From contig NZ_AUDI01000015.1 in the NCBI RefSeq assembly GCF_000425385.1, positions 186,001-250,000 of the forward strand: a DNA stretch of 64,000 bases, read 5' to 3'. The notes beneath the pieces were generated by a model that was given only the letters and a program-made list of their open reading frames with translations, had not been told where the DNA came from and ran no database searches. Shown piece by piece: positions 1 to 64,000 of this stretch. The position numbers and the translations under genes were made by a program. Source of the stretch: Pseudoduganella violaceinigra DSM 15887. Its GTDB lineage: Bacteria > Pseudomonadota > Gammaproteobacteria > Burkholderiales > Burkholderiaceae_D. The number at the start of each line of letters is the position of its first letter. Position 1 is the first letter of the stretch.

Positions 1-461
1 TGCAGAGCGGACTTGACGGCAGTGTTGGAGACGGCGGAAGCGTCGATCTTCCAGGTCATTGCGGTGCCGTTGGTTGGCAGGGTTGGGGTGATCACCACGT
101 TCTTGCCAGACACACCGGTTGCTACGTCAGCAGCGTAGGTCAGGGTGATGATGCCGGCGCCGGTCACGGTCACGGTCGACACTTCTTTGGTCGGGGTGAA
201 GGTGGTTGGGATGCCGCTGTTGGCGTTGGCGGTGTTGCAGTTGGAAACGTCGCCGCCAGCTTCTTGGGCGCAAACAGCCACGGCAGTCTTGATGGAGTCA
301 ACAGCGGTCAGACCGGCAACAGCCTTGGTCTTAGCGGTGTAGTCGGAGTAAGCAGGGATTGCCACTGCTGCCAGAATACCGATGATCGCAACAACGATCA
401 TCAGTTCGATCAGGGTGAAGCCGGCTTGTGCTTGTGCTTTGATAGATTTCATCGATTTCAT
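1..461 (-). CDS. pilA: Type IV major pilin (PilA-like), 3' end outside window
   Basis: Structural subunit of type IV pili, made as a prepilin, cleaved and methylated by PilD and assembled at the inner membrane. About 153 codons are visible and the frame is still open at base 1. After a short basic leader ending in G comes the [20 protein letters not shown] class III signal with Glu5 of the mature protein, then [11 protein letters not shown]. The globular part shown has two cysteines (near CAQEAGGD and NCNTAN). I chose the ATG at 461; an in-frame ATG at 452 would leave an equally functional leader. A sigma-54 promoter lies about 50 bases upstream. The C-terminal disulfide region is missing because the gene runs off the window. 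The family call is very secure. Confidence 0.93.
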
Positions 462-509
462 TTCAATAGATTCCGAAACAGGGTTTTTAAAGTAACGCTA
501 TATCCATAG

Positions 510-525
510 AGCAATCAGCATGCCA
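510..525 (-). promoter_or_regulatory. Sigma-54 promoter of the pilin gene
   Basis: The minus strand reads TGGCATGCTGATTGCT, which matches the -24/-12 pattern TGGCAYR-N4-TTGCW with GG and GC at the required spacing. Transcription would begin near 500, giving a 5' leader of about 40 bases before the ATG at 461. RpoN-dependent pilin promoters activated by PilR are known in Pseudomonas; PilR involvement here is inferred. Confidence 0.8.
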
Positions 526-619
526 GCTTAATAGTTGAGCAAAAAGCGGAAATTTGCCTGAAAAATAAGCAAAATTACACAAGAAGATGACAATTTCTGT
601 ACGGAAAAGGACAAATTTT

Positions 620-644
620 GTCAGCACCGTAGGCCGGCGCTGAC
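620..644 (-). terminator. Hairpin downstream of the FHA gene
   Basis: A 10-bp stem (GTCAGCACCG / CGGCGCTGAC, one G-T pair) with a 5-base loop lies 9 bases after the FHA stop codon. The following minus-strand bases are only moderately T-rich (AAAATTTG), so termination is plausible but the U-tract is poor. Confidence 0.45.
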
Positions 645-652
645 AAAGAATG

Positions 653-1285
653 TCAGGCCGTGGCGCGGAACGCCATGACGATACCGCTCAAGTCGAGGAT
701 ATCGCCGGCTTTCAGGGGCTGGGGCTGGCGCGGCAAGGGTTCGCCATTCAAGAGTGGAGCTTTGTCGCCTTCCACGTGGGCGGCGGAATAGCCATCGATG
801 GCGCGGGCAATCACCACCACTTGAACGCCGGGGCGGCCAAGACTGGTGACGGCCTTGGTCAGGCTCAGGGTTTTGCCGGCATTCGTACCATTCAATACTT
901 CGATATGGCAAAGCGGCAGCTCAGCCATGACCGTGGCCGGCGACGGTGGCACCGGCATGGCCGGGATGGTGGCTGCGGCGGCGGCCAACGGGCGGATGCC
1001 ATCGGAAACGAATTCAAGGTGGTACTTCGCCATCTTGATCACGTCCTTGTTCTGCAGGAAGTGCTTGCCGATGCGGTGGCCGTTGACAAAAGTACCATTC
1101 GTGCTCTGGAGGTCTTCAAGAAAGGAGTCGTCCAGGATGGTGGTGACGATGGCGTGCTCGCCGCTCACGGCAGCGTGATTCAGAACAATGTCGTTATGCT
1201 TGTGGCGGCCAACCGTCATGCGCTCCTTGGTGAGCTGCACGGTTTGCTCAATTACACCTTCCCGCATTACGAGTAGTTTTGCCAA
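653..1285 (-). CDS. FHA domain protein (two forkhead-associated domains)
   Basis: Predicted phosphothreonine-binding scaffold of 210 residues. The N-terminal half has a classical FHA core: MTVGRHKHNDIVL, then SGEHA and LEDLQSTNGTFVNG. The C-terminal half repeats a weaker FHA fold (TSLGRPGVQVVVIARAIDG, SAAHVEGD, PLLNG). I place the start at a TTG (1285), giving LAKLLVMREG, because an AGGAGG ribosome site sits 8 bases upstream. The longer ATG frame (1339) would start inside the sucD terminator. It lies between the pilin gene and sucCD on the same strand, and the terminator between it and sucD argues for its own promoter. The target is unknown; a link to pilus or secretion signalling is a guess from position only. 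Confidence 0.85.
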   Translation of the reverse strand: MAKLLVMREGVIEQTVQLTKERMTVGRHKHNDIVLNHAAVSGEHAIVTTILDDSFLEDLQSTNGTFVNGHRIGKHFLQNKDVIKMAKYHLEFVSDGIRPLAAAAATIPAMPVPPSPATVMAELPLCHIEVLNGTNAGKTLSLTKAVTSLGRPGVQVVVIARAIDGYSAAHVEGDKAPLLNGEPLPRQPQPLKAGDILDLSGIVMAFRATA

Positions 1286-1310
1286 ATCGATATCCTCCTG
1301 GGTAAACGCA

Positions 1311-1334
1311 AACGGGGAGCCGAAGCTCCCCGTT
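1311..1334 (-). terminator. Intrinsic terminator after sucD
   Basis: Perfect 10-bp stem AACGGGGAGC / GCTCCCCGTT with a TTCG tetraloop on the minus strand, 15 bases after the sucD stop, followed by TTGCGTTT. It ends the sucCD transcript and separates it from the FHA gene. Confidence 0.8.
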
Positions 1335-1349
1335 ATCATACAGCTACTA

Positions 1350-2231
1350 TTACAGCATTGCCTTCAACAGACGAGCCATTTCGGATGGATTCTTGGTAAC
1401 TTTAATACCGCAAGCTTCCATGATTTCCAGTTTGGCTTGTGCGGTGTCGGCGCCGCCGGAGATCAGCGCGCCGGCGTGGCCCATACGCTTGCCTGGAGGA
1501 GCAGTGACACCGGCGATGAAGCCGACTACCGGCTTCTTCATATTGTCCTTGATCCAACGGGCTGCATTGGCTTCGTCCGGACCACCGATTTCGCCGATCA
1601 TGATCACCGCGTCGGTGTCAGGATCGTCGTTGAACATGCGCATCACGTCGATGTGCTTCAGGCCGTTGATCGGGTCGCCGCCGATACCGACAGCGGAAGA
1701 CTGGCCCAGGCCCAGTGCGGTCAGCTGGCCGACTGCTTCATAGGTCAGGGTGCCGGAGCGGGAAACCACGCCGATACGACCCTTCTTGTGGATGTGGCCA
1801 GGCATGATGCCGATCTTGATTTCGTCCGGGGTGATCAGACCTGGGCAGTTAGGGCCCAGCAGCAGGGTTTTGGAGCCGGCCTTGGCCATGCGGTCCTTGA
1901 CTTCCATCATGTCGCGCACTGGGATGCCTTCGGTGATGCAGATGGCCAGATCCAGTTCAGCTTCCACGGCTTCCCAGATCGCGGCGGCGGCACCTGCGGG
2001 TGGCACGTAGATCACGGAAACGGTCGCGCCGGTTTCCGATGCGGCTTCCTTGACGGTTGCGTAGATCGGGATGCCTTCGAAATCTTCGCCGGCTTTCTTC
2101 GGGTTCACGCCAGCCACGAAGGCTTCGCGGCCGTTCGCGTAGTCGCGGCACATGCGGGTGTGGAACTGGCCGGTCTTGCCGGTGATGCCCTGGGTGATGA
2201 CTTTGGTGTCTTTATTGATCAGGATAGACAT
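1350..2231 (-). CDS. sucD: Succinate-CoA ligase (ADP-forming), alpha subunit
   Basis: TCA-cycle enzyme subunit (293 residues, usual length) that binds CoA and carries the phosphohistidine in the succinyl-CoA to succinate reaction coupled to ADP or GDP phosphorylation. Seen: Rossmann-type CoA motif GITGKTGQFHT near residue 14, the GPNCPGLI segment mid-protein, and the phosphohistidine loop MGHAGALISGG with His at about 252. It follows sucC with a 13-base gap, so the two are translated from one message and form the heteromer. A strong terminator follows. The assignment is unambiguous. Confidence 0.98.
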   Translation of the reverse strand: MSILINKDTKVITQGITGKTGQFHTRMCRDYANGREAFVAGVNPKKAGEDFEGIPIYATVKEAASETGATVSVIYVPPAGAAAAIWEAVEAELDLAICITEGIPVRDMMEVKDRMAKAGSKTLLLGPNCPGLITPDEIKIGIMPGHIHKKGRIGVVSRSGTLTYEAVGQLTALGLGQSSAVGIGGDPINGLKHIDVMRMFNDDPDTDAVIMIGEIGGPDEANAARWIKDNMKKPVVGFIAGVTAPPGKRMGHAGALISGGADTAQAKLEIMEACGIKVTKNPSEMARLLKAML

Positions 2232-2244
2232 AGTGATTCCTTAA

Positions 2245-3411
2245 TTATTTACCTGCAGCGGCGGCAACGACGGCCTTGGCTGCATCTTCCATGGTGTCGG
2301 CGGCGATGATCGGCAGGCCGGAGTCCGCCAGCATCTTCTTGCCCAGGTCTTCGTTGGTGCCCTTCATGCGGACCACCAGCGGTACTTGCAGGGACACGGC
2401 CTTGGAAGCGGTGATCACGCCTTCGGCGATCACGTCGCAGCGCATGATGCCGCCGAAGATGTTCACCAGGATCGCTTTCAGGTCCGGGTTCTTCAGCATG
2501 ATCTTGAACGCTTCGGTCACTTTCTCGGCCGTTGCGCCACCGCCCACGTCCAGGAAGTTGGCAGGCTCGCCGCCGAACAGCTTGATGGTGTCCATGGTGG
2601 CCATGGCCAGGCCGGCGCCGTTCACCAGGCAGCCGATGTTGCCGTCCAGGGAGATGTAGGCCAGGTCGAATTTCGATGCTTCGACTTCAGCTGGATCTTC
2701 TTCGTCCAGGTCGCGGTATGCCACGATTTCCGGGCGACGGAACAGGGCGTTGGCGTCGAAGTTGAACTTGGCGTCCAGGGCGATGATCTTGCCGGAGCCG
2801 GTCACGATCAGCGGGTTGATTTCGGCCAGGGAAGCGTCGGTTTCCCAGTAGGCTTTGTACAGGCCTTGCAGGTTGGCCACCGCGTCGGCGATCGAACCTT
2901 CCGGCACGCCGATCTTGCGGGCCACGTCGGCGGCGTCAGCGTCGGTCAGGCCGGTGGCTGGATCGATCACGACGTTGTGAATCAGTTCAGGGTGCTTTTC
3001 AGCGACTTCTTCGATGTCCATGCCGCCTTCGGAGGAAGCCATCAGGACAACGCGCTGGGTCACGCGGTCGGTCACCAGGGAAACGTAGAGTTCCTTCTTG
3101 ATGTCGGCGCCTTCTTCGATCATCAGGCGGCGCACTTTCTGGCCTTCAGGGCCGGTCTGGTGGGTCACCAGCTGCATGCCCATGATCTGGTCGGCGTATT
3201 CCTTCACCTGTTCCAGCGACTTGGCAACTTTCACGCCGCCGCCTTTACCACGGCCACCAGCATGGATCTGTGCCTTCACGACCCAGACTGGGCCGCCCAG
3301 GGTTTCAGCAGCTTTGACTGCGTCTTCCACGGACATGCACGGAATGCCGCGCGGTACGGTCACTCCGAATTTTCGGAGGATTTCTTTGCCTTGATACTCA
3401 TGGATTTTCAT
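2245..3411 (-). CDS. sucC: Succinate-CoA ligase (ADP-forming), beta subunit
   Basis: ATP-grasp subunit of 388 residues that binds nucleotide and partners SucD. It opens [17 protein letters not shown], typical of the family, with ATP-grasp features ([18 protein letters not shown]) and the ligase-CoA domain ([13 protein letters not shown]) near the C-terminus. The frame stays open upstream to 3615, but the ATG at 3411 is right: it has a GAAGGGAAAG ribosome site and matches the family N-terminus. It lies 52 bases downstream of the DUF2889 gene, with which it may be co-transcribed. Confidence 0.98.
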
Positions 3412-3463
3412 GCTGGCTTTCCCTTCTTTCGAATCATTTGAATAGTAGTATTTTGTACAGCAC

Positions 3464-4030
3464 CTAAGCTGCTTCCGTCTTGCTGACGACCCAGCGCGGG
3501 TAGAACTCGGCAACTGCCCCGCCATCGGTCCTGAGGGCGTGGCACTTATCAAGTTGGAACGGTTTTTCTGTCGCGGTGCTGGAGCGCTCGTTGACCGGCC
3601 AGACATCGTTGGCAAAGGCTTGCACGGCTGCCGTCGGCAGCACCTGGGCCAATTCTGTCAGGTGGGTACAGCCTTGCACACCGGCCAGCCTGTCCTTGAG
3701 CGCCTGGCGGAACCCCTGCAGCAGGTTCAGGCCGATCAAGGCTTTGTAGGCCGGGCCGATCGTGTCGCAATGGCCAGGATAAGGAACGGCGTCCGAACAC
3801 GCTTCGGCATCGACGATGGTCAGCTGCTTATCGACGGTCACGCGCAGCCACAGGTCGTGCAGGGCTTGATTTGCCTTGCGCGGGCCGGATGCCAGCATGG
3901 TGTCGAAGGATTTGATGTCCGTGATATGGGCGTCAAGATCCCACAGGCCATCCTCGCGCGCGAACGCCTGGATGTCTATGGCGCGCGTATGCCGCAGCGC
4001 GCGTCGGGAGACTGGATTTGACAGGGACAT
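3464..4030 (-). CDS. DUF2889 domain protein
   Basis: Uncharacterised cytoplasmic protein of 188 residues. The N-terminus [19 protein letters not shown] followed by a glycine/aspartate-rich strand ([18 protein letters not shown]) is the DUF2889 signature. Cysteines occur in [18 protein letters not shown], a conserved family segment. I chose ATG 4030; a TTG at 4048 is possible but adds residues absent from the family. It sits just upstream of sucC in the same direction. No function is established, and the fixed position beside sucCD in this lineage is recalled rather than tested. Confidence 0.8.
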
Positions 4031-4169
4031 AAGACCGATGCCACTCAAAAGTGGCCAAAATTATAAGCAGCTAATCAGTACGCCGCAGCTTCTACGGACA
4101 ACCACCGCACCCGCGGTGCTGCATAAAACTGCAAAAGTGTAGCACACTGCGCATGGCCTGAGAAATTGA

Positions 4170-4730
4170 CGCTCAGCGAAGCGTTTCGTAGTCGGCCTTT
4201 TCCATCAGGTCGACCTGGACTTCGCGCCGGCCTTCGCGGAACTGCGGCGAGGCGACACTGCGCTGCGGCTCGCGGCCCTCCCAGGCCACGCCGCCCACGT
4301 CCAGCATGGTTGCAAACATGCTGCTGTGGCTGATCTTGCGCTGGCGGTAGGCCGGGTTCATCCAGATGATCAGCGGCACGTGGATGTCGGCAATGGTCGG
4401 TGGCCGGAGACTGTTCATTGCACAGTTCAGCGATGACGCTGGCGAGGAAGCGGTCAGCTTCCACCACCGTATTGTCTAAGAATTGATGGTTGCCGCCTTG
4501 TCGCTCGCACGCGGCGTCTCAATGCCGAGGTCAAGCATGGTCGGCGTGAAGACGCGGGGCGCCGCCTCATAACGATCTTCATACGGAATATGGCTGCCAT
4601 GCATATGCAACACGGCAAATTGGCGCGGCCCGCCCCGATGCACACAGGAGCTGAACATGGGCAGCAAGCTGGCATCGGTGCGCATATGGAAGTCCTGCGC
4701 ATCCACGCCATACTCCAGCACGTCCGCGCT
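4170..4730 (-). pseudogene. Phosphoethanolamine transferase/sulfatase remnant (EptA-like)
   Basis: Three minus-strand reading-frame pieces together spell the C-terminal catalytic domain of an alkaline-phosphatase-superfamily phosphoethanolamine transferase. First, about 4476-4721: FHMRTDASLLPMFSS then VLHMHGSHIPYEDRYEAAP, the HxxGSHxPY motif. After a stop, about 4420-4474 in another frame: DNTVVEADRFLASVIAEL. Then 4173-4418: VPLIIWMNPAYRQ to a natural stop. Just upstream (4740-4820) a hydrophobic stretch may be a relic of the N-terminal membrane domain, implying a large internal deletion. Intact family members are about 500-550 residues. Lipid A modification is therefore a lost function here. 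The rest of 4031-4958 shows no other gene. Confidence 0.7.
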
Positions 4731-4958
4731 GCGGCCTATTCAATCAGCGGCGGCAGCACAACAAACGGCGCGGCCAGTCATCAACGAGAAGGCGGCAACC
4801 GCAAAAGCGGCGCCGGAGCCCCTAAAGCTGGTCGGTACAGAGCGCGGTTAGGCTAGGCAGCCGGAGCCACAGGGTCAGGATTAATGCTTTAATACGGGCG
4901 CCGCGCATTTAACGCATTTTCCCAAAACGAACCATTACAGCGTGAGCGTGACGAACGC

Positions 4959-5417
4959 TTAAAAGTCCTCGTCCGGCATGCTGCCTTTCATGGCGGCGCG
5001 GATGGCCTTCTGGGAGAAACCGCGCGACATCAGGAAACGCAGTTGTTTCTGGCGGCCTTCGGGGTCGTCGGCCACGGCGCCGAATTTGCGGCGCCAAACC
5101 TCGCAGCACCGCTCGACTTCGTCTTCCTTCAAGCCCTCTTTGACTTCTGCCAGCATCTCGCCGCCGATGCCGTGGTGCTGCAATTCGGCCACGATGCGGC
5201 TGTTGCCGTAACGGGCGGCCCGGCGGTGCACCAGGTTTTCGGAGAAGCGCTCTTCCGAGAGCCACTTGTTCTGTTCGAGGAAATTCAGGAGGGCGTCGAT
5301 GTCGTCGCCCTCTTCCGCGTGGCGTTGCAGCTTGCGGGCCAGTTCGAGGCGGCTGTGCTCGCGCTGGCTTAACAAGCGCAGGGCGCGGGCTTTGAGGGTG
5401 GGTTTGGGGAGGGGCAT
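4959..5417 (-). CDS. recX: Regulatory protein RecX
   Basis: Small helical protein of 152 residues that binds RecA filaments and inhibits RecA extension, ATPase and coprotease activity. It shows the RecX three-helix repeat pattern: [19 protein letters not shown], then [24 protein letters not shown] and a C-terminal [16 protein letters not shown]. It lies directly downstream of recA on the same strand, the usual arrangement, separated by 77 bases containing a palindromic repeat that could attenuate read-through. Expression is probably tied to recA induction. Confidence 0.95.
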
Positions 5418-5440
5418 GGCATTTCTAAAACCGCCAGACC

Positions 5441-5467
5441 GGTGTCAGACCCGCAGGGTCAGACACC
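5441..5467. repeat. Palindromic intergenic repeat, copy 1 (GGTCNGACCC family)
   Basis: Inverted repeat GGTGTCAGACCC / GGGTCAGACACC with a 3-base loop and one central mismatch, between recA and recX. Related elements occur at 28898-28923 and 62311-62340. It may act as a REP-like processing or attenuation element in the recA-recX message. Confidence 0.6.
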
Positions 5468-5494
5468 TGAGACGCAGCGGCCACGGGCCAGGGT

Positions 5495-6574
5495 TCAGTC
5501 GACCGCTTTGAGTTTCGGCGCCGGTGCTTCGACGCCGTCGTCGGCCACAGCCGGCAGCTCGCGCACGCCCAGTGCCGCACGCACCTTGTTCTCGATTTCG
5601 CGCGCCAGAGCTGGGCGCTCTTTCAGGAAGGTGCGGGCGTTGTCCTTGCCCTGGCCGATACGCTCGCCGCCATAGCTGTACCAGGAGCCCGACTTCTCGA
5701 CGATCTTGGCTTCCACGCCCAGGTCGATGATCTCGCCTTCGCGCGAAGTGCCTTCTCCATACAGGATGTCGAAGTGGGCTTCCTTGAATGGCGGCGCAAT
5801 CTTGTTCTTGACGACCTTGACCTTGGTTTCGTTGCCGATCACTTCGTCGCCCGACTTGATCGAGCCGGTGCGGCGGATGTCCAGGCGCACGGAGGCGTAA
5901 AATTTCAGCGCATTGCCGCCGGTGGTGGTTTCCGGCGAGCCGAACATCACGCCGATCTTCATACGGATCTGGTTAATGAAGATCACCAGGGTGTTGGTGC
6001 GGTTGATGGTGCCGGTCAGCTTGCGCAGCGCCTGGGACATCAGGCGCGCCTGCAGGCCTGGCAGGGAATCGCCCATATCGCCTTCGATTTCCGCTTTCGG
6101 GGTCAGCGCGGCGACCGAGTCGACCACGATCAGGTCGACGGAACCGGAGCGCACCAGCGCGTCGCAGATTTCCAGGGCCTGTTCGCCGGTGTCCGGCTGG
6201 GAGATCAGCAGCTCGTGCAGGTTGACGCCCAATTTCTGCGCGTAGGTGACGTCCAGCGCGTGTTCCGCGTCGATGAAGGCGCAGGTGCCGCCCAGCTTCT
6301 GCATTTCAGCGATCGCTTGCAGGGTCAGGGTGGTTTTACCGGACGACTCAGGACCGTAGATTTCCACCACGCGGCCGCGTGGCAGGCCGCCGACGCCCAG
6401 CGCGATATCCAGGCCCAGGGAGCCGGTGGAGACAGTCTGCACTTCCTCGATCGGGGCCGATGCGTCCATGCGCATCACGGAGCCTTTGCCAAACTGCTTT
6501 TCAATCTGGGCCAGTGCGGCCGCCAGGGCCTTGGCTTTTTCCGATGCAGGTACTACGCCTTTTTTGTCGTCCAT
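5495..6574 (-). CDS. recA: Recombinase A
   Basis: DNA strand-exchange ATPase and SOS coprotease, 359 residues, cytoplasmic. It shows the Walker A GPESSGKT at about 74-81, the [15 protein letters not shown] region, Walker B-like [14 protein letters not shown], and the loop 1/2 region with [19 protein letters not shown] and [13 protein letters not shown]. The start is the ATG giving [18 protein letters not shown] (6574); the frame is open further upstream but has no RecA homology there. A promoter overlapped by a LexA box precedes it, and recX follows. Confidence 0.99.
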
Positions 6575-6625
6575 GATGTTCTTTCGCGCTAGATAAATTG
6601 GGTCACTACGTTGCGTACAGGTGAT

Positions 6626-6654
6626 ACTGTATAAAAAACCAGTGCTTTTGACAA
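6626..6654 (-). promoter_or_regulatory. recA promoter (sigma-70) with overlapping LexA box
   Basis: On the minus strand a -35 TTGTCA (6654-6649) is followed after 17 bases by a -10 TACAGT (6631-6626). An SOS box CTGTATAAAAAACCAG (6627-6642, plus-strand reading) overlaps the spacer and -10. It fits CTGT-N8-ACAG with one mismatch. LexA bound here would occlude RNA polymerase until DNA damage. The box is also 65 bases upstream of the divergent response-regulator gene. Confidence 0.75.
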
Positions 6655-6707
6655 GCCCCTTTTTGCAAACTTTGCGAAATATCAAATAGCTAGAGTACAG
6701 TAACCGT

Positions 6708-7400
6708 ATGCGTATCCTTTTAGCCGAAGATGACAGCGTCCTCGCGGACGGCCTGACGCGCTCCCTGCGCCAGTCCGGCTATGCGATCGATTGCGTAAAC
6801 AACGGGCAGGAGGCCGACACCGCCCTGTCGACCCAGGAATTCGACCTGCTGATCCTGGATCTGGGCCTGCCCAAGCTGTCCGGCCTGGAAGTGCTGCGCC
6901 GCCTGCGCGCCCGCAACTCCCTGCTGCCGGTGCTGATCCTGACGGCCGCCGATTCGGTGGAACAGCGGGTCAACGGCCTCGACCTGGGCGCCGACGATTA
7001 CATGGCCAAGCCTTTCGCCCTGTCGGAACTGGAAGCGCGGGTGCGCGCCCTGACCCGGCGCGGCCAGGGCGGCGGCGCCACCGTGGTCAGGCACGGCCCC
7101 CTCAGCTACGACCAGGTCGGCCGCAGCGCCTATATCAATGAGCAGATGCTGGACCTGTCGGCGCGCGAACTGGGCCTGCTGGAAATCCTGCTGGCCCGCA
7201 CCGGCCGCCTGGTATCGAAGGAACAGCTGGTCGACCACCTGTGCGAATGGGGCGAGGAGGTCAGCAACAACGCCATCGAGGTGTATGTGCACCGCCTGCG
7301 CAAGAAGATTGAAGTGGGCGGCATCCGCATCGCCACCGTGCGCGGCCTGGGCTACTGCCTGGAAAAATTCAACCCGCCCCAGGCTCCGGCTTCCAAGTGA
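6708..7400 (+). CDS. OmpR/PhoB-family response regulator
   Basis: DNA-binding two-component regulator of 230 residues. The receiver domain (1-115) has acidic pair DD 8-9, phosphoacceptor D51 in [10 protein letters not shown]79 and K101 in MAKPFAL. The C-terminal winged helix (about 130-222) ends in ELGLLEILL...[10 protein letters not shown]...[10 protein letters not shown]. The receiver resembles the QseB/TctD branch. The kinase starts in the GTGA overlap at its stop, and a symporter pair follows, so the likely regulon includes that transporter. The promoter region is shared with divergent recA and its LexA box. Confidence 0.93.
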
Positions 7401-8911
7401 ACGGCGAGCCCCAAGCCGCCGCATGGGAGCATGCTCCGGCCGCCGAAGAAAACGAGATCCAGCACTCGCTGTTCGGCGAGATCCTGGACTGGATGCTGGC
7501 CCCCCTGCTGCTGCTCTGGCCCATGAGCATCGCCATCACCTACCTGGTCGCCAAATCCATCGCCAACCAGCCCTTCGACCACGCGCTGGAAGACACTGTC
7601 ACAGTGCTGGCGCAGCAGGTGCGCGAAGTGGACGGCGCCATCGCCAGCCTGCCCGGCGCGGCGCGCGACATCCTGCGCGCCGACGACGTCGACAATATCT
7701 TCTACCAGGTCGCCAGCCCGTCCGGCGCCCATGTGGACGGCGACCGCGACCTGCCGGCGCCGCCGAAGCAGGACCCGGAGCAGCAGGATATCCGCGCCGG
7801 CACGGTCCTGTTCCGCAGCGCCACCTTGCACGGCACGCCGATCCGCATCGCCTGGACCTTTGTCAACCTGGAGGAAGACAAGGCGCTGCCGCAGCGCCTG
7901 GCCCTGGTGCAGGTGGGCGAGACGCTGGAAAAGCGCGCCAAGCTGGCCAATGAAATCATCAAGGGCGTGATCCTGCCGCAATTCATCATCCTGCCCATCG
8001 TGCTGGCCCTGGTGTGGTTCGCCCTGTCGCGCGGCCTGCTGCCGCTGCGCGAGCTGCAGGAGCGCATCCGCGCCCGCCCGTCCGACGACCTGAGCCCGAT
8101 CCCGCCGCGCCAGGTGCCGGAGGAAATCACGCCGCTGGTCAAATCGCTCAATGACATGCTGGAACGCCTCAAGCTGTCGATCGATATGCAAAAGCGCTTC
8201 ATCGCCGATGCGGCGCACCAGATGAAAACTCCGCTGGCGGGCATGCGCACCCAGTCGGAGCTGGCGCTGCGCCAGACCGACCAGGCCGAGGTGCACCGCT
8301 CGCTGGAGCAGCTGGCCAAGTCCTCGGAAGCTGCCACGCGCCTGGTCAACCAGCTGCTGGCCCTGGCGCGCGCGGAAAACCAGCCGCAGGCCGGCGCCGC
8401 CATGCAGGCCCTCGAACTGGGCGAGCTGGCGCGCGGCACGGTGCACGACTGGGTGCAGGCATCGTTCAGCGCCGGCATCGACCTGGGCTACGAGCCGGCC
8501 GCGCTGGATGTGCCGATCGCCGGCAACGCGGTGATGCTGCGTGAAATGCTGTCCAACCTGATCGACAACGCGCTGCGCTACACGCCGCGTGGCAGCGCCG
8601 TCACGGTCAGAGTGCGCAGCACCCAGGAGCAGGCCTTGCTCGAGGTGGAGGACAACGGCCCGGGCATCCCGGCGGCCGAGCGCGGCCACGTGTTCGAGCG
8701 CTTCTACCGCATCCTGGGCAGCAACGCCGAGGGTTCGGGCCTGGGCCTGGCCATCGTGCGCGAAGTGGCGCAGCAGCACGGCGCGGAAACTGACCTGTTC
8801 GCCAACCCGCGCGCCACCGATCCGAAACATCCGGGCTGCCTGTTCCGCGTCAGCTTCCCGCTGCGCGCGCCCGAGCAACCCGCTGGCGATGAGGTACCGC
8901 ATTTTGGATAA
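7397..8911 (+). CDS. Sensor histidine kinase (TctE/QseC-like)
   Basis: Membrane sensor kinase of 504 residues starting at a GTG that overlaps the regulator stop codon. Two transmembrane segments (about 33-53 and 191-211) bracket a periplasmic domain of about 135 residues. A HAMP-like linker follows, then HisKA with H274 in FIADAAHQMKTPLAG, and an HATPase with N-box MLSNLIDNALRYTP, G1 DNGPGIP, the FERFYR F-box and G2 GSGLGLAIV. The periplasmic part resembles the TctE N-terminal sensor, which in known cases senses carboxylates; that ligand is inference. It overlaps the downstream symporter subunit by 23 bases. Confidence 0.93.
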   Translation: MNGEPQAAAWEHAPAAEENEIQHSLFGEILDWMLAPLLLLWPMSIAITYLVAKSIANQPFDHALEDTVTVLAQQVREVDGAIASLPGAARDILRADDVDNIFYQVASPSGAHVDGDRDLPAPPKQDPEQQDIRAGTVLFRSATLHGTPIRIAWTFVNLEEDKALPQRLALVQVGETLEKRAKLANEIIKGVILPQFIILPIVLALVWFALSRGLLPLRELQERIRARPSDDLSPIPPRQVPEEITPLVKSLNDMLERLKLSIDMQKRFIADAAHQMKTPLAGMRTQSELALRQTDQAEVHRSLEQLAKSSEAATRLVNQLLALARAENQPQAGAAMQALELGELARGTVHDWVQASFSAGIDLGYEPAALDVPIAGNAVMLREMLSNLIDNALRYTPRGSAVTVRVRSTQEQALLEVEDNGPGIPAAERGHVFERFYRILGSNAEGSGLGLAIVREVAQQHGAETDLFANPRATDPKHPGCLFRVSFPLRAPEQPAGDEVPHFG

Positions 8912-9155
8912 GCTCGAGCGCCATTGGCGCCGCGTGCGCCGCATGACCGGCTGGCTACTGGCGGCCTGGCTGCTGTCGACTTTCTGCATCGTCTTCTTCG
9001 CCCGCGAGCTGAACGGGCTGACCATCTTCGGCTGGCCGCTCTCCTTCTATCTGGCGGCGCAGGGCGCTTCGCTGACCTACCTGGCCATCATCGGCTTCTA
9101 CGCCTGGCGCATGCGTGCGCTGGAGCGGCGCTACCACGCCGAGGGGGAAGCGTGA
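8889..9155 (+). CDS. Sodium/substrate symporter small subunit (DUF4212)
   Basis: An 88-residue membrane protein with two hydrophobic helices (about 21-40 and 51-73) separated by FFARELNGLTIFGWPLSFY, the characteristic DUF4212 segment. Such proteins are encoded directly before large SSS-family symporters and are thought to be their accessory subunits. The start is uncertain: ATG 8889 lies inside the kinase gene, and a TTG at 8904 would shorten it by five residues. Its stop overlaps the GTG of the symporter gene (GTGA), so the four genes 6708-11188 form one tightly coupled operon. Confidence 0.85.
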   Translation: MRYRILDKLERHWRRVRRMTGWLLAAWLLSTFCIVFFARELNGLTIFGWPLSFYLAAQGASLTYLAIIGFYAWRMRALERRYHAEGEA

Positions 9156-11188
9156 GGTCGCCCTTCTTCCGCAAGCTGCAGCACTATTACACGATTTTCA
9201 CCGGCTGCTTCGCCCTATTCCTGCTGGCGCTGGCGATGCTGGAAAAGGAAGGCATGCCGCGCCTGTGGATCGGCTACCTGTTCATGTTCGCCACGGTCGT
9301 CCTGTATGCGGCGATCGGCGTGATCAGCCGCACCTCGAACGTGGCGGAATACTATGTCGCGGGGCGGCGCGTGCCTTCGCTGTTCAATGGCATGGCGACG
9401 GCGGCCGACTGGATTTCCGCCGCCAGCTTCATTTCGCTGGCGGGCGGCCTGTACCTGCACGGCTTCGACGGTCTGGCCTACATCATGGGCTGGACCGGCG
9501 GCTACTGCCTGGTGGCGCTGCTGATCGGGCCCTACCTGCGCAGGTTCGGCCAGTACACCATCCCCGACTTTCTCGCCGCGCGCTATGGCGGCGGCGTCGA
9601 CGGGCGCGCGGTACGGCTGATGGCCGTCAGCGCCACCATCATCGTTTCCTTCACCTATGTGGTGGCGCAGATCTACGCGGTCGGGCTGATCGCCTCGCGC
9701 TTCACGGGCGTCGATTTCTCGGTCGGCATCTTCCTCGGCCTGGCCTCGATCCTGGTGTGCTCCTTCCTGGGCGGCATGCGGGCGATCACCTGGACCCAGG
9801 TGGCGCAGTACATCATCATCCTGGTGGCCTTCCTGATGCCGGCCATGTGGCTGGCGGTCAAACACGGCGGCAATCCGGTGCCGCAGGTGGCCTACGGCAA
9901 GCTGCTGCCCAAGCTCAGCGCGCGCGAAGCGCAGCTGGCGCAGGACCCGCAAGAGGCCGAGGTGCGCAATATCTTTCTGCAGCGCGCCGGGGACTTCGGC
10001 GTGCGCCTGCGCGGCCTGCCCGCCTCCTGGGATGCGGGACGGCAGGAAGCGCAGCACAAGCTGGACATGGTCAAGCAAGGTAGCGGCTCGCTGCTGGAGA
10101 TCCGCGCCGCCGAACGGGCGCTGGCCGATTATCCGAAGACGCTGGAAGACGCGGCAAGCTTGTGGGCCGCGCAGCGCGACGCCAACCTGGCGCGCGGGCG
10201 CGCGCTGGTCAAGCATGCCGAGCCCTTCCCCGGCGAGAGCCGCGCGCAGTCGGACCAGAAGCGCAATAACTTCATGGCGCTGGTGTTCTGCCTGATGATG
10301 GGCACGGCGGCCCTGCCGCACATCCTGATGCGCTCCTACACCACGCCCTCGGTGCAGGAAACGCGGGTATCGGTGTTCTGGACGCTGTTCTTCATCCTGC
10401 TGGTCTACCTGACCATTCCCGCCCTGGCGGTGCTGGTCAAATACGATATCTACAGCGCGCTGGTCGGCAGCGACTTCGCGCACCTGCCGACCTGGGTGTC
10501 CTACTGGGCCAATGTGGACAAAGCCAATCCGCTGCTGTCGATCAGCGACATCAACGGCGACGGCATCGTGCAGCTGTCCGAAATCATGATCGACGGCGAC
10601 GTGCTGGTGCTGGCCACGCCGGAGATTGCCGGCCTGCCGTATGTGGTCTCGGGCCTGGTGGCGGCGGGCGGCCTGGCCGCGGCCTTATCCACCGCCGACG
10701 GCCTGCTGCTGGCGATTTCCAACGCCCTCTCGCACGATGTGTATTACAAGATCGTCGACCCGCAGGCCTCGACCCAGAAGCGGGTGACGATTTCCAAGCT
10801 GCTGCTGCTGGCGGTAGCCTTCATCGCGGCCTACGCCGCCTCGACCAAACCGGGCGACATCCTGTCGCTGGTGGGCGCAGCCTTCTCGCTGGCGGCATCG
10901 ACGCTGTTTCCGGCACTGGTGGCGGGAGTGTTCTGGCAGCGCGCCAACCACCAGGGCGCCATGGCCGGCATGGTGGCCGGCTTCTTCACCTGCCTGTATT
11001 ACATGCTGCATGCTAACCCCGTGCTGGGCGGAACCCTCGGCGGGCAATGGTTCGGCATCGCCGCCAATTCCGCCGGCGTGTTCGGCGTGCCGGCCGGCCT
11101 GGCCGCGCTGGTGGCCGCCAGCCTGCTGACGCCCGCGCCGGATGCCCGGACGTTGTCGCTGGTACGCCACATCCGCACGCCGGAATAG
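9152..11188 (+). CDS. Sodium:solute symporter, VC_2705/ActP-like
   Basis: Large SSS-family permease of 678 residues, larger than ActP (about 550), with 12 or more membrane helices. Family motifs include the N-terminal GRRVPSLFNGMATAADWISAASF region and the later LVAAGGLAAALSTADGLLLAI. A hydrophilic, partly helical insert of roughly 110 residues (about 245-360) and an EF-hand-like DINGDGIVQLSE loop (about 465-477) account for the extra length. I recall both as features of the VC_2705 subfamily. The start is the GTG at 9152 overlapping the DUF4212 stop. The substrate is probably a short carboxylate such as acetate (inference). The kinase and regulator upstream are its likely control. Confidence 0.88.
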   Translation: MRSPFFRKLQHYYTIFTGCFALFLLALAMLEKEGMPRLWIGYLFMFATVVLYAAIGVISRTSNVAEYYVAGRRVPSLFNGMATAADWISAASFISLAGGLYLHGFDGLAYIMGWTGGYCLVALLIGPYLRRFGQYTIPDFLAARYGGGVDGRAVRLMAVSATIIVSFTYVVAQIYAVGLIASRFTGVDFSVGIFLGLASILVCSFLGGMRAITWTQVAQYIIILVAFLMPAMWLAVKHGGNPVPQVAYGKLLPKLSAREAQLAQDPQEAEVRNIFLQRAGDFGVRLRGLPASWDAGRQEAQHKLDMVKQGSGSLLEIRAAERALADYPKTLEDAASLWAAQRDANLARGRALVKHAEPFPGESRAQSDQKRNNFMALVFCLMMGTAALPHILMRSYTTPSVQETRVSVFWTLFFILLVYLTIPALAVLVKYDIYSALVGSDFAHLPTWVSYWANVDKANPLLSISDINGDGIVQLSEIMIDGDVLVLATPEIAGLPYVVSGLVAAGGLAAALSTADGLLLAISNALSHDVYYKIVDPQASTQKRVTISKLLLLAVAFIAAYAASTKPGDILSLVGAAFSLAASTLFPALVAGVFWQRANHQGAMAGMVAGFFTCLYYMLHANPVLGGTLGGQWFGIAANSAGVFGVPAGLAALVAASLLTPAPDARTLSLVRHIRTPE

Positions 11189-11193
11189 CGCTT

Positions 11194-11234
11194 GTTACTT
11201 TTGGTGATTCTATTAAGGTTGCTGGTAAAGTAAC
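11194..11234. repeat. Inverted repeat in the S9 peptidase 5' region
   Basis: Perfect 8-bp arms GTTACTTT (11194-11201) and AAAGTAAC (11227-11234) flank 25 bases, and the second arm abuts the ATG of the peptidase gene. As RNA it would sequester the start site. It could also be a DNA operator. It occupies most of the 46-base gap after the symporter. Confidence 0.4.
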
Positions 11235-13238
11235 ATGCTGCCCATGAAAATTCTCACCTTGACCCTCGCGATCTCGCTGGGGCTGGCCGCTGCGCCGGCC
11301 GCCTTGGCCGTCGCAGCCCCGCCGCCAGCGGAAGCCTTCTTCGAAAACCCTGTGTTCAGCGGCGCCGTCATCGCCCCCGACGGCAAGCACCTGGCCGCCA
11401 AGATCGGCGCCAAGGGCAAGCGCAATATGCTGGCCGTGGTCGACCTGACCACGCAGAAAACCCAGGTGGTGGCGCATTTCAGCGACACCGATATCCGCAA
11501 CGTGCAATGGGTGAACGAACAACGGCTGATGTTCGATACCCAGGATACCCAGACGGCGCAGGGCGACATCCGGTTCGCGCCGGGGCTATATGCCGTGGAC
11601 CGTGACGGCGGCCGCTTCAAACAGCTCGCCTCGCGCCGCGGCCAGGGTGTGAAACAAAGTTCCGTGCAGCGCGACATGCTGCCGCTGAACACGGCCATGC
11701 TGCGCCAGGCCGGCGCCCAGGATTCGGACTGGGTATATGTCGAAGACTTATCAGTCGACAACTGGGGGATTGCCGGGGACTCCCGGCTGCTACGTCTGAA
11801 CACCGTCACCGGCAAGACACAGTCGATTGAACGCCCGGGCGACGTCCAGTCCTGGCTGCTGGACCAGGAGGGACGGCCACGCCTGGCCTACAGCCTGGCC
11901 AAGGGCGAAGTCAGCATCAAAGTGCGCGACGATGAGAACACGCCCTGGCGCAGGCTGACCACCTTCAAGGCTCTGGGGCTCGCCCCCGACGCCATCTCGC
12001 CGCTGGCATTTGGCACCGGCAACACGCTCTACGTCAAAGCGCTGCGCGGGGCCGACAACACGTCGGTCTTCCGCCTCGACCTGGCAAGCGGCAAGATGGA
12101 TGAAAAGCCCCTGATCACGCTGGATGGCTACGACTTCAGGGGCCGGCTGGTGATCCAGGGCGGCAAGCTGGTGGGCGTGCATTATCTGCAAGACGGCGAA
12201 GGATCGCAATGGTTCGATCCAGCCCTGCAGGCGCTGCAGGCGGACATCGACAAGCTGCTGCCACAGACCGTGAACATGCTCGATCTGCCGGCCGGCCTGC
12301 AAGCGCAGAATGTGCTGGTGCGGGCCTATTCGGACGTACGTCCATCCAGCTACTACGTCTATGATCGTGCGGCAAAGAGCTTGAACAAGGTGGGCGACAC
12401 CTATCCCGCCATCGACTCCAGCCAGATGGGCCACCAGGAGCAGGTGCGCATCAAGGCGCGCGACGGCATGGAAGTGCCTGCCATGTTGACCCTGCCCGCG
12501 CAGAAGGATGCGAAAAAACTGCCGATGGTGGTGTTGGTGCACGGTGGCCCGTACCTGCGCGGCACGAGCTGGGGCTGGAAGCCCGATGTGCAGTTCCTCG
12601 CTTCGCGCGGCTACGCGGTGCTGGAACCGGAATTCCGCGGCAGTACCGGTTATGGCGAGAAGCTCTTCGTCTCGGGCTGGAAGCAGTGGGGCCTGAAAAT
12701 GCAGGACGATATCGCCGATGCCACCAAGTGGGCCGTGGCACAGGGCTACGCCGATCCGCAGCGCATCTGCATCGCCGGCGCCAGCTATGGCGGCTATGCA
12801 ACGCTAATGGGCCTGGTCAATGATCCGGGGCTGTACCGCTGCGGCGTCGAATGGGCCGGGGTCACCGACCTCAAGCTGCTTGTCACAGGCCACACGATGT
12901 ACCGCGACGACGCCAGCGAAGAATCGCGCAAGTACGGCATCCCTGAACTGATCGGCGATCCGGAAAAGGATGCGGAACGCTTCCAAGCCACCTCGCCGAT
13001 CCAGCAGGCGCACCGCATTACGCAGCCGCTGCTGATGGCCCATGGCGGTGCCGACCTGCGCGTGCCGCTGGTGCACGGCCTGCAACTGCGCGATGCGGTC
13101 CAGCGCAACAACAAGCAGGTGGAATGGATCGAGTACGAAAAAGAAGGCCACGGCTGGTACCTGCCGGCCAACCGCATCGACTTCTGGACCCGGGTCGAAG
13201 CTTTCCTGAATCGAAATATAGGCGCGCAAGCACAATGA
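11235..13238 (+). CDS. Secreted S9-family (prolyl oligopeptidase) peptidase, copy 1
   Basis: Serine peptidase of 667 residues with a Sec signal (MLPMKILTLTLAISLGLAAA... about 1-26), so periplasmic or exported. A long beta-propeller-like N-terminal half (about 30-390) precedes the alpha/beta-hydrolase domain. This holds the oxyanion loop VVLVHGGPYLRG, nucleophile Ser at about 517 in GASYGGYATLMG, Asp at about 607 in GGADLRVP and His at about 639 in EGHGW. It resembles the acylaminoacyl-peptidase/dipeptidyl-peptidase branch. The start could also be the ATG nine bases downstream. Its stop overlaps the start of a paralogue. Confidence 0.93.
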   Translation: MLPMKILTLTLAISLGLAAAPAALAVAAPPPAEAFFENPVFSGAVIAPDGKHLAAKIGAKGKRNMLAVVDLTTQKTQVVAHFSDTDIRNVQWVNEQRLMFDTQDTQTAQGDIRFAPGLYAVDRDGGRFKQLASRRGQGVKQSSVQRDMLPLNTAMLRQAGAQDSDWVYVEDLSVDNWGIAGDSRLLRLNTVTGKTQSIERPGDVQSWLLDQEGRPRLAYSLAKGEVSIKVRDDENTPWRRLTTFKALGLAPDAISPLAFGTGNTLYVKALRGADNTSVFRLDLASGKMDEKPLITLDGYDFRGRLVIQGGKLVGVHYLQDGEGSQWFDPALQALQADIDKLLPQTVNMLDLPAGLQAQNVLVRAYSDVRPSSYYVYDRAAKSLNKVGDTYPAIDSSQMGHQEQVRIKARDGMEVPAMLTLPAQKDAKKLPMVVLVHGGPYLRGTSWGWKPDVQFLASRGYAVLEPEFRGSTGYGEKLFVSGWKQWGLKMQDDIADATKWAVAQGYADPQRICIAGASYGGYATLMGLVNDPGLYRCGVEWAGVTDLKLLVTGHTMYRDDASEESRKYGIPELIGDPEKDAERFQATSPIQQAHRITQPLLMAHGGADLRVPLVHGLQLRDAVQRNNKQVEWIEYEKEGHGWYLPANRIDFWTRVEAFLNRNIGAQAQ

Positions 13239-15223
13239 TTCGCTATTTCCTCTTAAGCCTGGCCGCCGTGAGTGGCCTGGCTTGTGCCGCGCCACCCGCG
13301 GTGCAAAGCTTTTTCGAAGATTCGCAATTCAAGGACGCCAAGCTCTCGCCCAGCGGCCGCTATGTGGCGCTGCGCGTTGGCGACAGCAAGCAGCGCGACC
13401 AATTGATGGTCTTCGCCACCGACACCCTGGAACCGGTGGGCGGCGCCCGCATGTCCCAGCTGGACGTCGGCGATATCCGCTGGGTCAACGACCAGCGCCT
13501 GGTGTTCAATGTGGTGGACCGGCGGGAAACGCCCGGCAACATCAACTACGCCCCCGGACTGTATGCCGTCAATCGCGACGGCAAGGGCATGCGCCAGCTG
13601 GTCAACCACGAGGCGACGGAAAAGGATACGACCGGCACCCAGATCCACACGCGCATCGAACCCTGGAACACCTTCCTGCTGGACGATGCCGGGGCACAGG
13701 ACTCCGACTACATCTATCTGCAGCGCCCGGTCCGCGACAAGCTGTCGACCTTCGTCATCGATCACACGGAGCTGGTCAAGCTGAATACATCGACCGGACT
13801 ATCCAGCATGGTCGCGCGCCCAGTGGCGCCGCAGGCCTGGCTGCTCGATAGCAAGGGCGAGCCGGCCATCATGATTTCCGAAAAGGACGGCCGGAACACG
13901 GTGCACTACCGCGCCGCGGCCGGCAGCGAATGGCGCGCCCTGGCCTCCTTCGACACCTTCGGCAAGGGCGGCGGTTTTGAGCCGGTCGGCTTCTCGGACG
14001 ACCAACACCTGCTGGTGCGGACCAGCATCAAGAACGATAAGGTGGCGCTGCATGTCCTCGACCTCGCCACCGGCAAGATCGATCCGCAGCCGCTGATCGC
14101 CCTGTCCGGCTTCGATTTCAGCGGCAAGCTGGTGTACATCAACAAGCATCTGGCTGGCGTGCACTACCTGGCCGACGCGCGCGCCAGCGTGTGGTTCGAC
14201 GAAGGCATGAAGGCGGCGCAAGCCGACGTCGACAAGCAGATGGGCGGCCTGATCAATATCATTACGCCGCCGGCGCTGCCGGATACGCCATGGATGCTGG
14301 TGGCCAGCTATTCCGACCGCCAGCCGCAATTCTATTCGCTCTACAACAGCAAGAGCCATGAGCTTAAAGGCATCGGCAGCAACCATCCCGGCATCCGGGC
14401 GGCGGAAATGGGGCAGCAGGACCTCGTCAAGCTCAAGGCGCGCGACGGCATGGAAATACCGGCCTGGCTGACGCTGCCACCCAAGGGCGGCAAGAAGCTG
14501 CCGCTGGTGGTGCTGGTGCATGGCGGGCCCTATGTGCGCGGCACCGAATGGGGCTGGGAGGCCGACAGCCAGTTCCTCGCCTCGCGTGGCTACGCCGTGG
14601 TCCAGCCGGAATTCCGCGGCACCACCGGCTATGGCATGCATCACTTCACCGCAGGCTGGAAACAGTGGGGCTTGAAAATGCAGGACGATATCGCCGACAG
14701 CGTGAAATGGGCGGTGGCGCAAGGCTATGCCGATCCAAACCGCGTGTGCATCATGGGCGGCAGCTATGGCGGCTACGCCACCCTGATGGGACTGGTCAAG
14801 GACGGCGACCTCTACCGCTGCGGCATCGCCTATGCAGCGGTCAGCGACATCCCGCTCCTGCTTGACGACGGTAACTGGATGCTGTCCGACATGGGCGACA
14901 GTTACAAGAAGTATGGCGCGCCGAAGCTGGTCGGCGACGTGCAGCGGGACGCCGCGCAGCTGGAAGCCACCTCGCCGCTGAAGCAGGCCGCGCGCATCAA
15001 GCGCCCGCTGCTGCTGGCCCACGGCAGCGACGACCGCCGCGTGCCGCGCGTGCATTTCACCAAGATGCGCAGCGCCCTGGAAGCCAATAAGGCCGATGCG
15101 GAATTCGTCGAATACACCGGCGAAGGCCATGGCTGGAGCACGGTTGAAAACCGCGTCGACTTCTGGACCCGGGTCGAGAAATTCCTCGACAAGCATATCG
15201 GCGCGGGGGCCAAAACGGAGTAA
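13235..15223 (+). CDS. Secreted S9-family (prolyl oligopeptidase) peptidase, copy 2
   Basis: A 662-residue paralogue of the preceding peptidase, starting in an ATGA overlap with its stop. It has a signal peptide (MIRYFLLSLAAVSGLACA), a propeller-like half, and a hydrolase domain with VLVHGGPYVRG, Ser at about 510 in GGSYGGYATLMG, Asp at about 600 in SDDRRVP and His at about 632 in EGHGW. The catalytic halves of the two proteins are nearly parallel in sequence (for example both carry GWKQWGLKMQDDIAD), whereas the N-terminal halves have diverged. This indicates tandem duplication followed by specificity change. It is probably translated by coupling to copy 1. Confidence 0.93.
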   Translation: MIRYFLLSLAAVSGLACAAPPAVQSFFEDSQFKDAKLSPSGRYVALRVGDSKQRDQLMVFATDTLEPVGGARMSQLDVGDIRWVNDQRLVFNVVDRRETPGNINYAPGLYAVNRDGKGMRQLVNHEATEKDTTGTQIHTRIEPWNTFLLDDAGAQDSDYIYLQRPVRDKLSTFVIDHTELVKLNTSTGLSSMVARPVAPQAWLLDSKGEPAIMISEKDGRNTVHYRAAAGSEWRALASFDTFGKGGGFEPVGFSDDQHLLVRTSIKNDKVALHVLDLATGKIDPQPLIALSGFDFSGKLVYINKHLAGVHYLADARASVWFDEGMKAAQADVDKQMGGLINIITPPALPDTPWMLVASYSDRQPQFYSLYNSKSHELKGIGSNHPGIRAAEMGQQDLVKLKARDGMEIPAWLTLPPKGGKKLPLVVLVHGGPYVRGTEWGWEADSQFLASRGYAVVQPEFRGTTGYGMHHFTAGWKQWGLKMQDDIADSVKWAVAQGYADPNRVCIMGGSYGGYATLMGLVKDGDLYRCGIAYAAVSDIPLLLDDGNWMLSDMGDSYKKYGAPKLVGDVQRDAAQLEATSPLKQAARIKRPLLLAHGSDDRRVPRVHFTKMRSALEANKADAEFVEYTGEGHGWSTVENRVDFWTRVEKFLDKHIGAGAKTE

Positions 15224-15263
15224 GCTGGCGGCTCGTCCATCACTTCGCCGAAGGAGGAGCACC

Positions 15264-16478
15264 ATGTCGTCTGGCAAGATCCTGGTTGCACAAGGGGGCG
15301 GGCCAACCGCCGTGATCAACCAGTCGCTGGCAGGCGTGGTGCTGGAGGCGCGCCGCTTCCGCAATGTGACGCGCATCTACGGCGCGCTGCACGGCGTGCG
15401 CGGCATCATCAACGAGGAATTCGTCGACCTGACGCAGGAGACCAGCCACAACCTGGAGCTGGTCGCCGCCACCCCCTCCTCCGCCCTCGGTTCCACGCGC
15501 GACAAGCCGGACCTGAAATACTGCGAAGAGATCTTCAAGGTGCTCAAGGTGCACGAAATCGAGCATTTCTTTTACATCGGCGGCAACGATTCCTCCGACA
15601 CGGTGCGCATCGTGGCCGAACAGGCCAAAGCAGCGGGCTACCCGCTGCGCGCCATCCATATCCCCAAGACCATCGACAACGACCTGGTCGGCAACGACCA
15701 TACGCCGGGCTTCCCGTCGGCGGCGCGCTTCGTGGCGCAAGCCTTCGCCGGCGCCAACCTGGATAACGCCTCCCTGCCGGGTGTGTACGTGGGCGTGGTG
15801 ATGGGCCGGCACGCCGGCTTCCTGACCGCCGCCGCCGCCTTGGGCAAGAAATTCCCGGACGACGGGCCGCACCTGATCTACCTGCCGGAACGCGTGTTTT
15901 CGATCGATCAATTCCTGGCCGATGTGAAGGAAACCTATGCGCGCTATGGGCGCTGCGTGGTGGCGGTGTCGGAAGGGATCCACGACGCATCGGGCGAGCC
16001 GATCGCCACCTTGCTGGCCAAGGAGGTGGAGCGCGATGCGCACGGCAATGTGCAGCTGTCCGGCACCGGCGCGCTGGCCGACCTGTTATGCGATGAAATC
16101 AAGGAAAAACTGGGCATCAAACGCGTGCGCGGCGACACCTTTGGCTACTTGCAGCGCTCCTTCATCGGCTGCGTCTCGGACGTGGACCAGCGCGAAGCAC
16201 GCGAAGTCGGCGAGAAGGCGGTGCAGTTTGCCATGTGGGGCGAGCGCAACGGCTCCGTGGCGATCAAGCGCACCGGCTTCTATTCGGTCGACTACGAACT
16301 GCTGCCGCTGGAAGCGGTGGCCGGCAAGACCCGCGTCATGGACGATGCCTTCATCGACGAGAAGGGCACCGGGGTGACGGATGCCTTCCGCATGTACCTG
16401 CGGCCCCTGCTCGGCTCGGGTATGCCGGACGCCTATCGCCTGCGCCCGGCGCCGGTGGCAAAGATCCTGAAAGCCTGA
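15264..16478 (+). CDS. pfp: Pyrophosphate-type 6-phosphofructokinase
   Basis: Glycolytic enzyme of 404 residues converting fructose 6-phosphate and fructose 1,6-bisphosphate; the PPi-type reaction is reversible. The start ATG follows an AAGGAGG site. The phosphoryl-donor motif is GGNDSSDT, where ATP enzymes have GGDGS: the Asp in place of Gly blocks the ATP alpha-phosphate. The next motif is PKTIDNDL, with Lys where ATP enzymes have Gly. Both point to PPi use. VMGRHAGFLTAAAAL is the fructose-phosphate site. The gene follows the peptidases by 40 bases but is functionally unrelated. A large palindromic element lies just downstream. Confidence 0.9.
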   Translation: MSSGKILVAQGGGPTAVINQSLAGVVLEARRFRNVTRIYGALHGVRGIINEEFVDLTQETSHNLELVAATPSSALGSTRDKPDLKYCEEIFKVLKVHEIEHFFYIGGNDSSDTVRIVAEQAKAAGYPLRAIHIPKTIDNDLVGNDHTPGFPSAARFVAQAFAGANLDNASLPGVYVGVVMGRHAGFLTAAAALGKKFPDDGPHLIYLPERVFSIDQFLADVKETYARYGRCVVAVSEGIHDASGEPIATLLAKEVERDAHGNVQLSGTGALADLLCDEIKEKLGIKRVRGDTFGYLQRSFIGCVSDVDQREAREVGEKAVQFAMWGERNGSVAIKRTGFYSVDYELLPLEAVAGKTRVMDDAFIDEKGTGVTDAFRMYLRPLLGSGMPDAYRLRPAPVAKILKA

Positions 16479-16489
16479 ATCCGGCCCAG

Positions 16490-16598
16490 CTTAGAGGCTG
16501 TTTCAAAATGGGCGTGGCTAGGCGCAGCGACGAAGGCAGTGCGCCTGCACGGCAAGGAGCTGCAACAACGCCATGGCCATTTTGAAACGGCCTCTTAG
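16490..16598. repeat. 109-bp palindromic element (MITE/REP-like)
   Basis: Near-perfect terminal inverted repeats of about 28 bases (left TTAGAGGCTGTTTCAAAATG, right CATTTTGAAACGGCCTCTTA) enclose a GC-rich core that folds again (GGCGCA ... TGCGCC). It lies between convergent pfp and the first ankyrin gene and supplies the ankyrin stop codon in its right edge. There is no coding capacity. It looks like a mobile miniature element or REP unit and would also act as a bidirectional transcription barrier. Only one copy is in this window. Confidence 0.65.
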
Positions 16599-17557
16599 CG
16601 GGCTTCAGCGCCCAGTTGCAGCAAGGCCTTGGCCAGTTCCTCGTTCTGGGCCTTGCGGGCAGTCTGGTACGGCGTCGCGACGCCGGCATTGCCGTTGGCA
16701 TCGGCGCCATGCTGGACCGCGAACGTGGTAAATTCGACCGTCTGCTGGACGCAGTCTTGCCATACCGCCTCCAGGCGCTCTGCAGCGATGCTCTTTCGCA
16801 TGGCATCCACGTCGCAACGCGCGGCCACGCTGGCCAGCATGCCGCGCTGCCGCCAGATACCGCCGTTCGGGTTCGCTCCCAGCAGGATCGCGCGCTGGGC
16901 TGCCGCGAATTCGCCGGCATTGACCAGGCTGTTCAACAGAGGGGCTTCATGCGGCTTATGCTGATCCAGCTTGGCGCCGTTCTTGACCAGCATTGACAGC
17001 AACTCGTTGACGGCCTCGCAGCGCGCGCAGTTGCCGAAATCGACGGCATCCGCTTTGGCACCGCGCTCGATCGCGAAACCGGCTAGCGCCAGCTTGCGGT
17101 CCTGGTAATTCTGTGGCGCTTCCACGCCGTAGCTTTGGGTGGAGACTGCCTTTTGCAGCGCCACCGTGCCCGCTTCGCCGGACATGTCCATGCCTTCCAC
17201 CAGGTGCTTGACCATATCGAGGCGGGCCGCCCGCTTCTCCGGTTTCACTTCGCGCATGTACTCGTCGGCGCAGTAGGACAGATAGCCCAACTTGTCCTTC
17301 TCGGACAGGTCCCCACGCTTTTTCAGCCAATGCTTGAAGTCGTCCAGGTCGCCATCCCGTATCGCATCCCACAGATGCTCGTCGGCCGAACGGGGCGTCA
17401 GGACGTGGGCAATGCCGGCCACCAGGGCGATCGGGACACAGATCAGGATGGCGGGGCCCTTGCATAAGTCACCATCGTTGGAAGCGTGGGCGGGCACCGG
17501 CAAGGCCAGGGCAAGGCCAAGGGCGGCGATAAGGGGGCGGTATTTGGACAAACGCAT
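16595..17557 (-). CDS. Secreted ankyrin-like protein, paralogue 1
   Basis: Predicted periplasmic protein of 320 residues with a signal peptide (MRLSKYRPLIAALGLALALPVPAHA). After it comes a Cys pair (DLCKGPAILICVP), then helical repeats in which ankyrin-like units are visible: FAVQHGADANGNAGVATPYQTA and LLQLGAEA near the C-terminus, LVKNGA and LLGANPNG in the middle. A CxxC (NCARCEAV) and later single cysteines (ARCDVDA, WQDCVQQ) are conserved with two paralogues at 19583 and 23284. The start is the ATG at 17557; a longer frame to 17587 exists without a signal peptide. Function unknown; protein binding in the envelope is the family expectation. Confidence 0.75.
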   Translation of the reverse strand: MRLSKYRPLIAALGLALALPVPAHASNDGDLCKGPAILICVPIALVAGIAHVLTPRSADEHLWDAIRDGDLDDFKHWLKKRGDLSEKDKLGYLSYCADEYMREVKPEKRAARLDMVKHLVEGMDMSGEAGTVALQKAVSTQSYGVEAPQNYQDRKLALAGFAIERGAKADAVDFGNCARCEAVNELLSMLVKNGAKLDQHKPHEAPLLNSLVNAGEFAAAQRAILLGANPNGGIWRQRGMLASVAARCDVDAMRKSIAAERLEAVWQDCVQQTVEFTTFAVQHGADANGNAGVATPYQTARKAQNEELAKALLQLGAEAR

Positions 17558-17616
17558 GCGACCTGTGATGAAGAAACGGACAATCACCGGGATTATACGT
17601 TCGGGCCCCGGCCTGC

Positions 17617-18510
17617 CTACAAAACGCCGGGCAGTTGTGCGGCCAGAAAATCGGACAGTGCCCGTACCTTGCGCTGCAGATGGCGCTTGTCCGGGTAGAC
17701 GATATAGACCAGGCGCGGCTGCAGCTGCCAGGCCGGCAGCACGCGCTCAAGCGCGCCCTGCTCCAGCATGGGCCGGGCGATGAAGGAGGGCAGCGAACCG
17801 ATACCCTGCCCGGCCGCCAGCATCTGGCCCAGCATCAGGCTATTGTCCAACCACATACGCACCGGCGGCTCGATCTCGCATGCGCCGCCCGCGCCTTCCA
17901 GGCGCCACAGGCCGGGATGCTCGGCCAGCCGGAACGCCAGGGCCCGATGCGCCAGCAGATCGGCCGGCGCTTGCGGGGCGCCAAGCCGGCGCAGGTAGGT
18001 GGGCGAGGCGCACAGCCACTGTTCCACCTTGCCGGCCGCGCGCACCACCAACGTGGAATCGGGCAACGTGGTGCGCACGCGCAGCGACAGGTCAAAACCT
18101 TCGGCCACCACGTCCAGCAAGCGGTCGGCCATGGTGAGCTCGACATCGATGTCGGGGTGCTGGTCCATGAAGCGGGCCAGCAAGGGCGCCAGTACCGACA
18201 GGCTGAGCGACATTGGCGCATTGACGCGCACACGCCCTTTCATGGCGGCCTGTTCGCCACGGGTGCTGCGCTCCAGTTCTTCCAGTTCGTCGAGCAGGCG
18301 GCAGCATTCCTGGTAATAGGCGCGGCCCGTGTCGGTCAGGCTCATGCTGCGCGTGGTACGCAGCAGCAGCGCGGCATGCAGGCCCTGCTCCAGCCAGCGC
18401 ACCTGCTTGCCAATGCCTGCAGGGGACAGGCCCAGCTCCTCCGCCGCTTTGCTGAAACTGCCGCGCTCGACCACACGGCGGAAAGCCTGCATGGCCGCCA
18501 GTTTATCCAT
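17617..18510 (-). CDS. LysR-family transcriptional regulator
   Basis: Regulator of 297 residues with an N-terminal winged HTH (MDKLAAMQAFRRVVERGSFSKAAEELGLSPAGIGKQVRWLE...) and a C-terminal effector-binding fold. The variant belongs to the large DmlR/AaeR-like clade (RVNAPMSLSLSVLAPLLARF). It is divergent from the cyclase-family gene at 18611 with a 100-base shared intergenic region. By the usual LysR logic it probably controls that gene in response to its substrate or a related aromatic acid (inference). Confidence 0.92.
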   Translation of the reverse strand: MDKLAAMQAFRRVVERGSFSKAAEELGLSPAGIGKQVRWLEQGLHAALLLRTTRSMSLTDTGRAYYQECCRLLDELEELERSTRGEQAAMKGRVRVNAPMSLSLSVLAPLLARFMDQHPDIDVELTMADRLLDVVAEGFDLSLRVRTTLPDSTLVVRAAGKVEQWLCASPTYLRRLGAPQAPADLLAHRALAFRLAEHPGLWRLEGAGGACEIEPPVRMWLDNSLMLGQMLAAGQGIGSLPSFIARPMLEQGALERVLPAWQLQPRLVYIVYPDKRHLQRKVRALSDFLAAQLPGVL

Positions 18511-18533
18511 TCGATCCCCTCAGTAAAAAGTCT

Positions 18534-18553
18534 TTATCCAAAATGCCGGATTA
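18534..18553. promoter_or_regulatory. Candidate LysR operator
   Basis: Imperfect inverted repeat TTATCC-N8-GGATTA centred between the divergent LysR and cyclase genes, of the size expected for a LysR recognition box. Based on symmetry and position only. Confidence 0.35.
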
Positions 18554-18610
18554 TCTTAGCAGCAGAATCAAATATGCTGGTTTCACTGTCAATCTTTCAA
18601 AGGAATCAAC

Positions 18611-19573
18611 ATGAAACTCGCACTCAGCCTCGCCGCCCTGCTGCTGTCCGCCAATGTCCTGGCAGCCGAACCCGGCACCAGCCCATGGGGGCCGCAAGAT
18701 GAAATCGGCCGCCTGAATCTGGTCACCCCGGCCTCCAGCGTCGCCATCCTGGCCCGCATCGGCGGCGGCCGCGCTTACGACCTGTCGGTCGATTACTTCG
18801 TCGGCATGCCCAGCTGGCAGGCGGCCGGCGATCCGCCCTACCTGATGTGGATGACCCACACGCCGCACGGCAATGTGCTGTCCGACCCGATGGAGACAGG
18901 CAAGGCCATGAACCAGCACGTCAGCTATTCCGGCAGCGCGATCTCGATGTACGCGCATATGGGCACGCATATCGACGCGCTCAACCACTTTGGCCTGAAC
19001 GGCAAGATCTGGAACGGCTTCAAGGCCAGCGAGCACCTGGGCGACCGCGGCTGGAACAAGGCCGGTGCGGAAAAGCTGCCGCCGATCGTGGCGCGCGGGG
19101 TGCTGATCGACGTGGCAGCATCCAAGGGCGTCGCCATGCTGCCGGATAACTACCGCGTCACCGGCAAGGACTTGGCGGAAGCCCTGGCGCGCCAGAAAGT
19201 GGCGCTGCAAAAAGGCGATGTGGTGCTGATCCGCACCGGCCGCATGCAGCACTTTGAAAAGGCCCAGTCCTTCATGCAGAATCCTCCCGGCATGGGGCTG
19301 GATGCGGCGCGCTTCCTGGTGGAGCAGAACGGCGCGATGGTGGTGGGCGCGGACAATTTGAGCTTCGAGACCTTCCCATCCGAGGCCAAGGACAACTACA
19401 TCCCGGTCCATACCTACCTGCTGGCCGAACACGGGGTGCCGATCATGGAGCTGGTCAACCTGGAAGAGCTGGCGCGCGACAAGGTGTATGAATTCGCCTT
19501 TATCGGCGCTTCGCTCAAACTGCGCGGCGCCGATGCGGCGCCAATGCGGCCGATCGCGCTGCCGCTGCGCTAA
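18611..19573 (+). CDS. Secreted cyclase/kynurenine-formamidase-family hydrolase
   Basis: Protein of 320 residues with a signal peptide (MKLALSLAALLLSANVLAAE), so predicted periplasmic. The metal-binding motif HxGTHxDxxxH of the PF04199 fold is present as HMGTHIDALNHFG at about residue 117. The fold hydrolyses N-formylkynurenine or cyclic amides and related esters. The longer size and secretion separate it from cytosolic KynB (about 210 residues), so the substrate is open. It is divergent from a LysR regulator that probably controls it. The stop lies 9 bases from the convergent ankyrin gene stop. Confidence 0.85.
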   Translation: MKLALSLAALLLSANVLAAEPGTSPWGPQDEIGRLNLVTPASSVAILARIGGGRAYDLSVDYFVGMPSWQAAGDPPYLMWMTHTPHGNVLSDPMETGKAMNQHVSYSGSAISMYAHMGTHIDALNHFGLNGKIWNGFKASEHLGDRGWNKAGAEKLPPIVARGVLIDVAASKGVAMLPDNYRVTGKDLAEALARQKVALQKGDVVLIRTGRMQHFEKAQSFMQNPPGMGLDAARFLVEQNGAMVVGADNLSFETFPSEAKDNYIPVHTYLLAEHGVPIMELVNLEELARDKVYEFAFIGASLKLRGADAAPMRPIALPLR

Positions 19574-19582
19574 GACGTCCCT

Positions 19583-20593
19583 TCAGGGAACCGCGCCGGC
19601 GGGGGCGTGGGACTTGCAGCGCTGGGCGAAGCCGGGATCGGCGCCCAGTGTCCGCAAGGTCTCCGCAAGCGCCTTGTTACCGGATTTCAGCGCCAGCGAA
19701 TACGGCGTGTCGCACAGCGTTTCGACGGATGACTGGCCGTTGGGGTCGGCGCCATGCCCGACAGCGAACTTGGCGAACGATGTCGTCTCCTTCACGCACT
19801 GCTGCCATACCTGCTCGGCTTTCTGAGGCTCCAGGTTTTCATGAATTTCCTTCCGGTTGCACTGCTCTGCGAGCAAATGCAGGGGGCCCTGCCAGTCCGA
19901 GATTTCTCCGTTGGGATTAACGCCAAGACCGATCAGCCTTCGTGCGGCATCGTAGTGCTGGCGCTCGACCATCCGGTTCAGCAGATAGGCGGCATTGGCG
20001 GGATCGCCGCCGTTCTTGAACAGCAGTGGCAACAGCTCCTCGTCGATTTCGCAATACTGGCAGGCACCCAGGTCAAGATCGCGTCCGTTCGCACCACTTG
20101 CGATGGCGGCCTTCACCAGCGCCAGGCGGCGCTGCGCGTATTTTTCCTTTGCTTCGTAGGTGTAATAATCGCTCCCAATCACCTTGTGCAGATAGGTCGC
20201 GCCCTGCTCGCCGCGCAGGTCGATTTTCCCGAGAATGTACTTCACGATATCCAGACGGTCGGCCTGCTTGGCCGGATTGATGTCCTTCAAATAGGCTTCG
20301 GTGGCGGTCTCCAGGTAGGCGACTTTTTCCGGGTCCGGCTTACCGCGCATTCTTTTCTTCAGCAGCGGCTTTGCCTTGGCGGCATTGCCGTCTTTCAGCG
20401 CATCCGCCAGGCGGTTTTCGCTTGATCCCTGCTGGATCGCCTTCTTCGCCAGAACCGCCGCGACAACGGGAGCGCAAATCACCATGGCGGCGCCATCGCA
20501 CCGGGGCCCGGTCGGCACCGACTCCGCCGATGCCTGAATGGAGAAGGCCGCAGCGAGTGCGGCAACGAGAATGCGGCTTCTGGAATTTTTCAT
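19583..20593 (-). CDS. Secreted ankyrin-like protein, paralogue 2
   Basis: Predicted periplasmic protein of 336 residues: signal peptide MKNSRSRILVAALAAAFSIQASA, then the paired cysteines RCDGAAMVICAP, helical repeats, the CxxC CQYCEIDEELLPLLFKNGG, EQCNRKE, WQQCVKET and a C-terminal ankyrin-like unit (FAVGHGADPNGQSSVETLCDTPYSLALKSGNKALAETLRTLGADP). Cysteine order and spacing match paralogues 1 and 3, arguing for common descent although overall identity is moderate. Unlike paralogue 1, it has an extra C-terminal Cys pair (TLCDTP and QRCKS). Function unknown. Confidence 0.75.
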   Translation of the reverse strand: MKNSRSRILVAALAAAFSIQASAESVPTGPRCDGAAMVICAPVVAAVLAKKAIQQGSSENRLADALKDGNAAKAKPLLKKRMRGKPDPEKVAYLETATEAYLKDINPAKQADRLDIVKYILGKIDLRGEQGATYLHKVIGSDYYTYEAKEKYAQRRLALVKAAIASGANGRDLDLGACQYCEIDEELLPLLFKNGGDPANAAYLLNRMVERQHYDAARRLIGLGVNPNGEISDWQGPLHLLAEQCNRKEIHENLEPQKAEQVWQQCVKETTSFAKFAVGHGADPNGQSSVETLCDTPYSLALKSGNKALAETLRTLGADPGFAQRCKSHAPAGAVP

Positions 20594-20601
20594 TCGGCGG
20601 A

Positions 20602-21348
20602 TTATACGTTTTCACCTTTCCCGGCAGCGTTCTGCTGGTGCACGTCCTTGTAGGCCAGCATGTCGAACAGGCGTTCTTCCTTGTCTGGATCGAAGCCGCA
20701 GGTCGCTTCGAATTTCTCGGGATTTTCGTAAGTGCCGAAGAGCATGTCCCACCAGGTGATGTCGCCGTAGTTGTTCTTGTGGCGGCCGTACTGGTGATGG
20801 ATGCGGTGCATCTCCGGACGCTGGAAGAACCAGCCGATCCAGCGCGGCGTGGTCACACTGGTGTGGTAGAAGAATTCGCCCAGCGCGGTGCATAGCGTAT
20901 AGACCGCGCCCGCTTCCGGCGACAGGCCAAGGAAGGCATACACCAGCAGGCTGCCGATGATGGAGTTGACCACCATTTCGCCGGGGTGCTTGTAGAAGGA
21001 GGTGATGACTTCGAGACGCTGCGGGCTGTGGTGGATCTGGTGGAACAGGCGCCACAGCAGGTCCGATTCATGGCGTGCGCGGTGCCACCAGTAGAACACG
21101 AAGGTGGCGATGAAATAGGCCAGCAGGCCGCCTGCCACGGGGCTTGTGTGGTCGGACAAGTGCAGCAGCGAAGCCTGGGAAGTCCAGCGCTCCCAGGTGA
21201 AGCCGGCCAGCACGACCACACCAAGCTGCACTGCGTTGATCGCAAGTACGCGCACAGGCCAGGTGCGGACATGGGGCAGCTTCCAGCCGGGAAGCACGCG
21301 TTCCAGCACAAAACAGGCGGCAAAAACGGCAAAAATGGTGGTCAGCAT
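20602..21348 (-). CDS. Sterol desaturase/fatty acid hydroxylase family protein
   Basis: Integral membrane di-iron oxygenase-type protein of 248 residues (PF04116). Three to four hydrophobic segments and the histidine clusters HRARHE, HQIHHS and HRIHHQ(Y) that ligate the di-iron centre are present. Substrates in this superfamily are lipid chains (ether lipids, carotenoids, sterols); none can be assigned. I took the ATG at 21348 (MLTTIFAVFAACFVLERVL), which begins in the first helix; the frame is open farther upstream but that part is repeat-like and not membrane-protein-like. It is divergent from the secreted protein at 21516, with a perfect-looking operator between them. Confidence 0.88.
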   Translation of the reverse strand: MLTTIFAVFAACFVLERVLPGWKLPHVRTWPVRVLAINAVQLGVVVLAGFTWERWTSQASLLHLSDHTSPVAGGLLAYFIATFVFYWWHRARHESDLLWRLFHQIHHSPQRLEVITSFYKHPGEMVVNSIIGSLLVYAFLGLSPEAGAVYTLCTALGEFFYHTSVTTPRWIGWFFQRPEMHRIHHQYGRHKNNYGDITWWDMLFGTYENPEKFEATCGFDPDKEERLFDMLAYKDVHQQNAAGKGENV

Positions 21349-21419
21349 GATGGGAGTCCTGGTCGGTGGGCACGACATGATCGCGCGGTGCCAGGCGGCG
21401 CGCCCAGAAAAAACTTCCA

Positions 21420-21440
21420 GGGTATTGAAACTCGATACCC
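21420..21440. promoter_or_regulatory. 21-bp operator-like palindrome
   Basis: GGGTATTGA-AAC-TCGATACCC: 9-base arms with one mismatch, in the 167-base intergenic region between the divergent desaturase-family gene and the 21516 gene. Size and symmetry suit a dimeric repressor such as TetR or MarR type. No regulator gene is adjacent. Confidence 0.45.
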
Positions 21441-21515
21441 GCCGCATATAGGGCAGGTTCTTTCCTGTTGGCGGCCTAGCATGGCGCCTCCAACAATACG
21501 GAGGTGAACGTGAAT

Positions 21516-22085
21516 ATGAAAAAAATGATCGGTGCGCTGGCGCTGGCGGTCGGTAGTGCGGCGGGGGCAAGCGCTGCCACCCCGGCGGAAATCGAACGCG
21601 CCCGGCACGGCTTCGACTTCCTCCACGGCGACTGGACGGTGCTGAACCGGCGCCAGTCCGACTATAGCAATCCCGACAGCCCATGGGAGACTTTCAGCGC
21701 CAGCAACCTGGTGCACGCGCTGCCGGCGGGGATCGGCAATTATGACGAGTACCGCCCGCTGGGCGACTGGCGTCCGGGCTTTGTCGCCATGACCCTGCGC
21801 GTGTTCGATCCGGTGAGCGGGCGCTGGAGCATCTACTGGCTGACCAATCGCGATGGCGGACTCGATCCCGCCACCGGCACGCTGCTGCCGCCGGTTGTGG
21901 GCCGCTTCGATGCCGATGGCGTGGGCCGCTTCGAAGGCGAGGAAGTCTATAAGGGCCGCACCGCCCGCGTACGCTTCACCTGGAGCCGCAGCAGCGAGCG
22001 CCAGGCGCGCTGGGAGCAAGCCTATTCATGGGATGACGGCACCAGCTGGCAGACCAACTGGATCATGGAGTTCTCGCGCAAATAA
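21516..22085 (+). CDS. Secreted protein of unknown function (DUF1579-like)
   Basis: Protein of 189 residues: signal peptide MKKMIGALALAVGSAAGASA, then a beta-rich domain beginning ARHGFDFLHGDWTVLNRRQ and containing YWLTNRDGGLDPATG and VRFTWSRSSERQARWEQAYSWDDG. This resembles lipocalin-like DUF1579 proteins, which bind small hydrophobic ligands; the match is by pattern only. GGAGG at 21500-21504 serves either ATG 21516 or GTG 21510 in the same frame. It faces the desaturase-family gene across a palindromic operator, so co-regulation is likely. It ends at a bidirectional terminator. Confidence 0.65.
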   Translation: MKKMIGALALAVGSAAGASAATPAEIERARHGFDFLHGDWTVLNRRQSDYSNPDSPWETFSASNLVHALPAGIGNYDEYRPLGDWRPGFVAMTLRVFDPVSGRWSIYWLTNRDGGLDPATGTLLPPVVGRFDADGVGRFEGEEVYKGRTARVRFTWSRSSERQARWEQAYSWDDGTSWQTNWIMEFSRK

Positions 22086-22112
22086 AAAAAACGGAGCCGC
22101 TCGGGCTCCGTT
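22086..22112. terminator. Bidirectional intrinsic terminator
   Basis: Stem AACGGAGCC / GGCTCCGTT with a 5-base loop, with eight A before it on the plus strand. It is therefore a strong U-tract terminator for purM on the minus strand and a weaker one (TTCTT) for the plus-strand gene ending at 22085. Confidence 0.85.
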
Positions 22113-22143
22113 CTTCGAACAAAGGGGTGCGTCCCCCGTTTGC

Positions 22144-23187
22144 TTAGACGACGATGGTCTGGTGCTCGCCATCCGCACGGGCGCGGATCTTGCCGATGCG
22201 GGACACGGTCTCGCCAGCCGCGGTCAGCTGGGCCATCGCTGCGTCGGCGTTTTCAGCGGATACGATCACGGTCATGCCGATGCCGCAGTTGAACACGCGG
22301 TGCATTTCCGCGTCGGCCACGCCGCCGTGCTGCTGCAGCCACTTGAACAGTGGAGGCATGGTCCAGGAGGAGCCATCGAGTTCGGCGGTCAGGTTGTCGG
22401 CCAGGACGCGCGGGATGTTTTCCACCAGACCGCCGCCGGTGATGTGCACCAGGCCTTTGACTTCCATCGACTCCATCAGCGCCAGCAGCGGCTTGACGTA
22501 GATGCGGGTTGGTTCCATCAGCACGTCGGCCAGCTTGCGGCCGTGGAAGTCCGCTTCCAGGTCAGGCTTGGCCACTTCGATAATCTTGCGCACCAGGGAG
22601 TAGCCGTTGGAGTGGGCGCCCGAAGAGGCCAGGCCCAGCACCACGTCGCCCGGCTTGATCTTGGAGCCGTCGATCAGCTTGGACTTTTCCACTGCGCCGA
22701 CGGCGAAGCCGGCCAGGTCGTATTCGCCGTCCGGGTACATGGAAGGCATTTCCGCGGTTTCGCCGCCGATCAGCGCGCAGCCGGAGTATTCGCAGCCTTT
22801 GGCGATGCCCTTGATCACGTCGGTGGCGGTCGCAACGTTCAGCTTGCCGCAGGCGAAGTAGTCGAGGAAGAACAGCGGCTCGGCGCCCTGCACCAGGATG
22901 TCGTTCACGCTCATGGCCACCAGGTCGATGCCCACGGTGTCGTGGCGGTTCAGCTCGAACGCCAGTTTGAGCTTGGTGCCGACGCCGTCGGTGCCGGAAA
23001 CCAGCACAGGCTCCTTGTATTTCTTGCTGATCTCGAACAGCGCGCCGAAGCCGCCGATACCGCCCATTACGCCTTCGCGCATGGTGCGCTTGGCGAATGG
23101 CTTGATCGCTTCAACTAGGGCGTCGCCGGCGTCGATATCGACACCTGCGTCACGGTAGGACAGGGAAACATTCGAAGGTTGGCTCAT
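22144..23187 (-). CDS. purM: Phosphoribosylformylglycinamidine cyclo-ligase
   Basis: AIR synthetase, purine biosynthesis step 5 (FGAM + ATP to AIR), cytosolic, 347 residues as usual. It begins with [19 protein letters not shown] and shows [38 protein letters not shown] and the C-terminal [13 protein letters not shown] loop. It is transcribed away from the PerM-hda block, a gene order I recall in Burkholderiales, though here an ankyrin-like gene sits between them. The strong terminator at 22086-22112 ends its message. Confidence 0.98.
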
Positions 23188-23283
23188 GGTGTTTTACGCA
23201 ACAGAGGCGAAAGATGGGGAAAGCGGTGGCCGGTTAGGGCAAGTCAGCTATTTTAGCATTTTTGCCCCCCGAACCGCCGCATT

Positions 23284-24321
23284 TCAGCCCCGGGAGCGGC
23301 AAATTGCCCCGAAACGCGGGTCGGCACCGAGCTTGCGCAGGCGTTCCGCCAGTTCAGTATTCTTTTTCTCGAGCGCCGCGTCATACGGGGTAATGCAGTC
23401 GTTTTCCGCACTGGCCTTGCCATGCAGGTCGGCCCCCTGCCCGAGGGCGAATTCGACCCGCGCAGTGACCTGGGCCACGCATTTCTGCCATTCCCCCTCG
23501 AATTTATCCGGCGAAGCCAGTTTCAGCATCGTGTCCCTGTCGCATTCGCCCACCAGGCGCACCAGCATGCTGCGCTTGCCCCAGGTGCTGCCGTTGGGGT
23601 CGGCGCCCAGGGCGATGAGGCGTTTGGCCGCGTCGAACTGGTCCTTGCGGAGGAAGCGGTTCAGCAAGGCCGAATAGTTGGTCGACTGGACGTTCGGGTT
23701 GGCGCCGTGCTCGACCATCAGGGCCATGAAACCGTTATCGGTCTCGCAATAGTCGCAGGTCGACAGGTTGACGCCTTCGGCGTTGGCGCCGCGGGCGACC
23801 AGCAGGCGGGCCAGCGCCAGGCGGCGCGGCCAGCTTTCCTGCGGGTCGTTGCGCGTGAAATAGGCCTGGTTGACGGTCTGCTGCAGGAGCATGGTGCCCA
23901 GTTCGCCCGAGAGATCGGCCTTGTCCGCCAGGTACTCCAGGACGGCGAGACGCTTGGCGTCCTTGGCCGGATCGGGCCGGGTCAGGTAGGTGTCGGCCGC
24001 GATGCCGAGCATGTTTTCCGGCGCGTAGCTGGCATCCTTGCTGGCGTCGAAGCGCTTGATGCGGGCCAGGTCGCCATCGTCCGTCGCGTCGACCACCTTG
24101 GTCGACGGCTTCTTGAAATTGATGGTCTCGGCGACGTTGCCCACGGCCTCGGCGGCGCTGGCGATCGCCTCGGCGGCACTGGCGGCCATCGCGCGCGGCG
24201 TGCAAATCAAGCGCTGGAAGCCTTCGCATTTTTCGCCGTCATCCGCCGCGTTTGCGGGCGCGTGGACGAAAACAGCCAGGGACAGGAGGGCGGCGGCGGT
24301 ACGGGTAAGAATTGACTGCAT
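23284..24321 (-). CDS. Secreted ankyrin-like protein, paralogue 3
   Basis: Predicted periplasmic protein of 345 residues: signal peptide ending in FVHAPANA, paired cysteines EKCEGFQRLICTP, an alanine-rich helix (SAAEAIASAAEAVGNVAE), helical repeats with CxxC CDYCETDNGFMALMVEHGANPN, GECDRDT, WQKCVAQV and the terminal unit FALGQGADLHGKASAEND. This is the same cysteine plan as paralogues 1 and 2. It is inserted between purM and the PerM gene, neighbours I expect to be adjacent in relatives, suggesting recent arrival. Function unknown. Confidence 0.75.
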   Translation of the reverse strand: MQSILTRTAAALLSLAVFVHAPANAADDGEKCEGFQRLICTPRAMAASAAEAIASAAEAVGNVAETINFKKPSTKVVDATDDGDLARIKRFDASKDASYAPENMLGIAADTYLTRPDPAKDAKRLAVLEYLADKADLSGELGTMLLQQTVNQAYFTRNDPQESWPRRLALARLLVARGANAEGVNLSTCDYCETDNGFMALMVEHGANPNVQSTNYSALLNRFLRKDQFDAAKRLIALGADPNGSTWGKRSMLVRLVGECDRDTMLKLASPDKFEGEWQKCVAQVTARVEFALGQGADLHGKASAENDCITPYDAALEKKNTELAERLRKLGADPRFGAICRSRG

Positions 24322-24443
24322 TGAATCACTTTATAGTTTGTTTGGGGAAATATTAAACGATGAGTAAGCCTTCCACATGGTATTTTTGACGGTTGAGGCG
24401 TTAGAATAGCCATCTAATCTATCTTCCCAACAACACCCTGCAG

Positions 24444-25529
24444 ATGCCTTTCCCCCTCTCGGCAGAACAAAAACAAACGCTTTTCTGGGTGTCCGTCTGG
24501 GCAGGATTCTTCTTCCTTCTCTGGGTCTTGGGGCCAGTGCTGACGCCTTTCATGGCAGCGGCCATCCTTGCCTACGCCCTGAATCCCGCGGTCGACAAGC
24601 TGTGCCGCCTGCGCCTGTTCCGGCGCTGGAAACTGTCGCGGGCGCTGGCCGTCTCCATCGTGAGCGTGCTGTTCGGCGCGCTCGTGGCGGCGCTGCTGCT
24701 GATCGTGGTGCCGGTGCTACAGAAGGAAATCCCCTTGCTGCAGGCGGCGATCCCCGCCTTCCTGGCTAAGCTGAACGACACCCTGGGGCCGCGCCTGCAG
24801 CAGCTGGGCGTGGATTTCACGCTCGATGGCGCCACCATCAAGGCGCTCGCGGCGGAAAAGCTGGCCGAAAGCGGCAACCAGATCTGGGCCGCCGTGCTCA
24901 ATTCCGTGCGCACCGGCGGCAGCGCCGTGCTGGGCTGGCTGGCCACCGTGGTGCTGATTCCCGTGGTGCTGTTCTACCTGCTGCTCGACTGGCACAAGCT
25001 GCTGGCCCATGTCGCCGGCGCCGTGCCGCGCCGCTATATCGGCGCCACCCTGGAAATGGCGCGCGAATCGGACCAGCTGCTGGCCCAGTACCTGCGCGGC
25101 CAACTGCTGGTGATGCTGGTGCTGGCGGTGTACTATTCCGCCGCCCTGGCCCTGGCGGGCTTCGACGTGGCGCTGCCGGTCGGCATCCTGACCGGGGTGC
25201 TGGTGTTTATTCCCTACCTTGGCTTCGGCCTGGGCCTGCTGCTGGCGCTGATGGCGGCCGTGCTGCAATTTAGCGACTGGAGCGGGCTGGCGGCGGTGGC
25301 CGTGATCTACGGCGTCGGCCAGGTGATCGAAGGCTTCTTCCTGACGCCGCGCCTGGTGGGCGAGCGTATCGGCCTCGATCCGCTGGCCGTGATCTTCGCC
25401 TTGCTGGCATTTGGACAACTGTTCGGCTTCGTCGGCGTATTGCTCGCATTGCCCGCTTCGGCCCTGTTAATGGTGGGATTTAGGCACCTGCGCCGCCACT
25501 ACCTGCGCAGCAGCTTTTATAATGCGTAG
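24444..25529 (+). CDS. AI-2E family transporter (PerM-like)
   Basis: Inner-membrane permease of 361 residues with about seven to eight helices: two at the N-terminus (FLLWVLGPVLTPFMAAAILAYALNP), an extracytoplasmic helical domain (about 90-150), then the conserved C-terminal membrane domain ending in the IYGVGQVIEGFFLTPRLVGERIGL signature. The family includes TqsA and PerM; autoinducer-2 export is documented for few members, so the cargo is unknown. It precedes hda with a 51-base gap, a pairing common in Betaproteobacteria. Confidence 0.9.
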   Translation: MPFPLSAEQKQTLFWVSVWAGFFFLLWVLGPVLTPFMAAAILAYALNPAVDKLCRLRLFRRWKLSRALAVSIVSVLFGALVAALLLIVVPVLQKEIPLLQAAIPAFLAKLNDTLGPRLQQLGVDFTLDGATIKALAAEKLAESGNQIWAAVLNSVRTGGSAVLGWLATVVLIPVVLFYLLLDWHKLLAHVAGAVPRRYIGATLEMARESDQLLAQYLRGQLLVMLVLAVYYSAALALAGFDVALPVGILTGVLVFIPYLGFGLGLLLALMAAVLQFSDWSGLAAVAVIYGVGQVIEGFFLTPRLVGERIGLDPLAVIFALLAFGQLFGFVGVLLALPASALLMVGFRHLRRHYLRSSFYNA

Positions 25530-25580
25530 TGTGAAGATCGATTACGTTAGCAAAAAATCCACAAGTCCGGGGCAAGTCCA

Positions 25581-26249
25581 ATGAAACAGCTGGTGCTTGA
25601 CTTGGGCGCGGAGCCGGTGTGCACCCTCGAATCATTCGAGGTGGGCCGCAATGCCGAGGTGGCGGCGCTGATGCGCCAGTTCGCCGAACGCAGCTCGCGC
25701 GAGCATTTCGCTTACCTGTGGGGGGAAATTGGCGCAGGCAAGTCGCACCTGCTGAAGGCGCTCGCCTCGAGCGAACGCGCCCGCTATATTTCGCCGTTTT
25801 CGATCGAAACCGAGTTCGTGTATTCGCCGGAGGTGGACCTGTACCTGCTGGACGACTGCGAAAAGCTGTCGCCGGTGGCCCAGATCGATGCCTTTGCCCT
25901 GTTCAACGAGATCCGCGCCAACAACGCTTTCATGGTGAGCGCGGGCGCGGTGGCGCCGGCCGTGCTGCCGGTGCGCGAGGACCTGCGCACGCGCATGGGC
26001 TGGGGCCTGGTGTACCAGATCCACGGCTTGACCGACGAGGAAAAGCTGGCCACGCTGACGCAAATGGCGGAAGCGCGCGGCTTGATCCTCTCGCCCGGTG
26101 TGCTACCTTACCTGCTGTCGCACTTCCAGCGCGACATGGTATCGCTGTCCTCGATGCTCGACTCGCTCGACCAGTATTCGCTGGAAACCAAACGCCCGAT
26201 CACCCTGCCCCTGCTGCGCGAATGGCTGCAGGAGGAAGCGAAAGAATGA
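25581..26249 (+). CDS. hda: DnaA regulatory inactivator Hda
   Basis: AAA+ protein of 222 residues that, with the DNA-loaded beta clamp, stimulates hydrolysis of DnaA-ATP to limit re-initiation. The N-terminal KQLVLDL is the clamp-binding motif. A modified Walker A GEIGAGKSHLL at about 49-59 and a sensor region follow, and the DnaA-like lid ends near the C-terminus. It lacks the DnaA DNA-binding domain, as expected. The stop overlaps the ATG of the HAD gene, and HAD, pcnB and folK follow in 3-8 base overlaps. Confidence 0.93.
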   Translation: MKQLVLDLGAEPVCTLESFEVGRNAEVAALMRQFAERSSREHFAYLWGEIGAGKSHLLKALASSERARYISPFSIETEFVYSPEVDLYLLDDCEKLSPVAQIDAFALFNEIRANNAFMVSAGAVAPAVLPVREDLRTRMGWGLVYQIHGLTDEEKLATLTQMAEARGLILSPGVLPYLLSHFQRDMVSLSSMLDSLDQYSLETKRPITLPLLREWLQEEAKE

Positions 26250-26920
26250 TGAAACTCGCCCTGTTCGACCTTGACCACACCCTGCTGCCGATCGATTCCG
26301 ATTTCGAGTGGGGGCAGTTCCTGTGCCGCGCGGGCGCCGTCGATGCCGCGCAATTCAAGCGCCGCAACGAGGAATTCTTCGCCCAGTACCAGGCGGGCAC
26401 CCTGGACCCGGTGGAATACCTGGAATTTTCCCTCGGCACCCTGGCGTCCTTCGAGCCGGGACGCCTGGCCGAACTGCAGCAGCAGTACATGACCGAAGTG
26501 GTGATGCCGAATATCTTGCCTTCCGCCCGCGCGCTGCTGCAAAAGCACCTCGACGCCGGCGACCTGGTGGCGATCGTCACGGCGACCAACCACTTCGTTG
26601 TGGCGCCGATCGCCAAGGCCTTCGGCGTGGAGCACCTGATTGCCGCGATGCCGGAGCGCGATGCCGCCGGCCGCATTACCGGCAAGCTGCTCGGCACGCC
26701 GACCCAGGGCGAGGGCAAGATCGTGCACACCAAGGCATGGCTGGAGAAAATGGGGCATACGCTGGACAGCTTCGACAGCGTTCATTTCTACAGCGATTCC
26801 CATAACGACCTGCCGCTGCTGTCGATCGTCAGCCATCCCATTGCGACCAACCCGAACGCCAGACTGTCCGAACACGCGACCGCGCAAGGCTGGCCACTAA
26901 TTCACCTGTTCAATGATTAA
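26246..26920 (+). CDS. HAD-IB family hydrolase (SerB-like)
   Basis: Phosphatase of 224 residues with motif I DLDHTLLPIDSD (nucleophile D in DLD), motif II in VAIVTATN, and motif III/IV HFYSDSHNDLPLL. The cap is the small helical C1 type. It is related to phosphoserine phosphatase and to a Burkholderiales subgroup of histidinol-phosphatase-like enzymes. The substrate cannot be fixed from sequence; histidinol-phosphate or a glycerol-type phosphate are options. It is sandwiched by translational overlaps between hda and pcnB. The tandem ATG start allows 224 or 223 residues. Confidence 0.9.
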   Translation: MMKLALFDLDHTLLPIDSDFEWGQFLCRAGAVDAAQFKRRNEEFFAQYQAGTLDPVEYLEFSLGTLASFEPGRLAELQQQYMTEVVMPNILPSARALLQKHLDAGDLVAIVTATNHFVVAPIAKAFGVEHLIAAMPERDAAGRITGKLLGTPTQGEGKIVHTKAWLEKMGHTLDSFDSVHFYSDSHNDLPLLSIVSHPIATNPNARLSEHATAQGWPLIHLFND

Positions 26921-28409
26921 GAAATTCATCCGCAAGATCCTGGGCGTCAAGAGCGCGAGACCCAGCAACGAACCCATCATCCTGGGCCCCAAGGACCATG
27001 GCATCGACCCGCGCATGGTGTCGAACAATGCCGTCCGCGTCACCAGCACACTGCAGGAAGCGGGCTTTGAAGCCTTCGTGGTCGGCGGCGCCGTGCGCGA
27101 CCTGCTGCTGGGCGTCAAGCCCAAGGACTTCGACATCGCGACCAATGCCACGCCGGAGCAGGTCAAGCGCCTGTTCCGCCGCGCGTTCATCATCGGCCGG
27201 CGCTTCCAGATCGTGCACGTGATGTTCGGCCAGGACCTGCTGGAGGTGACCACCTTCCGCGGCACCACCACCGACAACGCGCCAAAGGACGAGCACGGCC
27301 GCGTGCTGCGCGACAACACCTTCGGCTCGCAGGCGGAAGACGCGGAGCGCCGCGACTTCACCATCAACGCCATGTACTACAACCCTGCCACGCAGGAAGT
27401 GCTGGACTACCACGGCGGCACCAGCGATATCAAATCGAAGACGCTGCGCATCATCGGCCAGCCGGAAGCGCGCTACCGCGAAGACCCGGTGCGCATGCTG
27501 CGCGTGGTGCGTTTCGCGGCCAAGCTGAAATTCTCCATCGAGCGCTCAACCGCGGAACCGATCGGCGTGATGGCGCCCCTGATCGACAACGTGCCTGCGG
27601 CGCGCGTGTTCGACGAAATGCTCAAGCTGCTCACCTCCGGCCAGGCCCTGGCCTGCCTGCAGCAGTTGCGCAAGGAGGGCCTGCACCACGGCCTGCTGCC
27701 AATGCTGGACGTGGTGCTGGAGCAGCCGATGGGCACCAAGTTCGTGACGCTGGCGCTGGACTCCACCGACAAGCGCGTCATGGCCGGCAAGACCGTGTCG
27801 CCAGGCTTCCTGTTCGCCTCCCTGCTGTGGCACCAGGTGCTGGAGAAGTGGCAGGCCTACGAGGCGGCGGGCGAACTCCCGATTCCCGGGCTGCACCTGG
27901 CCGCCGACGAAGTGCTGGACTCGCAGACCGAGAAGCTGGCCATCCAGCGCAAGATCGGTTCCGACATGCGCGACATCTGGGCCATGCAGCCGCGTTTTGA
28001 ACGCCGCAACGGCAAGAACCCCTACAAGCTGCTGGAGCACCCGCGCTTCCGCGCCGGCTACGACTTCCTGCTGCTGCGCTGCGCTTCCGGCGAGATCGAC
28101 CGCGAACTGGGCGACTGGTGGACGGCCTTCTACGAGGGCGACGAGAGCATGCGCGCCGAACTGGTGACGGTTGCATCGTCCGGCGGCAAAAAGAAGAAAC
28201 CTGCGCCACGCCGCGGCGCCCGCGCGGCGGCACAGGAGGACGTTCCTGCCGACGCGCAAACGGAAGCCGACGAAGGCGACGAGTCCGACGACGACGAATT
28301 CTTGAACCCGCCATCCGAAGGCGAAGCGCCGGCCCGCAAGCGCCGCCGCCGTCCGCGCCGTGCCCGCCGCAATGGTGGTGGCGGCAACGCGCCCGCCGGC
28401 GAAGCTTGA
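26913..28409 (+). CDS. pcnB: Poly(A) polymerase I
   Basis: Template-independent 3'-adenylyltransferase of 498 residues that tags RNA for decay and affects plasmid copy number. The nucleotidyltransferase signature is VVGGAVRDLLLGVKPKDFD with two catalytic aspartates, followed by the RNA-binding RRDFTINAMYYNP and the EDPVRMLRVVRFAAKL region. The C-terminal tail from about 420 is low complexity and strongly basic (KKKKPAPRRGARA, ARKRRRRPRRARR), interrupted by an acidic patch; this suggests RNA contact. It overlaps its neighbours on both sides. Confidence 0.95.
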   Translation: MIKKFIRKILGVKSARPSNEPIILGPKDHGIDPRMVSNNAVRVTSTLQEAGFEAFVVGGAVRDLLLGVKPKDFDIATNATPEQVKRLFRRAFIIGRRFQIVHVMFGQDLLEVTTFRGTTTDNAPKDEHGRVLRDNTFGSQAEDAERRDFTINAMYYNPATQEVLDYHGGTSDIKSKTLRIIGQPEARYREDPVRMLRVVRFAAKLKFSIERSTAEPIGVMAPLIDNVPAARVFDEMLKLLTSGQALACLQQLRKEGLHHGLLPMLDVVLEQPMGTKFVTLALDSTDKRVMAGKTVSPGFLFASLLWHQVLEKWQAYEAAGELPIPGLHLAADEVLDSQTEKLAIQRKIGSDMRDIWAMQPRFERRNGKNPYKLLEHPRFRAGYDFLLLRCASGEIDRELGDWWTAFYEGDESMRAELVTVASSGGKKKKPAPRRGARAAAQEDVPADAQTEADEGDESDDDEFLNPPSEGEAPARKRRRRPRRARRNGGGGNAPAGEA

Positions 28410-28885
28410 TGCCGGTCACCGCCTATATCGGCATTGGCGCCAACCTGGGCGATGCCCGCGCCAATGTGCTGGATGCCGTCGAGCGCCTGCGCAAGCTGCC
28501 GGGCGCCACGCTGGAGGCGGTGTCTTCGCTGTACCGCACGGCGCCGATCGATTCTTCGGGCGATGATTACATCAATGCCGTGGCCCGTTTGAGCACCGGT
28601 CTGCCGGCGCAGGCCTTGCTTGAGGCGCTGTTCGATATCGAGCAAGCGCACGGGCGTGAACGGCCTTATTTCAATGCGCCGCGTACGCTGGATCTGGATT
28701 TGCTGCTGTATGGCGATGAGCGGATTGCTACGCCCACGCTGACAGTGCCGCATCCGCGCATGCATCAGCGTGCGTTTGTGCTGATGCCCTTGCTGGAGCT
28801 GGCGCCGCAGCTTGCGCTGCCTGGGCTGGGCAGCGCTGCCCGATTCGCGCCGGCGGTTGCTGATCAAGGTATTATCCGCCTTTAA
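28409..28885 (+). CDS. folK: 6-hydroxymethyl-7,8-dihydropterin pyrophosphokinase
   Basis: HPPK, folate pathway, 158 residues: transfers pyrophosphate from ATP to hydroxymethyl-dihydropterin before FolP. It begins VTAYIGIGANLGDARANV and has the hallmark RTLDLDLLLYGDERI with two Mg-binding aspartates, then VPHPRMHQRAFVL. The ATG overlaps the pcnB stop (TGATG). Its message ends at a palindromic repeat just downstream. The nearby panB supplies another vitamin pathway, but with an unrelated gene between. Confidence 0.97.
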   Translation: MPVTAYIGIGANLGDARANVLDAVERLRKLPGATLEAVSSLYRTAPIDSSGDDYINAVARLSTGLPAQALLEALFDIEQAHGRERPYFNAPRTLDLDLLLYGDERIATPTLTVPHPRMHQRAFVLMPLLELAPQLALPGLGSAARFAPAVADQGIIRL

Positions 28886-28897
28886 AACCGGTAAACC

Positions 28898-28923
28898 GGG
28901 GTCTGACCCAAGGGTCGGACCCC
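28898..28923. repeat. Palindromic intergenic repeat, copy 2 (GGTCNGACCC family)
   Basis: Inverted repeat GGGGTCTGACCC / GGGTCGGACCCC with a 2-base loop and one T-G pair, 13 bases after folK. Best-formed member of the family seen in this window; it probably limits folK read-through. Confidence 0.65.
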
Positions 28924-28944
28924 GTCTGCCCGGCCGCCATAGGT

Positions 28945-29020
28945 TCTGGTAAGGCGTTGATCTTTTTCGAAGATCAACAGCCTCGAACCAACACCGGAGC
29001 AGTCGGGTGGACCGATTAAT
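28945..29020 (+). ncRNA. Structured 5' leader of the DUF486 gene (candidate cis-regulatory RNA)
   Basis: The 113 bases between the repeat and the DUF486 start fold compactly. An outer stem GGTTC/GAACC and inner stems GGC/GCC and TTGATCTT/AAGATCAA are closed by a TTTCG loop. A second small hairpin TCGG/CCGA lies 15-30 bases before the ATG. The strand TCTGGT in the first stem can instead pair with ACCGGA downstream, so two exclusive folds exist, as in riboswitches or thermosensors. I do not recognise a named RNA class, and no covariation can be tested here. Confidence 0.4.
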
Positions 29021-29036
29021 GAAAAGGACCCCAACA

Positions 29037-29384
29037 ATGCAAATCCCCATCATCGTCCAAACCACCGGCCTCCTGATCCTGTCCAACGTCTTCATGACCG
29101 TTGCATGGTACGGACACCTGAAGAACTTCTCTAACAAGTCCTGGCTGGTGGCAGCCCTGATCAGCTGGGGGATCGCCCTGTTTGAGTACCTGATCCAGGT
29201 CCCGGCCAACCGCATCGGCTTCAGCCAGTACAACCTGGCGCAGCTGAAGATCCTGCAGGAAGTGATCACCCTGGGCGTCTTCGTCCCCTTCGCCATGTAC
29301 TACATGAACCAGCCCTTCAAGACGGACTTCATCTGGGCCGGCCTTTGCCTGGTGGGCGCTGTGTACTTCATTTTCCGCAGTTAG
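29037..29384 (+). CDS. DUF486 family DMT-like small membrane protein
   Basis: A 115-residue protein with four transmembrane helices (about 5-22, 33-52, 67-84, 96-113), related to half-size drug/metabolite transporters (DUF486). The sequence begins MQIPIIVQTTGLLILSNVFM and carries the conserved NRIGFSQYNLAQLKILQEVITL. The ATG has AAAAGGA 8 bases upstream; a longer frame exists but lacks a membrane pattern. Members are thought to act as dimers; the substrate is unknown. The structured leader upstream suggests ligand- or condition-dependent expression. It precedes panB by 30 bases. Confidence 0.88.
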   Translation: MQIPIIVQTTGLLILSNVFMTVAWYGHLKNFSNKSWLVAALISWGIALFEYLIQVPANRIGFSQYNLAQLKILQEVITLGVFVPFAMYYMNQPFKTDFIWAGLCLVGAVYFIFRS

Positions 29385-29414
29385 AATAGCGTTTTTCGAA
29401 TTTAAGGACATATC

Positions 29415-30257
29415 ATGTCTGGCAACCTGCAAAACCCTTACCCGGCACCGGCCAAAAGCGTCCCCACCAAGGCCGTCACCATCCCTTCGATCAACTCCCT
29501 GAAGGCGGCCGGCGAGAAAATCACCATGCTGACCTGCTATGACGCCAGCTTCGCCTCCCTGATGGACGGCTGCGGCGTGGAAATCCTGCTGATCGGCGAT
29601 TCGCTGGGCATGGTGTGCAACGGCCACCAGTCCACCCTGCCGGTAACCGTGCAGGAAATCGCCTACCACACCGCCGCCGTGGCGCGCGGCGCGAAGAATG
29701 CCCTGATCCTGGCCGACATGCCTTTCGGCTCCTACCCTACGCCGGAACAGGCGTTTGCCAACGCGGTGCAGTTGATCCAGGCTGGCGCGCATATGGTGAA
29801 AATCGAAGGCGGCGCCTGGGTTGCCGACACCGTGCGCTTCCTGGTCGAACGTTCGATCCCGGTATGCGCGCACCTGGGACTGACCCCGCAGTCGGTGCAC
29901 ACCTTGGGCGGTTACAAAGTGCAGGGCAAAACCCTGGAAAGCGCCGAGCTGCTGAAGCAGGATGCCCTGAAGCTGCAAGCCGCCGGTGCGGCGATGGTGG
30001 TGCTGGAGGCAATCCCTACCGCCCTGGGCAAGGAAGTGACCGACATGCTGTCGATGCCGACCATCGGTATCGGCGCCGGCCCGGATTGCTCCGGCCAAGT
30101 GCTGGTCATGCACGATATGCTGGGCGTGTTCCCAGGCCGCAAGGCGCGCTTCGTGAAGAACTTCATGGAAGGACAGGTCTCGATCCAGGCCGCCGTCTCG
30201 GCCTATGTCGGCGCCGTGAAAGACGGCTCCTTCCCTGCGGTGGAGCACTGCTTCTAA
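29415..30257 (+). CDS. panB: 3-methyl-2-oxobutanoate hydroxymethyltransferase
   Basis: First committed step of pantothenate synthesis (alpha-ketoisovalerate + methylene-THF to ketopantoate), cytosolic decameric enzyme, 280 residues. Seen: [30 protein letters not shown] with Mg ligand Asp, [21 protein letters not shown], and the catalytic Glu region VVLEAIP, then [20 protein letters not shown]. The start [14 protein letters not shown] follows AAGGA. The next gene starts 3 bases after the stop, so the YecA-like protein is probably co-translated. No panC is in the window. Confidence 0.97.
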
Positions 30258-30260
30258 GTC

Positions 30261-30800
30261 ATGAATACACCGCTGAACGACGACGAATACGACAGGCTCG
30301 ATGACCTGCTGGCCGAAATGGGCCCGCAGAGCATGGATGTGGCCAAGCTGGAAGGCTTTCTGACCGCCCTGGTCATCGGTCCGGCCGAAATGGCGCAGGA
30401 AACGTGGCTGCGCGAGGTCTGGGGCGGGGCGTCCGACAGCGGTGAGGCTGCCGCGCTGGTGCTGCGCCATCACGACTACATGCGTGTCTGGATGCAGAAG
30501 GATCCTGACAGTTTTGAGCCGATCTATGATTGCGGCGGCAGCTGGACTGCCGAGGCGTGGTGCGCGGGCTTCCTGGCCGGCGTTGCGATCGCCGCCGATG
30601 CCTGGGCGCCGTTACGCGCCCGGCAGCCCGCCCTGCTCGTGCCATTCCAGCAGCCGGTCAACGCCGCCAAGGTGAGCCAGTCCGTCATCAAGATCAACGC
30701 ATTCTTCCACGCGCCGCAGGCCAAGGTGGCCAAGGCGGGCCGCAACGACCCTTGCCCTTGCGGCAGCGGTTTGAAATTCAAGAAGTGCTGCGGCGCTTAG
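30261..30800 (+). CDS. UPF0149/YecA family protein with SEC-C zinc motif
   Basis: A 179-residue protein. The N-terminal UPF0149 domain ([34 protein letters not shown]) is followed by an alpha-helical region. A C-terminal SEC-C zinc finger [17 protein letters not shown] (about 162-178) has all four Cys; the same motif ends SecA. E. coli YecA binds ribosomes or metals weakly; the role here is unclear. It is coupled to panB and ends in a 4-base overlap with the convergent aldehyde dehydrogenase gene. Confidence 0.9.
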
Positions 30801-32287
30801 ATCTGGATCCAGGTCGTCTTCAGCTCGGTGTATTTGTCGAAGGCGTGCAGCGACTTGTCCCGTCCATTGCCTGACTGCTTGTAGCCGCCAAACGGCACTG
30901 TGATATCGTCGCCGTCGTACTGGTTGACGTGCACAGTGCCCGCCTTCAGCGCCCGCGAAGTGCGGATCGCCTTCGAAATATCCGACGTCCACACCGCCGC
31001 GTGCAGGCCGTACGGCGTATCGTTCGCCTGCCTCACCGCCTCGTCCAGGTCCTTGAACGACAGCACCGACAGCACCGGCCCGAAAATCTCTTCCCGCGCG
31101 ATCTTCATGGTGTTCTGCACGCCGTCAAAGAGAGTCGGCTCGACATAGAAACCACCGGTCTCCTTGCGCACCGCATTGCCGCCTGCCAGCAGTTTGGCGC
31201 CTTCGTCGCGGCCCGCGTCGATATAACCCATCACCGTCTTCATCTGGATCGAGTCGACAATCGCGCCCATCACGGTCTTTTCGTCGAGCGGATCGCCCGG
31301 CGCGTAGGAGGGCACAAGGGCCAGCGCTTTTTCCAGGAACTTGTCCTTGATCGACTCTTCCACAAACAGGCGCGAAGGCGCATTGCAGCTCTCGCCCTGG
31401 TTGAAGTAGATCGAACCGACCGCCGCCGCAACGGCCGCGTCCAGGTCCGGGCAATCGGCGCACACGATATTGGCGGACTTGCCGCCCAGTTCAGTCCAGG
31501 CCCGCTTCAGGTTCGACTGGCCCGCCATCTGGATAATCTGCTTGCCGGTGCGCGTGGAGCCGGTGAAGCCGATGCAATCCACATCCATGTGCATGGCCAG
31601 CGCCGCGCCGGCCTCGTTGCCGTAGCCCGGCAAAACGTTGAACACGCCTGGAGGAATCCCCGCCTCCACCGCCAGCTCCGCCATGCGCAGGGCCGTCAAA
31701 GGCGACTTCTCGGAAGGCTTGAGCACCACGCTATTGCCGGCAGCCAGTGCCGGCGCGACCTTCCATGCGGCCATGAGCAAGGGATAGTTCCACGGCACGA
31801 TGGCCGCCACCACACCGACCGGCTCGCGCGTGATCAGGGCCAGCGAGTTGCCGGGGGTCGGGGCGATCTCACCATACACCTTGTCGATCGCTTCACCGTA
31901 CCAGCGGATACAGTTCGCCGCCAGCGATACGTCGACCACCTGGCTGTACTTGATCGGCTTGCCCATATCGAGCGTTTCCAGCAGTGCCAGTTCGTCCTTG
32001 TTCTGCATCATCAGGTCGGCGAACCGGCACAGCGCGCGCTTGCGCTGCGCCGGCGCCTGGCCGGACCAGCGCGCACTGTCGAACGCCCGCCGGGCGACGG
32101 CAACCGCCTGGTCGACATCGTCGGCATCGCAGCGCGCTGTCTGCGACAGGTAGCGGCCATCGATGGGCGACAGGTTGTCGAACTTGCGTTCGCCGCGCGC
32201 CCAGGTGCGTTCGCCGTTGATGAAGGCACGTCCGTCAATCGTCAGCAGCTTCGCCCGTTCATGCCAGTTAATCGTCTCTTTCGCCAT
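30797..32287 (-). CDS. puuC: Aldehyde dehydrogenase (PuuC-like)
   Basis: NAD(P)-dependent aldehyde dehydrogenase of 496 residues. Conserved features: [21 protein letters not shown], the [11 protein letters not shown]ossmann loop, catalytic Glu in [12 protein letters not shown], catalytic Cys in [11 protein letters not shown] and [10 protein letters not shown] near the C-terminus. It follows the aminotransferase by 3 bases and is the last gene of the polyamine cluster. That points to oxidation of gamma-glutamyl-gamma-aminobutyraldehyde to the acid, as PuuC does, or of 3-aminopropanal or aminobutyraldehyde. The family call is certain; the exact substrate is inferred from context. Confidence 0.88.
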
Positions 32288-32290
32288 TGC

Positions 32291-33673
32291 TTACATCCAT
32301 CCTCTCTGCTGCAAATCTTTATAGGTATCGTCAAGACAGCGCCGGATAAGGGCCACCATCTCGTCTATCTGTTCGCGTGTCATGACCAGCGGCGGCGCGA
32401 TAATCATGCGGTCGCCGACGGCGCGCATAATCATACCGTTATTAAACATGTAACTGCGGCACACCATGCCAACTTCCAGCTCCGGATCGAAATATTCGTG
32501 GCCATGGACGGTGGGACCCTTGCGGCGCACCAGGTTCAGACCCGCGACAAAGCCGCAGCTGTTGGCATAGCCGACCAGCGGATGATCGGCCAGCGTGGCA
32601 AAGCGCTGGGCCAGATAGGGCCCCGTATCGTCCGCCACCCGCTGCACCAGCTTTTCATCCTCGACGATGCGGATGGTCTCGAGCGCCGCGGCGCAGGCGA
32701 CCGGATGGCCGGAGTACGTGAAGCCGTGCGCAAACTCCCCGCCCTTCCCGATCAGGACGTCCGCTACGCGCTCGCCCACCAAGACGCCGCCCAGCGGGAT
32801 GTAGCCTGACGTGACGCCCTTGGCGAAAGTGATCAGGTCCGGCCTGAAGCCGAAGTGTTCGCAGGCGAACATGCGTCCGGTGCGGCCGAAACCCGTAATG
32901 ACTTCATCGGCGATCAGCAGGATGCCGTATTTGTCGCAGATGCGCTGGATCTCCGGCCAGTAAGTGGCGGGAGGGATCACAACGCCGCCCGCCCCCTGGA
33001 TAGGCTCGCCGATGAACGCCGCCACCTTTTCGGCGCCGACGTCGAGGATCTTCTGCTCCAGCCACGAGGCAGCCTCGATGCCGAATTCGTCCTCCGTCAT
33101 GCCGCGCCCCGATTCGAGGTAGTTCGGCTGGCGGATATGTACGATTCCCGGAATCGGCAAGCCGCCCTGGGCATGCATGCCCTCCATGCCGCCCAGCGAA
33201 GCGCCGGCCATGGTGCTGCCATGGTAAGCGTTGAAGCGGCTGATGATGGTGTGACGCTGCGGTTGCCCCATCAAGTCCCAATAGCGGCGCACCATGCGCA
33301 CATTCGTGTCGTTCGCCTCCGATCCGGAGCCCGTGAAGAAAACGTGCCTGAAGCCGGGCGGAGCTATTTCCGCCAGCTTGGTCGCCAGCTTCACCGCCGG
33401 TACATTGGTGGTGTTGAAGAAGCTGTTATAGAACGGCAGCGTCTCCATCTGCTCGAAGACGGCCTTGGAGATGCTGTGCCGGCCGTAGCCGACGTTCACG
33501 CACCACAGGCCGGACATGCCGTCCAATATCTTCTTGCCTTCCGAATCCCACAGATAGATGCCTTCGCCGCGCACCATCACGCGCACGCCGCGCTCGCCCA
33601 ATGCCTTGTGGTCGGTAAAGGGATGCATATAGTGCGCATGGTCGTGCGCCTGGATAGTCTTGGTATCGTCCAT
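32291..33673 (-). CDS. Class III aminotransferase (putrescine/polyamine, SpuC-like)
   Basis: PLP-dependent aminotransferase of 460 residues resembling SpuC putrescine-pyruvate transaminase. Features: GSGSEANDTNVRMVRRYWD, SRFNAYHGSTMAG, PLP-binding LLIADEVITGFGRTG and the Schiff-base Lys in TFAKGVTSGYIPLGG. The opening ALYASLYRPQGIG-like readings in other frames are shadows. It lies between the glutamate-putrescine ligase-like gene and the aldehyde dehydrogenase with gaps of 9 and 3 bases. It would deaminate putrescine or gamma-glutamylputrescine in place of the PuuB oxidase, which is absent here. Confidence 0.9.
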   Translation of the reverse strand: MDDTKTIQAHDHAHYMHPFTDHKALGERGVRVMVRGEGIYLWDSEGKKILDGMSGLWCVNVGYGRHSISKAVFEQMETLPFYNSFFNTTNVPAVKLATKLAEIAPPGFRHVFFTGSGSEANDTNVRMVRRYWDLMGQPQRHTIISRFNAYHGSTMAGASLGGMEGMHAQGGLPIPGIVHIRQPNYLESGRGMTEDEFGIEAASWLEQKILDVGAEKVAAFIGEPIQGAGGVVIPPATYWPEIQRICDKYGILLIADEVITGFGRTGRMFACEHFGFRPDLITFAKGVTSGYIPLGGVLVGERVADVLIGKGGEFAHGFTYSGHPVACAAALETIRIVEDEKLVQRVADDTGPYLAQRFATLADHPLVGYANSCGFVAGLNLVRRKGPTVHGHEYFDPELEVGMVCRSYMFNNGMIMRAVGDRMIIAPPLVMTREQIDEMVALIRRCLDDTYKDLQQRGWM

Positions 33674-33682
33674 GAGCGCCCC

Positions 33683-35053
33683 TCACACGTGCAGCAGCAG
33701 GTGCTCGCGCTCCCACGGACTGATGACGGTCATGAACTCCTGGTGCTCCAGGTCCTTGATGGCGGCATACACGTCGATGAAGCGTTCGCCGAGCACAAAA
33801 CGCAGCTTGTCTTCAGCGCGCAAAATGCCCAGCGCTTCCGGCAAGCCTTGCGGCAGTTCGTACTTCATGTCGTAGGCGCTGCCCATGGTCGGCGCGGTAG
33901 GCTCCAGCTGCTCGGTCATACCGAGGTAGCCGCAAGCGAGCGTAACCGCCAGCGCAAGGTAGGGGTTGGCGTCGGCGCCAATGATGCGGTTTTCCACGCG
34001 CCGGTCCTGCACGCCAGCATCGGGAACGCGGAAGCCGACGGTGCGATTATCCATGCCCCACTGGATATTGATCGGCGCGGCGGTATGGCGCACCAGGCGG
34101 CGGTAGGAGTTCACATACGGCGCCACGATCGCCAACGCACTCGGCATGTAGCGCTGAAGTCCGCCGATATACGACTTGAACAGCTGCGACGGCGAGCCAT
34201 CCTGGTTGCTGAAAATATTCCAGCCGCTGCGCGCATCGACCACGCTCTGGTGAATATGCATCGCCGATCCCGGTTCGCCCGCCATCGGCTTGGCCATGAA
34301 GGTGGCATACATATGGTGCTTCAGCGCCGCTTCGCGCAAGGTGCGCTTGAAGAAGAACACCTTGTCGGCCAGTCCGAGCGGCTCGCCGTGCAGGAAGTTG
34401 ATCTCCATCTGTCCTGCGCCGATTTCGTGGATCAGGGTATCGACATCGAGTCCCATCAGGTCGCAATAGTCGTAGATATCCTCGAACAGCGGATCGAATT
34501 CATTCACGGCGTCGATGCTGTACACCTGGCGGCTCGTTTCAGCGCGGCCGCTGCGGCCGATGGGCGCCTTCAGCGGCAGGTCAGGATCGGAATTCTTGTC
34601 GGTCAGGTAGAACTCCAGTTCCGGCGCCACGACGGGCTTCCAGCCCTTGTCGTCAAACAGTTTCAGTACGCGGCGCAGCACGGAGCGCGGCGCGAAATCG
34701 ACCAGGCGTCCGTCGCTGAAATAGCAATCGTGGATCACTTGCGCAGTCGGGTCGGCGGCCCACGGCACCATGGTGATCGTGGTGGGGTCGGCCTTCAGGA
34801 CCATATCGCGGTCGGTGCTGGAAATGGCGCGGTCATAGGCATCATCCTCGGTCGGATAATTGCCGGTGACGGTCATGCCGAGCACCGCCTCAGGAATGCG
34901 CATGCCGCGCTCCTGGGTAAATTTACCGCGCGGGAGTATCTTCCCGCGTGCGACGCCGGTCAAATCGGGGACCAGGCATTCGATTTCGGTGACTCGTTTT
35001 TCATTGAGCCACTCGTCCATATCGGTATAGCTGAAATTTTCGCGGATTGCCAT
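33683..35053 (-). CDS. puuA: Glutamine synthetase family, gamma-glutamylpolyamine ligase (PuuA-like)
   Basis: GS-fold ligase of 456 residues. It has the GS catalytic pattern EIGAGQMEINFLHGEPL, KPMAGEPGSAMHIHQS and NSYRRLVRHTAAPINIQWGMDNRTVGFRVP, but with the N-terminal domain (IECLVPDLTGVARGKILP) of the PuuA/SpuI subfamily, not GlnA. Predicted reaction: ATP-dependent gamma-glutamylation of putrescine or another amine. Its context between PuuD-like and aminotransferase genes supports this. The adenylylation site of GlnA (NLYDLPP-type) is not visible, as expected. True nitrogen assimilation GS is unlikely. Confidence 0.87.
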   Translation of the reverse strand: MAIRENFSYTDMDEWLNEKRVTEIECLVPDLTGVARGKILPRGKFTQERGMRIPEAVLGMTVTGNYPTEDDAYDRAISSTDRDMVLKADPTTITMVPWAADPTAQVIHDCYFSDGRLVDFAPRSVLRRVLKLFDDKGWKPVVAPELEFYLTDKNSDPDLPLKAPIGRSGRAETSRQVYSIDAVNEFDPLFEDIYDYCDLMGLDVDTLIHEIGAGQMEINFLHGEPLGLADKVFFFKRTLREAALKHHMYATFMAKPMAGEPGSAMHIHQSVVDARSGWNIFSNQDGSPSQLFKSYIGGLQRYMPSALAIVAPYVNSYRRLVRHTAAPINIQWGMDNRTVGFRVPDAGVQDRRVENRIIGADANPYLALAVTLACGYLGMTEQLEPTAPTMGSAYDMKYELPQGLPEALGILRAEDKLRFVLGERFIDVYAAIKDLEHQEFMTVISPWEREHLLLHV

Positions 35054-35102
35054 AGCTTCCTCTCAGGTAGTTTAGAAAACAGCACTACTGAAGGAAAGCT
35101 AC

Positions 35103-35858
35103 CTAAGGGATACGGTCCCTATGCACGCGGCATGCGAGGCCGAATGCGCTGAACATACGCATGGAGTCGTGATTCTCCTCGACACGCCATTCGGGATGCC
35201 ATTGCACCGCCAACGCAAATGCGGAAGACCCCGTCACCGAGTAGGCTTCGACCAGGCCGTCATCAGAACGCCCCTCCACTTGCAGGCCGGGCGCCAGCCG
35301 GTCTATTCCCTGGCCATGTAGCGAGTTAACTTGTAATTCGCTAGCACCATCGAGGATATGGGCCAGCAAACCGCCGGCTTCCAGCTTGATGCGGTGTGCG
35401 GCCGCATATTGCTGTTCCAGCGCCTGGGTCTTGTCTTCGCGGTGGTCGAAATAGCCTGGCACCGCATGCACGGCCTGGTGCAGCGTGCCGCCCAGTGCCA
35501 CGTTCACTTCCTGGAAGCCGCGGCAGATCGCCAGTATCGGAATGCCGCGCTGCAGGGCGGCGCGTATCAAGGGTAAAGTCGTCGCATCACGCGCCGGATC
35601 CAGCGGCAGCGAGGAATCAAGCGTGTCCTGCCCATACAGGCACGCCTGCACATTGGAGGCGGCGCCGGTCAGCATCAGGCCATTGGCCATGCCAAGCAGG
35701 CTTTCAATATCCGTGTTGTCGCCCAGCGGGGGGACTAACAACGGCTGGCAGCGCGCTCCCACAGCCACCGCATCAACGTATTTGTTTTGTGCGGCGTAGC
35801 TGGGATGGGAGCCATTTTTATGACTGCAAGCGGGGACCAGTACGATGGGGCGGCGCAT
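35103..35858 (-). CDS. puuD: Gamma-glutamyl-gamma-aminobutyrate hydrolase (PuuD-like)
   Basis: Class I glutamine-amidotransferase-like hydrolase of 251 residues that releases GABA and glutamate from gamma-glutamyl-GABA. Nucleophile Cys lies in PILAICRGFQEVNVALGG, and the His/Glu pair in VQWHPEW. The start ATG gives MRRPIVLVPACSHKNGSHPSY; a frame open to 35921 is not family-like. It is the first gene of the minus-strand polyamine operon, with a candidate sigma-70 promoter upstream, and is divergent from gabD, whose substrate it would indirectly supply. Confidence 0.92.
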   Translation of the reverse strand: MRRPIVLVPACSHKNGSHPSYAAQNKYVDAVAVGARCQPLLVPPLGDNTDIESLLGMANGLMLTGAASNVQACLYGQDTLDSSLPLDPARDATTLPLIRAALQRGIPILAICRGFQEVNVALGGTLHQAVHAVPGYFDHREDKTQALEQQYAAAHRIKLEAGGLLAHILDGASELQVNSLHGQGIDRLAPGLQVEGRSDDGLVEAYSVTGSSAFALAVQWHPEWRVEENHDSMRMFSAFGLACRVHRDRIP

Positions 35859-35892
35859 TTTAGTTCTTCGGTAACTATCAGTGTGCAGCTTG

Positions 35893-35921
35893 ATCTTATT
35901 CCCAATTTGCGAACGTGGCAA
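35893..35921 (-). promoter_or_regulatory. Candidate sigma-70 promoter of the puuD operon
   Basis: Minus strand: -35 TTGCCA (35921-35916), 17-base spacer, -10 TAAGAT (35898-35893). It would start transcription near 35886, giving a leader of about 28 bases before the ATG at 35858. A -10-like TATACT at 35942-35947 faces gabD on the other strand, without a clear -35. Confidence 0.5.
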
Positions 35922-35972
35922 CCGTCGCGCGTGATAGCCGGTATACTGGGTTCTTTAGTTTGGAGGTGAATC

Positions 35973-37427
35973 ATGCTGACCCTGAAAGATCCCAGCCTTC
36001 TGCGCCAACAGTGTTTTGTAGCTGGCCGATGGTGCGATGCGGAGGGTGGCGAAACGATCACTGTCAGCAATCCAGCTACCGGCGAAACGCTCGGCACCGT
36101 GCCAAAAATGGGCGCCGCCGAAACTCGGCGCGCCATTGAAGCGGCCAATGCCGCATGGCCTGAATGGCGCAAAACACCCGCCAAGACCCGCGCCGCCATT
36201 CTGCGCAAATGGAATGACCTGATACTTGCCAATGCCGACGACCTGGCCGCGCTGATGACGGCGGAACAAGGCAAACCGCTGGCCGAATCCAAAGGCGAAA
36301 TCGCCTACGCCGCGTCCTTCATCGAATGGTTTGGCGAAGAAGCGAAACGTATCGCCGGCGAAACGCTGGCATCTCCCTGGCCCGACAAGCGCGTGGTCGT
36401 CACGCGCGAACCGATCGGTGTCTGCGCCGCCATCACGCCGTGGAACTTCCCTGCCGCGATGATCACGCGCAAAGCCGGTCCGGCGCTGGCCGCAGGCTGC
36501 CCGATGGTGGTCAAACCGGCGGAACTCACGCCCTTCTCGGCACTGGCCCTGGCAGTGCTGGCTGAACGCGCCGGCGTGCCCGCCGGCGTGTTCAGCGTGA
36601 TCACCGGCGCATCGCGCGAGATCGGCGGCGAGATGACATCCAATCCGATCGTGCGCAAACTGAGTTTCACCGGCTCCACCGCCGTCGGCCGCTTGCTGAT
36701 GGAACAGTGCGCGCCGACGATCAAAAAATTGTCGCTGGAACTCGGAGGCAATGCGCCATTCATCGTGTTCGACGACGCGGACCTGGACGCGGCAGTGGAA
36801 GGCGCAATCGCCTCCAAATACCGCAATGCCGGCCAGACCTGCGTGTGCGCGAACCGCATCTATGTCCAGGATGGCGTGTACGACGCCTTCGCTTCAAAGC
36901 TGGTGGAAGCCGTGCGCAGACTCAAGGTCGGCAATGGCGCCGACGACGGTGTGACGCAAGGCCCGCTGATCGAGGAGAAGGCCGTCGCCAAAGTGGAAGA
37001 GCATATTGCCGATGCTGTCGGTAAGGGCGCTCGCCTGCTACTGGGCGGCAAACGCCATGATCTGGGGCATAGCTTCTTCCAGCCCACCGTGCTGGCCGAT
37101 GTCGATGCCGGCATGCTGGTGGCGCGCGAAGAGACCTTCGGCCCACTGGCACCGCTATTCCGCTTCAAGACCGACGATGAAGTGCTGGCGCTGGCCAACG
37201 ATACCGAGTTTGGCTTGGCCGCCTATTTCTTCTCGCGCGATATCGGCCGCATCTGGCGCGTCGCGGAAGGGTTGGAAAGCGGCATGGTGGGCGTCAACAC
37301 CGGCCTGATTTCAACCGAGATTGCACCGTTCGGAGGAGTCAAGCAATCGGGCCTTGGCCGCGAAGGATCAACTCACGGAATGGACGACTACCTGGTCATC
37401 AAATACATCTGCATGGGCGGGATTTAG
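35973..37427 (+). CDS. gabD: Succinate-semialdehyde dehydrogenase
   Basis: Aldehyde dehydrogenase of 484 residues closest in pattern to GabD: FVAGRWCDAEGGETITVSNP, ITPWNFPAAMITRKAGPALAAGC, FTGSTAVGRLL, Glu in LSLELGGNAPFIVF, catalytic Cys in NAGQTCVCANRIYVQ, and the C-terminal GVNTGLISTEIAPFGGVKQSGLGREGS. The NAGQTCVCANR Cys pair is the GabD redox switch. It converts succinate semialdehyde to succinate, ending the putrescine/GABA route encoded divergently. The GABA transaminase itself is not in the window. A TTGGAGGTG site precedes the ATG. Confidence 0.93.
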   Translation: MLTLKDPSLLRQQCFVAGRWCDAEGGETITVSNPATGETLGTVPKMGAAETRRAIEAANAAWPEWRKTPAKTRAAILRKWNDLILANADDLAALMTAEQGKPLAESKGEIAYAASFIEWFGEEAKRIAGETLASPWPDKRVVVTREPIGVCAAITPWNFPAAMITRKAGPALAAGCPMVVKPAELTPFSALALAVLAERAGVPAGVFSVITGASREIGGEMTSNPIVRKLSFTGSTAVGRLLMEQCAPTIKKLSLELGGNAPFIVFDDADLDAAVEGAIASKYRNAGQTCVCANRIYVQDGVYDAFASKLVEAVRRLKVGNGADDGVTQGPLIEEKAVAKVEEHIADAVGKGARLLLGGKRHDLGHSFFQPTVLADVDAGMLVAREETFGPLAPLFRFKTDDEVLALANDTEFGLAAYFFSRDIGRIWRVAEGLESGMVGVNTGLISTEIAPFGGVKQSGLGREGSTHGMDDYLVIKYICMGGI

Positions 37428-37432
37428 ATCGA

Positions 37433-37456
37433 TGCAGGAACCCAAGGGCTCCTGCA
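37433..37456 (+). terminator. Intrinsic terminator after gabD
   Basis: Stem TGCAGGA / TCCTGCA extended by CC/GG around one mismatch, followed by ATTTTCT on the plus strand, 6 bases after the gabD stop and before the convergent nasA stop. Confidence 0.65.
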
Positions 37457-37483
37457 ATTTTCTCCATAAGTTTTCGCCAGGCC

Positions 37484-40141
37484 TCAGACCGATTCCACCA
37501 GCAGCATCTCGTTCAACAACTTCTTCAATTCGGGCACGCAGGAGCCGCAATTGCCGCCCGCATTCACGCAGGCGGTGACTTGCGCCGGCGTGGTGAGATT
37601 CTGTTCGCGGATCGCTTTGCAGATCGTATTGCGGCCGACTCCGAAGCAGGAACAAACGGTGGGTCCAGCATCTGCGCCGGCGGCGAGCGGACGGCCAGCC
37701 AGCAACGCGGCGCGATCAGCAATGTCGAGCTGCGGCTTGTCAAACAGGCTTGCCAGCCATTGACGCGCCGGCAGGTCGGGACGAGCCGAGATGAAAATGC
37801 ATTGCGCGATGCGGTCGTCGATAACGTGCACGGCGCGGAATACACCGGAGCTGCTGTCAGCATATTCCAGCCAATCGGCCTCATCATCCTGGATGCCAAG
37901 CAGGCGGCGCGCCCATGTTCCAAAATCGTCGATCGTATTACGGCCTGCCAGCTCGTAGCGCATGAAATCCTTCCCTTGCACCTTGGTCCAATAGGCCAGT
38001 TCATCCAACTGCGGCACATCGCGGCTCAGGATGAAACCATGCCATTTGATCGGGAAGCGGTCGACCATCACGGGGGTGTGCTTGAATTCTGGCTCGCCCG
38101 ATACCGGATCGACAACCGGGTTCACTACGGCGCCGATGCGGGCGTCGGAGGCCGTCTGGTTATTCCAGTGAATCGGTACAAAGACACTGCCTCGTGCAAT
38201 GCCGCCGCCATGCTGAACGCGTGCAATCATACTGCCCCAGTGGCTGCTGACGCGAGCCAGCTCGCCTTCCTTCACGCCGCACAGCAAGGCATCCTGCGGG
38301 TGCATATCGATGAAGGATTCCGGGATATGGCCAGCGAGCTTGGGAGCGCGGCCTGTGCGCGTCATGGTGTGCCAGTGGTCGCGCACACGGCCGGTGTTAA
38401 GGGTGATCGGATATTCCCCATCCGGCAGATTGACCGGGGCGCGCGGCACGGTCGCGACGAAACGCGCACGGCCATCGGCGTGCGAGTAGCATCCATCGGC
38501 AAAGGGGTGCCCCGTTAAGGGCCATTGCGTAGGCTGCAAAGCGTCGTAGGCGGATTCGCCGAGCATGCCCAGGGCGCCGATATCAAATGCGCGCGGCAGC
38601 TCGCCGGGGTTGTTGCGCCAGGCGCTTAAGCGCGCGTGTTCGGTGAAAATTTCGGCTGCGCTGGCATAACAGAAACCATCGTACCCCATGCGTAGTGCGA
38701 ATTGCGACAGAATCAGCCAGTCCGCCCTCGCCTCTCCCGGCGCAGGCAGAAAGGCGCGCTGGCGCGAGATGCGGCGCTCGGAATTGGTGACGGTTCCATC
38801 CTTTTCGCCCCATGCCAACGCGGGCAAAAGGACGTCGGCGTAGGCGTTGGTGTCGGTGTCGCGCACCACGTCAGAAACGACAACCAGGTCGCAGCGTTCC
38901 AGCGCGCGGCGTACCTGGTCTGCATTGGGCAGGCTGACGACCGGATTGGTGGCAATCACCCATACCGCCTTCACACGGCCGTCTTCAATGGCCTCGAACA
39001 AATCGACCGCCTTCAGGCCTGGGCGAGATGCCATGCGCGGCGATTCCCAGAATGTTTGCACGGCGTCGCGGTGTGCCGCCTTATCGATGTTCAGATGCGC
39101 GGCAAGCATGTTTGCCAAGCCGCCCACTTCGCGTCCTCCCATCGCATTGGGTTGGCCGGTGATGGAGAACGGGCCCATGCCCTGCTTGCCGATGCGCCCG
39201 CCGATCAGGTGGCAGTTAATGATGCTGTTCACCTTATCGGTGCCGGCGCTAGACTGGTTGACGCCCATCGAAAAGGCGGTGATGACCTTCGCATTGGCGG
39301 CGAAGGCTTCGTAGAATTCGATCAGCTCTTGCAGGTTGAGGCGGCAGACGCGCGCTACCTCTTCCGGTCCAAGCGTGGCGGCGGCCAGCGCTTCTTCCAG
39401 GCCGCTGGTATGGGCTGCGACGAAGGCCGGGTCGACAGCACCAATGCGGGAGAGATAGCAGAGCAGACCATTGAACAGCCACACGTCGGTGCCGGGCTTG
39501 ATCGGCAGATGCAGGTCCGCCAGTTCGCAGGTGGCGGTACGGCGCGGATCGATCACCACGATCTTCATTCCTGGCCGCGCTTCCTTGGCGCGCGCCAGGC
39601 GCTGGAACAGGATCGGATGGCACCAGGAAAGGTTGGAGCCAACCAGCACCACCATGTCGGCATGGTCGATATCGTCATAATTTACCGGTACCACGTCTTC
39701 GCCGAAGGCCCGTTGATGTCCCGCCACGGCGGAAGACATGCACAGGCGCGAGTTGGTGTCGATGTTGGCGCTGCCGATATAGCCTTTCATCAGCTTATTG
39801 GCAACGTAATAGTCTTCGGTCAGGAGCTGGCCCGAGACGTAGAAGGCCACCGCGTCCGGGCCGTGTTCGTCGATGATGGATCGCCATCTTCCGGCCACAT
39901 GGTCCAACGCCTCGCCCCATGCCACGCGCCGCAGCGATCCGTCTTCACGGTCGCGCATCATTGGATGCAGCAAACGCCCTTCCAGCCCGATTGTTTCACC
40001 CAGCGCGGAACCTTTCACGCACAAACGCCCCTGGTTGGCTGGATGCGCCGTATCCCCGGCAATATCGAACCCGCCATCCAGGCGCGGCGTCGCGGTCACA
40101 CCGCAGCCCACACCGCAATATGCGCACGTCGTCTTAATCAT
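37484..40141 (-). CDS. nasA: Assimilatory nitrate reductase, molybdopterin catalytic subunit
   Basis: Cytosolic Mo-bis-MGD enzyme of 885 residues reducing nitrate to nitrite. N-terminal [4Fe-4S] cluster: CAYCGVGCG and GRLCVKGS. Molybdopterin domain: MSSAVAGHQRAFGEDVVP, VVLVGSNLSWCHPI, FSMGVNQSSAGTDKVN. The C-terminus carries a BFD-like [2Fe-2S] domain (CSCFGVGRNTICKAI ... CVNAGGNCGSCVPELKKLL), seen in NAD(P)H-linked Nas enzymes. There is no Tat signal, as expected for assimilation. It is the last gene of the nas operon, starting 3 bases after the flavoprotein stop, which likely passes it electrons. Confidence 0.95.
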   Translation of the reverse strand: MIKTTCAYCGVGCGVTATPRLDGGFDIAGDTAHPANQGRLCVKGSALGETIGLEGRLLHPMMRDREDGSLRRVAWGEALDHVAGRWRSIIDEHGPDAVAFYVSGQLLTEDYYVANKLMKGYIGSANIDTNSRLCMSSAVAGHQRAFGEDVVPVNYDDIDHADMVVLVGSNLSWCHPILFQRLARAKEARPGMKIVVIDPRRTATCELADLHLPIKPGTDVWLFNGLLCYLSRIGAVDPAFVAAHTSGLEEALAAATLGPEEVARVCRLNLQELIEFYEAFAANAKVITAFSMGVNQSSAGTDKVNSIINCHLIGGRIGKQGMGPFSITGQPNAMGGREVGGLANMLAAHLNIDKAAHRDAVQTFWESPRMASRPGLKAVDLFEAIEDGRVKAVWVIATNPVVSLPNADQVRRALERCDLVVVSDVVRDTDTNAYADVLLPALAWGEKDGTVTNSERRISRQRAFLPAPGEARADWLILSQFALRMGYDGFCYASAAEIFTEHARLSAWRNNPGELPRAFDIGALGMLGESAYDALQPTQWPLTGHPFADGCYSHADGRARFVATVPRAPVNLPDGEYPITLNTGRVRDHWHTMTRTGRAPKLAGHIPESFIDMHPQDALLCGVKEGELARVSSHWGSMIARVQHGGGIARGSVFVPIHWNNQTASDARIGAVVNPVVDPVSGEPEFKHTPVMVDRFPIKWHGFILSRDVPQLDELAYWTKVQGKDFMRYELAGRNTIDDFGTWARRLLGIQDDEADWLEYADSSSGVFRAVHVIDDRIAQCIFISARPDLPARQWLASLFDKPQLDIADRAALLAGRPLAAGADAGPTVCSCFGVGRNTICKAIREQNLTTPAQVTACVNAGGNCGSCVPELKKLLNEMLLVESV

Positions 40142-40144
40142 GAT

Positions 40145-41359
40145 TCACGCAGCCTGCGCACATAGCGCCTGCCCAAACAAAAGTTGGTTGCGCATCGACG
40201 AAATGTCGGTGCGGTTCTGGATCAGGCCGAAGTACCACGGGCCATCCTGCACGTCCCCGTATAGAACGGCGCCGGTGATGCGACCGCCGTCCAGCACCAG
40301 GCGTTTATAGACGCCCCGGCGCGGATCGCGCAGGATCAGGTCTTCGCTGCCTTCGCCGCCGACAAAATCGCCCACCGAATACAATTCCACGCCGGTGACT
40401 TTCAGGCGGGTAGGCGCCACCTGTTGCACATAGCGGCGATGGCCGGCACCTGCCAGGTGAGCCGCGCATACCCGCGCCTGCTCCCAGATTGGCGCAACCA
40501 GGCCGAAAGTGGTTCGGCGATGCTGCACGCATTCGCCAACAGCATAGATACGCGGGTCAAAGCTTTGCAGAGTATCGTCGACCACGATGGCGCGCTCGCA
40601 GTGCAGGCCGCAGCGCTTGGCCAGTTCGATATTCGGGCGAACGCCGGCGGTCATGACCACCAGGTCGGCGGGAATTTCGCTGCCATCGGCGAAGCGCACC
40701 GCGGTCACGCGATCGGATCCTACGATCTCGCTGGTCTGCGCTTCCATGCGGAAGACCAGGCCCTTCGCTTCCAGCGCTTTCTGCAGCAACTGCCCCGCAG
40801 GCTTGTCCAGCTGCTGGTTCATCAGGCTGTCGGTGACGTGCACCACCGTGACCTGCATGCCCTGGCGCTGCAGGCCGTTAGCCGCTTCGAGGCCGAGCAG
40901 GCCACCGCCGATGACAACCGCGTGGCGATGGCTGCGCGCAGCCTCCAGCATGGATTCCACGTCCTGGATGTCGCGGAATGCCAGCACGCCCGGCAGCGCG
41001 TGGCCCGGCACAGGAATGATGAAAGGACGCGAACCGGTTGCCAGCAGCAGGCGGTCGTAGCGCACCTCCAGGCCGGATCGGGAGCGCACCAGGCGGCGCT
41101 TGCGGTCGATATGGTCGACCGGGTCGCACGCATACAGGGTAATGCGGTTCTGCGCATACCACTCGCGGGTATTCAGCATGATGTCGTCTACCGTCTTTTC
41201 GCCTGCCAGCACCGGCGACAACAGGATGCGGTTGTAGTTGCCATGCGGCTCGGCGCCAAAGACGGTGATGTCGTACATATTCGGCGCGAGCTTGAGCAGC
41301 TCCTCGACCGTGCGCATGCCGGCCATGCCGTTGCCGACGACGACCAGCGAGGGCTTCAT
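40145..41359 (-). CDS. FAD/NAD(P)H oxidoreductase of nitrate reductase (NirB-N-terminus-like)
   Basis: Flavoprotein of 404 residues homologous to the N-terminal half of NirB: FAD-binding VVVGNGMAGMRTVEELL, RILLSPVLAGEK, LLLATGSRPF, NAD-binding AVVIGGGLLGLEAANGL, and YAVGECVQHRRTTFGLVAPIWEQA. It lacks the [2Fe-2S] and siroheme domains, so it is probably the electron-transfer subunit (NasB/NasC type) delivering NAD(P)H electrons to NasA. The ATG at 41359 overlaps the nirD stop by 4 bases and the nasA start follows closely, so stoichiometric expression is likely. Confidence 0.88.
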   Translation of the reverse strand: MKPSLVVVGNGMAGMRTVEELLKLAPNMYDITVFGAEPHGNYNRILLSPVLAGEKTVDDIMLNTREWYAQNRITLYACDPVDHIDRKRRLVRSRSGLEVRYDRLLLATGSRPFIIPVPGHALPGVLAFRDIQDVESMLEAARSHRHAVVIGGGLLGLEAANGLQRQGMQVTVVHVTDSLMNQQLDKPAGQLLQKALEAKGLVFRMEAQTSEIVGSDRVTAVRFADGSEIPADLVVMTAGVRPNIELAKRCGLHCERAIVVDDTLQSFDPRIYAVGECVQHRRTTFGLVAPIWEQARVCAAHLAGAGHRRYVQQVAPTRLKVTGVELYSVGDFVGGEGSEDLILRDPRRGVYKRLVLDGGRITGAVLYGDVQDGPWYFGLIQNRTDISSMRNQLLFGQALCAQAA

Positions 41360-41706
41360 GCGCCGACCCAGACCTTTCCACCTTCGATACGCGCGGGCCA
41401 GGTCGGCACGGAATGCTCGGGAGCTTCCAGGCATTCGCCGGTCTGCAGGTCGAAGTGGTGTTTGTAGATCGGGGAAGCGACGACGATGCGCTCGCCCAGG
41501 TTGCCGACCAGACCGCGCGAGAGCACGGACGCTTCGGAGTTGGGGTCGTAGTTGCCGATGGCGAAGACGCGGCTTTCACTGCCATCGTTCATGCGAAAGA
41601 CGGCAACCTGCTGGCCTTGCAGCAGCGCGCAGACGCCGGTGTTCGGGACGATTTCGTCAACGCCGCAGACGGCCGTCCAGGCGGAGGCTTGGATATCACG
41701 GTGCAT
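41356..41706 (-). CDS. nirD: Nitrite reductase (NADH) small subunit
   Basis: NirD, 116 residues, a Rieske-fold subunit without the iron-sulfur ligands (ASPIYKHHFDLQTGECLEAPEH lacks the CxH pairs), typical of NirD. It opens TAVCGVDEIVPNTGVCALLQGQQVAVFR. It associates with NirB in reduction of nitrite to ammonia. It lies 11 bases downstream of nirB and overlaps the flavoprotein gene by 4 bases. Confidence 0.95.
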   Translation of the reverse strand: MHRDIQASAWTAVCGVDEIVPNTGVCALLQGQQVAVFRMNDGSESRVFAIGNYDPNSEASVLSRGLVGNLGERIVVASPIYKHHFDLQTGECLEAPEHSVPTWPARIEGGKVWVGA

Positions 41707-41717
41707 GGTCTATCTCC

Positions 41718-44237
41718 TCAGGCGATGGCTTTAATGGGAATCAGCTTGCGTTCTTCGACCGTCGCGGGGCGGATCTGGCCGCGTTCCTCCATGAAGACCA
41801 CATTGCTGTCAGCTTCGGAGCTGTTGACGAAGTGGCGGAAGCGCGCGCGCGTTTCCGGGTCGTTCACGGCTTCCTTCCATTCGCAGGCGTAGGTATCGAC
41901 TACGCGCTGCATGTCTTCTTCCATCTCGGCGTTGATGCCCAGCTTGTCGTTGATGACTACCGCTTTCAAGTAATCCAGGCCACCTTCCAGGTTTTCACGC
42001 CAGGTGCTGGTGCGTTGCAAGCGGTCGGCGGTGCGGCTGTAGAACATCAGGAAGCGGTCGATGTAGTCAACCAGGGTCGCCTTGTCCAGGCCGGAAGCCA
42101 GCAGCTCAGCGTGACGCGGCTTCATGCCGCCGTTGCCGCATACGTAGAGGTTCCAGCCCTTGTCGGTCGCGATGATGCCGACATCCTTGCCCTGCGCTTC
42201 GGCACACTCGCGGGTGCAGCCAGATACGCCGAACTTGATTTTGTGCGGCGTACGCAGCCCCTTGTAGCGGTTTTCCAGCTCGATGGCGAGGCCCACGGAG
42301 TCGTCGACGCCGTAGCGGCACCAGGTGGACCCGACGCAGGACTTCACGGTGCGCAGCGATTTTCCGTACGCGTGGCCGGTTTCGAAGCCAGCCGCGATCA
42401 GCTCTTCCCAGATCAGCGGCAGCTGCTCGACACGGGCACCGAACAGGTCGACCCGCTGGCCGCCCGTGATCTTGGTGTACAGGCCGTATTTTTTTGCGAC
42501 CTGGCCAACCGCGATCAAGCCTTCCGGCGTCACTTCGCCGCCCGGCATGCGTGGCACTACCGAGTAGGTGCCGTCTTTCTGGATATTGCCAAGGAAGTAG
42601 TCGTTCGAGTCCTGCAGGCTGGCGTGCTCCTTCTTCAGCACAAAGTCGTTCCAGCAAGTGGCGAAGATGCTGGCCGCCAGCGGTTTGCAGATATCGCAGC
42701 CCATACCCTTGCCGTGACGCCCCAGCAAGTCCTCGAAGGATTTGATCTCGCCTACCCGGATCAGGTGGAACAACTCCTGGCGCGAATGCGGGAAGTGCTC
42801 GCAGACGTGATTGTTCACGTCCATGCCCAGTTTTTTCATTTCCGCCTTCATGATCTGGGTCACCAGCGGCACGCAGCCGCCGCAGGAGGTGCCTGCCCCG
42901 CAGCACTTCTTGAGGGCACCGATACTGCTAGCACCGCCGGCGACAGCGTCGCAGATAGCGCCTTTCGACACGTCGTTGCAAGAGCAGATCTGCGCCCCGG
43001 CAGGCAGGGCATCCACACCCAGTCCTGGTTTGGCTGCGCCGCCGGATTGCGGCAGGATCAGGAATTCCGGCGCCTCCGGCAATTCGATCTTGTTCAGCAT
43101 CATTTGCAGCAAGGTGCCGTATTCGCCGGCATCGCCTACCATCACGCCGCCCAGCAGATACTTGCCGCAATCGGACACCACGATCTTCTTGTACACCTGC
43201 TTGCGCTCGTCGGTGAATTGGTAGCTGCGCGCGCCCTCTTCCTTGGCATGCGGATCGCCGATGCTGGCCACGTCCACACCCATCAGCTTCAGTTTGGTGC
43301 TCATATCCGCACCACCGAATTCCGCGGCTGTGTCGCCGCTGATGTGGCGCGCCGTCACGCGGGCCATGTCGTAGCCCGGCGCCACCAGGCCGAATACCTG
43401 GCCGTTCCACAGTGCACATTCGCCTATCGCGTAAATGTCCGGATCGCTGGTCTGGCAATGGTTGTTGATGGCGATGCCGCCGCGCGCACCGACTTCGAGG
43501 CCGCACTCACGCGCCAGGGCGTCGCGCGGGCGGATGCCGGCGGAGAACACGATCATGTCGGTATCCAACGAGGTGGCGTCGGAAAACTGCATGCGGTGGG
43601 TACCGGTTTCGCCCGCCACGATGGCCGTGGTGTTCTTCCCGGTATGGACGGTCACGCCCAGCTCTTCGATCTTCTTGCGCAGCATGCGGCCGCCGCCCTC
43701 ATCGACCTGCACGGCCATCAGGCGCGGCGCGAATTCAACGACGTGGGTCTCCAGACCAAGGTCTTTCAGCGCCTTGGCGCATTCCAGTCCGAGCAAGCCG
43801 CCGCCGATGACAACGCCGCTCCTGGAACGGGCGCCGCATTCCTGCATCGCTTCCAGGTCTTCGATGGTGCGGTAGACAAAGCAGTCCTTGCGGTCCTTTC
43901 CTTCAATCTGCGGCACGAAGGGAAAAGAGCCGGTAGCGATCACCAGTTTGTCGTAAGCCAGCACTTCGCCGCTGTTGGTGGTGACGGTATGCGCGGCGCG
44001 GTCGATGGCCACGGCACGTCCGTTTAGCTTGAGCACCATGTCGTCGCGCTCGAAGAAGCCCGGCGCCACCAGCGACAGTTCATCGGCGCTCTTGCCGCTG
44101 AAGAATTCAGACAGGTGCACCCGGTCGTACGCGGGGCGCGGCTCCTCGCACAGGACGGTGACCTGGGCGCTGCCAACAGGCAGGGACTTCAGGAACTGGT
44201 GGCCCACCATGCCATGGCCGATGACGACGATTTTCAT
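41718..44237 (-). CDS. nirB: Nitrite reductase (NADH) large subunit
   Basis: Assimilatory siroheme nitrite reductase of 839 residues. N-terminal FAD/NADH modules: IVVIGHGMVGHQFLK, VVIGGGLLGLECAKAL, YAIGECALWNGQVFGLVAPGYDM. Central BFD [2Fe-2S] domain: ICSCNDVSKGAICDAV ... CCGAGTSCGGCVPL. C-terminal siroheme/[4Fe-4S] domain: CVGSTWCRYG and CTRECAEAQG, four ligand cysteines. It reduces nitrite by six electrons to ammonium. The start at 44237 overlaps the porter stop by 4 bases. The same strand carries nirD next. Confidence 0.97.
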   Translation of the reverse strand: MKIVVIGHGMVGHQFLKSLPVGSAQVTVLCEEPRPAYDRVHLSEFFSGKSADELSLVAPGFFERDDMVLKLNGRAVAIDRAAHTVTTNSGEVLAYDKLVIATGSFPFVPQIEGKDRKDCFVYRTIEDLEAMQECGARSRSGVVIGGGLLGLECAKALKDLGLETHVVEFAPRLMAVQVDEGGGRMLRKKIEELGVTVHTGKNTTAIVAGETGTHRMQFSDATSLDTDMIVFSAGIRPRDALARECGLEVGARGGIAINNHCQTSDPDIYAIGECALWNGQVFGLVAPGYDMARVTARHISGDTAAEFGGADMSTKLKLMGVDVASIGDPHAKEEGARSYQFTDERKQVYKKIVVSDCGKYLLGGVMVGDAGEYGTLLQMMLNKIELPEAPEFLILPQSGGAAKPGLGVDALPAGAQICSCNDVSKGAICDAVAGGASSIGALKKCCGAGTSCGGCVPLVTQIMKAEMKKLGMDVNNHVCEHFPHSRQELFHLIRVGEIKSFEDLLGRHGKGMGCDICKPLAASIFATCWNDFVLKKEHASLQDSNDYFLGNIQKDGTYSVVPRMPGGEVTPEGLIAVGQVAKKYGLYTKITGGQRVDLFGARVEQLPLIWEELIAAGFETGHAYGKSLRTVKSCVGSTWCRYGVDDSVGLAIELENRYKGLRTPHKIKFGVSGCTRECAEAQGKDVGIIATDKGWNLYVCGNGGMKPRHAELLASGLDKATLVDYIDRFLMFYSRTADRLQRTSTWRENLEGGLDYLKAVVINDKLGINAEMEEDMQRVVDTYACEWKEAVNDPETRARFRHFVNSSEADSNVVFMEERGQIRPATVEERKLIPIKAIA

Positions 44238-45535
44238 GCTGCCGCTCCTGCAATGGCGTTTTCTTTGACTGTGGACTCGCTGAAGCGCGCAGCCAGCGCA
44301 CACAGGGCGGAAATGGCGACCAGCACACCGAGTATCCATAAGGTTTGCTGGGTATTGCCGACGCCTTTCAGCAGGAAGCCCGCCGCCACCGCGCCCACAT
44401 TGCCTCCGGCGCCGATAATTCCAGCAACCCCGCCCAGCGCGCGCTTGTCGATGAAAGGCACGAGCGCATAGGTGGCGCCGCAGGCCATATGGGTGAACAG
44501 GCCGAATACCAGCATCGAGATGACAGCCAGGCTCACGCTGTCGGCCCTGGAAAAGAACAACAGCCCGATGCCTTCACCCAGCATCACGACGAAGAGCAGG
44601 GTGACGCGGCTATTCAGGCTGCCGCGGTAAGCAGCCTTGTCGGACAACCAGCCTCCTAGCGCACGGGCGAACAGCGCCAGCAGGCCGAAGCTGCCCGCCG
44701 CCAGGCCGGCCTGTGCCAGCGACAGCTTGTAGGTGTCAACGTAATAAGTGGCGGCGATGTTGTGGATGAAGATCTCCGCGCCGAAGCAGGCCCCGTAGGT
44801 CACAAACAGCATCCAGACGCGATAGTTTTTCGCCGCCAGTTTGAAGCTCTCCCAGCCGCCTTTCCTGCCCCCTTCCAGCGCGATGCCGGCGGCGCGCAAG
44901 TCGGCGTAGTTGCCGTCCGGGCAGTCCTGGGTGAAGCGGTAGTAGACAAAGGCCATGACCAGCATCAGCACGCCCGGCACCACCAGGGCGGCGCGCCAGC
45001 CCATGGTCTCGCCGACGCCCAGCATGATCATGGCGGCCATGATCATCGGCATGGTGGACTGCACCACGCCGCCGCCCGCATTGCCCCAACCGGCAGCCGC
45101 CGCATTGGCGGTACCCACCACGTTTGGCGCGAACATGACGGAGGTGTGGTACTGGGTGATCACGAAACTGGCACCGACCGCGCCAATCAGAAGGCGGAAA
45201 AACAGGAAGCTCTCATAGGTTTGCGCTGCGGCGACGCCCAGCACCGGAATGGCGCCCAGGAGGAGCAGGCCAGTGTAAGCCTTGCGCGGGCCGATGCGGT
45301 CACACAGCGGGCCGATGACCAGGCGCACGATGATCGTGATCGCCACGGCGGCGATATTGATATTGGCCACTTGCGCCGCGGTCAGGCCGAATTCGCCTTT
45401 GATCACGGGCATCAGAGGCGCACAGGCGAACCATGCGAAGAAACAGATGAAGAAGGCCATCCAGGTAAGGTGGAAGGCGCGCATCTGCGGCGTGGAGAAC
45501 GAAAACAGTTTGATGCTGGTCGCTTTACTGGCCAT
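44234..45535 (-). CDS. narK: NNP-family MFS nitrate/nitrite transporter
   Basis: Twelve-helix MFS porter of 433 residues for nitrate uptake or nitrite exchange. Nitrate-signature segments: GWGNAGGGVVQSTMP (NS1) and GIIGAGGNVGAVAAGFLL (NS2), plus FVITQYHTSVMFAPNVVGTANA. It opens MASKATSIKLFSFSTPQMRAFHLTWMAFFICFFAWF. As first gene of the operon, it is preceded by a 110-base leader that ends in a NasT-controlled terminator. Assimilatory context suggests import. Gene naming varies (nasA, nrtP, narK). Confidence 0.95.
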   Translation of the reverse strand: MASKATSIKLFSFSTPQMRAFHLTWMAFFICFFAWFACAPLMPVIKGEFGLTAAQVANINIAAVAITIIVRLVIGPLCDRIGPRKAYTGLLLLGAIPVLGVAAAQTYESFLFFRLLIGAVGASFVITQYHTSVMFAPNVVGTANAAAAGWGNAGGGVVQSTMPMIMAAMIMLGVGETMGWRAALVVPGVLMLVMAFVYYRFTQDCPDGNYADLRAAGIALEGGRKGGWESFKLAAKNYRVWMLFVTYGACFGAEIFIHNIAATYYVDTYKLSLAQAGLAAGSFGLLALFARALGGWLSDKAAYRGSLNSRVTLLFVVMLGEGIGLLFFSRADSVSLAVISMLVFGLFTHMACGATYALVPFIDKRALGGVAGIIGAGGNVGAVAAGFLLKGVGNTQQTLWILGVLVAISALCALAARFSESTVKENAIAGAAA

Positions 45536-45548
45536 GATGTAGTCCCTG

Positions 45549-45605
45549 AAAACAAAAAGGCGTCCGCGCAGCCGCCGCCATCGATGGCAGTGCTGTGCGG
45601 ACGCC
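45549..45605 (-). terminator. Leader attenuator terminator upstream of the nitrate operon
   Basis: On the minus strand a long hairpin begins GGCGTCCGC and closes GCGGACGCC (about 20 pairs with minor bulges), then TTTTTGTTTT, 14 bases before the porter ATG. Its 5' arm includes the 3' arm of the upstream P2 hairpin, so P2 and terminator cannot form together. This is the switch that NasT would control. Confidence 0.88.
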
Positions 45606-45639
45606 GTTGTCCGGTTAGCCGGTCCTCCGTTAGACCGGC
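45598..45639 (-). ncRNA. ANTAR-target dual-hairpin leader RNA (P1-P2)
   Basis: P1 (45639-45618) pairs GCCGGTCT with GGACCGGC around the hexaloop AACGGA. P2 (45613-45598) pairs CGGAC with GTCCG around the hexaloop AACGGC. Both loops have A at position 1 and G at position 4, the defining ANTAR recognition pattern. P2 overlaps the terminator 5' arm. Transcription should start only a few bases before P1. NasT, encoded about 1.3 kb upstream, carries the ANTAR domain. The pattern is read directly; protein binding is inferred from NasR/NasT precedents. Confidence 0.88.
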
Positions 45640-45654
45640 GCTTTAACGATGCTT

Positions 45655-45670
45655 TGCAAGACCCGTGCCA
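45655..45670 (-). promoter_or_regulatory. Sigma-54 promoter of the nitrate assimilation operon
   Basis: TGGCACGGGTCTTGCA on the minus strand is an exact match to TGGCACG-N4-TTGCW. The predicted start near 45644 puts the ANTAR hairpins at the very 5' end of the transcript. NtrC-type activation under nitrogen limitation is expected. Confidence 0.9.
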
Positions 45671-45739
45671 GCCATCCCAAGGGGGAAGAGCCCCTTGCGC
45701 GCGCCCTGGCGCCGCGAATTTCGCCATTTGACGGTGCGT

Positions 45740-45760
45740 TGCGCCCAAAATTGGTGCACC
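45740..45760. promoter_or_regulatory. Possible NtrC enhancer site
   Basis: TGCGCC-N7-GGTGCA, similar to the NtrC palindrome TGCACC-N5-GGTGCA but two bases longer in the spacer, about 80 bases upstream of the sigma-54 promoter where enhancers lie. The spacing mismatch makes it weak. Confidence 0.3.
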
Positions 45761-45775
45761 GCAATAGCGCACGCG

Positions 45776-46900
45776 CTACATCCTGATGTCGAACGACGCC
45801 GCATAGCGTTCAGGATCGCGGCCATCCCAGGTGGCGCCGTCCATGAACACGGAACTGCGCAGGGCGCTGTCGGGAATCTCCGTCCCGGTCATCTCCGCCG
45901 CCTCCTTGTACAGGGCGACCTGCTGCACCTTGAGCGCGGTGCCCAGGTAGTCCGGCGCGGCCTGCAGCAGGCCCCAGCGCCGCTGCTGCGTCATGAACCA
46001 CATGCCGTCCGATAGATAGGGGAAGTTGGCCGCGCCCTCCAGGTGGAAGCGCATGCTGTGCGCATCCACCCAGCTGTGCCCCATGCCGTCTTCATAGTGG
46101 CCGAGAATGCGCTGCCAGATCACGTCCTTGCCCGTGTTGACGTATTGGACGGCGGAGATGATCTCGGCCATCGCCATGCGGTTGGCGTCGCTGGCGTCGA
46201 TCCAGCGCCCCGCTTCCAGCACAGCGGCGATCAGCGCTCGGGCAGTGCTGGGATGGCTCCGGGTGAAATCGGCGGTGGCGGCCAGCACCTTTTCCGGATG
46301 GTCGGGCCAGATCTGCTGGCTGGTGGCGATGGTGACGCCGACGCCGTCCATCAGCGCGCGATGATTCCACGGCTCGCCGACGCAAAAGCCATCGATATGG
46401 CCGCCCGCCAGGCTGGCCGCCATCTGCGAAGGCGGCACGGTGATCACGCGCGCTTCGCGCAAGGGATGCACGCCATGCGCGGCCAGCCAGTAATACAGCC
46501 ACATGGCGTGCGTTCCGGTCGGGAAGGTATGCGCCCAGCGCAGCTCGCGCCGGTGCGACAGCGCGGCAACGGCGGGGCCATCGCACGCGCCCTCGTCCGC
46601 CAAACGGCGCGCGAGGGTGATGGCCTGTCCATTGCGGTTCAGGTTCATCAGAACAGCCATATCGCGCCGGGCCGACCCCACCCCAAGATGGGTTGCATAA
46701 ACAAGCCCGTACAGTGCATGGGCAGCATCGAGTTCGCCGGTCAGCAGCTTGTCTCGCACACCGGCCCAGGAAGTCTCCTTGCTCAAGACGATGCGGATGC
46801 CATGCTTGCGGTCCAGCCCCAGGACGGACGCCATTACCAGCGAGGCGCAGTCCGTGAGCGGATTGAAGCCCACTCTAACGATGTCTTTTTCAATCTGCAT
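45776..46900 (-). CDS. nasS: Nitrate sensor NasS (NrtA/CmpA-like)
   Basis: A 374-residue periplasmic-binding-protein-like sensor without a signal peptide (starts MQIEKDIVRVGFNPLTDC), so cytoplasmic. It has CmpA/NrtA family features: KLLTGELDAAHALYG, PTGTHAMWLYYWLAAHGV, GHIDGFCVGEPWN. Known NasS proteins bind NasT and release it when nitrate or nitrite is present, allowing antitermination. It lies 36 bases after nasT and directly before the sigma-54/ANTAR leader. An ABC transporter component is the alternative, but there is no permease or ATPase gene and no signal sequence. Confidence 0.9.
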   Translation of the reverse strand: MQIEKDIVRVGFNPLTDCASLVMASVLGLDRKHGIRIVLSKETSWAGVRDKLLTGELDAAHALYGLVYATHLGVGSARRDMAVLMNLNRNGQAITLARRLADEGACDGPAVAALSHRRELRWAHTFPTGTHAMWLYYWLAAHGVHPLREARVITVPPSQMAASLAGGHIDGFCVGEPWNHRALMDGVGVTIATSQQIWPDHPEKVLAATADFTRSHPSTARALIAAVLEAGRWIDASDANRMAMAEIISAVQYVNTGKDVIWQRILGHYEDGMGHSWVDAHSMRFHLEGAANFPYLSDGMWFMTQQRRWGLLQAAPDYLGTALKVQQVALYKEAAEMTGTEIPDSALRSSVFMDGATWDGRDPERYAASFDIRM

Positions 46901-46936
46901 TCTTCACTCCTGCCCGGCTCGCACCACGACGGTGCG

Positions 46937-47530
46937 TCAGCCGAGCAAATCCTCCGCGTCCAGGATACGCTGGGCCAGCTCCCCCAGCTTCAGGTTCTTG
47001 TTCATGGCCATGCTACGCAATTTTTGGAATGCCTGCTCCTCGGTCAGTCCCTGGCGCGCCATGAAAATGCCCTTGGCGCGGTCGATCAGCTTGCGCTCGG
47101 CCAGCTTGAGGCGGGCGACTTCCAGTTCGTCCAGAAGCTTCTGTTCGCGCCTGAAGCGCGCCATGGCGACATTCAGCACGGGCTTGATGCGCTCCGGCTG
47201 CAAACCGGCCACCACATAGGCGGAAACCCCGGCCGCCATTGCGGCTTCCATGGAATCGGCCTTGTCGTCTTCTGTGAACATGACGATGGGGCGGCGTTCG
47301 TCGCGGGTGGCGATGACGATATGTTCGAGCACGTCACGCGCATCCGATTCGGCATCGACAATGATCATGTCGGGTTGCAGGCGAAGGATATGTTCCGCCA
47401 GGTGGAAGTCGGCCGCCAGCGAAGCCACCAGATCGTACCCGGCCTCCGCCAAACCGCTGCACAAGGCATGGGCACGCGCCTCACTTTCATGCGGCGGATG
47501 GATCAAAACGATGCGTAGATTGCGGCTCAT
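46937..47530 (-). CDS. nasT: ANTAR-domain antitermination regulator NasT
   Basis: A 197-residue protein. The N-terminal receiver-like domain begins MSRNLRIVLIHPP, with DMIIVDAESDARDVLEHI and VMFTEDDK, and lacks a clean phosphorylation pocket. A coiled linker follows (LLDELEVARLKLAERKLIDR). The C-terminal ANTAR domain (about 145-190) reads AKGIFMARQGLTEEQAFQKL...AMNKNLKLGELAQRIL. It binds dual-hairpin RNA and prevents terminator formation. Its target is the leader at 45549-45639. It is held inactive by NasS in the absence of nitrate (known in Azotobacter and Paracoccus). Confidence 0.94.
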   Translation of the reverse strand: MSRNLRIVLIHPPHESEARAHALCSGLAEAGYDLVASLAADFHLAEHILRLQPDMIIVDAESDARDVLEHIVIATRDERRPIVMFTEDDKADSMEAAMAAGVSAYVVAGLQPERIKPVLNVAMARFRREQKLLDELEVARLKLAERKLIDRAKGIFMARQGLTEEQAFQKLRSMAMNKNLKLGELAQRILDAEDLLG

Positions 47531-47560
47531 GCCTCCCCTGCAGCAAGAACCGCGCCAGCT

Positions 47561-48115
47561 TCAGTCCACGGCAACCTGCATGAGGCTGTGCTGGTCCCAG
47601 AACAATAGATCATCCGGCAGCCAGGAATGGCGATACAGGTGCTGTGGGCGCGTGGCGTGGGCATGCAGTTCCTGCAGCAGCTCCTTGCTTTCGGCATCGC
47701 TTGCCCCCACCACGCGCGTGGCTGCCGGGTCAGGCACCACGAGGGCACGGCGGCCCGTTTCCGGGTACAGGCGCACCAGCGGCAGCGCTCCGGCGGCGCC
47801 TTCCTGCAACACCCGCGCGCTATGGACGAGGCGCCGCAAGCCAAGAGTCAGCGTGTCGTACGCCATCTGCAGGTTGGAGAACAAGGCGGCTTCACCGTGC
47901 GGCGCCAGCGATTGCGCGGCCAGGCGATGGCCGGCATCGCGCTGCAAGCGCGGCGTGACCTGCTGGCCGCGGAAGACCAGCAAATGGTGATCGAGCAAGG
48001 CCGATTGCAGGCGGTCGGTATTGTTGTCGTCCCGGTCGTGCGCCAAGCTGAAGCCGATGACTTCCGCGCCGAGGGGCGCGTCGAGAATGCGGATGTCGAA
48101 ATGCGGCCAGTTCAT
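47561..48115 (-). pseudogene. Decayed TauD/TfdA-family dioxygenase
   Basis: A 184-residue frame with TauD landmarks: DIRILDAPLGAEVIGFSL at the N-terminus, LLDHHLLVFRGQQVTPRLQRDAG, LVRLYPETGRRALVV, SKELLQELHAHATRPQHLYRHSW and PDDLLFWDQHSLMQVAVD at the end. Functional members have about 280 residues with an HxD...H iron triad. Here the HxD segment between the FRGQ and YPETGR regions is missing and the C-terminus stops just where HxxxxxD should occur. An internal deletion plus truncation is the simplest reading, so no 2-oxoglutarate dioxygenase activity is expected. It is adjacent to nasT but unrelated to nitrate. Confidence 0.6.
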
Positions 48116-48200
48116 CCGAGCAGTCTAGGCGCCGCCACCCGCGTTGGAAACGAATTGTTTTTGATATTAATATGCGCTTTTCGCACAGCATAGGATCGGC

Positions 48201-48812
48201 ATGTACAACATCCCAAAGCTCCATCTCGCCCTGGCAGTCTTCGTCCTTGCCGCCCTGGCATGGTCCGGTATCGCGCCGTATGACCGCACCACCTGGTGGA
48301 TGGAAGTCGCTCCGGTGCTGATTGCCCTACCACTGATGGCGGCGACCTATCGCAGCTTTCGCCTGACGGACCTGCTGTATGTGCTGATCGCCATGCATTG
48401 CGTAATCCTGATGGTAGGCGGCGCGTATACCTATGCGCGCGTTCCACTTGGTTTCGACCTGCAGCACTGGTTCGGTCTATCGCGCAACCCTTACGACAAG
48501 ATCGGCCATTTTGCACAAGGATTTGTGCCGGCCATGGTGGCGCGCGAAGTCCTGCTGCGCAAGGGCTACCTCCCGCGCGGCAAGATGCTGGCCTTCATTG
48601 TGATTTGCATTGTGCTGGCGATCAGCGCGAGCTATGAGCTGATCGAATGGGGCGCCGCTGTGGCGATGGGCCAGGGGGCCGATGAATTCCTGGGGACCCA
48701 GGGTGACCCGTGGGATACCCAGTCGGACATGTTCATGGCCTTGATCGGCAGTGTGTGTGCCCTGCTATCGCTGACCGGCCTGCATGACCGGCAGTTGCAT
48801 GCGCGCGGATAA
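48201..48812 (+). CDS. DUF2238 inner-membrane protein (YjdF-like)
   Basis: Polytopic protein of 203 residues with about six helices. It is recognised by the conserved ARVPLGFDLQHWFGLSRNPYDKIGHFAQGFVPA segment and the GDPWDTQSDMFMALIGSV region of DUF2238. The paired acidic/aromatic residues (YELIEWGAAVAMGQGADEFLGTQGD) face the membrane surface. The function is unknown. The upstream 85 bases before the ATG hold a -10-like TTAATAT. The gene stands alone; the neighbours on both sides run on the other strand. Confidence 0.9.
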   Translation: MYNIPKLHLALAVFVLAALAWSGIAPYDRTTWWMEVAPVLIALPLMAATYRSFRLTDLLYVLIAMHCVILMVGGAYTYARVPLGFDLQHWFGLSRNPYDKIGHFAQGFVPAMVAREVLLRKGYLPRGKMLAFIVICIVLAISASYELIEWGAAVAMGQGADEFLGTQGDPWDTQSDMFMALIGSVCALLSLTGLHDRQLHARG

Positions 48813-48828
48813 CTAATACTCAAGTGAA

Positions 48829-48854
48829 CAGGGGCCAGCCAACACTGCCCCCTG
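48829..48854. repeat. Palindrome between convergent genes
   Basis: CAGGGGCCAG-CCAACA-CTGCCCCCTG: 10-base arms with one mismatch and no U-tract, between the DUF2238 stop and the chimeric pilin gene stop. Architecture (arms broken by one central mismatch) resembles the GGTCNGACCC repeats. It may act as a barrier or REP element. Confidence 0.5.
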
Positions 48855-48872
48855 TGACAACCGTTCCGATGC

Positions 48873-49607
48873 TTACAAGTGGAATGGATCGGCCGCGCTA
48901 TAGCGGCATTCCTTCGGCAGGACTGACTGGCGAATCTCGCCATGCAGGCAGCGCCAGGAAATATTTCCATCCTTGTCGGCGCTTGGCGACAGGTAGAAGG
49001 CCTTGCCCTGGAGGCCGCCGCGGCCCATCGTGATCTCAAGCTGGGCGGTATCCTGGTTCAAAACGATATTGGCAATCGCTTCCGGAAACTGGTTCGACAC
49101 GTCGGCAGCCGCCAGGTCGGCAGGCAGCGCGTGGTTTTCCTTGATGTAGTCGCCGACATTTGCCGCAACGCGTTGCGAGTACAGATACGCCTCATTGGTA
49201 CGTCCACGCCCCACATAGTCCGAATATGCAGGTATGGCGATAGCAGCTACGATACCAAGCCCCCCGAATCCCAGGACCAGACAGGCGGCCCAGATACTCC
49301 AGAGCCGCTGCACGCGGTTGAAGTGCTCAATGCTGTCCCAGCGCTTGTTTTGCCACGCCCATTCACGCCCCTTTACGCCGAGCACGATCGCCATGATGAA
49401 CCCCAGGTAGGGGAACAACGCCAGCAGCCCAATCCAGGTCCGATTGCCGATTGCCCAAATCCAGCTAAAGAAAAATGCTCCCCACGACCAGCCGGCCACC
49501 TCGGGCGGAGCTGGATAGAACTTGCCCATTCCCGATGTGTTTTCGCCATCTTCCACCTCATACGCCGCCAATGGCGCTGCGTAAAAGTTACCGGTCTCAT
49601 TTCCCAT
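48873..49607 (-). CDS. Chimeric membrane protein: DUF2628-like N-terminus plus PilA-like C-terminus
   Basis: A 244-residue protein joining two modules. Residues 40-90 (WSWGAFFFSWIWAIGNRTW ... GVKGREWAWQNKRW) form a DUF2628/DUF805-like double transmembrane region. Residues 105-135 read as a pilin N-terminal helix ([21 protein letters not shown]). The C-terminal part has pilin hallmarks: GLQGKAFYLSPSADKDGNISWRC then LPKECR, with Cys220 and Cys234 placed like the major-pilin disulfide loop. It lacks the G/FTLIE prepilin cleavage site. So the pilin-like domain is probably displayed outside from a membrane anchor and not polymerised. Function unknown. It stands alone on the minus strand. Confidence 0.72.
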   Translation of the reverse strand: MGNETGNFYAAPLAAYEVEDGENTSGMGKFYPAPPEVAGWSWGAFFFSWIWAIGNRTWIGLLALFPYLGFIMAIVLGVKGREWAWQNKRWDSIEHFNRVQRLWSIWAACLVLGFGGLGIVAAIAIPAYSDYVGRGRTNEAYLYSQRVAANVGDYIKENHALPADLAAADVSNQFPEAIANIVLNQDTAQLEITMGRGGLQGKAFYLSPSADKDGNISWRCLHGEIRQSVLPKECRYSAADPFHL

Positions 49608-49671
49608 GATGTTCCTGCGCAGTTAAAAATAGATCGCCACAATAGCAACCAATTGCCGCAAAAACAATCAA

Positions 49672-50262
49672 TTAGAGGAAACGCTTGGCTTCCAGCAAGG
49701 CGTCGACAATGGCCTGGCGAGCCGCAGCTCGTGCTTCGCTGTCGGGTAGGCGCAGGGCGTATGCCGGGTGGTAGGTGGCGACTATCCAGCGGCCATTCCG
49801 TTCGACCGGCTGGTCCATGTAATCTTTCAATGCGGCGCTGCTGTTTTGCAGGACGGATTTCAAGGCCGTCGCGCCAAGGGCTACGACTACGACGGGCGCC
49901 ACGCTCTCCAGCTCGGCCTCGAGCCAGTAATGGCAAGCCGCGACCTCCTTCTGTGCAGGAGTCTTGTGCATGCGCCGCTTGCCGCGCAGCTCCCATTTGA
50001 AATGCTTGACGGCGTTGGTGACGTAGACTTCGCGCCGATCGATACCGGCAGCTTCCAAGGCGTCGTCAAGCAGCGCGCCAGCTGGGCCGACGAAGGGTTT
50101 TCCGGCCAGATCTTCCTGGTCGCCGGGCTGCTCGCCCACCAGCATCAGCTTCACATGGCGCGCGCCTTGCCCGCCTACCGGCTGGGTGGCATTGCGCCAC
50201 AAATCGCAGCGGCGGCACTCGTCCAGCGTGGCTGGGTGTTGCGCGTCCGGCTTTTCTTTCAT
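49672..50262 (-). CDS. udgX: UdgX-type uracil-DNA glycosylase
   Basis: A 196-residue family 4-like uracil-DNA glycosylase with UdgX hallmarks: LVGEQPGDQEDLAGKPFVGPAG (active-site GEQPG), and the loop NAVKHFKWELRGKRRMHKTP, in which H99 within KRRMH is the residue that in mycobacterial UdgX attacks the sugar and crosslinks to DNA. Fe-S ligand cysteines C16, C19 and C110 are visible; NAVKH has His where canonical family 4 has Cys, as in UdgX. C-terminal motif ATYHPAYAL. Distinct from Ung-type repair; covalent uracil capture is the known chemistry. There is no operon partner. Confidence 0.88.
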   Translation of the reverse strand: MKEKPDAQHPATLDECRRCDLWRNATQPVGGQGARHVKLMLVGEQPGDQEDLAGKPFVGPAGALLDDALEAAGIDRREVYVTNAVKHFKWELRGKRRMHKTPAQKEVAACHYWLEAELESVAPVVVVALGATALKSVLQNSSAALKDYMDQPVERNGRWIVATYHPAYALRLPDSEARAAARQAIVDALLEAKRFL

Positions 50263-50364
50263 CCGACCATTGTACGAAGCACCGGGCCAGGTGGCGCACG
50301 ATGTGCAGGATGACTCCCCGCGCCGCCGTGCTACATTGCGGGATTCTGCATTCCTGGAGCATTC

Positions 50365-51372
50365 ATGTTCAGCCTGAAGACGAGCGGAGAACTCCGCACA
50401 GCATTCTCGATTCCTTCATGGGTGGAAGAATCGGACACCATGCTTTTGCACGCTGGCGACCTTCATCTCGATGGCGACCTTGCACTGGACTGGAATGCCG
50501 GCTGGGACGATGGCGCCATCATCTCCCTACCAGCCGTAACAGCGACGGCAGGCGGTAAAAGTATCCGCGGTTTATGCATTGACGGAAGCTTGCACATCAG
50601 CGGCGCGCTGATCAACGCCGATGGCGATTCCGCCCCGCTGCTGCTGGTCTCCGGCGCATTACACGCGCGGCAGGCCAGTTGCGGCGGCGCCTACATCAGG
50701 GTGGGCGGCGACCTTGTGGTGGAAGAGGTGGTATATGCCCACTACAACCACGGTGAACTGATCGTCCATGGCGAGATCATTGCCCAGGCCTTGGTCAATG
50801 ACGACCATGCCGTTGACCAGCGTGGGAAGCAGGGCCGCAGCAAGCATCTCTACATCGACATGTCCCAATGCCGCGATGCCGATGACGACAAGCGCCTGCC
50901 CGCCCCGCTCAAGAAACTGCTGAAGAATACGCCCTTGTCCCTGGACGTAGTGCTGGAGGGCTTGCGGCAGGGGCGCAAGCTATCCACCTTGGAGACACCG
51001 CAGACAAAGGAAGAATGGCGCGACGTAGTGTGGCGCGATTTCACCCGCGTCGCCAAACTGCCGAAGGAACTACGCAACGAAGACATGTACCTGATGCTGC
51101 TCGCACCGGAGTGTCCCCTGCAACGCGCCGAAGTGCATGAACTGCTGGCTAAAATCCCGGCCAGGCAACTGACCGCGCCGGTGCGCCTGGCTGCATTCAA
51201 GCTGTCTCCAAAGAGCCTGCTGCAATTGCCGATGCAGTTCGACTTGCAGCGGGAATACGAGGACTGCTTCCTCGCGCTGGACAAGCCGCAGCTTTTGGCT
51301 GCGGAGATACCGTCGCAGTTCATGAGCCCGGCCATGAGCCGGCACTTGTCCGCGCGCGACGCCACCACCTGA
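50365..51372 (+). CDS. Unknown protein with predicted beta-helix N-terminus
   Basis: I do not recognise a named family. The 335-residue product has an N-terminal region (about 25-145) of short repeated beta strands: LLHAGDLHLDGDLALDW, IRGLCIDGSLHISGALIN, PLLLVSGALHARQASCGGAYIRVGGDLVVEE, ELIVHGEIIAQALV. These look like a right-handed parallel beta-helix. The C-terminal half is alpha-helical and charged. There is no signal peptide or membrane helix, so it is cytoplasmic or secreted by a dedicated system. It faces the propeller/TIGR02270-like genes convergently. A structural or effector-accessory role is conceivable but unproven. Confidence 0.6.
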   Translation: MFSLKTSGELRTAFSIPSWVEESDTMLLHAGDLHLDGDLALDWNAGWDDGAIISLPAVTATAGGKSIRGLCIDGSLHISGALINADGDSAPLLLVSGALHARQASCGGAYIRVGGDLVVEEVVYAHYNHGELIVHGEIIAQALVNDDHAVDQRGKQGRSKHLYIDMSQCRDADDDKRLPAPLKKLLKNTPLSLDVVLEGLRQGRKLSTLETPQTKEEWRDVVWRDFTRVAKLPKELRNEDMYLMLLAPECPLQRAEVHELLAKIPARQLTAPVRLAAFKLSPKSLLQLPMQFDLQREYEDCFLALDKPQLLAAEIPSQFMSPAMSRHLSARDATT

Positions 51373-51392
51373 CCGGCGCGGCATCAAGCCAG

Positions 51393-51710
51393 CTAATTTT
51401 CCTTCACCAGATTTTTCCAGACGCCCGGGTCGGCCAGGTCGCCGCCCGGACCGGCTTGCGCAAAGCGCCATCTCCAGCGCTGCAGCCCGGCGAGAACCTG
51501 TTGCAAACCATCGGTCGACGCTACCGACAGTCCTTCCAGGTGCACATCAAGCATACGGCTGAAATGCGCATATTTTTCAAGCCCCAGCTGCGACCAGTAG
51601 AAGGGCACTTCCTCGGCCTGACGCACGAGCAGCGGAGTATGCTGACAGATTGACCGATCATCTACATCATTCGAAATATGGCGCCACCATTCTTCGCCAT
51701 GCGCTGCCAT
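51393..51710 (-). pseudogene. Truncated TIGR02270-like protein
   Basis: A frame of about 105 residues containing CQHTPLLVRQAEEVPFYWSQL and HFSRMLDVHLEGLSVASTDGLQQVL. These resemble the first 90 residues of TIGR02270/HEAT-repeat proteins found with type VI secretion genes (pattern xHAxxAAFLW...LDERVxAHLDGLRVAG). Those run to 300 or more residues, but here the frame stops after about 100 (VWKNLVKEN). The start is uncertain; it lies inside the propeller gene. It is either a relic or a short stand-alone domain. The similarity is by eye. Confidence 0.4.
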
Positions 51711-52572
51711 CGAAAGCCATGACATATTCGAGGCTTGCAATGGCAAGCAGCCCGTCGTGGGCATCCATATGCCCAGACATCGGCACGCGCTCGCCCTGGT
51801 GCGTCACAGGTTCCAGCTCGTTGCCGTTCCAGGTGCAGAATTGGTAGTCGGAGGCCAACCAGAGCCGATCCTGGAACCGTAGCACATCGTTCCACATGAT
51901 GCTTGAGCCACCCTGATAGATGCGCGTCCAGGTCGATTTCCGCCCCACCCACAGGCTGCCGCCCTCGCCCGAGATGTACACGTTGCCGTCGCCCGCGCAG
52001 GTAACGGTGGCCAGCTGTACGTGGCTTGGGAAGCCCATTTGCCTCCACGATACGCCATCGAACTGCCAGACATCGCCATGGCCGCCGACCGCATACATGT
52101 CCGACTCGGAAAATGCGTCGATGTCGCAGAAGCCCTGCTTGTTGGTGGACTCCACTTTGGGCAAACCGCTTTGCATCGCCTGCCATTGGCCGACGCCCGT
52201 ACGCTTGTAGATGGAGCGGCCGGCGCCGACGGCGTAGGTAAAGCCATTGATGCACTTCAGCTTCTCGGGGTGCGGCCATTTGCCGGGGGCGATATGCTCC
52301 ATCGGCCCGTTGCCGCCGCCAAGCGGCCAGGCATCGCCGTCCATGTTCTTTGCCGCCACCAGGCCGCCCGGGCGAGGAAAGGGCGCGCGCGACACGCCCA
52401 CCACCGGCAACGCCATGCCCGTCAACAGCTGCTCGCCGACATGCTGGCGAACGCCGTCGACCACGCGCGACGTTTCATCCAGATAGATCGCAACCAGCCT
52501 GGTAGGCCATGTCTCGCGGTCGATGAATACGTTTGTGATTAATGCTGCAGGCAACATCCCTCCCGCCCTCAT
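51667..52572 (-). CDS. Beta-propeller-like protein of unknown function
   Basis: A 301-residue protein with no signal peptide. From about residue 95 it shows repeated four-strand units ending in W/G-rich turns: TYAVGAGRSIYKRTGVGQWQ, DMYAVGGHGDVWQFDGVSWRQ, NVYISGEGGSLWVGRKSTWTRI, RLWLASDYQFCTWNGNELE. This is typical of WD/YVTN-like propellers. The N-terminal 90 residues are distinct. The ATG overlaps the monooxygenase stop (ATGA), so the two may be co-translated, although roles need not be linked. The truncated TIGR02270-like frame begins inside its 3' end. Protein-protein contact is the only safe inference. Confidence 0.65.
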   Translation of the reverse strand: MRAGGMLPAALITNVFIDRETWPTRLVAIYLDETSRVVDGVRQHVGEQLLTGMALPVVGVSRAPFPRPGGLVAAKNMDGDAWPLGGGNGPMEHIAPGKWPHPEKLKCINGFTYAVGAGRSIYKRTGVGQWQAMQSGLPKVESTNKQGFCDIDAFSESDMYAVGGHGDVWQFDGVSWRQMGFPSHVQLATVTCAGDGNVYISGEGGSLWVGRKSTWTRIYQGGSSIMWNDVLRFQDRLWLASDYQFCTWNGNELEPVTHQGERVPMSGHMDAHDGLLAIASLEYVMAFDGSAWRRMVAPYFE

Positions 52573-54023
52573 GCCGCGCGCCGCGCGATGTAACTGCCAA
52601 TATCAAAACGCCTGGTGAGATGGCGGTAATGGAAGGTGAAGCCCGGCCAGATCACCAGGTTGCGGCCGCGTGAGTCGAGGTACCAGCTGTTGCAGCCGGT
52701 GTGCCATACCGTACGTTTGAGTTTGCGCTGCAACTCCTGGTTGTAGGCCGCCTGCACCTGCGGCCGCACCTCGAGCGAATGCAGGCCGCCGCGCAGCACG
52801 CGACGCACACCGTCCACCGCGTATCGCACGCCGGATTCGATCATATAGATCATGGAATTGTGGCCCAACAGGGTGTTCGGTCCGGTAATCATGAAAAAGT
52901 TGGGAAAGCCTGCCACAGTGGCGCCCTTGTAGGCGCCGGCCCCCTCCTCCAGCGCTTGCGCAAAGCTGCAGCCGCCGCGCCCGCGCAGCTCGATCGGGCC
53001 GTAGGCATGTTCGACATCGAAACCGGTGGCGTAAATGATCACATCAACAGGACGCTCCTCGCCGCTGCCGGTGACGATACCGTGTTCGCATATTTCGCGG
53101 ATGCCGTCCTTCAGTACCGCCACATTCGGCTGCGCCAGCGCAGGGTAGTAGTCATTCGTCAGCAGCACGCGCTTGCATCCCAGGGTGTAGTTGGGCGTCA
53201 GCTTGTCCCTTAGCTGCGGGTCGGCGACCTGCCGCTTCAAATGGCGCAGCGCCTGCCATTCCATGAACTTCGCGAGCATCGGCAGGAAAATGAACATCAC
53301 CACGCGCGATTCGAACTGCACATAGTGCTTGGCCCGGAACAGGAGCTGCAAGGGGCGTACGCGTTGCAGCAGCCATTGCTCGATACGCGTCACGGCACGG
53401 TCCGGACGCGGCAGCACCCAATGCGCGGTGCGCTGGTAATGATCCAATTGCCGTACCAGCGGCTGGATCTCGGGGACGAACTGCACGGCGCTGGCGCCGC
53501 TGCCAACCACCGCCACGCGCTTGCCGCGCAGGTCAATGCTGTGGTCCCATTGCGCGGAGTGGAAGCTCTGGCCACGGAATCGCTCGGCACCTGCAAATTG
53601 CGGCGTACTGGGGCGGCCCAGCAGGCCGATGGCGAAGATCACCGTGCGCGCCGTCATTTCCCCCTTGCTGGTGGAGATGCGCCAGCGGCCGGCGGCCTCG
53701 TCGAACTGCGCTGAGCGCAGCGCTGTTCCAAGCCGCAGGTGCGGCTCAAGGCCGTAGTCGCGCACCACGCCCAGCGTATATTCAAGCAGCTCGTCCTGGC
53801 GTGGGAACAGGCGGCTCCAGCGCGCGTTCTGCGCAAAGGAAAATGAGTACAGGTGGCTGGGGATGTCGCATGCGGCACCGGGATAGGTGTTGACGCGCCA
53901 GGTGCCGCCGAACACTTCATCCTTTTCCAGAATGACGAAATTGTCGATACCGGCTTCCTTCAGCTTGATTGCGCTGCATAGGCCGCCGAAGCCGCTGCCC
54001 ACGATCACCACATCGTATTCCAT
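52569..54023 (-). CDS. Flavin monooxygenase, Baeyer-Villiger type
   Basis: A 484-residue FAD/NADPH enzyme. Features: FAD motif VVIVGSGFGGLCSAIKL, GGTWRVNTYPGAACDIPSHLYSFSF, the BVMO fingerprint FRGQSFHSAQW (FxGxxxHxxxW), NADPH motif VAVVGSGASAVQFVPEI and ATGFDVEHAYGP. It would insert oxygen beside a ketone to give an ester or lactone, or oxidise N/S centres. It is divergent from the alpha/beta hydrolase, the enzyme type that opens such esters, so a two-step ketone degradation is likely. A good sigma-70 promoter drives it. Confidence 0.9.
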   Translation of the reverse strand: MEYDVVIVGSGFGGLCSAIKLKEAGIDNFVILEKDEVFGGTWRVNTYPGAACDIPSHLYSFSFAQNARWSRLFPRQDELLEYTLGVVRDYGLEPHLRLGTALRSAQFDEAAGRWRISTSKGEMTARTVIFAIGLLGRPSTPQFAGAERFRGQSFHSAQWDHSIDLRGKRVAVVGSGASAVQFVPEIQPLVRQLDHYQRTAHWVLPRPDRAVTRIEQWLLQRVRPLQLLFRAKHYVQFESRVVMFIFLPMLAKFMEWQALRHLKRQVADPQLRDKLTPNYTLGCKRVLLTNDYYPALAQPNVAVLKDGIREICEHGIVTGSGEERPVDVIIYATGFDVEHAYGPIELRGRGGCSFAQALEEGAGAYKGATVAGFPNFFMITGPNTLLGHNSMIYMIESGVRYAVDGVRRVLRGGLHSLEVRPQVQAAYNQELQRKLKRTVWHTGCNSWYLDSRGRNLVIWPGFTFHYRHLTRRFDIGSYIARRAA

Positions 54024-54048
54024 CGCCGCCCCCTGAATGTTCTGGCAG

Positions 54049-54077
54049 ACTATAATTTTGCATTAATAACAAGTCAA
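54049..54077 (-). promoter_or_regulatory. Sigma-70 promoter of the monooxygenase gene
   Basis: Minus strand: -35 TTGACT (54077-54072), 17-base spacer, -10 TATAGT (54054-54049); each hexamer has one mismatch. Transcription would start near 54042, 19 bases before the ATG at 54023. Confidence 0.7.
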
Positions 54078-54089
54078 TACGGAGGCGGG

Positions 54090-54998
54090 ATGTTCTTCTT
54101 GTATGCATTGGGTGGCGCGGTGCTGGCCCTGGCGGCGGCAGACCGGCTACTGCCAGCGCCACTGGCGCGCGCGGCATTGGCACTGGAGCGCAAGCGTTCC
54201 GGCCTGGTGGCAAAGCAGGGATCATTACCGTATCTCGAAGGCGGCTGCGGCAGCGAAGTACTGCTGCTGGTGCATGGATTCGCCGGCGACAAGGACAACT
54301 TCACCCGCATCGCGCGGTTGCTGGTTCCACACTACCGGGTGATCATTCCTGACTTGCCCGGCTTTGGCGACGCGCGGCGCGATCCCAATGCAAAGCACGA
54401 CATGGCGACCCAGGTCGAGAACCTGCGTACCTTCATGGCCGAACTGGGCGTGCAGCGCTTCCACATGGGTGGCAATTCGATGGGGGGATTCATTTCCGCG
54501 GAATATGCCTCACGCCATCCCGAACAGGTGAAGAGCCTGTGGCTGCTCGCTCCCGCAGGCACAGAGGAAACGCTTGATTCACCGGCCTTCCGGCAATACC
54601 TGGCCGGCAATGGCATGCCCCTCCTGGTGCCGGAGCCAGGCGCGTTCGATACGATGATGGCCGCCTGCATGGCAAAAGCGCCCTACTTCCCTTATAGCCT
54701 GAAACACGTGCTGGCGCGGCGCGCCGTGGCGGATTACACGCTGCACTGTGCGCTCATGAAAGAGCTGCATGCATCGCCGCACCTGCGCGGCCCGATCGAT
54801 ACGCCGGCCCTGATCGTGTGGGGTACGGAAGACCGCATCCTCAGTCCGAAAGGCGCGCCTGCGACCAAGGCGCTGTTGCCGAATGCGCGCTTGATCATGA
54901 TGGAAGGTATCGGCCATTTGCCGATGCTGGAGTCGACGCGCCGAGCGGCGCGCGACTTTCTCGAGTTTCAACAGTCCATTGGTTCAGACGTATCCTGA
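54090..54998 (+). CDS. Alpha/beta hydrolase, membrane-anchored
   Basis: Hydrolase of 302 residues with an N-terminal hydrophobic anchor (MFFLYALGGAVLALAAADRLL), LLLVHGFAGDKDNF, nucleophile Ser in MGGNSMGGFISAEYA, Asp in VWGTEDRILSP and His in EGIGHLPMLES. It resembles lipase/esterase 3 and meta-cleavage hydrolase types. The start follows GGAGGCGGG. It is divergent from the Baeyer-Villiger-type monooxygenase with 66 bases between, so a partner role as esterase for its products is inferred. About 110 bases downstream show no feature. Confidence 0.9.
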   Translation: MFFLYALGGAVLALAAADRLLPAPLARAALALERKRSGLVAKQGSLPYLEGGCGSEVLLLVHGFAGDKDNFTRIARLLVPHYRVIIPDLPGFGDARRDPNAKHDMATQVENLRTFMAELGVQRFHMGGNSMGGFISAEYASRHPEQVKSLWLLAPAGTEETLDSPAFRQYLAGNGMPLLVPEPGAFDTMMAACMAKAPYFPYSLKHVLARRAVADYTLHCALMKELHASPHLRGPIDTPALIVWGTEDRILSPKGAPATKALLPNARLIMMEGIGHLPMLESTRRAARDFLEFQQSIGSDVS

Positions 54999-55112
54999 CC
55001 GGTACGGCGGTGCATATTTTGAATTGCACTGTTGCACGCTCCAAACTACGAGAAAGGGCCTTCCCTTCCGAGGCGGTTTGAGGCTTCGGCAATAGGCTGT
55101 GGAGCAGGCCAT

Positions 55113-55388
55113 CTACTCATTCAAGCTTGAACGCGCACGGGCGCGCGTCCGGGCAACTTCTGACCAGCCTGCTTGATCGAGTTCCAGTTCTGGGAAAGCT
55201 CGAATTGCCGGAAAGATGATCTTTTCGCAGATCTCGCCCATTGCATCGCCAGTCGCGTGTTTTAGCTCCGCAGCTCGCTCTTGAGGCAAGTCAACGAGTG
55301 CCAGCTCCACGGCAGCATTCAACGCAGCCATTGCGTCGATGGCACCATCCCTCATGATTCGAGCGGTTTCAATTGTTTGCGTCTTCAT
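55113..55388 (-). CDS. Small hypothetical helical protein
   Basis: A 91-residue, soluble, helix-rich protein: TIETARIMRDGAIDAMAALNAAVELALVDLP then HATGDAMGEICEKIIFPAIRAFPEL and an arginine-rich tail (ARTRARARSS). The start is the ATG at 55388; a TTG at 55394 extends it by two residues. There is no recognisable family. Its codon pattern is plausible but it has no operon partner and weak support. It is flanked by 114 and 91 empty bases. Confidence 0.5.
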   Translation of the reverse strand: MKTQTIETARIMRDGAIDAMAALNAAVELALVDLPQERAAELKHATGDAMGEICEKIIFPAIRAFPELELDQAGWSEVARTRARARSSLNE

Positions 55389-55479
55389 TTCCAAAACAAG
55401 CTTCCATGATTAGTGTGAGCGGTAGCTCAAGTCTTTAGTACGCACGACAAGGCTATCCTCTTGTTCGCCGCTTGATGTT

Positions 55480-56259
55480 TTAGGCCGGGCGGCCGGTCAG
55501 TGCAAACGCGCGCGTCCGCTTGAGGAATTCGTTGAACTGCGTGGCATGCTCGGGGAAGCGCTCCTGGCCTTCGATGAAGATTGCCTCCGCCTCGTCAAGG
55601 TGCCCGAGCTTCATCAAGCATTCGCCTTTGCAGAAGAATGCCGACATCCCCTCGGGATTGATGTAAAGCGATTCATCCAGGTCGCGCAGCGCTTGCTGAT
55701 GCAGGCCCAGTTCCATGAAAGCGAAGGCCCGCTGATCCAGCGCATCGGCGTAGGTGGGATAAAGCTCGATGGCCTTGCCATACTCGTTGATTGCCTCGAT
55801 ACGCCGGCCCTCGGCTGCATGTGTGCCGGCGCGCGTGTAATGCTCTTCGGCGCTGTGCATGATGGCGGCGGCATCCTGCCCCGTCAGCCGCACATAGCGT
55901 TCGAAATCCATGTATTTCAGGCCTTGCAGCTCGCGCGCCGTGGCGGCCTGATTACCGGCCAGCTCCCAGCCGTCCGCCAGCGAAGCAACGTCACGCTGCG
56001 CGTGTGCCATGCGTACGGCTGCCTGCACCAGCGAGTCAAGCGTCGGCTTCTTCGCGCTCGGCTCGTATGTCAGGTAGTGTGCCGTTGCGCCTTCGATTGC
56101 AAAGATCTTGAGGGCCGACCATGAGCCGCCATCGGCCATCGGCTGGACAAGCACGTCCCCCACCTTCACGAGAAGCTGCTCGCTGGGCTGGAAGTTTCGC
56201 ACGGCCTTGGCCCGCGCTGCACCAAAGGAGGAGAAGAAGGAGGATAGCAATTTGAACAT
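55480..56259 (-). CDS. TPR-repeat protein
   Basis: A 259-residue cytoplasmic protein. An N-terminal domain of unknown type (QPSEQLLVKVGDVLVQPMADGGSWSALKIFAIEG) precedes three tetratricopeptide units at about 155-250: AGTHAAEGRRIEAINEYGKAI, LDQRAFAFMELGLHQQALRDLD, and CKGECLMKLGHLDEAEAIFIEGQ. The ATG at 56259 (MFKLLSSFFSSFG) has an AAGGAGG-like stretch upstream; a longer frame to 56385 overlaps a terminator. TPRs mediate protein contact; no partner is indicated. Confidence 0.75.
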   Translation of the reverse strand: MFKLLSSFFSSFGAARAKAVRNFQPSEQLLVKVGDVLVQPMADGGSWSALKIFAIEGATAHYLTYEPSAKKPTLDSLVQAAVRMAHAQRDVASLADGWELAGNQAATARELQGLKYMDFERYVRLTGQDAAAIMHSAEEHYTRAGTHAAEGRRIEAINEYGKAIELYPTYADALDQRAFAFMELGLHQQALRDLDESLYINPEGMSAFFCKGECLMKLGHLDEAEAIFIEGQERFPEHATQFNEFLKRTRAFALTGRPA

Positions 56260-56352
56260 GCACGAAAGTGTACATGCAATTCCACCCCATGTGACCTGCC
56301 CATACGCGCGTTCCGGCGCGGCGCCAATCTGAATCGGCAAGCGCCAGAATTG

Positions 56353-56375
56353 AAAAAGCCCGCTTGCGCGGGCCT
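56353..56375 (-). terminator. Intrinsic terminator after the carbonic anhydrase gene
   Basis: Minus strand: GCCCGC-GCAA-GCGGGC extended by AAGG/CTTT, then TTTTTC; ends the dnaK-dnaJ-can message 11 bases after the can stop. Confidence 0.85.
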
Positions 56376-56385
56376 TGGGAAGCAT

Positions 56386-57042
56386 TTACCGGTTGGCGTA
56401 ATCCGCCAGTCGCGCGTCAATGCAAGGCTGCAATTCCGCCTGCGAGCTGACATTCATGCCCAGATCGTGCAGCAGGCCGTCCTTCAGGCCGTACACGAAA
56501 CCGTGCACCGTCAGTTCCTGGCCGCGGTCCCAGGCGTCCTGCACGATGGTCGTCGAGCAGACGTTGGCCACCTGCTCCACCACGTTCAATTCGCACAGGC
56601 GCTCGCTCTGCTTGGCCACATCGGCCAGCGCGGAGCCCAGGTAGCGCTCGTGTTTCTGAGCGACGTCCTGCACATGGCGCAGCCAATTGTCCACCAGACC
56701 CACACGGCCGCCGGTCAGCGCGGTGTGCACGCCCTTGCAGCCGTAATGGCCGACGATGATCACGTGCTTCACCTTCAGCACTTCGGTGGCGAACTGCAGC
56801 ACCGAGAGGGAATTCAGGTCCGAGTGCACCACCACATTGGCGATGTTACGGTGCACGAACACTTTGCCAGGCGGCAGGCCAAGCAGTTCGTTCGCCGGTA
56901 CGCGCGAATCGGAGCAGCCGATCCACAGGTATTCCGGCCCCACCATCGACAGGTTGCGGAAGTAGTCCGGGTCGGCGGCAACTTTCGCCTCGGCCCATTT
57001 ACGGTTGTTATCCAGCAGGTGCTTCAGTACATCATCGCTCAT
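56386..57042 (-). CDS. can: Beta-carbonic anhydrase
   Basis: Zinc enzyme of 218 residues for CO2/bicarbonate interconversion. Zinc ligands are in CSDSRVPANELLGLPPGKVFVHRNIANVV (Cys, Asp) and IIVGHYGCKGVHTALTGG (His, Cys). I chose ATG 57042 (MSDDVLKHLLDNNRKWAEAK), which fits the family N-terminus; a GTG at 57051 overlapping the dnaJ stop would add three residues. It is directly coupled to dnaJ, so heat-shock induction is probable. A strong terminator follows. Confidence 0.96.
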   Translation of the reverse strand: MSDDVLKHLLDNNRKWAEAKVAADPDYFRNLSMVGPEYLWIGCSDSRVPANELLGLPPGKVFVHRNIANVVVHSDLNSLSVLQFATEVLKVKHVIIVGHYGCKGVHTALTGGRVGLVDNWLRHVQDVAQKHERYLGSALADVAKQSERLCELNVVEQVANVCSTTIVQDAWDRGQELTVHGFVYGLKDGLLHDLGMNVSSQAELQPCIDARLADYANR

Positions 57043-57047
57043 ATCAT

Positions 57048-58172
57048 TCACTCGAAGAAGTCTTTGACCTTGTCCATGAAGGACTTGGTCTGTGGGCTAT
57101 GCTTCGCACCACCCTCGGTGGTGGAACGCTCGAATTCGCGCAGCAGATCCTTCTGCTTATCGGTCAGTTTGACCGGGGTCTCAACGGCGACATGGCAGAA
57201 CAGGTCGCCCGGGTAACCGGAACGAACGCCCTTGATGCCCTTGCCCTTGAGGCGGAAGGTCTTGCCGGACTGCGTGCCTTCCGGCACGGTGAACGACACT
57301 TTACCATCCAGTGTCGGCACTTCGATTTCGCCGCCCAGCGCCGCCTTGGCGAAGCTGATCGGCATTTCGCAATGCAGGTCGTCGCCTTCGCGCTGGAACA
57401 CCGGGTGCTGCTTGATGTGGATTTCCACATACAGATCGCCCGGCGGGCCGCCATTGGTGCCCGGCTCGCCGTTGCCGGTCGAGCGGATGCGCATGCCGTT
57501 GTCGATACCGACCGGGATCTTCACTTCCAGCGTCTTGTTGCGCTTGATGCGGCCCGCGCCGGAGCACGAGGTGCACGGCTCGGGAATGATCTTGCCGGTG
57601 CCGTGGCACTTGGGGCAGGTCTGCTGGATGCTGAAGAAGCCCTGCTGCATGCGAACCTGGCCGTGGCCGCCGCAAGTGCCGCAGGTGACCGGTGAGGTGC
57701 CCGGCTTGGCGCCCGAACCGTGGCAGGTGTCGCACTTGTCCCAGCTCGGCACGCGAATCGTGGTGTCGAAGCCGTGGGCGGCCTGCTCCAGGGTGATTTC
57801 CAGGTTGTAGCGCAGGTCGGCGCCGCGGTAAACCTGCGGGCCGGAAGAGCGGCCGCGACCGCCGCCGCCGAAAATGTCGCCGAAGATGTCGCCGAAGGCG
57901 TCGCCAAAGCCGCCGAAGCCGCCACCGCCGCCCGCCCCCATATTCGGGTCGACGCCGGCGTGACCATAACGGTCGTACGCTTCGCGCTTCTCCGGGTTGG
58001 TCAGCATCTCGTAGGCCTCTTTGACCTCCTTGAACTTTTCCTCAGCCTCTTTGTTATCCGGATTGCGGTCCGGATGATATTTCATCGCGAGTTTGCGATA
58101 GGCCTTCTTGATTTCGTCATCGGACGAGTTCTTAGCGACCCCGAGGATCTCGTAAAAATCACGCTTTGCCAT
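57048..58172 (-). CDS. dnaJ: Chaperone DnaJ
   Basis: Class A Hsp40 of 374 residues. J domain with HPDRN at about 33; G/F region ([27 protein letters not shown]); zinc-binding CxxCxGxG repeats: [29 protein letters not shown] (CTSCSGAG); C-terminal substrate domain. It stimulates DnaK ATPase. It lies 84 bases after dnaK, with a terminator in between that must be partly read through unless it has its own promoter. Confidence 0.98.
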
Positions 58173-58190
58173 GGTGTACCAATTTATGCG

Positions 58191-58230
58191 AAAAAGCCGA
58201 GCGAGCCCCTTTTGGATGCTCGGCTCGGCA
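58191..58230 (-). terminator. Terminator/attenuator between dnaK and dnaJ
   Basis: Minus-strand stem GCCGAGCCGAGC / GCTCGCTCGGC with one bulge, then TTTTTC, between the dnaK stop and the dnaJ ATG. It likely lowers dnaJ expression relative to dnaK. Confidence 0.75.
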
Positions 58231-58256
58231 GGTCAGTCGTTGACCGGGTGTGAAGC

Positions 58257-60200
58257 TTACTTGCTGTCTTTGACTTCCTTGAAGTCGGCGTCGACCACGT
58301 CGTCCTGGGCAGGCTTGGACTCGGCGTGGGCACCGGCGCCGGCGGCGCCTTCAGCACCGGCCGCGCCTTGCTGCGCCTGCATGTCAGCGTACATCTTTTC
58401 GCCCAGCTTCTGCGAAGCTTCGGACAGTGCTGCCACTTTGGCGTCGATCGCTGCCTTGTCGCCGTCCTTGATGGTGGCTTCCAGCGCGCTGATCGCAGCT
58501 TCGATCTTCTCTTTTTCGCCGCCTTCCAGCTTGTCGCCGTACTCGCCGAGGGATTTCTTGGTCGAGTGCACCAGCGCGTCGGCCTGGTTGCGGGATTCGG
58601 CCAGTTCCTTCAGCTTCTTGTCTTCTTCGGCGTTCAGCTCGGCGTCCTTCACCATCTTCTGGATTTCCTCTTCGGACAGGCCGGAGTTCGCCTTGATGGT
58701 GATCTTGTTTTCCTTGCCGGTGGCCTTGTCTTTCGCGCCCACGTGCAGGATGCCGTTGGCGTCGATGTCGAAGGTCACTTCGATCTGCGGGGTGCCGCGT
58801 GCTGCCGGCGGGATGCCTTCCAGGTTGAATTCGCCCAGGCCCTTGTTGCCCGCTGCGATTTCACGCTCGCCCTGGTATACCTTGATGGTCACGGCCGGCT
58901 GGTTGTCGTCGGCGGTGGAGAACACTTGCGAGAACTTGGTAGGAATCGTGGTGTTCTTGTGGATCATCTTGGTCATCACGCCGCCCAGGGTTTCGATACC
59001 CAGGGACAGCGGGGTCACGTCCAGCAGCAGCAGGTCTTTGCGGTCGCCCGACAGGACTGCGCCCTGGATCGCGGCGCCGACGGCCACGGCTTCGTCAGGG
59101 TTCACGTCCTTGCGTGGATCCTTGCCGAAGAACTCTTTCACTTTTTCCTGCACCTTAGGCATACGGGTCATGCCGCCGACCAGGATGATGTCGTCGATGT
59201 CGGACACTTTCACGCCAGCGTCCTTGATCGCGGTGCGGCAAGGCTCGATGGTGGCGGTGATCAGTTCCTCAACCAGGGACTCCAGCTTGGCGCGGGTCAT
59301 CTTCAGGTTCAAGTGGACTGGCGCGCCGTTCGCCATGGCGATGTAAGGCTCGTTGATTTCGGTCTGCTGCGAGGAGGACAGTTCGATCTTCGCGCGCTCG
59401 GCCGAGGCCTTGATACGCTGCAGGGCGATTGGATCCTTCTTCAGATCCAGGCCGTTGATCTTCTTGAACTCTTCGATGATGTGGTCAATCACGCGCTGGT
59501 CGAAGTCTTCGCCGCCCAGGAAGGTGTCGCCGTTGGTCGACAGCACTTCGAACTGCTTCTCGCCGTCCACGTCGGCGATTTCGATGATCGACACGTCGAA
59601 GGTGCCGCCGCCCAGGTCATACACGGCGATCTTGCGGTCGCCCTTGTCGGTCTTGTCCAGGCCGAATGCCAGTGCGGCTGCGGTCGGTTCATTGATGATG
59701 CGCTTGACTTCCAGGCCGGCGATACGGCCGGCGTCCTTGGTTGCCTGGCGCTGCGAGTCGTTGAAGTAGGCTGGCACGGTGATGACCGCTTCGGTCACTT
59801 CTTCGCCCAGATAGTCTTCCGCGGTCTTCTTCATCTTGCGCAGCACTTCCGCCGAGATTTGCGGAGGCGCCAGCTTCTTGTCGCGCACACCAATCCAGGC
59901 GTCGCCGTTGTCGGCCTTCATGATTTCGTAAGGCATCAGGGAGATGTCCTTCTGGACTTCCTTCTCCTGGAACTTACGGCCGATCAGGCGCTTCACTGCG
60001 AACAGGGTGTTCTTCGGGTTAGTCACCGCCTGGCGCTTGGCAGGTGCGCCAACCAGGATTTCGCCGTCTTCTTGGTAGGCGATGATGGAAGGGGTGGTAC
60101 GCGCGCCTTCCGCATTCTCGATGACCTTCGGCGCGCCATTTTCCATGATGGCAACGCAGGAGTTGGTGGTGCCCAGGTCAATACCGATAATTTTGCCCAT
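58257..60200 (-). CDS. dnaK: Chaperone DnaK (Hsp70)
   Basis: ATP-dependent chaperone of 647 residues. Nucleotide-binding domain starts [21 protein letters not shown] and contains [21 protein letters not shown] and [15 protein letters not shown]. The substrate domain and lid follow, ending in the acidic [12 protein letters not shown] preceded by an A/G-rich linker. It precedes dnaJ, and grpE lies 70 bases upstream. A sigma-32-like promoter overlaps the grpE stop region. Confidence 0.99.
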
Positions 60201-60241
60201 GATTTGTTCTTCCTTGTGTACTAAGTTTAATTACTTCTTAT

Positions 60242-60267
60242 ATGTGGAATTTGTGTTTCTTTTCAAG
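60242..60267 (-). promoter_or_regulatory. Sigma-32 promoter of dnaK
   Basis: Minus strand: CTTGAA (60267-60262), 14-base spacer, CCACAT (60247-60242) against consensus CTTGAAA-N11-15-CCCCAT; one mismatch. It gives dnaK its own heat-shock start within the grpE-dnaK gap. Confidence 0.7.
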
Positions 60268-60270
60268 TGC

Positions 60271-60816
60271 TTACTTTGGCTGGGCAGCCGTCACGATGGC
60301 GGGGCGCAGCAGGCGGTCCGCAATCATGTAACCCTTTTGCAGCACGGTGACCACAGTGTTCGCTTCCTGCTCGGCAGGCACCATGGCCACGGCCTGGTGT
60401 TTGTTCGGGTCCAGCTTTTCGCCGGCCGCCGGCATCACTTCCACCAGACGGTTGCGCTCGAAGGCGGAATTCAGCTGCTTCAGGGTCATTTCGACGCCTT
60501 CCTTCAGCGATTCCAAGGTCGGGTTTTCGACTTTCAGCGCCATTTCCAGGCTGTCTTTGACCGGCACCATGGCTTCGGCAAAGCTTTCAACGGCAAACTT
60601 GTGCGCCTTGGAGACGTCTTCCTGCGCCCGGCGGCGGATGTTCTCGCTCTCGGCCTTGGCACGCATGAAAGCGTCGTGCATTTCGGCCAGTTTCGCTTCG
60701 GTCGCGGACAGTTGCGCTTCCAGGTCGGTCATTGCGGGCGTTTCGGCTGGAGTCGATTGCTCTTCTGCCTGTTCCACTTCCGGGTTCTGGCTTGGCTGGT
60801 TTTCCTGGTCTTGCAT
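60271..60816 (-). CDS. grpE: Nucleotide exchange factor GrpE
   Basis: DnaK nucleotide exchange factor of 181 residues: low-complexity acidic/Gln-rich N-terminus ([19 protein letters not shown]), long dimerisation helix ([37 protein letters not shown]) and the C-terminal beta domain with [34 protein letters not shown]. First gene of the grpE-dnaK-dnaJ-can string. A near-consensus sigma-32 promoter is 61 bases upstream and a CIRCE element 350 bases upstream. Confidence 0.97.
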
Positions 60817-60876
60817 CTAAAGACTCCTACAAATTCGTGTTTATTTAACATCAGTTGCTGAATGCACGAGCAAGAA

Positions 60877-60902
60877 ATGGGGTTTAACCCTATCTTTTCA
60901 AG
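60877..60902 (-). promoter_or_regulatory. Sigma-32 promoter of grpE
   Basis: Minus strand: CTTGAA (60902-60897), 14-base spacer, CCCCAT (60882-60877), an exact match to the heat-shock consensus. Transcription would start near 60870, a leader of about 55 bases. Confidence 0.88.
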
Positions 60903-61064
60903 GGGCATTCTGCCCCTCTGTGCAAAGGCCCGGCGCACGCCGGCGGGACGCATGATGTAACGGCAGAGTTACAAATTTTACAAAGCTCGCAGATACGCAC
61001 ACCGGGGGTTTTGACTAAGATGAATCTATGCGGCGCCTGGACGCCGCGTCCCTCGGAGCGCATC

Positions 61065-61151
61065 ATGAAGTTGCCCTTTATAACAGCATCGATCATCGCC
61101 TGGAGCTTTCTTGCCACCGCGGTGATCGTCTTCAGCGAACTCTTTCCCTAA
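61065..61151 (+). CDS. Candidate 28-residue transmembrane peptide
   Basis: ATG with GGAG seven bases upstream encodes MKLPFITASI then IAWSFLATAVIVFSELFP and a stop: one hydrophobic helix after a short basic start. It lies on the plus strand between the grpE promoters and the CIRCE element, where no other gene fits in about 390 bases, and ends 17 bases before the operator. Small single-helix proteins are common, but chance cannot be excluded. Evidence is the ribosome site plus the clean hydrophobic pattern. Confidence 0.4.
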   Translation: MKLPFITASIIAWSFLATAVIVFSELFP

Positions 61152-61168
61152 CCAGTTATTTTAGCAGG

Positions 61169-61195
61169 TTAGCACTCACCACCCGCAAGTGCTAA
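61169..61195. promoter_or_regulatory. CIRCE operator (HrcA site)
   Basis: TTAGCACTC-N9-AAGTGCTAA matches CIRCE (TTAGCACTC-N9-GAGTGCTAA) with one mismatch. It lies between hemH and grpE, 353 bases upstream of grpE. A -10-like TAAAAT follows it on the minus strand, so it can repress a second, upstream start of the grpE-dnaK transcript. The hrcA gene is not in the window. Confidence 0.85.
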
Positions 61196-61211
61196 CAACG
61201 CGCGCTGGCAT

Positions 61212-62264
61212 TTAACTGCGCACTTTGCGCATGGACTTCCTGGTCGGCCAACCGATCATGTGTTGTTCGGCAACCTCAGTCAGGGCGGCGATCCACGCCG
61301 GGTGACTGTTCAGGCAGGGGATGTAATTGAACTCCTTGCCGCCGTTGGACAGGAAGTCGTGCTTCACTTCCATGGCGATTTCTTCCAGGGTTTCCAGACA
61401 ATCGCTGGTGAAGCCGGGGCAGATCACGTCCAGCTTGCGCAGGCCGTCTTTCGCCAGTTGCGCCACAGTCGGGGCGGTGTAGGGTTGTAGCCACTCAGCC
61501 TTGCCGAAGCGCGACTGGAAAGTCACCAAGTACTCGTTTTCGTCGAGGCGCAGCCGCTCCGCCAGCAGGCGCGCGGTCCGCATGCACTCGCGCTGGTAGC
61601 TGTCGTCCAGGTCGATGGTGCGCTTGGGTACGCCATGGAAGCTCATCACCAGCTTGTCGCCGCGGCCATGCGTCTGCCAATGGGCCAGGACGGTTTTCCT
61701 CAGCGCGTCTACATACCCTTCATGATCATGGTAATCGCGCACGAAACGCAGTTCGGGCTGGTTGCGCACGGTCTTGTAATGGTCGAAGACGGCGTCGTTG
61801 ACCGAGGCCGTGGTGGTGCCGGAGTATTGCGGGTAGGCGGGCAGGATCAGGATGCGGTCGTGGCCCTGGGCTTTCAGCTTGCCCAGCACTTCCGGCAGGG
61901 ACGGGGAGCCGTAGCGCATGGCCATGGCCACCGTGACATCGTCGTGGCCGCGCTCGCCGAGCAGACCGCGCAGCAGCTTGGCTTGCGCCTGGGTGTTGCT
62001 CTTCAGGGGCGAGCCGTCGCTGGTCCAGATCGACGCGTATTTCGCCGCCGACTGCTTGGAGCGGAACGGCAGGATGATGCCATTCAGGATGAACCACCAG
62101 ACCGCCTTCGGGATTTCGACCACGCGCGGGTCGGACAGGAATTCCTTCAGGTAGCGGCGGACGGCGCTGGGCGTCGGTTCGTCAGGGGTGCCGAGATTGA
62201 CCAGGACCACCGCGGTTCTGGAAGGGGAGCCTGGCTGGTACGGAGGTTCTTTGGCGAACGGCAT
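61212..62264 (-). CDS. hemH: Ferrochelatase
   Basis: Inserts Fe2+ into protoporphyrin IX, last step of haem synthesis, 350 residues. Starts MPFAKEPPYQPGSPSRTAVVLVNLGTPDEPT; MRYGSPSL, LPAYPQYSGTTTAS, metal-site His in VMSFHGVPKR, and the C-terminal CPGFTSDCLETLEEIAMEVKHDF region with the essential Glu. It lies upstream of grpE with CIRCE between, an arrangement I recall from Oxalobacteraceae. The gap to recN holds a palindromic repeat. Confidence 0.98.
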   Translation of the reverse strand: MPFAKEPPYQPGSPSRTAVVLVNLGTPDEPTPSAVRRYLKEFLSDPRVVEIPKAVWWFILNGIILPFRSKQSAAKYASIWTSDGSPLKSNTQAQAKLLRGLLGERGHDDVTVAMAMRYGSPSLPEVLGKLKAQGHDRILILPAYPQYSGTTTASVNDAVFDHYKTVRNQPELRFVRDYHDHEGYVDALRKTVLAHWQTHGRGDKLVMSFHGVPKRTIDLDDSYQRECMRTARLLAERLRLDENEYLVTFQSRFGKAEWLQPYTAPTVAQLAKDGLRKLDVICPGFTSDCLETLEEIAMEVKHDFLSNGGKEFNYIPCLNSHPAWIAALTEVAEQHMIGWPTRKSMRKVRS

Positions 62265-62310
62265 CTTGGATTCTGTTGTTTTTGTGGGCGCGTCATTATA
62301 AACCCGGTAG

Positions 62311-62340
62311 GACAGGGTCTGCCCCCTGGGTCGGAGCCCG
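62311..62340. repeat. Palindromic intergenic repeat, copy 3 (GGTCNGACCC family)
   Basis: GGGTCTGCCCC and GGGTCGGAGCCC separated by a few bases, a degenerate copy of the elements at 5441 and 28898, in the 90-base recN-hemH gap. Confidence 0.5.
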
Positions 62341-62354
62341 GTTGAGCGGCTTCC

Positions 62355-64000
62355 TCACGAAGCCAGCAACTCGCGCGCATGCTTGCGCGTGGTGGCGGTG
62401 ATTTCCAGCCCGCCCAGCATGCGCGCCACTTCTTCGATACGCGCTTTCTGGTCCAGCACTTCAATACGCGACGCGGTGCGGCCGTGTTCCGCCGGCCCCT
62501 TCGCCACCTGGAAATGCTGGTTGCCCTGGCTGGCGACCTGCGGCAAGTGCGTCACGCACAGCACCTGTCGCTCCTGTCCCAGGCGCTTCAGCAGGCGGCC
62601 CACCACTTCCGCTACGCCGCCGCCGATGCCGCTGTCGACCTCATCGAAGATCAGCGTCGGCACCGTCGTCGCATTCGACGTGATCACCGAAATCGCCAGC
62701 GAAATACGCGCGAGTTCGCCCCCGGAAGCCACTTTGGCAAGCGGACGAGGCGCCACCCCGGCATGGCCGGCCACCAGGAATTCCACCTGTTCGACGCCGT
62801 AAGCGGTCGGCTCGCACGGGCGCAGTGCAATCTCGAAGCGCCCGCCGGACATGCTCAACTCCTGCATCCCCTGCGTGACAGCAGCCGACAGCGCCTTGGA
62901 TGCCGAAGCGCGCGTTTCAGACAGCTCGGACGCCAGCACCAGGTAAGCGGCCTTCAGCTTTTCCTCCTGCTTGCGCAAGCCTTCCAGGTCGGCGGCATCG
63001 GCCAACTGCGCCAGTTTCTCCGACAAGCGTTCGTGCTCGTCCGGCAATTCATCGGCCGGCACGCGGAACTTGCGCGAAGCGGAATGCAGCGCTTCCATGC
63101 GCGCATCCACTTGCCGCAGGCGCTCGGGATCAAGTTCCACGCGGTCCATGTAGTTATTCAGCGCGTACACCGATTCCTGCAGCTGGATACGCGCCGATTC
63201 GAGCATTTCGACAACCGGCTGCAGTTCCGCGTCGACCGACACGAGTTTGCCAAGCCGCGAACCGATGGTCGTGACTTGCGACAGCACCGGATGCTCTTCC
63301 GCCTCCGACAGCACACCCAGCGCTTCCTGCGCGCCTTCCAGCAGGCTGGCCGCATGCGACAGGCGCGAATGCTCATTGCCGATCTCCGCCCACTCGCCCT
63401 TTTTCGGCGCCAGCTTGTCAAGTTCAGCCACCTGCCATTCCAGCCGTTCGCGTTCGAACTGCAGATTGGCAGCATTGGCCTCGTATTCCTCCAGCTGCTT
63501 CGACAGCGCGCGCCAGGATCGGTAGGCGGCCGTCACTTCACGCACATTCGAACCGCACTGGCTGTCCAGCAGTTCGCGCTGGGATTCGGTTTTCAACAGC
63601 GACTGGTGCGCATGCTGGCCATGGATATCCACCAGCATATCGCCCAGCTCCCGCAGCTGCCCCGCCGTCGCGGCCACGCCGTTGATGTAGGCTTTTGAAC
63701 GGCCGGCATTGTCGATCACACGGCGCAGCAAGGCGCCGCCCTCTTCCACCGCAAACTCGTTCGCCGCCAGCCAGGCCTGCGCTTGCGCAGTCGGCGCAAA
63801 GTCGGCGGTGATGTCGGCCTTGGCCGCGCCTTCGCGCACCATGCTGCCATCGCCCCGGCCACCCAGCGCCAGCGTCAGTGCATCAATCAGGATGGATTTA
63901 CCGGCACCGGTTTCGCCGGTGAAGACTGTGAAGCCAGGGGAAAATTCCAGTTCAATCGAATCGACAATAACGAAATCGCGGATGGACAGGGTTCGAAGCA
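62355..64000 (-). CDS. recN: DNA repair protein RecN (start codon cut by window end)
   Basis: SMC-like ATPase in double-strand break repair. Visible residues start LRTLSIRDFVIVDSIELEF right at the window end: bases 64000-63999 read TG, the last two of the presumed ATG at 64001. Walker A GETGAGKSILIDAL is near residue 30, a long coiled-coil arm (about 160-380) and a C-terminal ATPase half with LAKVASGGELARISLAI signature and IFDEVDSGIGGGVAEVVG Walker B. About 548 residues, normal length. SOS control would lie outside the window. Confidence 0.97.
   Translation of the reverse strand, partial: LRTLSIRDFVIVDSIELEFSPGFTVFTGETGAGKSILIDALTLALGGRGDGSMVREGAAKADITADFAPTAQAQAWLAANEFAVEEGGALLRRVIDNAGRSKAYINGVAATAGQLRELGDMLVDIHGQHAHQSLLKTESQRELLDSQCGSNVREVTAAYRSWRALSKQLEEYEANAANLQFERERLEWQVAELDKLAPKKGEWAEIGNEHSRLSHAASLLEGAQEALGVLSEAEEHPVLSQVTTIGSRLGKLVSVDAELQPVVEMLESARIQLQESVYALNNYMDRVELDPERLRQVDARMEALHSASRKFRVPADELPDEHERLSEKLAQLADAADLEGLRKQEEKLKAAYLVLASELSETRASASKALSAAVTQGMQELSMSGGRFEIALRPCEPTAYGVEQVEFLVAGHAGVAPRPLAKVASGGELARISLAISVITSNATTVPTLIFDEVDSGIGGGVAEVVGRLLKRLGQERQVLCVTHLPQVASQGNQHFQVAKGPAEHGRTASRIEVLDQKARIEEVARMLGGLEITATTRKHARELLAS

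Follow-up and report, generated by a model that had tools for sequence, protein, structure and literature searches.

Two-signal gates that join Ntr control of a promoter to nitrate-dependent antitermination are already known. In Pseudomonas, the NalA leader of nirBD combines a sigma-54 promoter, a need for NtrC phosphorylation and antitermination by NasT, as summarized in a 2026 review (PMC12830290, citing Romeo 2012 and Nie 2024). The nas genes of Klebsiella combine Ntr control with NasR, according to the outline given in PMC5424462, and the nasF leader of Klebsiella oxytoca, under Ntr and nitrate control, carries a dual hexaloop (A at loop position 1, G at position 4; hereafter A1/G4) whose second hairpin, P2, overlaps the terminator (Stewart and van Tilbeurgh 2012). 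For Paracoccus denitrificans, nitrate is described as freeing NasT from NasS, after which NasT binds the nasA leader RNA (PMC3795266); in the account of PMC5424462, hairpin HI of this leader is required for expression, and nasT has an NtrC site, whereas one at nasA was just supposed. In a survey of sigma-54 regulons, 66 promoters are predicted for genes of COG3707, the ANTAR group to which NasT belongs (PMC12316311).

The same P1–P2 arrangement of A1/G4 hexaloops is described for the eut leaders of Enterococcus faecalis, recognized by EutV, where it is under a spacing constraint (linkers of 5–12 nt, with 3 or 14 nt impairing eutP induction, in the experiments of PMC3369931; a 20-nt linker extension abolished antitermination in vitro in those of PMC8934654). 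Views on how the ANTAR dimer uses two hexaloops diverge: one dimer recognizes P1 and P2 together in Stewart and van Tilbeurgh (2012) and in the model outlined by Ramesh 2012 (PMC3369931), whereas the model set out by Walshe 2022 (PMC8934654) holds that a dimer cannot hold both hexaloops and proposes recruitment followed by hand-over. The EutX RNA, which sequesters EutV, has one hexaloop beyond the dual motif, and the description of EutX in PMC8934654 does not present it as an antiterminating leader.

Here we analyse, by computation throughout, a leader in a 64,000-nt stretch of contig NZ_AUDI01000015.1 of Pseudoduganella violaceinigra DSM 15887 (referred to hereafter as the window). Read from the minus strand, the leader separates nasS from a porter gene and comprises a -24/-12 element, hairpins P1 and P2, and an intrinsic terminator. 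It resembles NalA, as far as the review describes the latter, in its sigma-54/NtrC~P promoter, its leader RNA with a terminator, and NasT antitermination that would be freed by nitrate through NasS, and differs in what is controlled (nirBD in Pseudomonas, a porter–nirB operon in the window). It shares the dual A1/G4 hexaloop and terminator-overlapping P2 with nasF, although NasR is a one-component nitrate sensor whereas the window splits sensing between NasS and NasT. The hexaloops are likewise those of the eut leaders, yet EutV is activated through phosphorylation by EutW and NasT through release from NasS; to our knowledge, the E. faecalis eut leaders have no sigma-54 promoter. Because the gate is established, the window adds one more example of it, and its value lies in comparison: what is new is a family of three-hexaloop leaders and, judged from the sequences compared here, a natural deletion of the first hairpin (P0) in the window's clade. 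We put the probability at roughly 85% that the window carries an attenuator governed by NasT downstream of a sigma-54 promoter, its leader derived from a three-hexaloop ancestor by one loss of the first hairpin.

Promoter, leader and regulators in the window

The first gene of the controlled operon encodes an MFS porter (44234..45535, minus strand; PF07690, E 1.5e-30), whose substrate is presumably nitrate/nitrite to judge from the neighbouring genes. It is followed by a nirB-like nitrite reductase gene (41718..44240, minus strand; domains Pyr_redox_2, Fer2_BFD and NIR_SIR), for whose frame the ORF listing gives a further start upstream of 44240. On the other side of the leader, also on the minus strand, stand nasS, for the nitrate-sensor partner of NasT (45776..46900; PF13379, E 5.7e-89), and nasT, for a receiver-like and ANTAR RNA-binding protein (46937..47530; PF03861, E 1.4e-20). 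These two domain matches upstream of the porter bear out the proposal, made by a sequence-only reading of this DNA, that NasT and NasS are encoded next to the nitrate operon; the name nasS is assigned from its position adjoining nasT. Two further features lie beside nasT: a sigma-54-like TGGCGC-N5-TTGCT (47542-47557, minus strand) about 12 nt before its start codon, which leaves too little room for an ordinary leader that includes a ribosome site, and an adjoining open frame (47561-48115, minus strand), the start of which, we believe, resembles a TauD-type dioxygenase.

The promoter element, TGGCACGGGTCTTGCA (45670-45655, minus strand), matches TGGCAC-N5-TTGCW without mismatch (as TGGCAC-N5-TTGCA), exactly as had been claimed, and also fits the GG-N10-GC requirement of sigma-54 promoters. 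Counting from the C of the -12 motif places the predicted transcript start about 12 nt further on, at ~45644. The match by itself is weaker evidence (4 matches in the window at ≤1 mismatch, 3.45 expected), and the promoter call carries weight because of its position and conservation: 80 named homologous loci were obtained by searching genome contigs for the porter, and the element, with 0 or 1 mismatch, lies upstream of the porter in 78 of them, the other two being cut by contig ends. The leaders compared below number 79, namely the window and 78 loci (L089 and L096, whose leader is cut by contig ends, were left out).

An NtrC-like site, TGCACCAATTTTGGGCG (45742..45758, minus strand), is centred ~106 nt before the predicted start and consists of one strong half-site with a poor second half. 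In 62/79 leaders a half-site of this type (GCACCA or TGGTGC) occurs in the 180 nt that precede the -24 element, as against 10% of mononucleotide shuffles, while the best NtrC 17-mer of the homologous leaders scores just moderately above shuffles. The genome encodes RpoN (E 4.4e-65) and one NtrC above the curated cut-off (642 bits; 688 with a neighbouring match), which would bind the 45742-45758 site. Many further matches to the ntrC model fall below the cut-off, several of them long, and these, together with the imperfect site, leave some room for an enhancer-binding protein other than NtrC as the driver of the promoter; we regard this as unlikely given the enrichment of half-sites and the known NtrC control of such a leader.

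Downstream of the promoter, P1 (45639-45618, minus strand; 8 bp including one U-G, loop AACGGA) starts at about +6, and the antiterminator hairpin P2 (45613-45598, minus strand; 5 bp, loop AACGGC) follows. The intrinsic terminator (45549..45605, minus strand) has its stem at 45605-45559 and its U-run at 45558-45549, and the end of the U-run is 13 nt from the porter ATG (45535). Both hairpins fold as the sequence-only reading had drawn them, just past the predicted start and with A1 and G4 in each loop; its statement that the 3' arm of P2 is common to the terminator before the porter likewise stands, since this arm is part of the terminator 5' arm, such that P2 overlaps and excludes the terminator. 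The window leader thus has the two stems of at least 3 bp, with 6-nt loops bearing A1 and G4, that define the dual hexaloop, and a cognate ANTAR protein encoded beside it. The leader folds at -55.9 kcal/mol, whereas its shuffles average -33.9 (sd 3.1), giving z -7.2 with 0/200 shuffles as good. Forcing P2 costs ~18 kcal/mol relative to the terminator state, yet in the growing transcript P1 and P2 fold earlier than the terminator. Since the terminator wins once its 3' arm is made, read-through needs a factor holding P2.

We observe that NasT is supported, by its genomic position and its resemblance to characterized ANTAR proteins, as the factor that would act on this leader. Its best solved relatives are EutV (6wsh, E 8e-22), Rv1626 (E 3.1e-18) and NasR (4akk, E 9.6e-10). 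From Walshe et al. we took ten EutV positions and mapped them onto NasT by pairwise alignment with an inferred two-residue offset: six are identical (R142, K143, K149, E160, M172 and N173), three are conservatively replaced (K147, Y164 and R177 by R, F and K) and R175 is replaced by N. A second receiver-ANTAR protein (209 aa; contig C11:68970-69125 of G000, L002), encoded next to a gene that we take to resemble thiamine-phosphate synthase, also exceeds the ANTAR cut-off, at 42.5 bits, and might be imagined to bind the leader in place of NasT. We consider this highly improbable: its gene lies on another contig, whereas nasT is next door here and scores higher (75.1 bits). Among the 80 homologous loci, nasT is found within the available upstream stretch in 28, and NasT as the partner is therefore inferred for the rest.

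Two Rfam families were tried for the window leader and rejected, narK RNA (RF03032; 36.1 bits, E 0.00024, under the gathering cut-off of 43.2) and P11 (RF00625; 28.7 bits, under the cut-off of 70). In the matches to window 45598-45669, the consensus line of each holds a -24/-12-like stretch and two A1/G4 hexaloops, as the window does, although the window falls under both cut-offs. Both families look like a sigma-54 promoter with a NasT-type leader, in which case each “RNA” would include some promoter DNA that is never transcribed. The narK RNA model pairs one hairpin only; in the P11 alignment, which we take to be the NalA leader, the two hairpins are further apart than in the window. No paper using “narK RNA” or “narK motif” was found in the literature searched.

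Three-hexaloop leaders among relatives

The window leader is not typical of its relatives. Counting hexaloops with at least four stem pairs and A1/G4 (the rule for this set), 72/79 leaders have three, termed P0, P1 and P2 in order of transcription, and 7/79 have two; the description of a two-hexaloop leader is thus correct for the window and exceptional among related loci, and the window, having no P0, falls outside the three-hexaloop form of the Oxalobacteraceae, in which all three hairpins are present. The seven comprise the window and L033, both without P0, four Paraburkholderia/Burkholderia leaders without P1, and one from Cupriavidus (L098) in which a strong middle hairpin is still present but its loop is not of the ANTAR type (UCUUCA; with an additional pair, CUUC). 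One leader, L110, counts among the 72 only in a shifted P2 register and was left out of the conservation and spacing sets. A terminator that uses the P2 arm and has a T run of at least 4 is present in 78/79 leaders.

The four leaders that manage without P1, and the Cupriavidus loop, open the way to an explanation in which the third hexaloop of the relatives is a structural accident or a mere spacer, its loss in the window having no meaning for ANTAR binding. Several observations on the middle hairpin speak against this. When the sequence that separates P0 from P2 is folded with no constraint on the loop, the same middle hairpin is returned in 72/72 three-hexaloop leaders (in 14/72 the fold adds one A-U pair, narrowing the middle loop to four bases). 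Across 89 unique three-hexaloop leaders, drawn from 112 collected, the P1 loop has A1 and G4 in 89/89 and A2 in 87, and the P0 loop A1, A2 and G4 in 89/89; the A1/G4 invariance is partly by construction, since rows were chosen by the A1/G4 rule, but the freedom at other loop positions is not, and positions 3 and 6 of the P1 loop use all four bases. P0 pairs 4 and 5 and P1 pairs 3, 4, 6 and 7 are paired at a frequency that none of 500 shuffles reaches (P1 pair 6 in 67/89 leaders only), and P1 pairs 3 and 4 vary on both sides, with 0/500 shuffles as good (at pair 4, GC is replaced by AT in 19 rows); kinship among the sequences inflates these counts. P2 is nearly fixed, its inner 4 bp being invariant in 89/89, and in the comparison of the 89 leaders with shuffles there was no covariation support for P0 pairs 1–3, P1 pairs 1, 2 and 5, or any pair of P2. 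The covariation check suggested for P1–P2 across relatives favours P1 (pairs 3, 4, 6 and 7) and finds P2 conserved without covariation. RNAalifold, run on a MAFFT alignment of three-hexaloop leaders, predicts P0, P1 and P2 and no other helix.

Leaders beyond the named loci were gathered with a pattern that fixes the promoter and P2 and leaves P0 and P1 free, and is for this reason suited to hexaloop counts. The pattern matches 92/399 Burkholderiales genomes (the order inferred from the named loci), a lower bound since an exact pattern misses diverged leaders. Under the stricter rule used for other families and for spacing (5 pairs with A1, A2 and G4), 95 leaders outside the family divide into 29 short two-hexaloop, 34 long two-hexaloop, 20 three-hexaloop and 12 with P2 alone, some of the latter having a weaker hairpin under the other rule. 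The 20 come from eight other families (f5, f14, f21, f27, f31, f35, f50 and f51), and a middle hexaloop is present in 20/43 long leaders of other families as against 0.5% of mononucleotide shuffles. The genomes L120, L123 and L136 score two hexaloops owing to P1 stem mismatches (L262 is the genome of L120). Taking the middle hairpin's folding, base-pair changes and recurrence together with the leaders that do without it, we consider the accident-or-spacer explanation rather unlikely, though it is the plain reading that a spare or spacer hairpin would invite.

The pattern replaced an initial search with the narK model, which matched 110/145 genomes at E ≤1, none over the cut-off, and also 2/14 control genomes; of the 30 loci that this model returned, many past roughly the first 20 look like chance. 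We found no report of three-hexaloop ANTAR antiterminating leaders in the literature searched, from which subscription papers were mostly outside the scope.

Loss of P0 and the P1–P2 spacing

The identity of the first hairpin in the window can be read from its base pairs. Outward from the loop these are U-G, C-G, U-A, G-C, G-C, C-G, C-G and G-C, all of types found in P1 of the relatives; the first two pairs of P0, in contrast, are C-G and U-A in 89/89 leaders, unlike those of the window hairpin. On this comparison the window's first hairpin is the counterpart of the middle hairpin P1 of the three-hexaloop relatives, and not of P0. The distance from the -12 C to the start of the first hairpin is preserved: 12–16 nt in 72/72 three-hexaloop leaders, 16 nt in the window leader.

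Within the genus, 73/74 genomes match the promoter-to-P2 pattern, of which 67 have P0 and six lack it (G000, G144, G159, G181, G184 and G206), the matches having been read by eye. On a midpoint-rooted tree built from 93 porter genes, all rows without P0 group in one clade (SH-aLRT 100) whose nearest outside rows, L046 and L252, keep P0; the whole distribution of leader types on this tree needs two changes. The clade sits among P0-bearing rows, and the change is therefore a loss and not a gain of P0: the two-hexaloop form in the window is, by this reconstruction, derived, with what would be a single P0 loss at the base of the six-genome clade. P1 and P2 persist in each of the six P0-less leaders, as does a terminator that uses the P2 arm and has a T run of at least 4; their P1 has 7 or 8 pairs and retains A1/G4, and now occupies the promoter-proximal position held by P0 in relatives.

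The spacing of the remaining hairpins also differs. In the window the P1–P2 linker measures 4 nt when P2 is given 5 bp, or 5 nt when it is given 4 bp, and the gap between the loops is 17 nt; this loop gap is 16–18 nt in 6/6 P0-less leaders, while among 71 three-hexaloop relatives from the named loci, 42 have a gap of 13 nt and 9 one of 14 nt (51/71 at 13–14), and the other 20 have 16–21 nt. The 29 short two-hexaloop leaders of other families have loop gaps of 14 nt upwards, where only the lower bound is informative because the short/long split at 30 nt was our own choice. Gap widening of this kind fits the idea that P1 and P2 had to become a working pair after the loss of P0. Against a compensatory widening stand the single event, the gaps of 16–21 nt in P0-bearing relatives, and the P1–P2 gaps of 15–23 nt in the 20 three-hexaloop leaders outside the family, from which it follows that 13 nt is a habit of this family and no rule of three-hexaloop leaders.

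A second difference lies in NasT. Residue 168 corresponds to Tyr164 of EutV, the residue that stacks on loop G4. It is Phe in the window's NasT and throughout the P0-less rows (6/6), and in just 2/35 other NasT rows, L035 and L085, both of them three-hexaloop (some rows repeat a genome; L251 duplicates L033). Since the change from Tyr to Phe is one event, and is also present in L035 and L085, we claim no link between it and the loss of P0.

Could the loss of P0 have weakened the response to NasT in this clade, leaving an attenuated leader under poor NasT control with P1–P2 as a relic? The retention of three hexaloops in 72/79 leaders implies that P0 probably matters, and the Phe at the G4-stacking position could be taken in the same sense. 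The hexaloops and stem lengths that all six leaders have kept, the sharing of the P2 arm by the terminator, a P0-less gap that falls inside the range of the short two-hexaloop leaders elsewhere, and the same Phe in two rows with three hexaloops all count against such decay, which we judge to be very unlikely.

Proposed mechanism and related leaders

We favour a NasT-controlled attenuator, which would work as follows. Under nitrogen limitation, NtrC~P would activate the -24/-12 promoter, and RNA polymerase would transcribe P1, then P2, then the terminator. If nitrate is absent, NasS would hold NasT, P2 would yield to the far more stable terminator, and transcription would stop before the porter gene. 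If nitrate is present, NasT would be released, recruited by the P1 hexaloop and handed on to keep P2 closed; with P2 held by NasT the terminator could not form, and the porter–nirB operon would be read. The AND gate of nitrogen limitation and nitrate that the sequence-only reading saw here is supported, as a prediction, by the presence of all its parts (the element, P1, P2, terminator, nasT/nasS, rpoN and ntrC); it is not novel, the same gate having been published for Pseudomonas NalA and Klebsiella.

The boldest interpretation extends this to the relatives, making their three-hexaloop leaders a real variant in which the nascent transcript would capture NasT on P0 at once, and NasT would then pass by way of P1 to P2, arriving there ahead of terminator formation. 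The window's clade would then be a natural P0 deletion, with P1 recruiting, the gap widened to the two-hexaloop range and NasT changed from Tyr to Phe in the same clade. We offer this relay tentatively, holding it at somewhat below even odds. The P0 deletion is relevant to the question of how several hexaloops are used by an ANTAR dimer, and the three-hexaloop relatives, the P0-less clade and the Paraburkholderia leaders that lack the middle hairpin make up a ready-made series, within one protein family and one operon, that could separate models of simultaneous holding from those of hand-over.

Related leaders occur at other positions in some of the loci. At L041 (1502), L055 (1441), L057 (1390) and L085 (1005), and also L263 (301), a sigma-54 promoter with a two-hexaloop leader lies between nasT and nasS, an arrangement in which NasT would induce the nitrate-sensing protein that inhibits it; these loci have three hexaloops in their porter leader. 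In Paraburkholderia/Burkholderia, L095 (5514), L097 (5552), L101 (5518) and L111 (5532) carry, besides the porter leader, a second sigma-54 promoter with a two-hexaloop leader just before nirB. At the contig start of a metagenome-assembled Massilia (L089, 1-101), a hairpin has the loop GTCGTT. This is the ANTAR loop AACGAC in reverse complement, as would result from an inversion of the hairpin at its own site.
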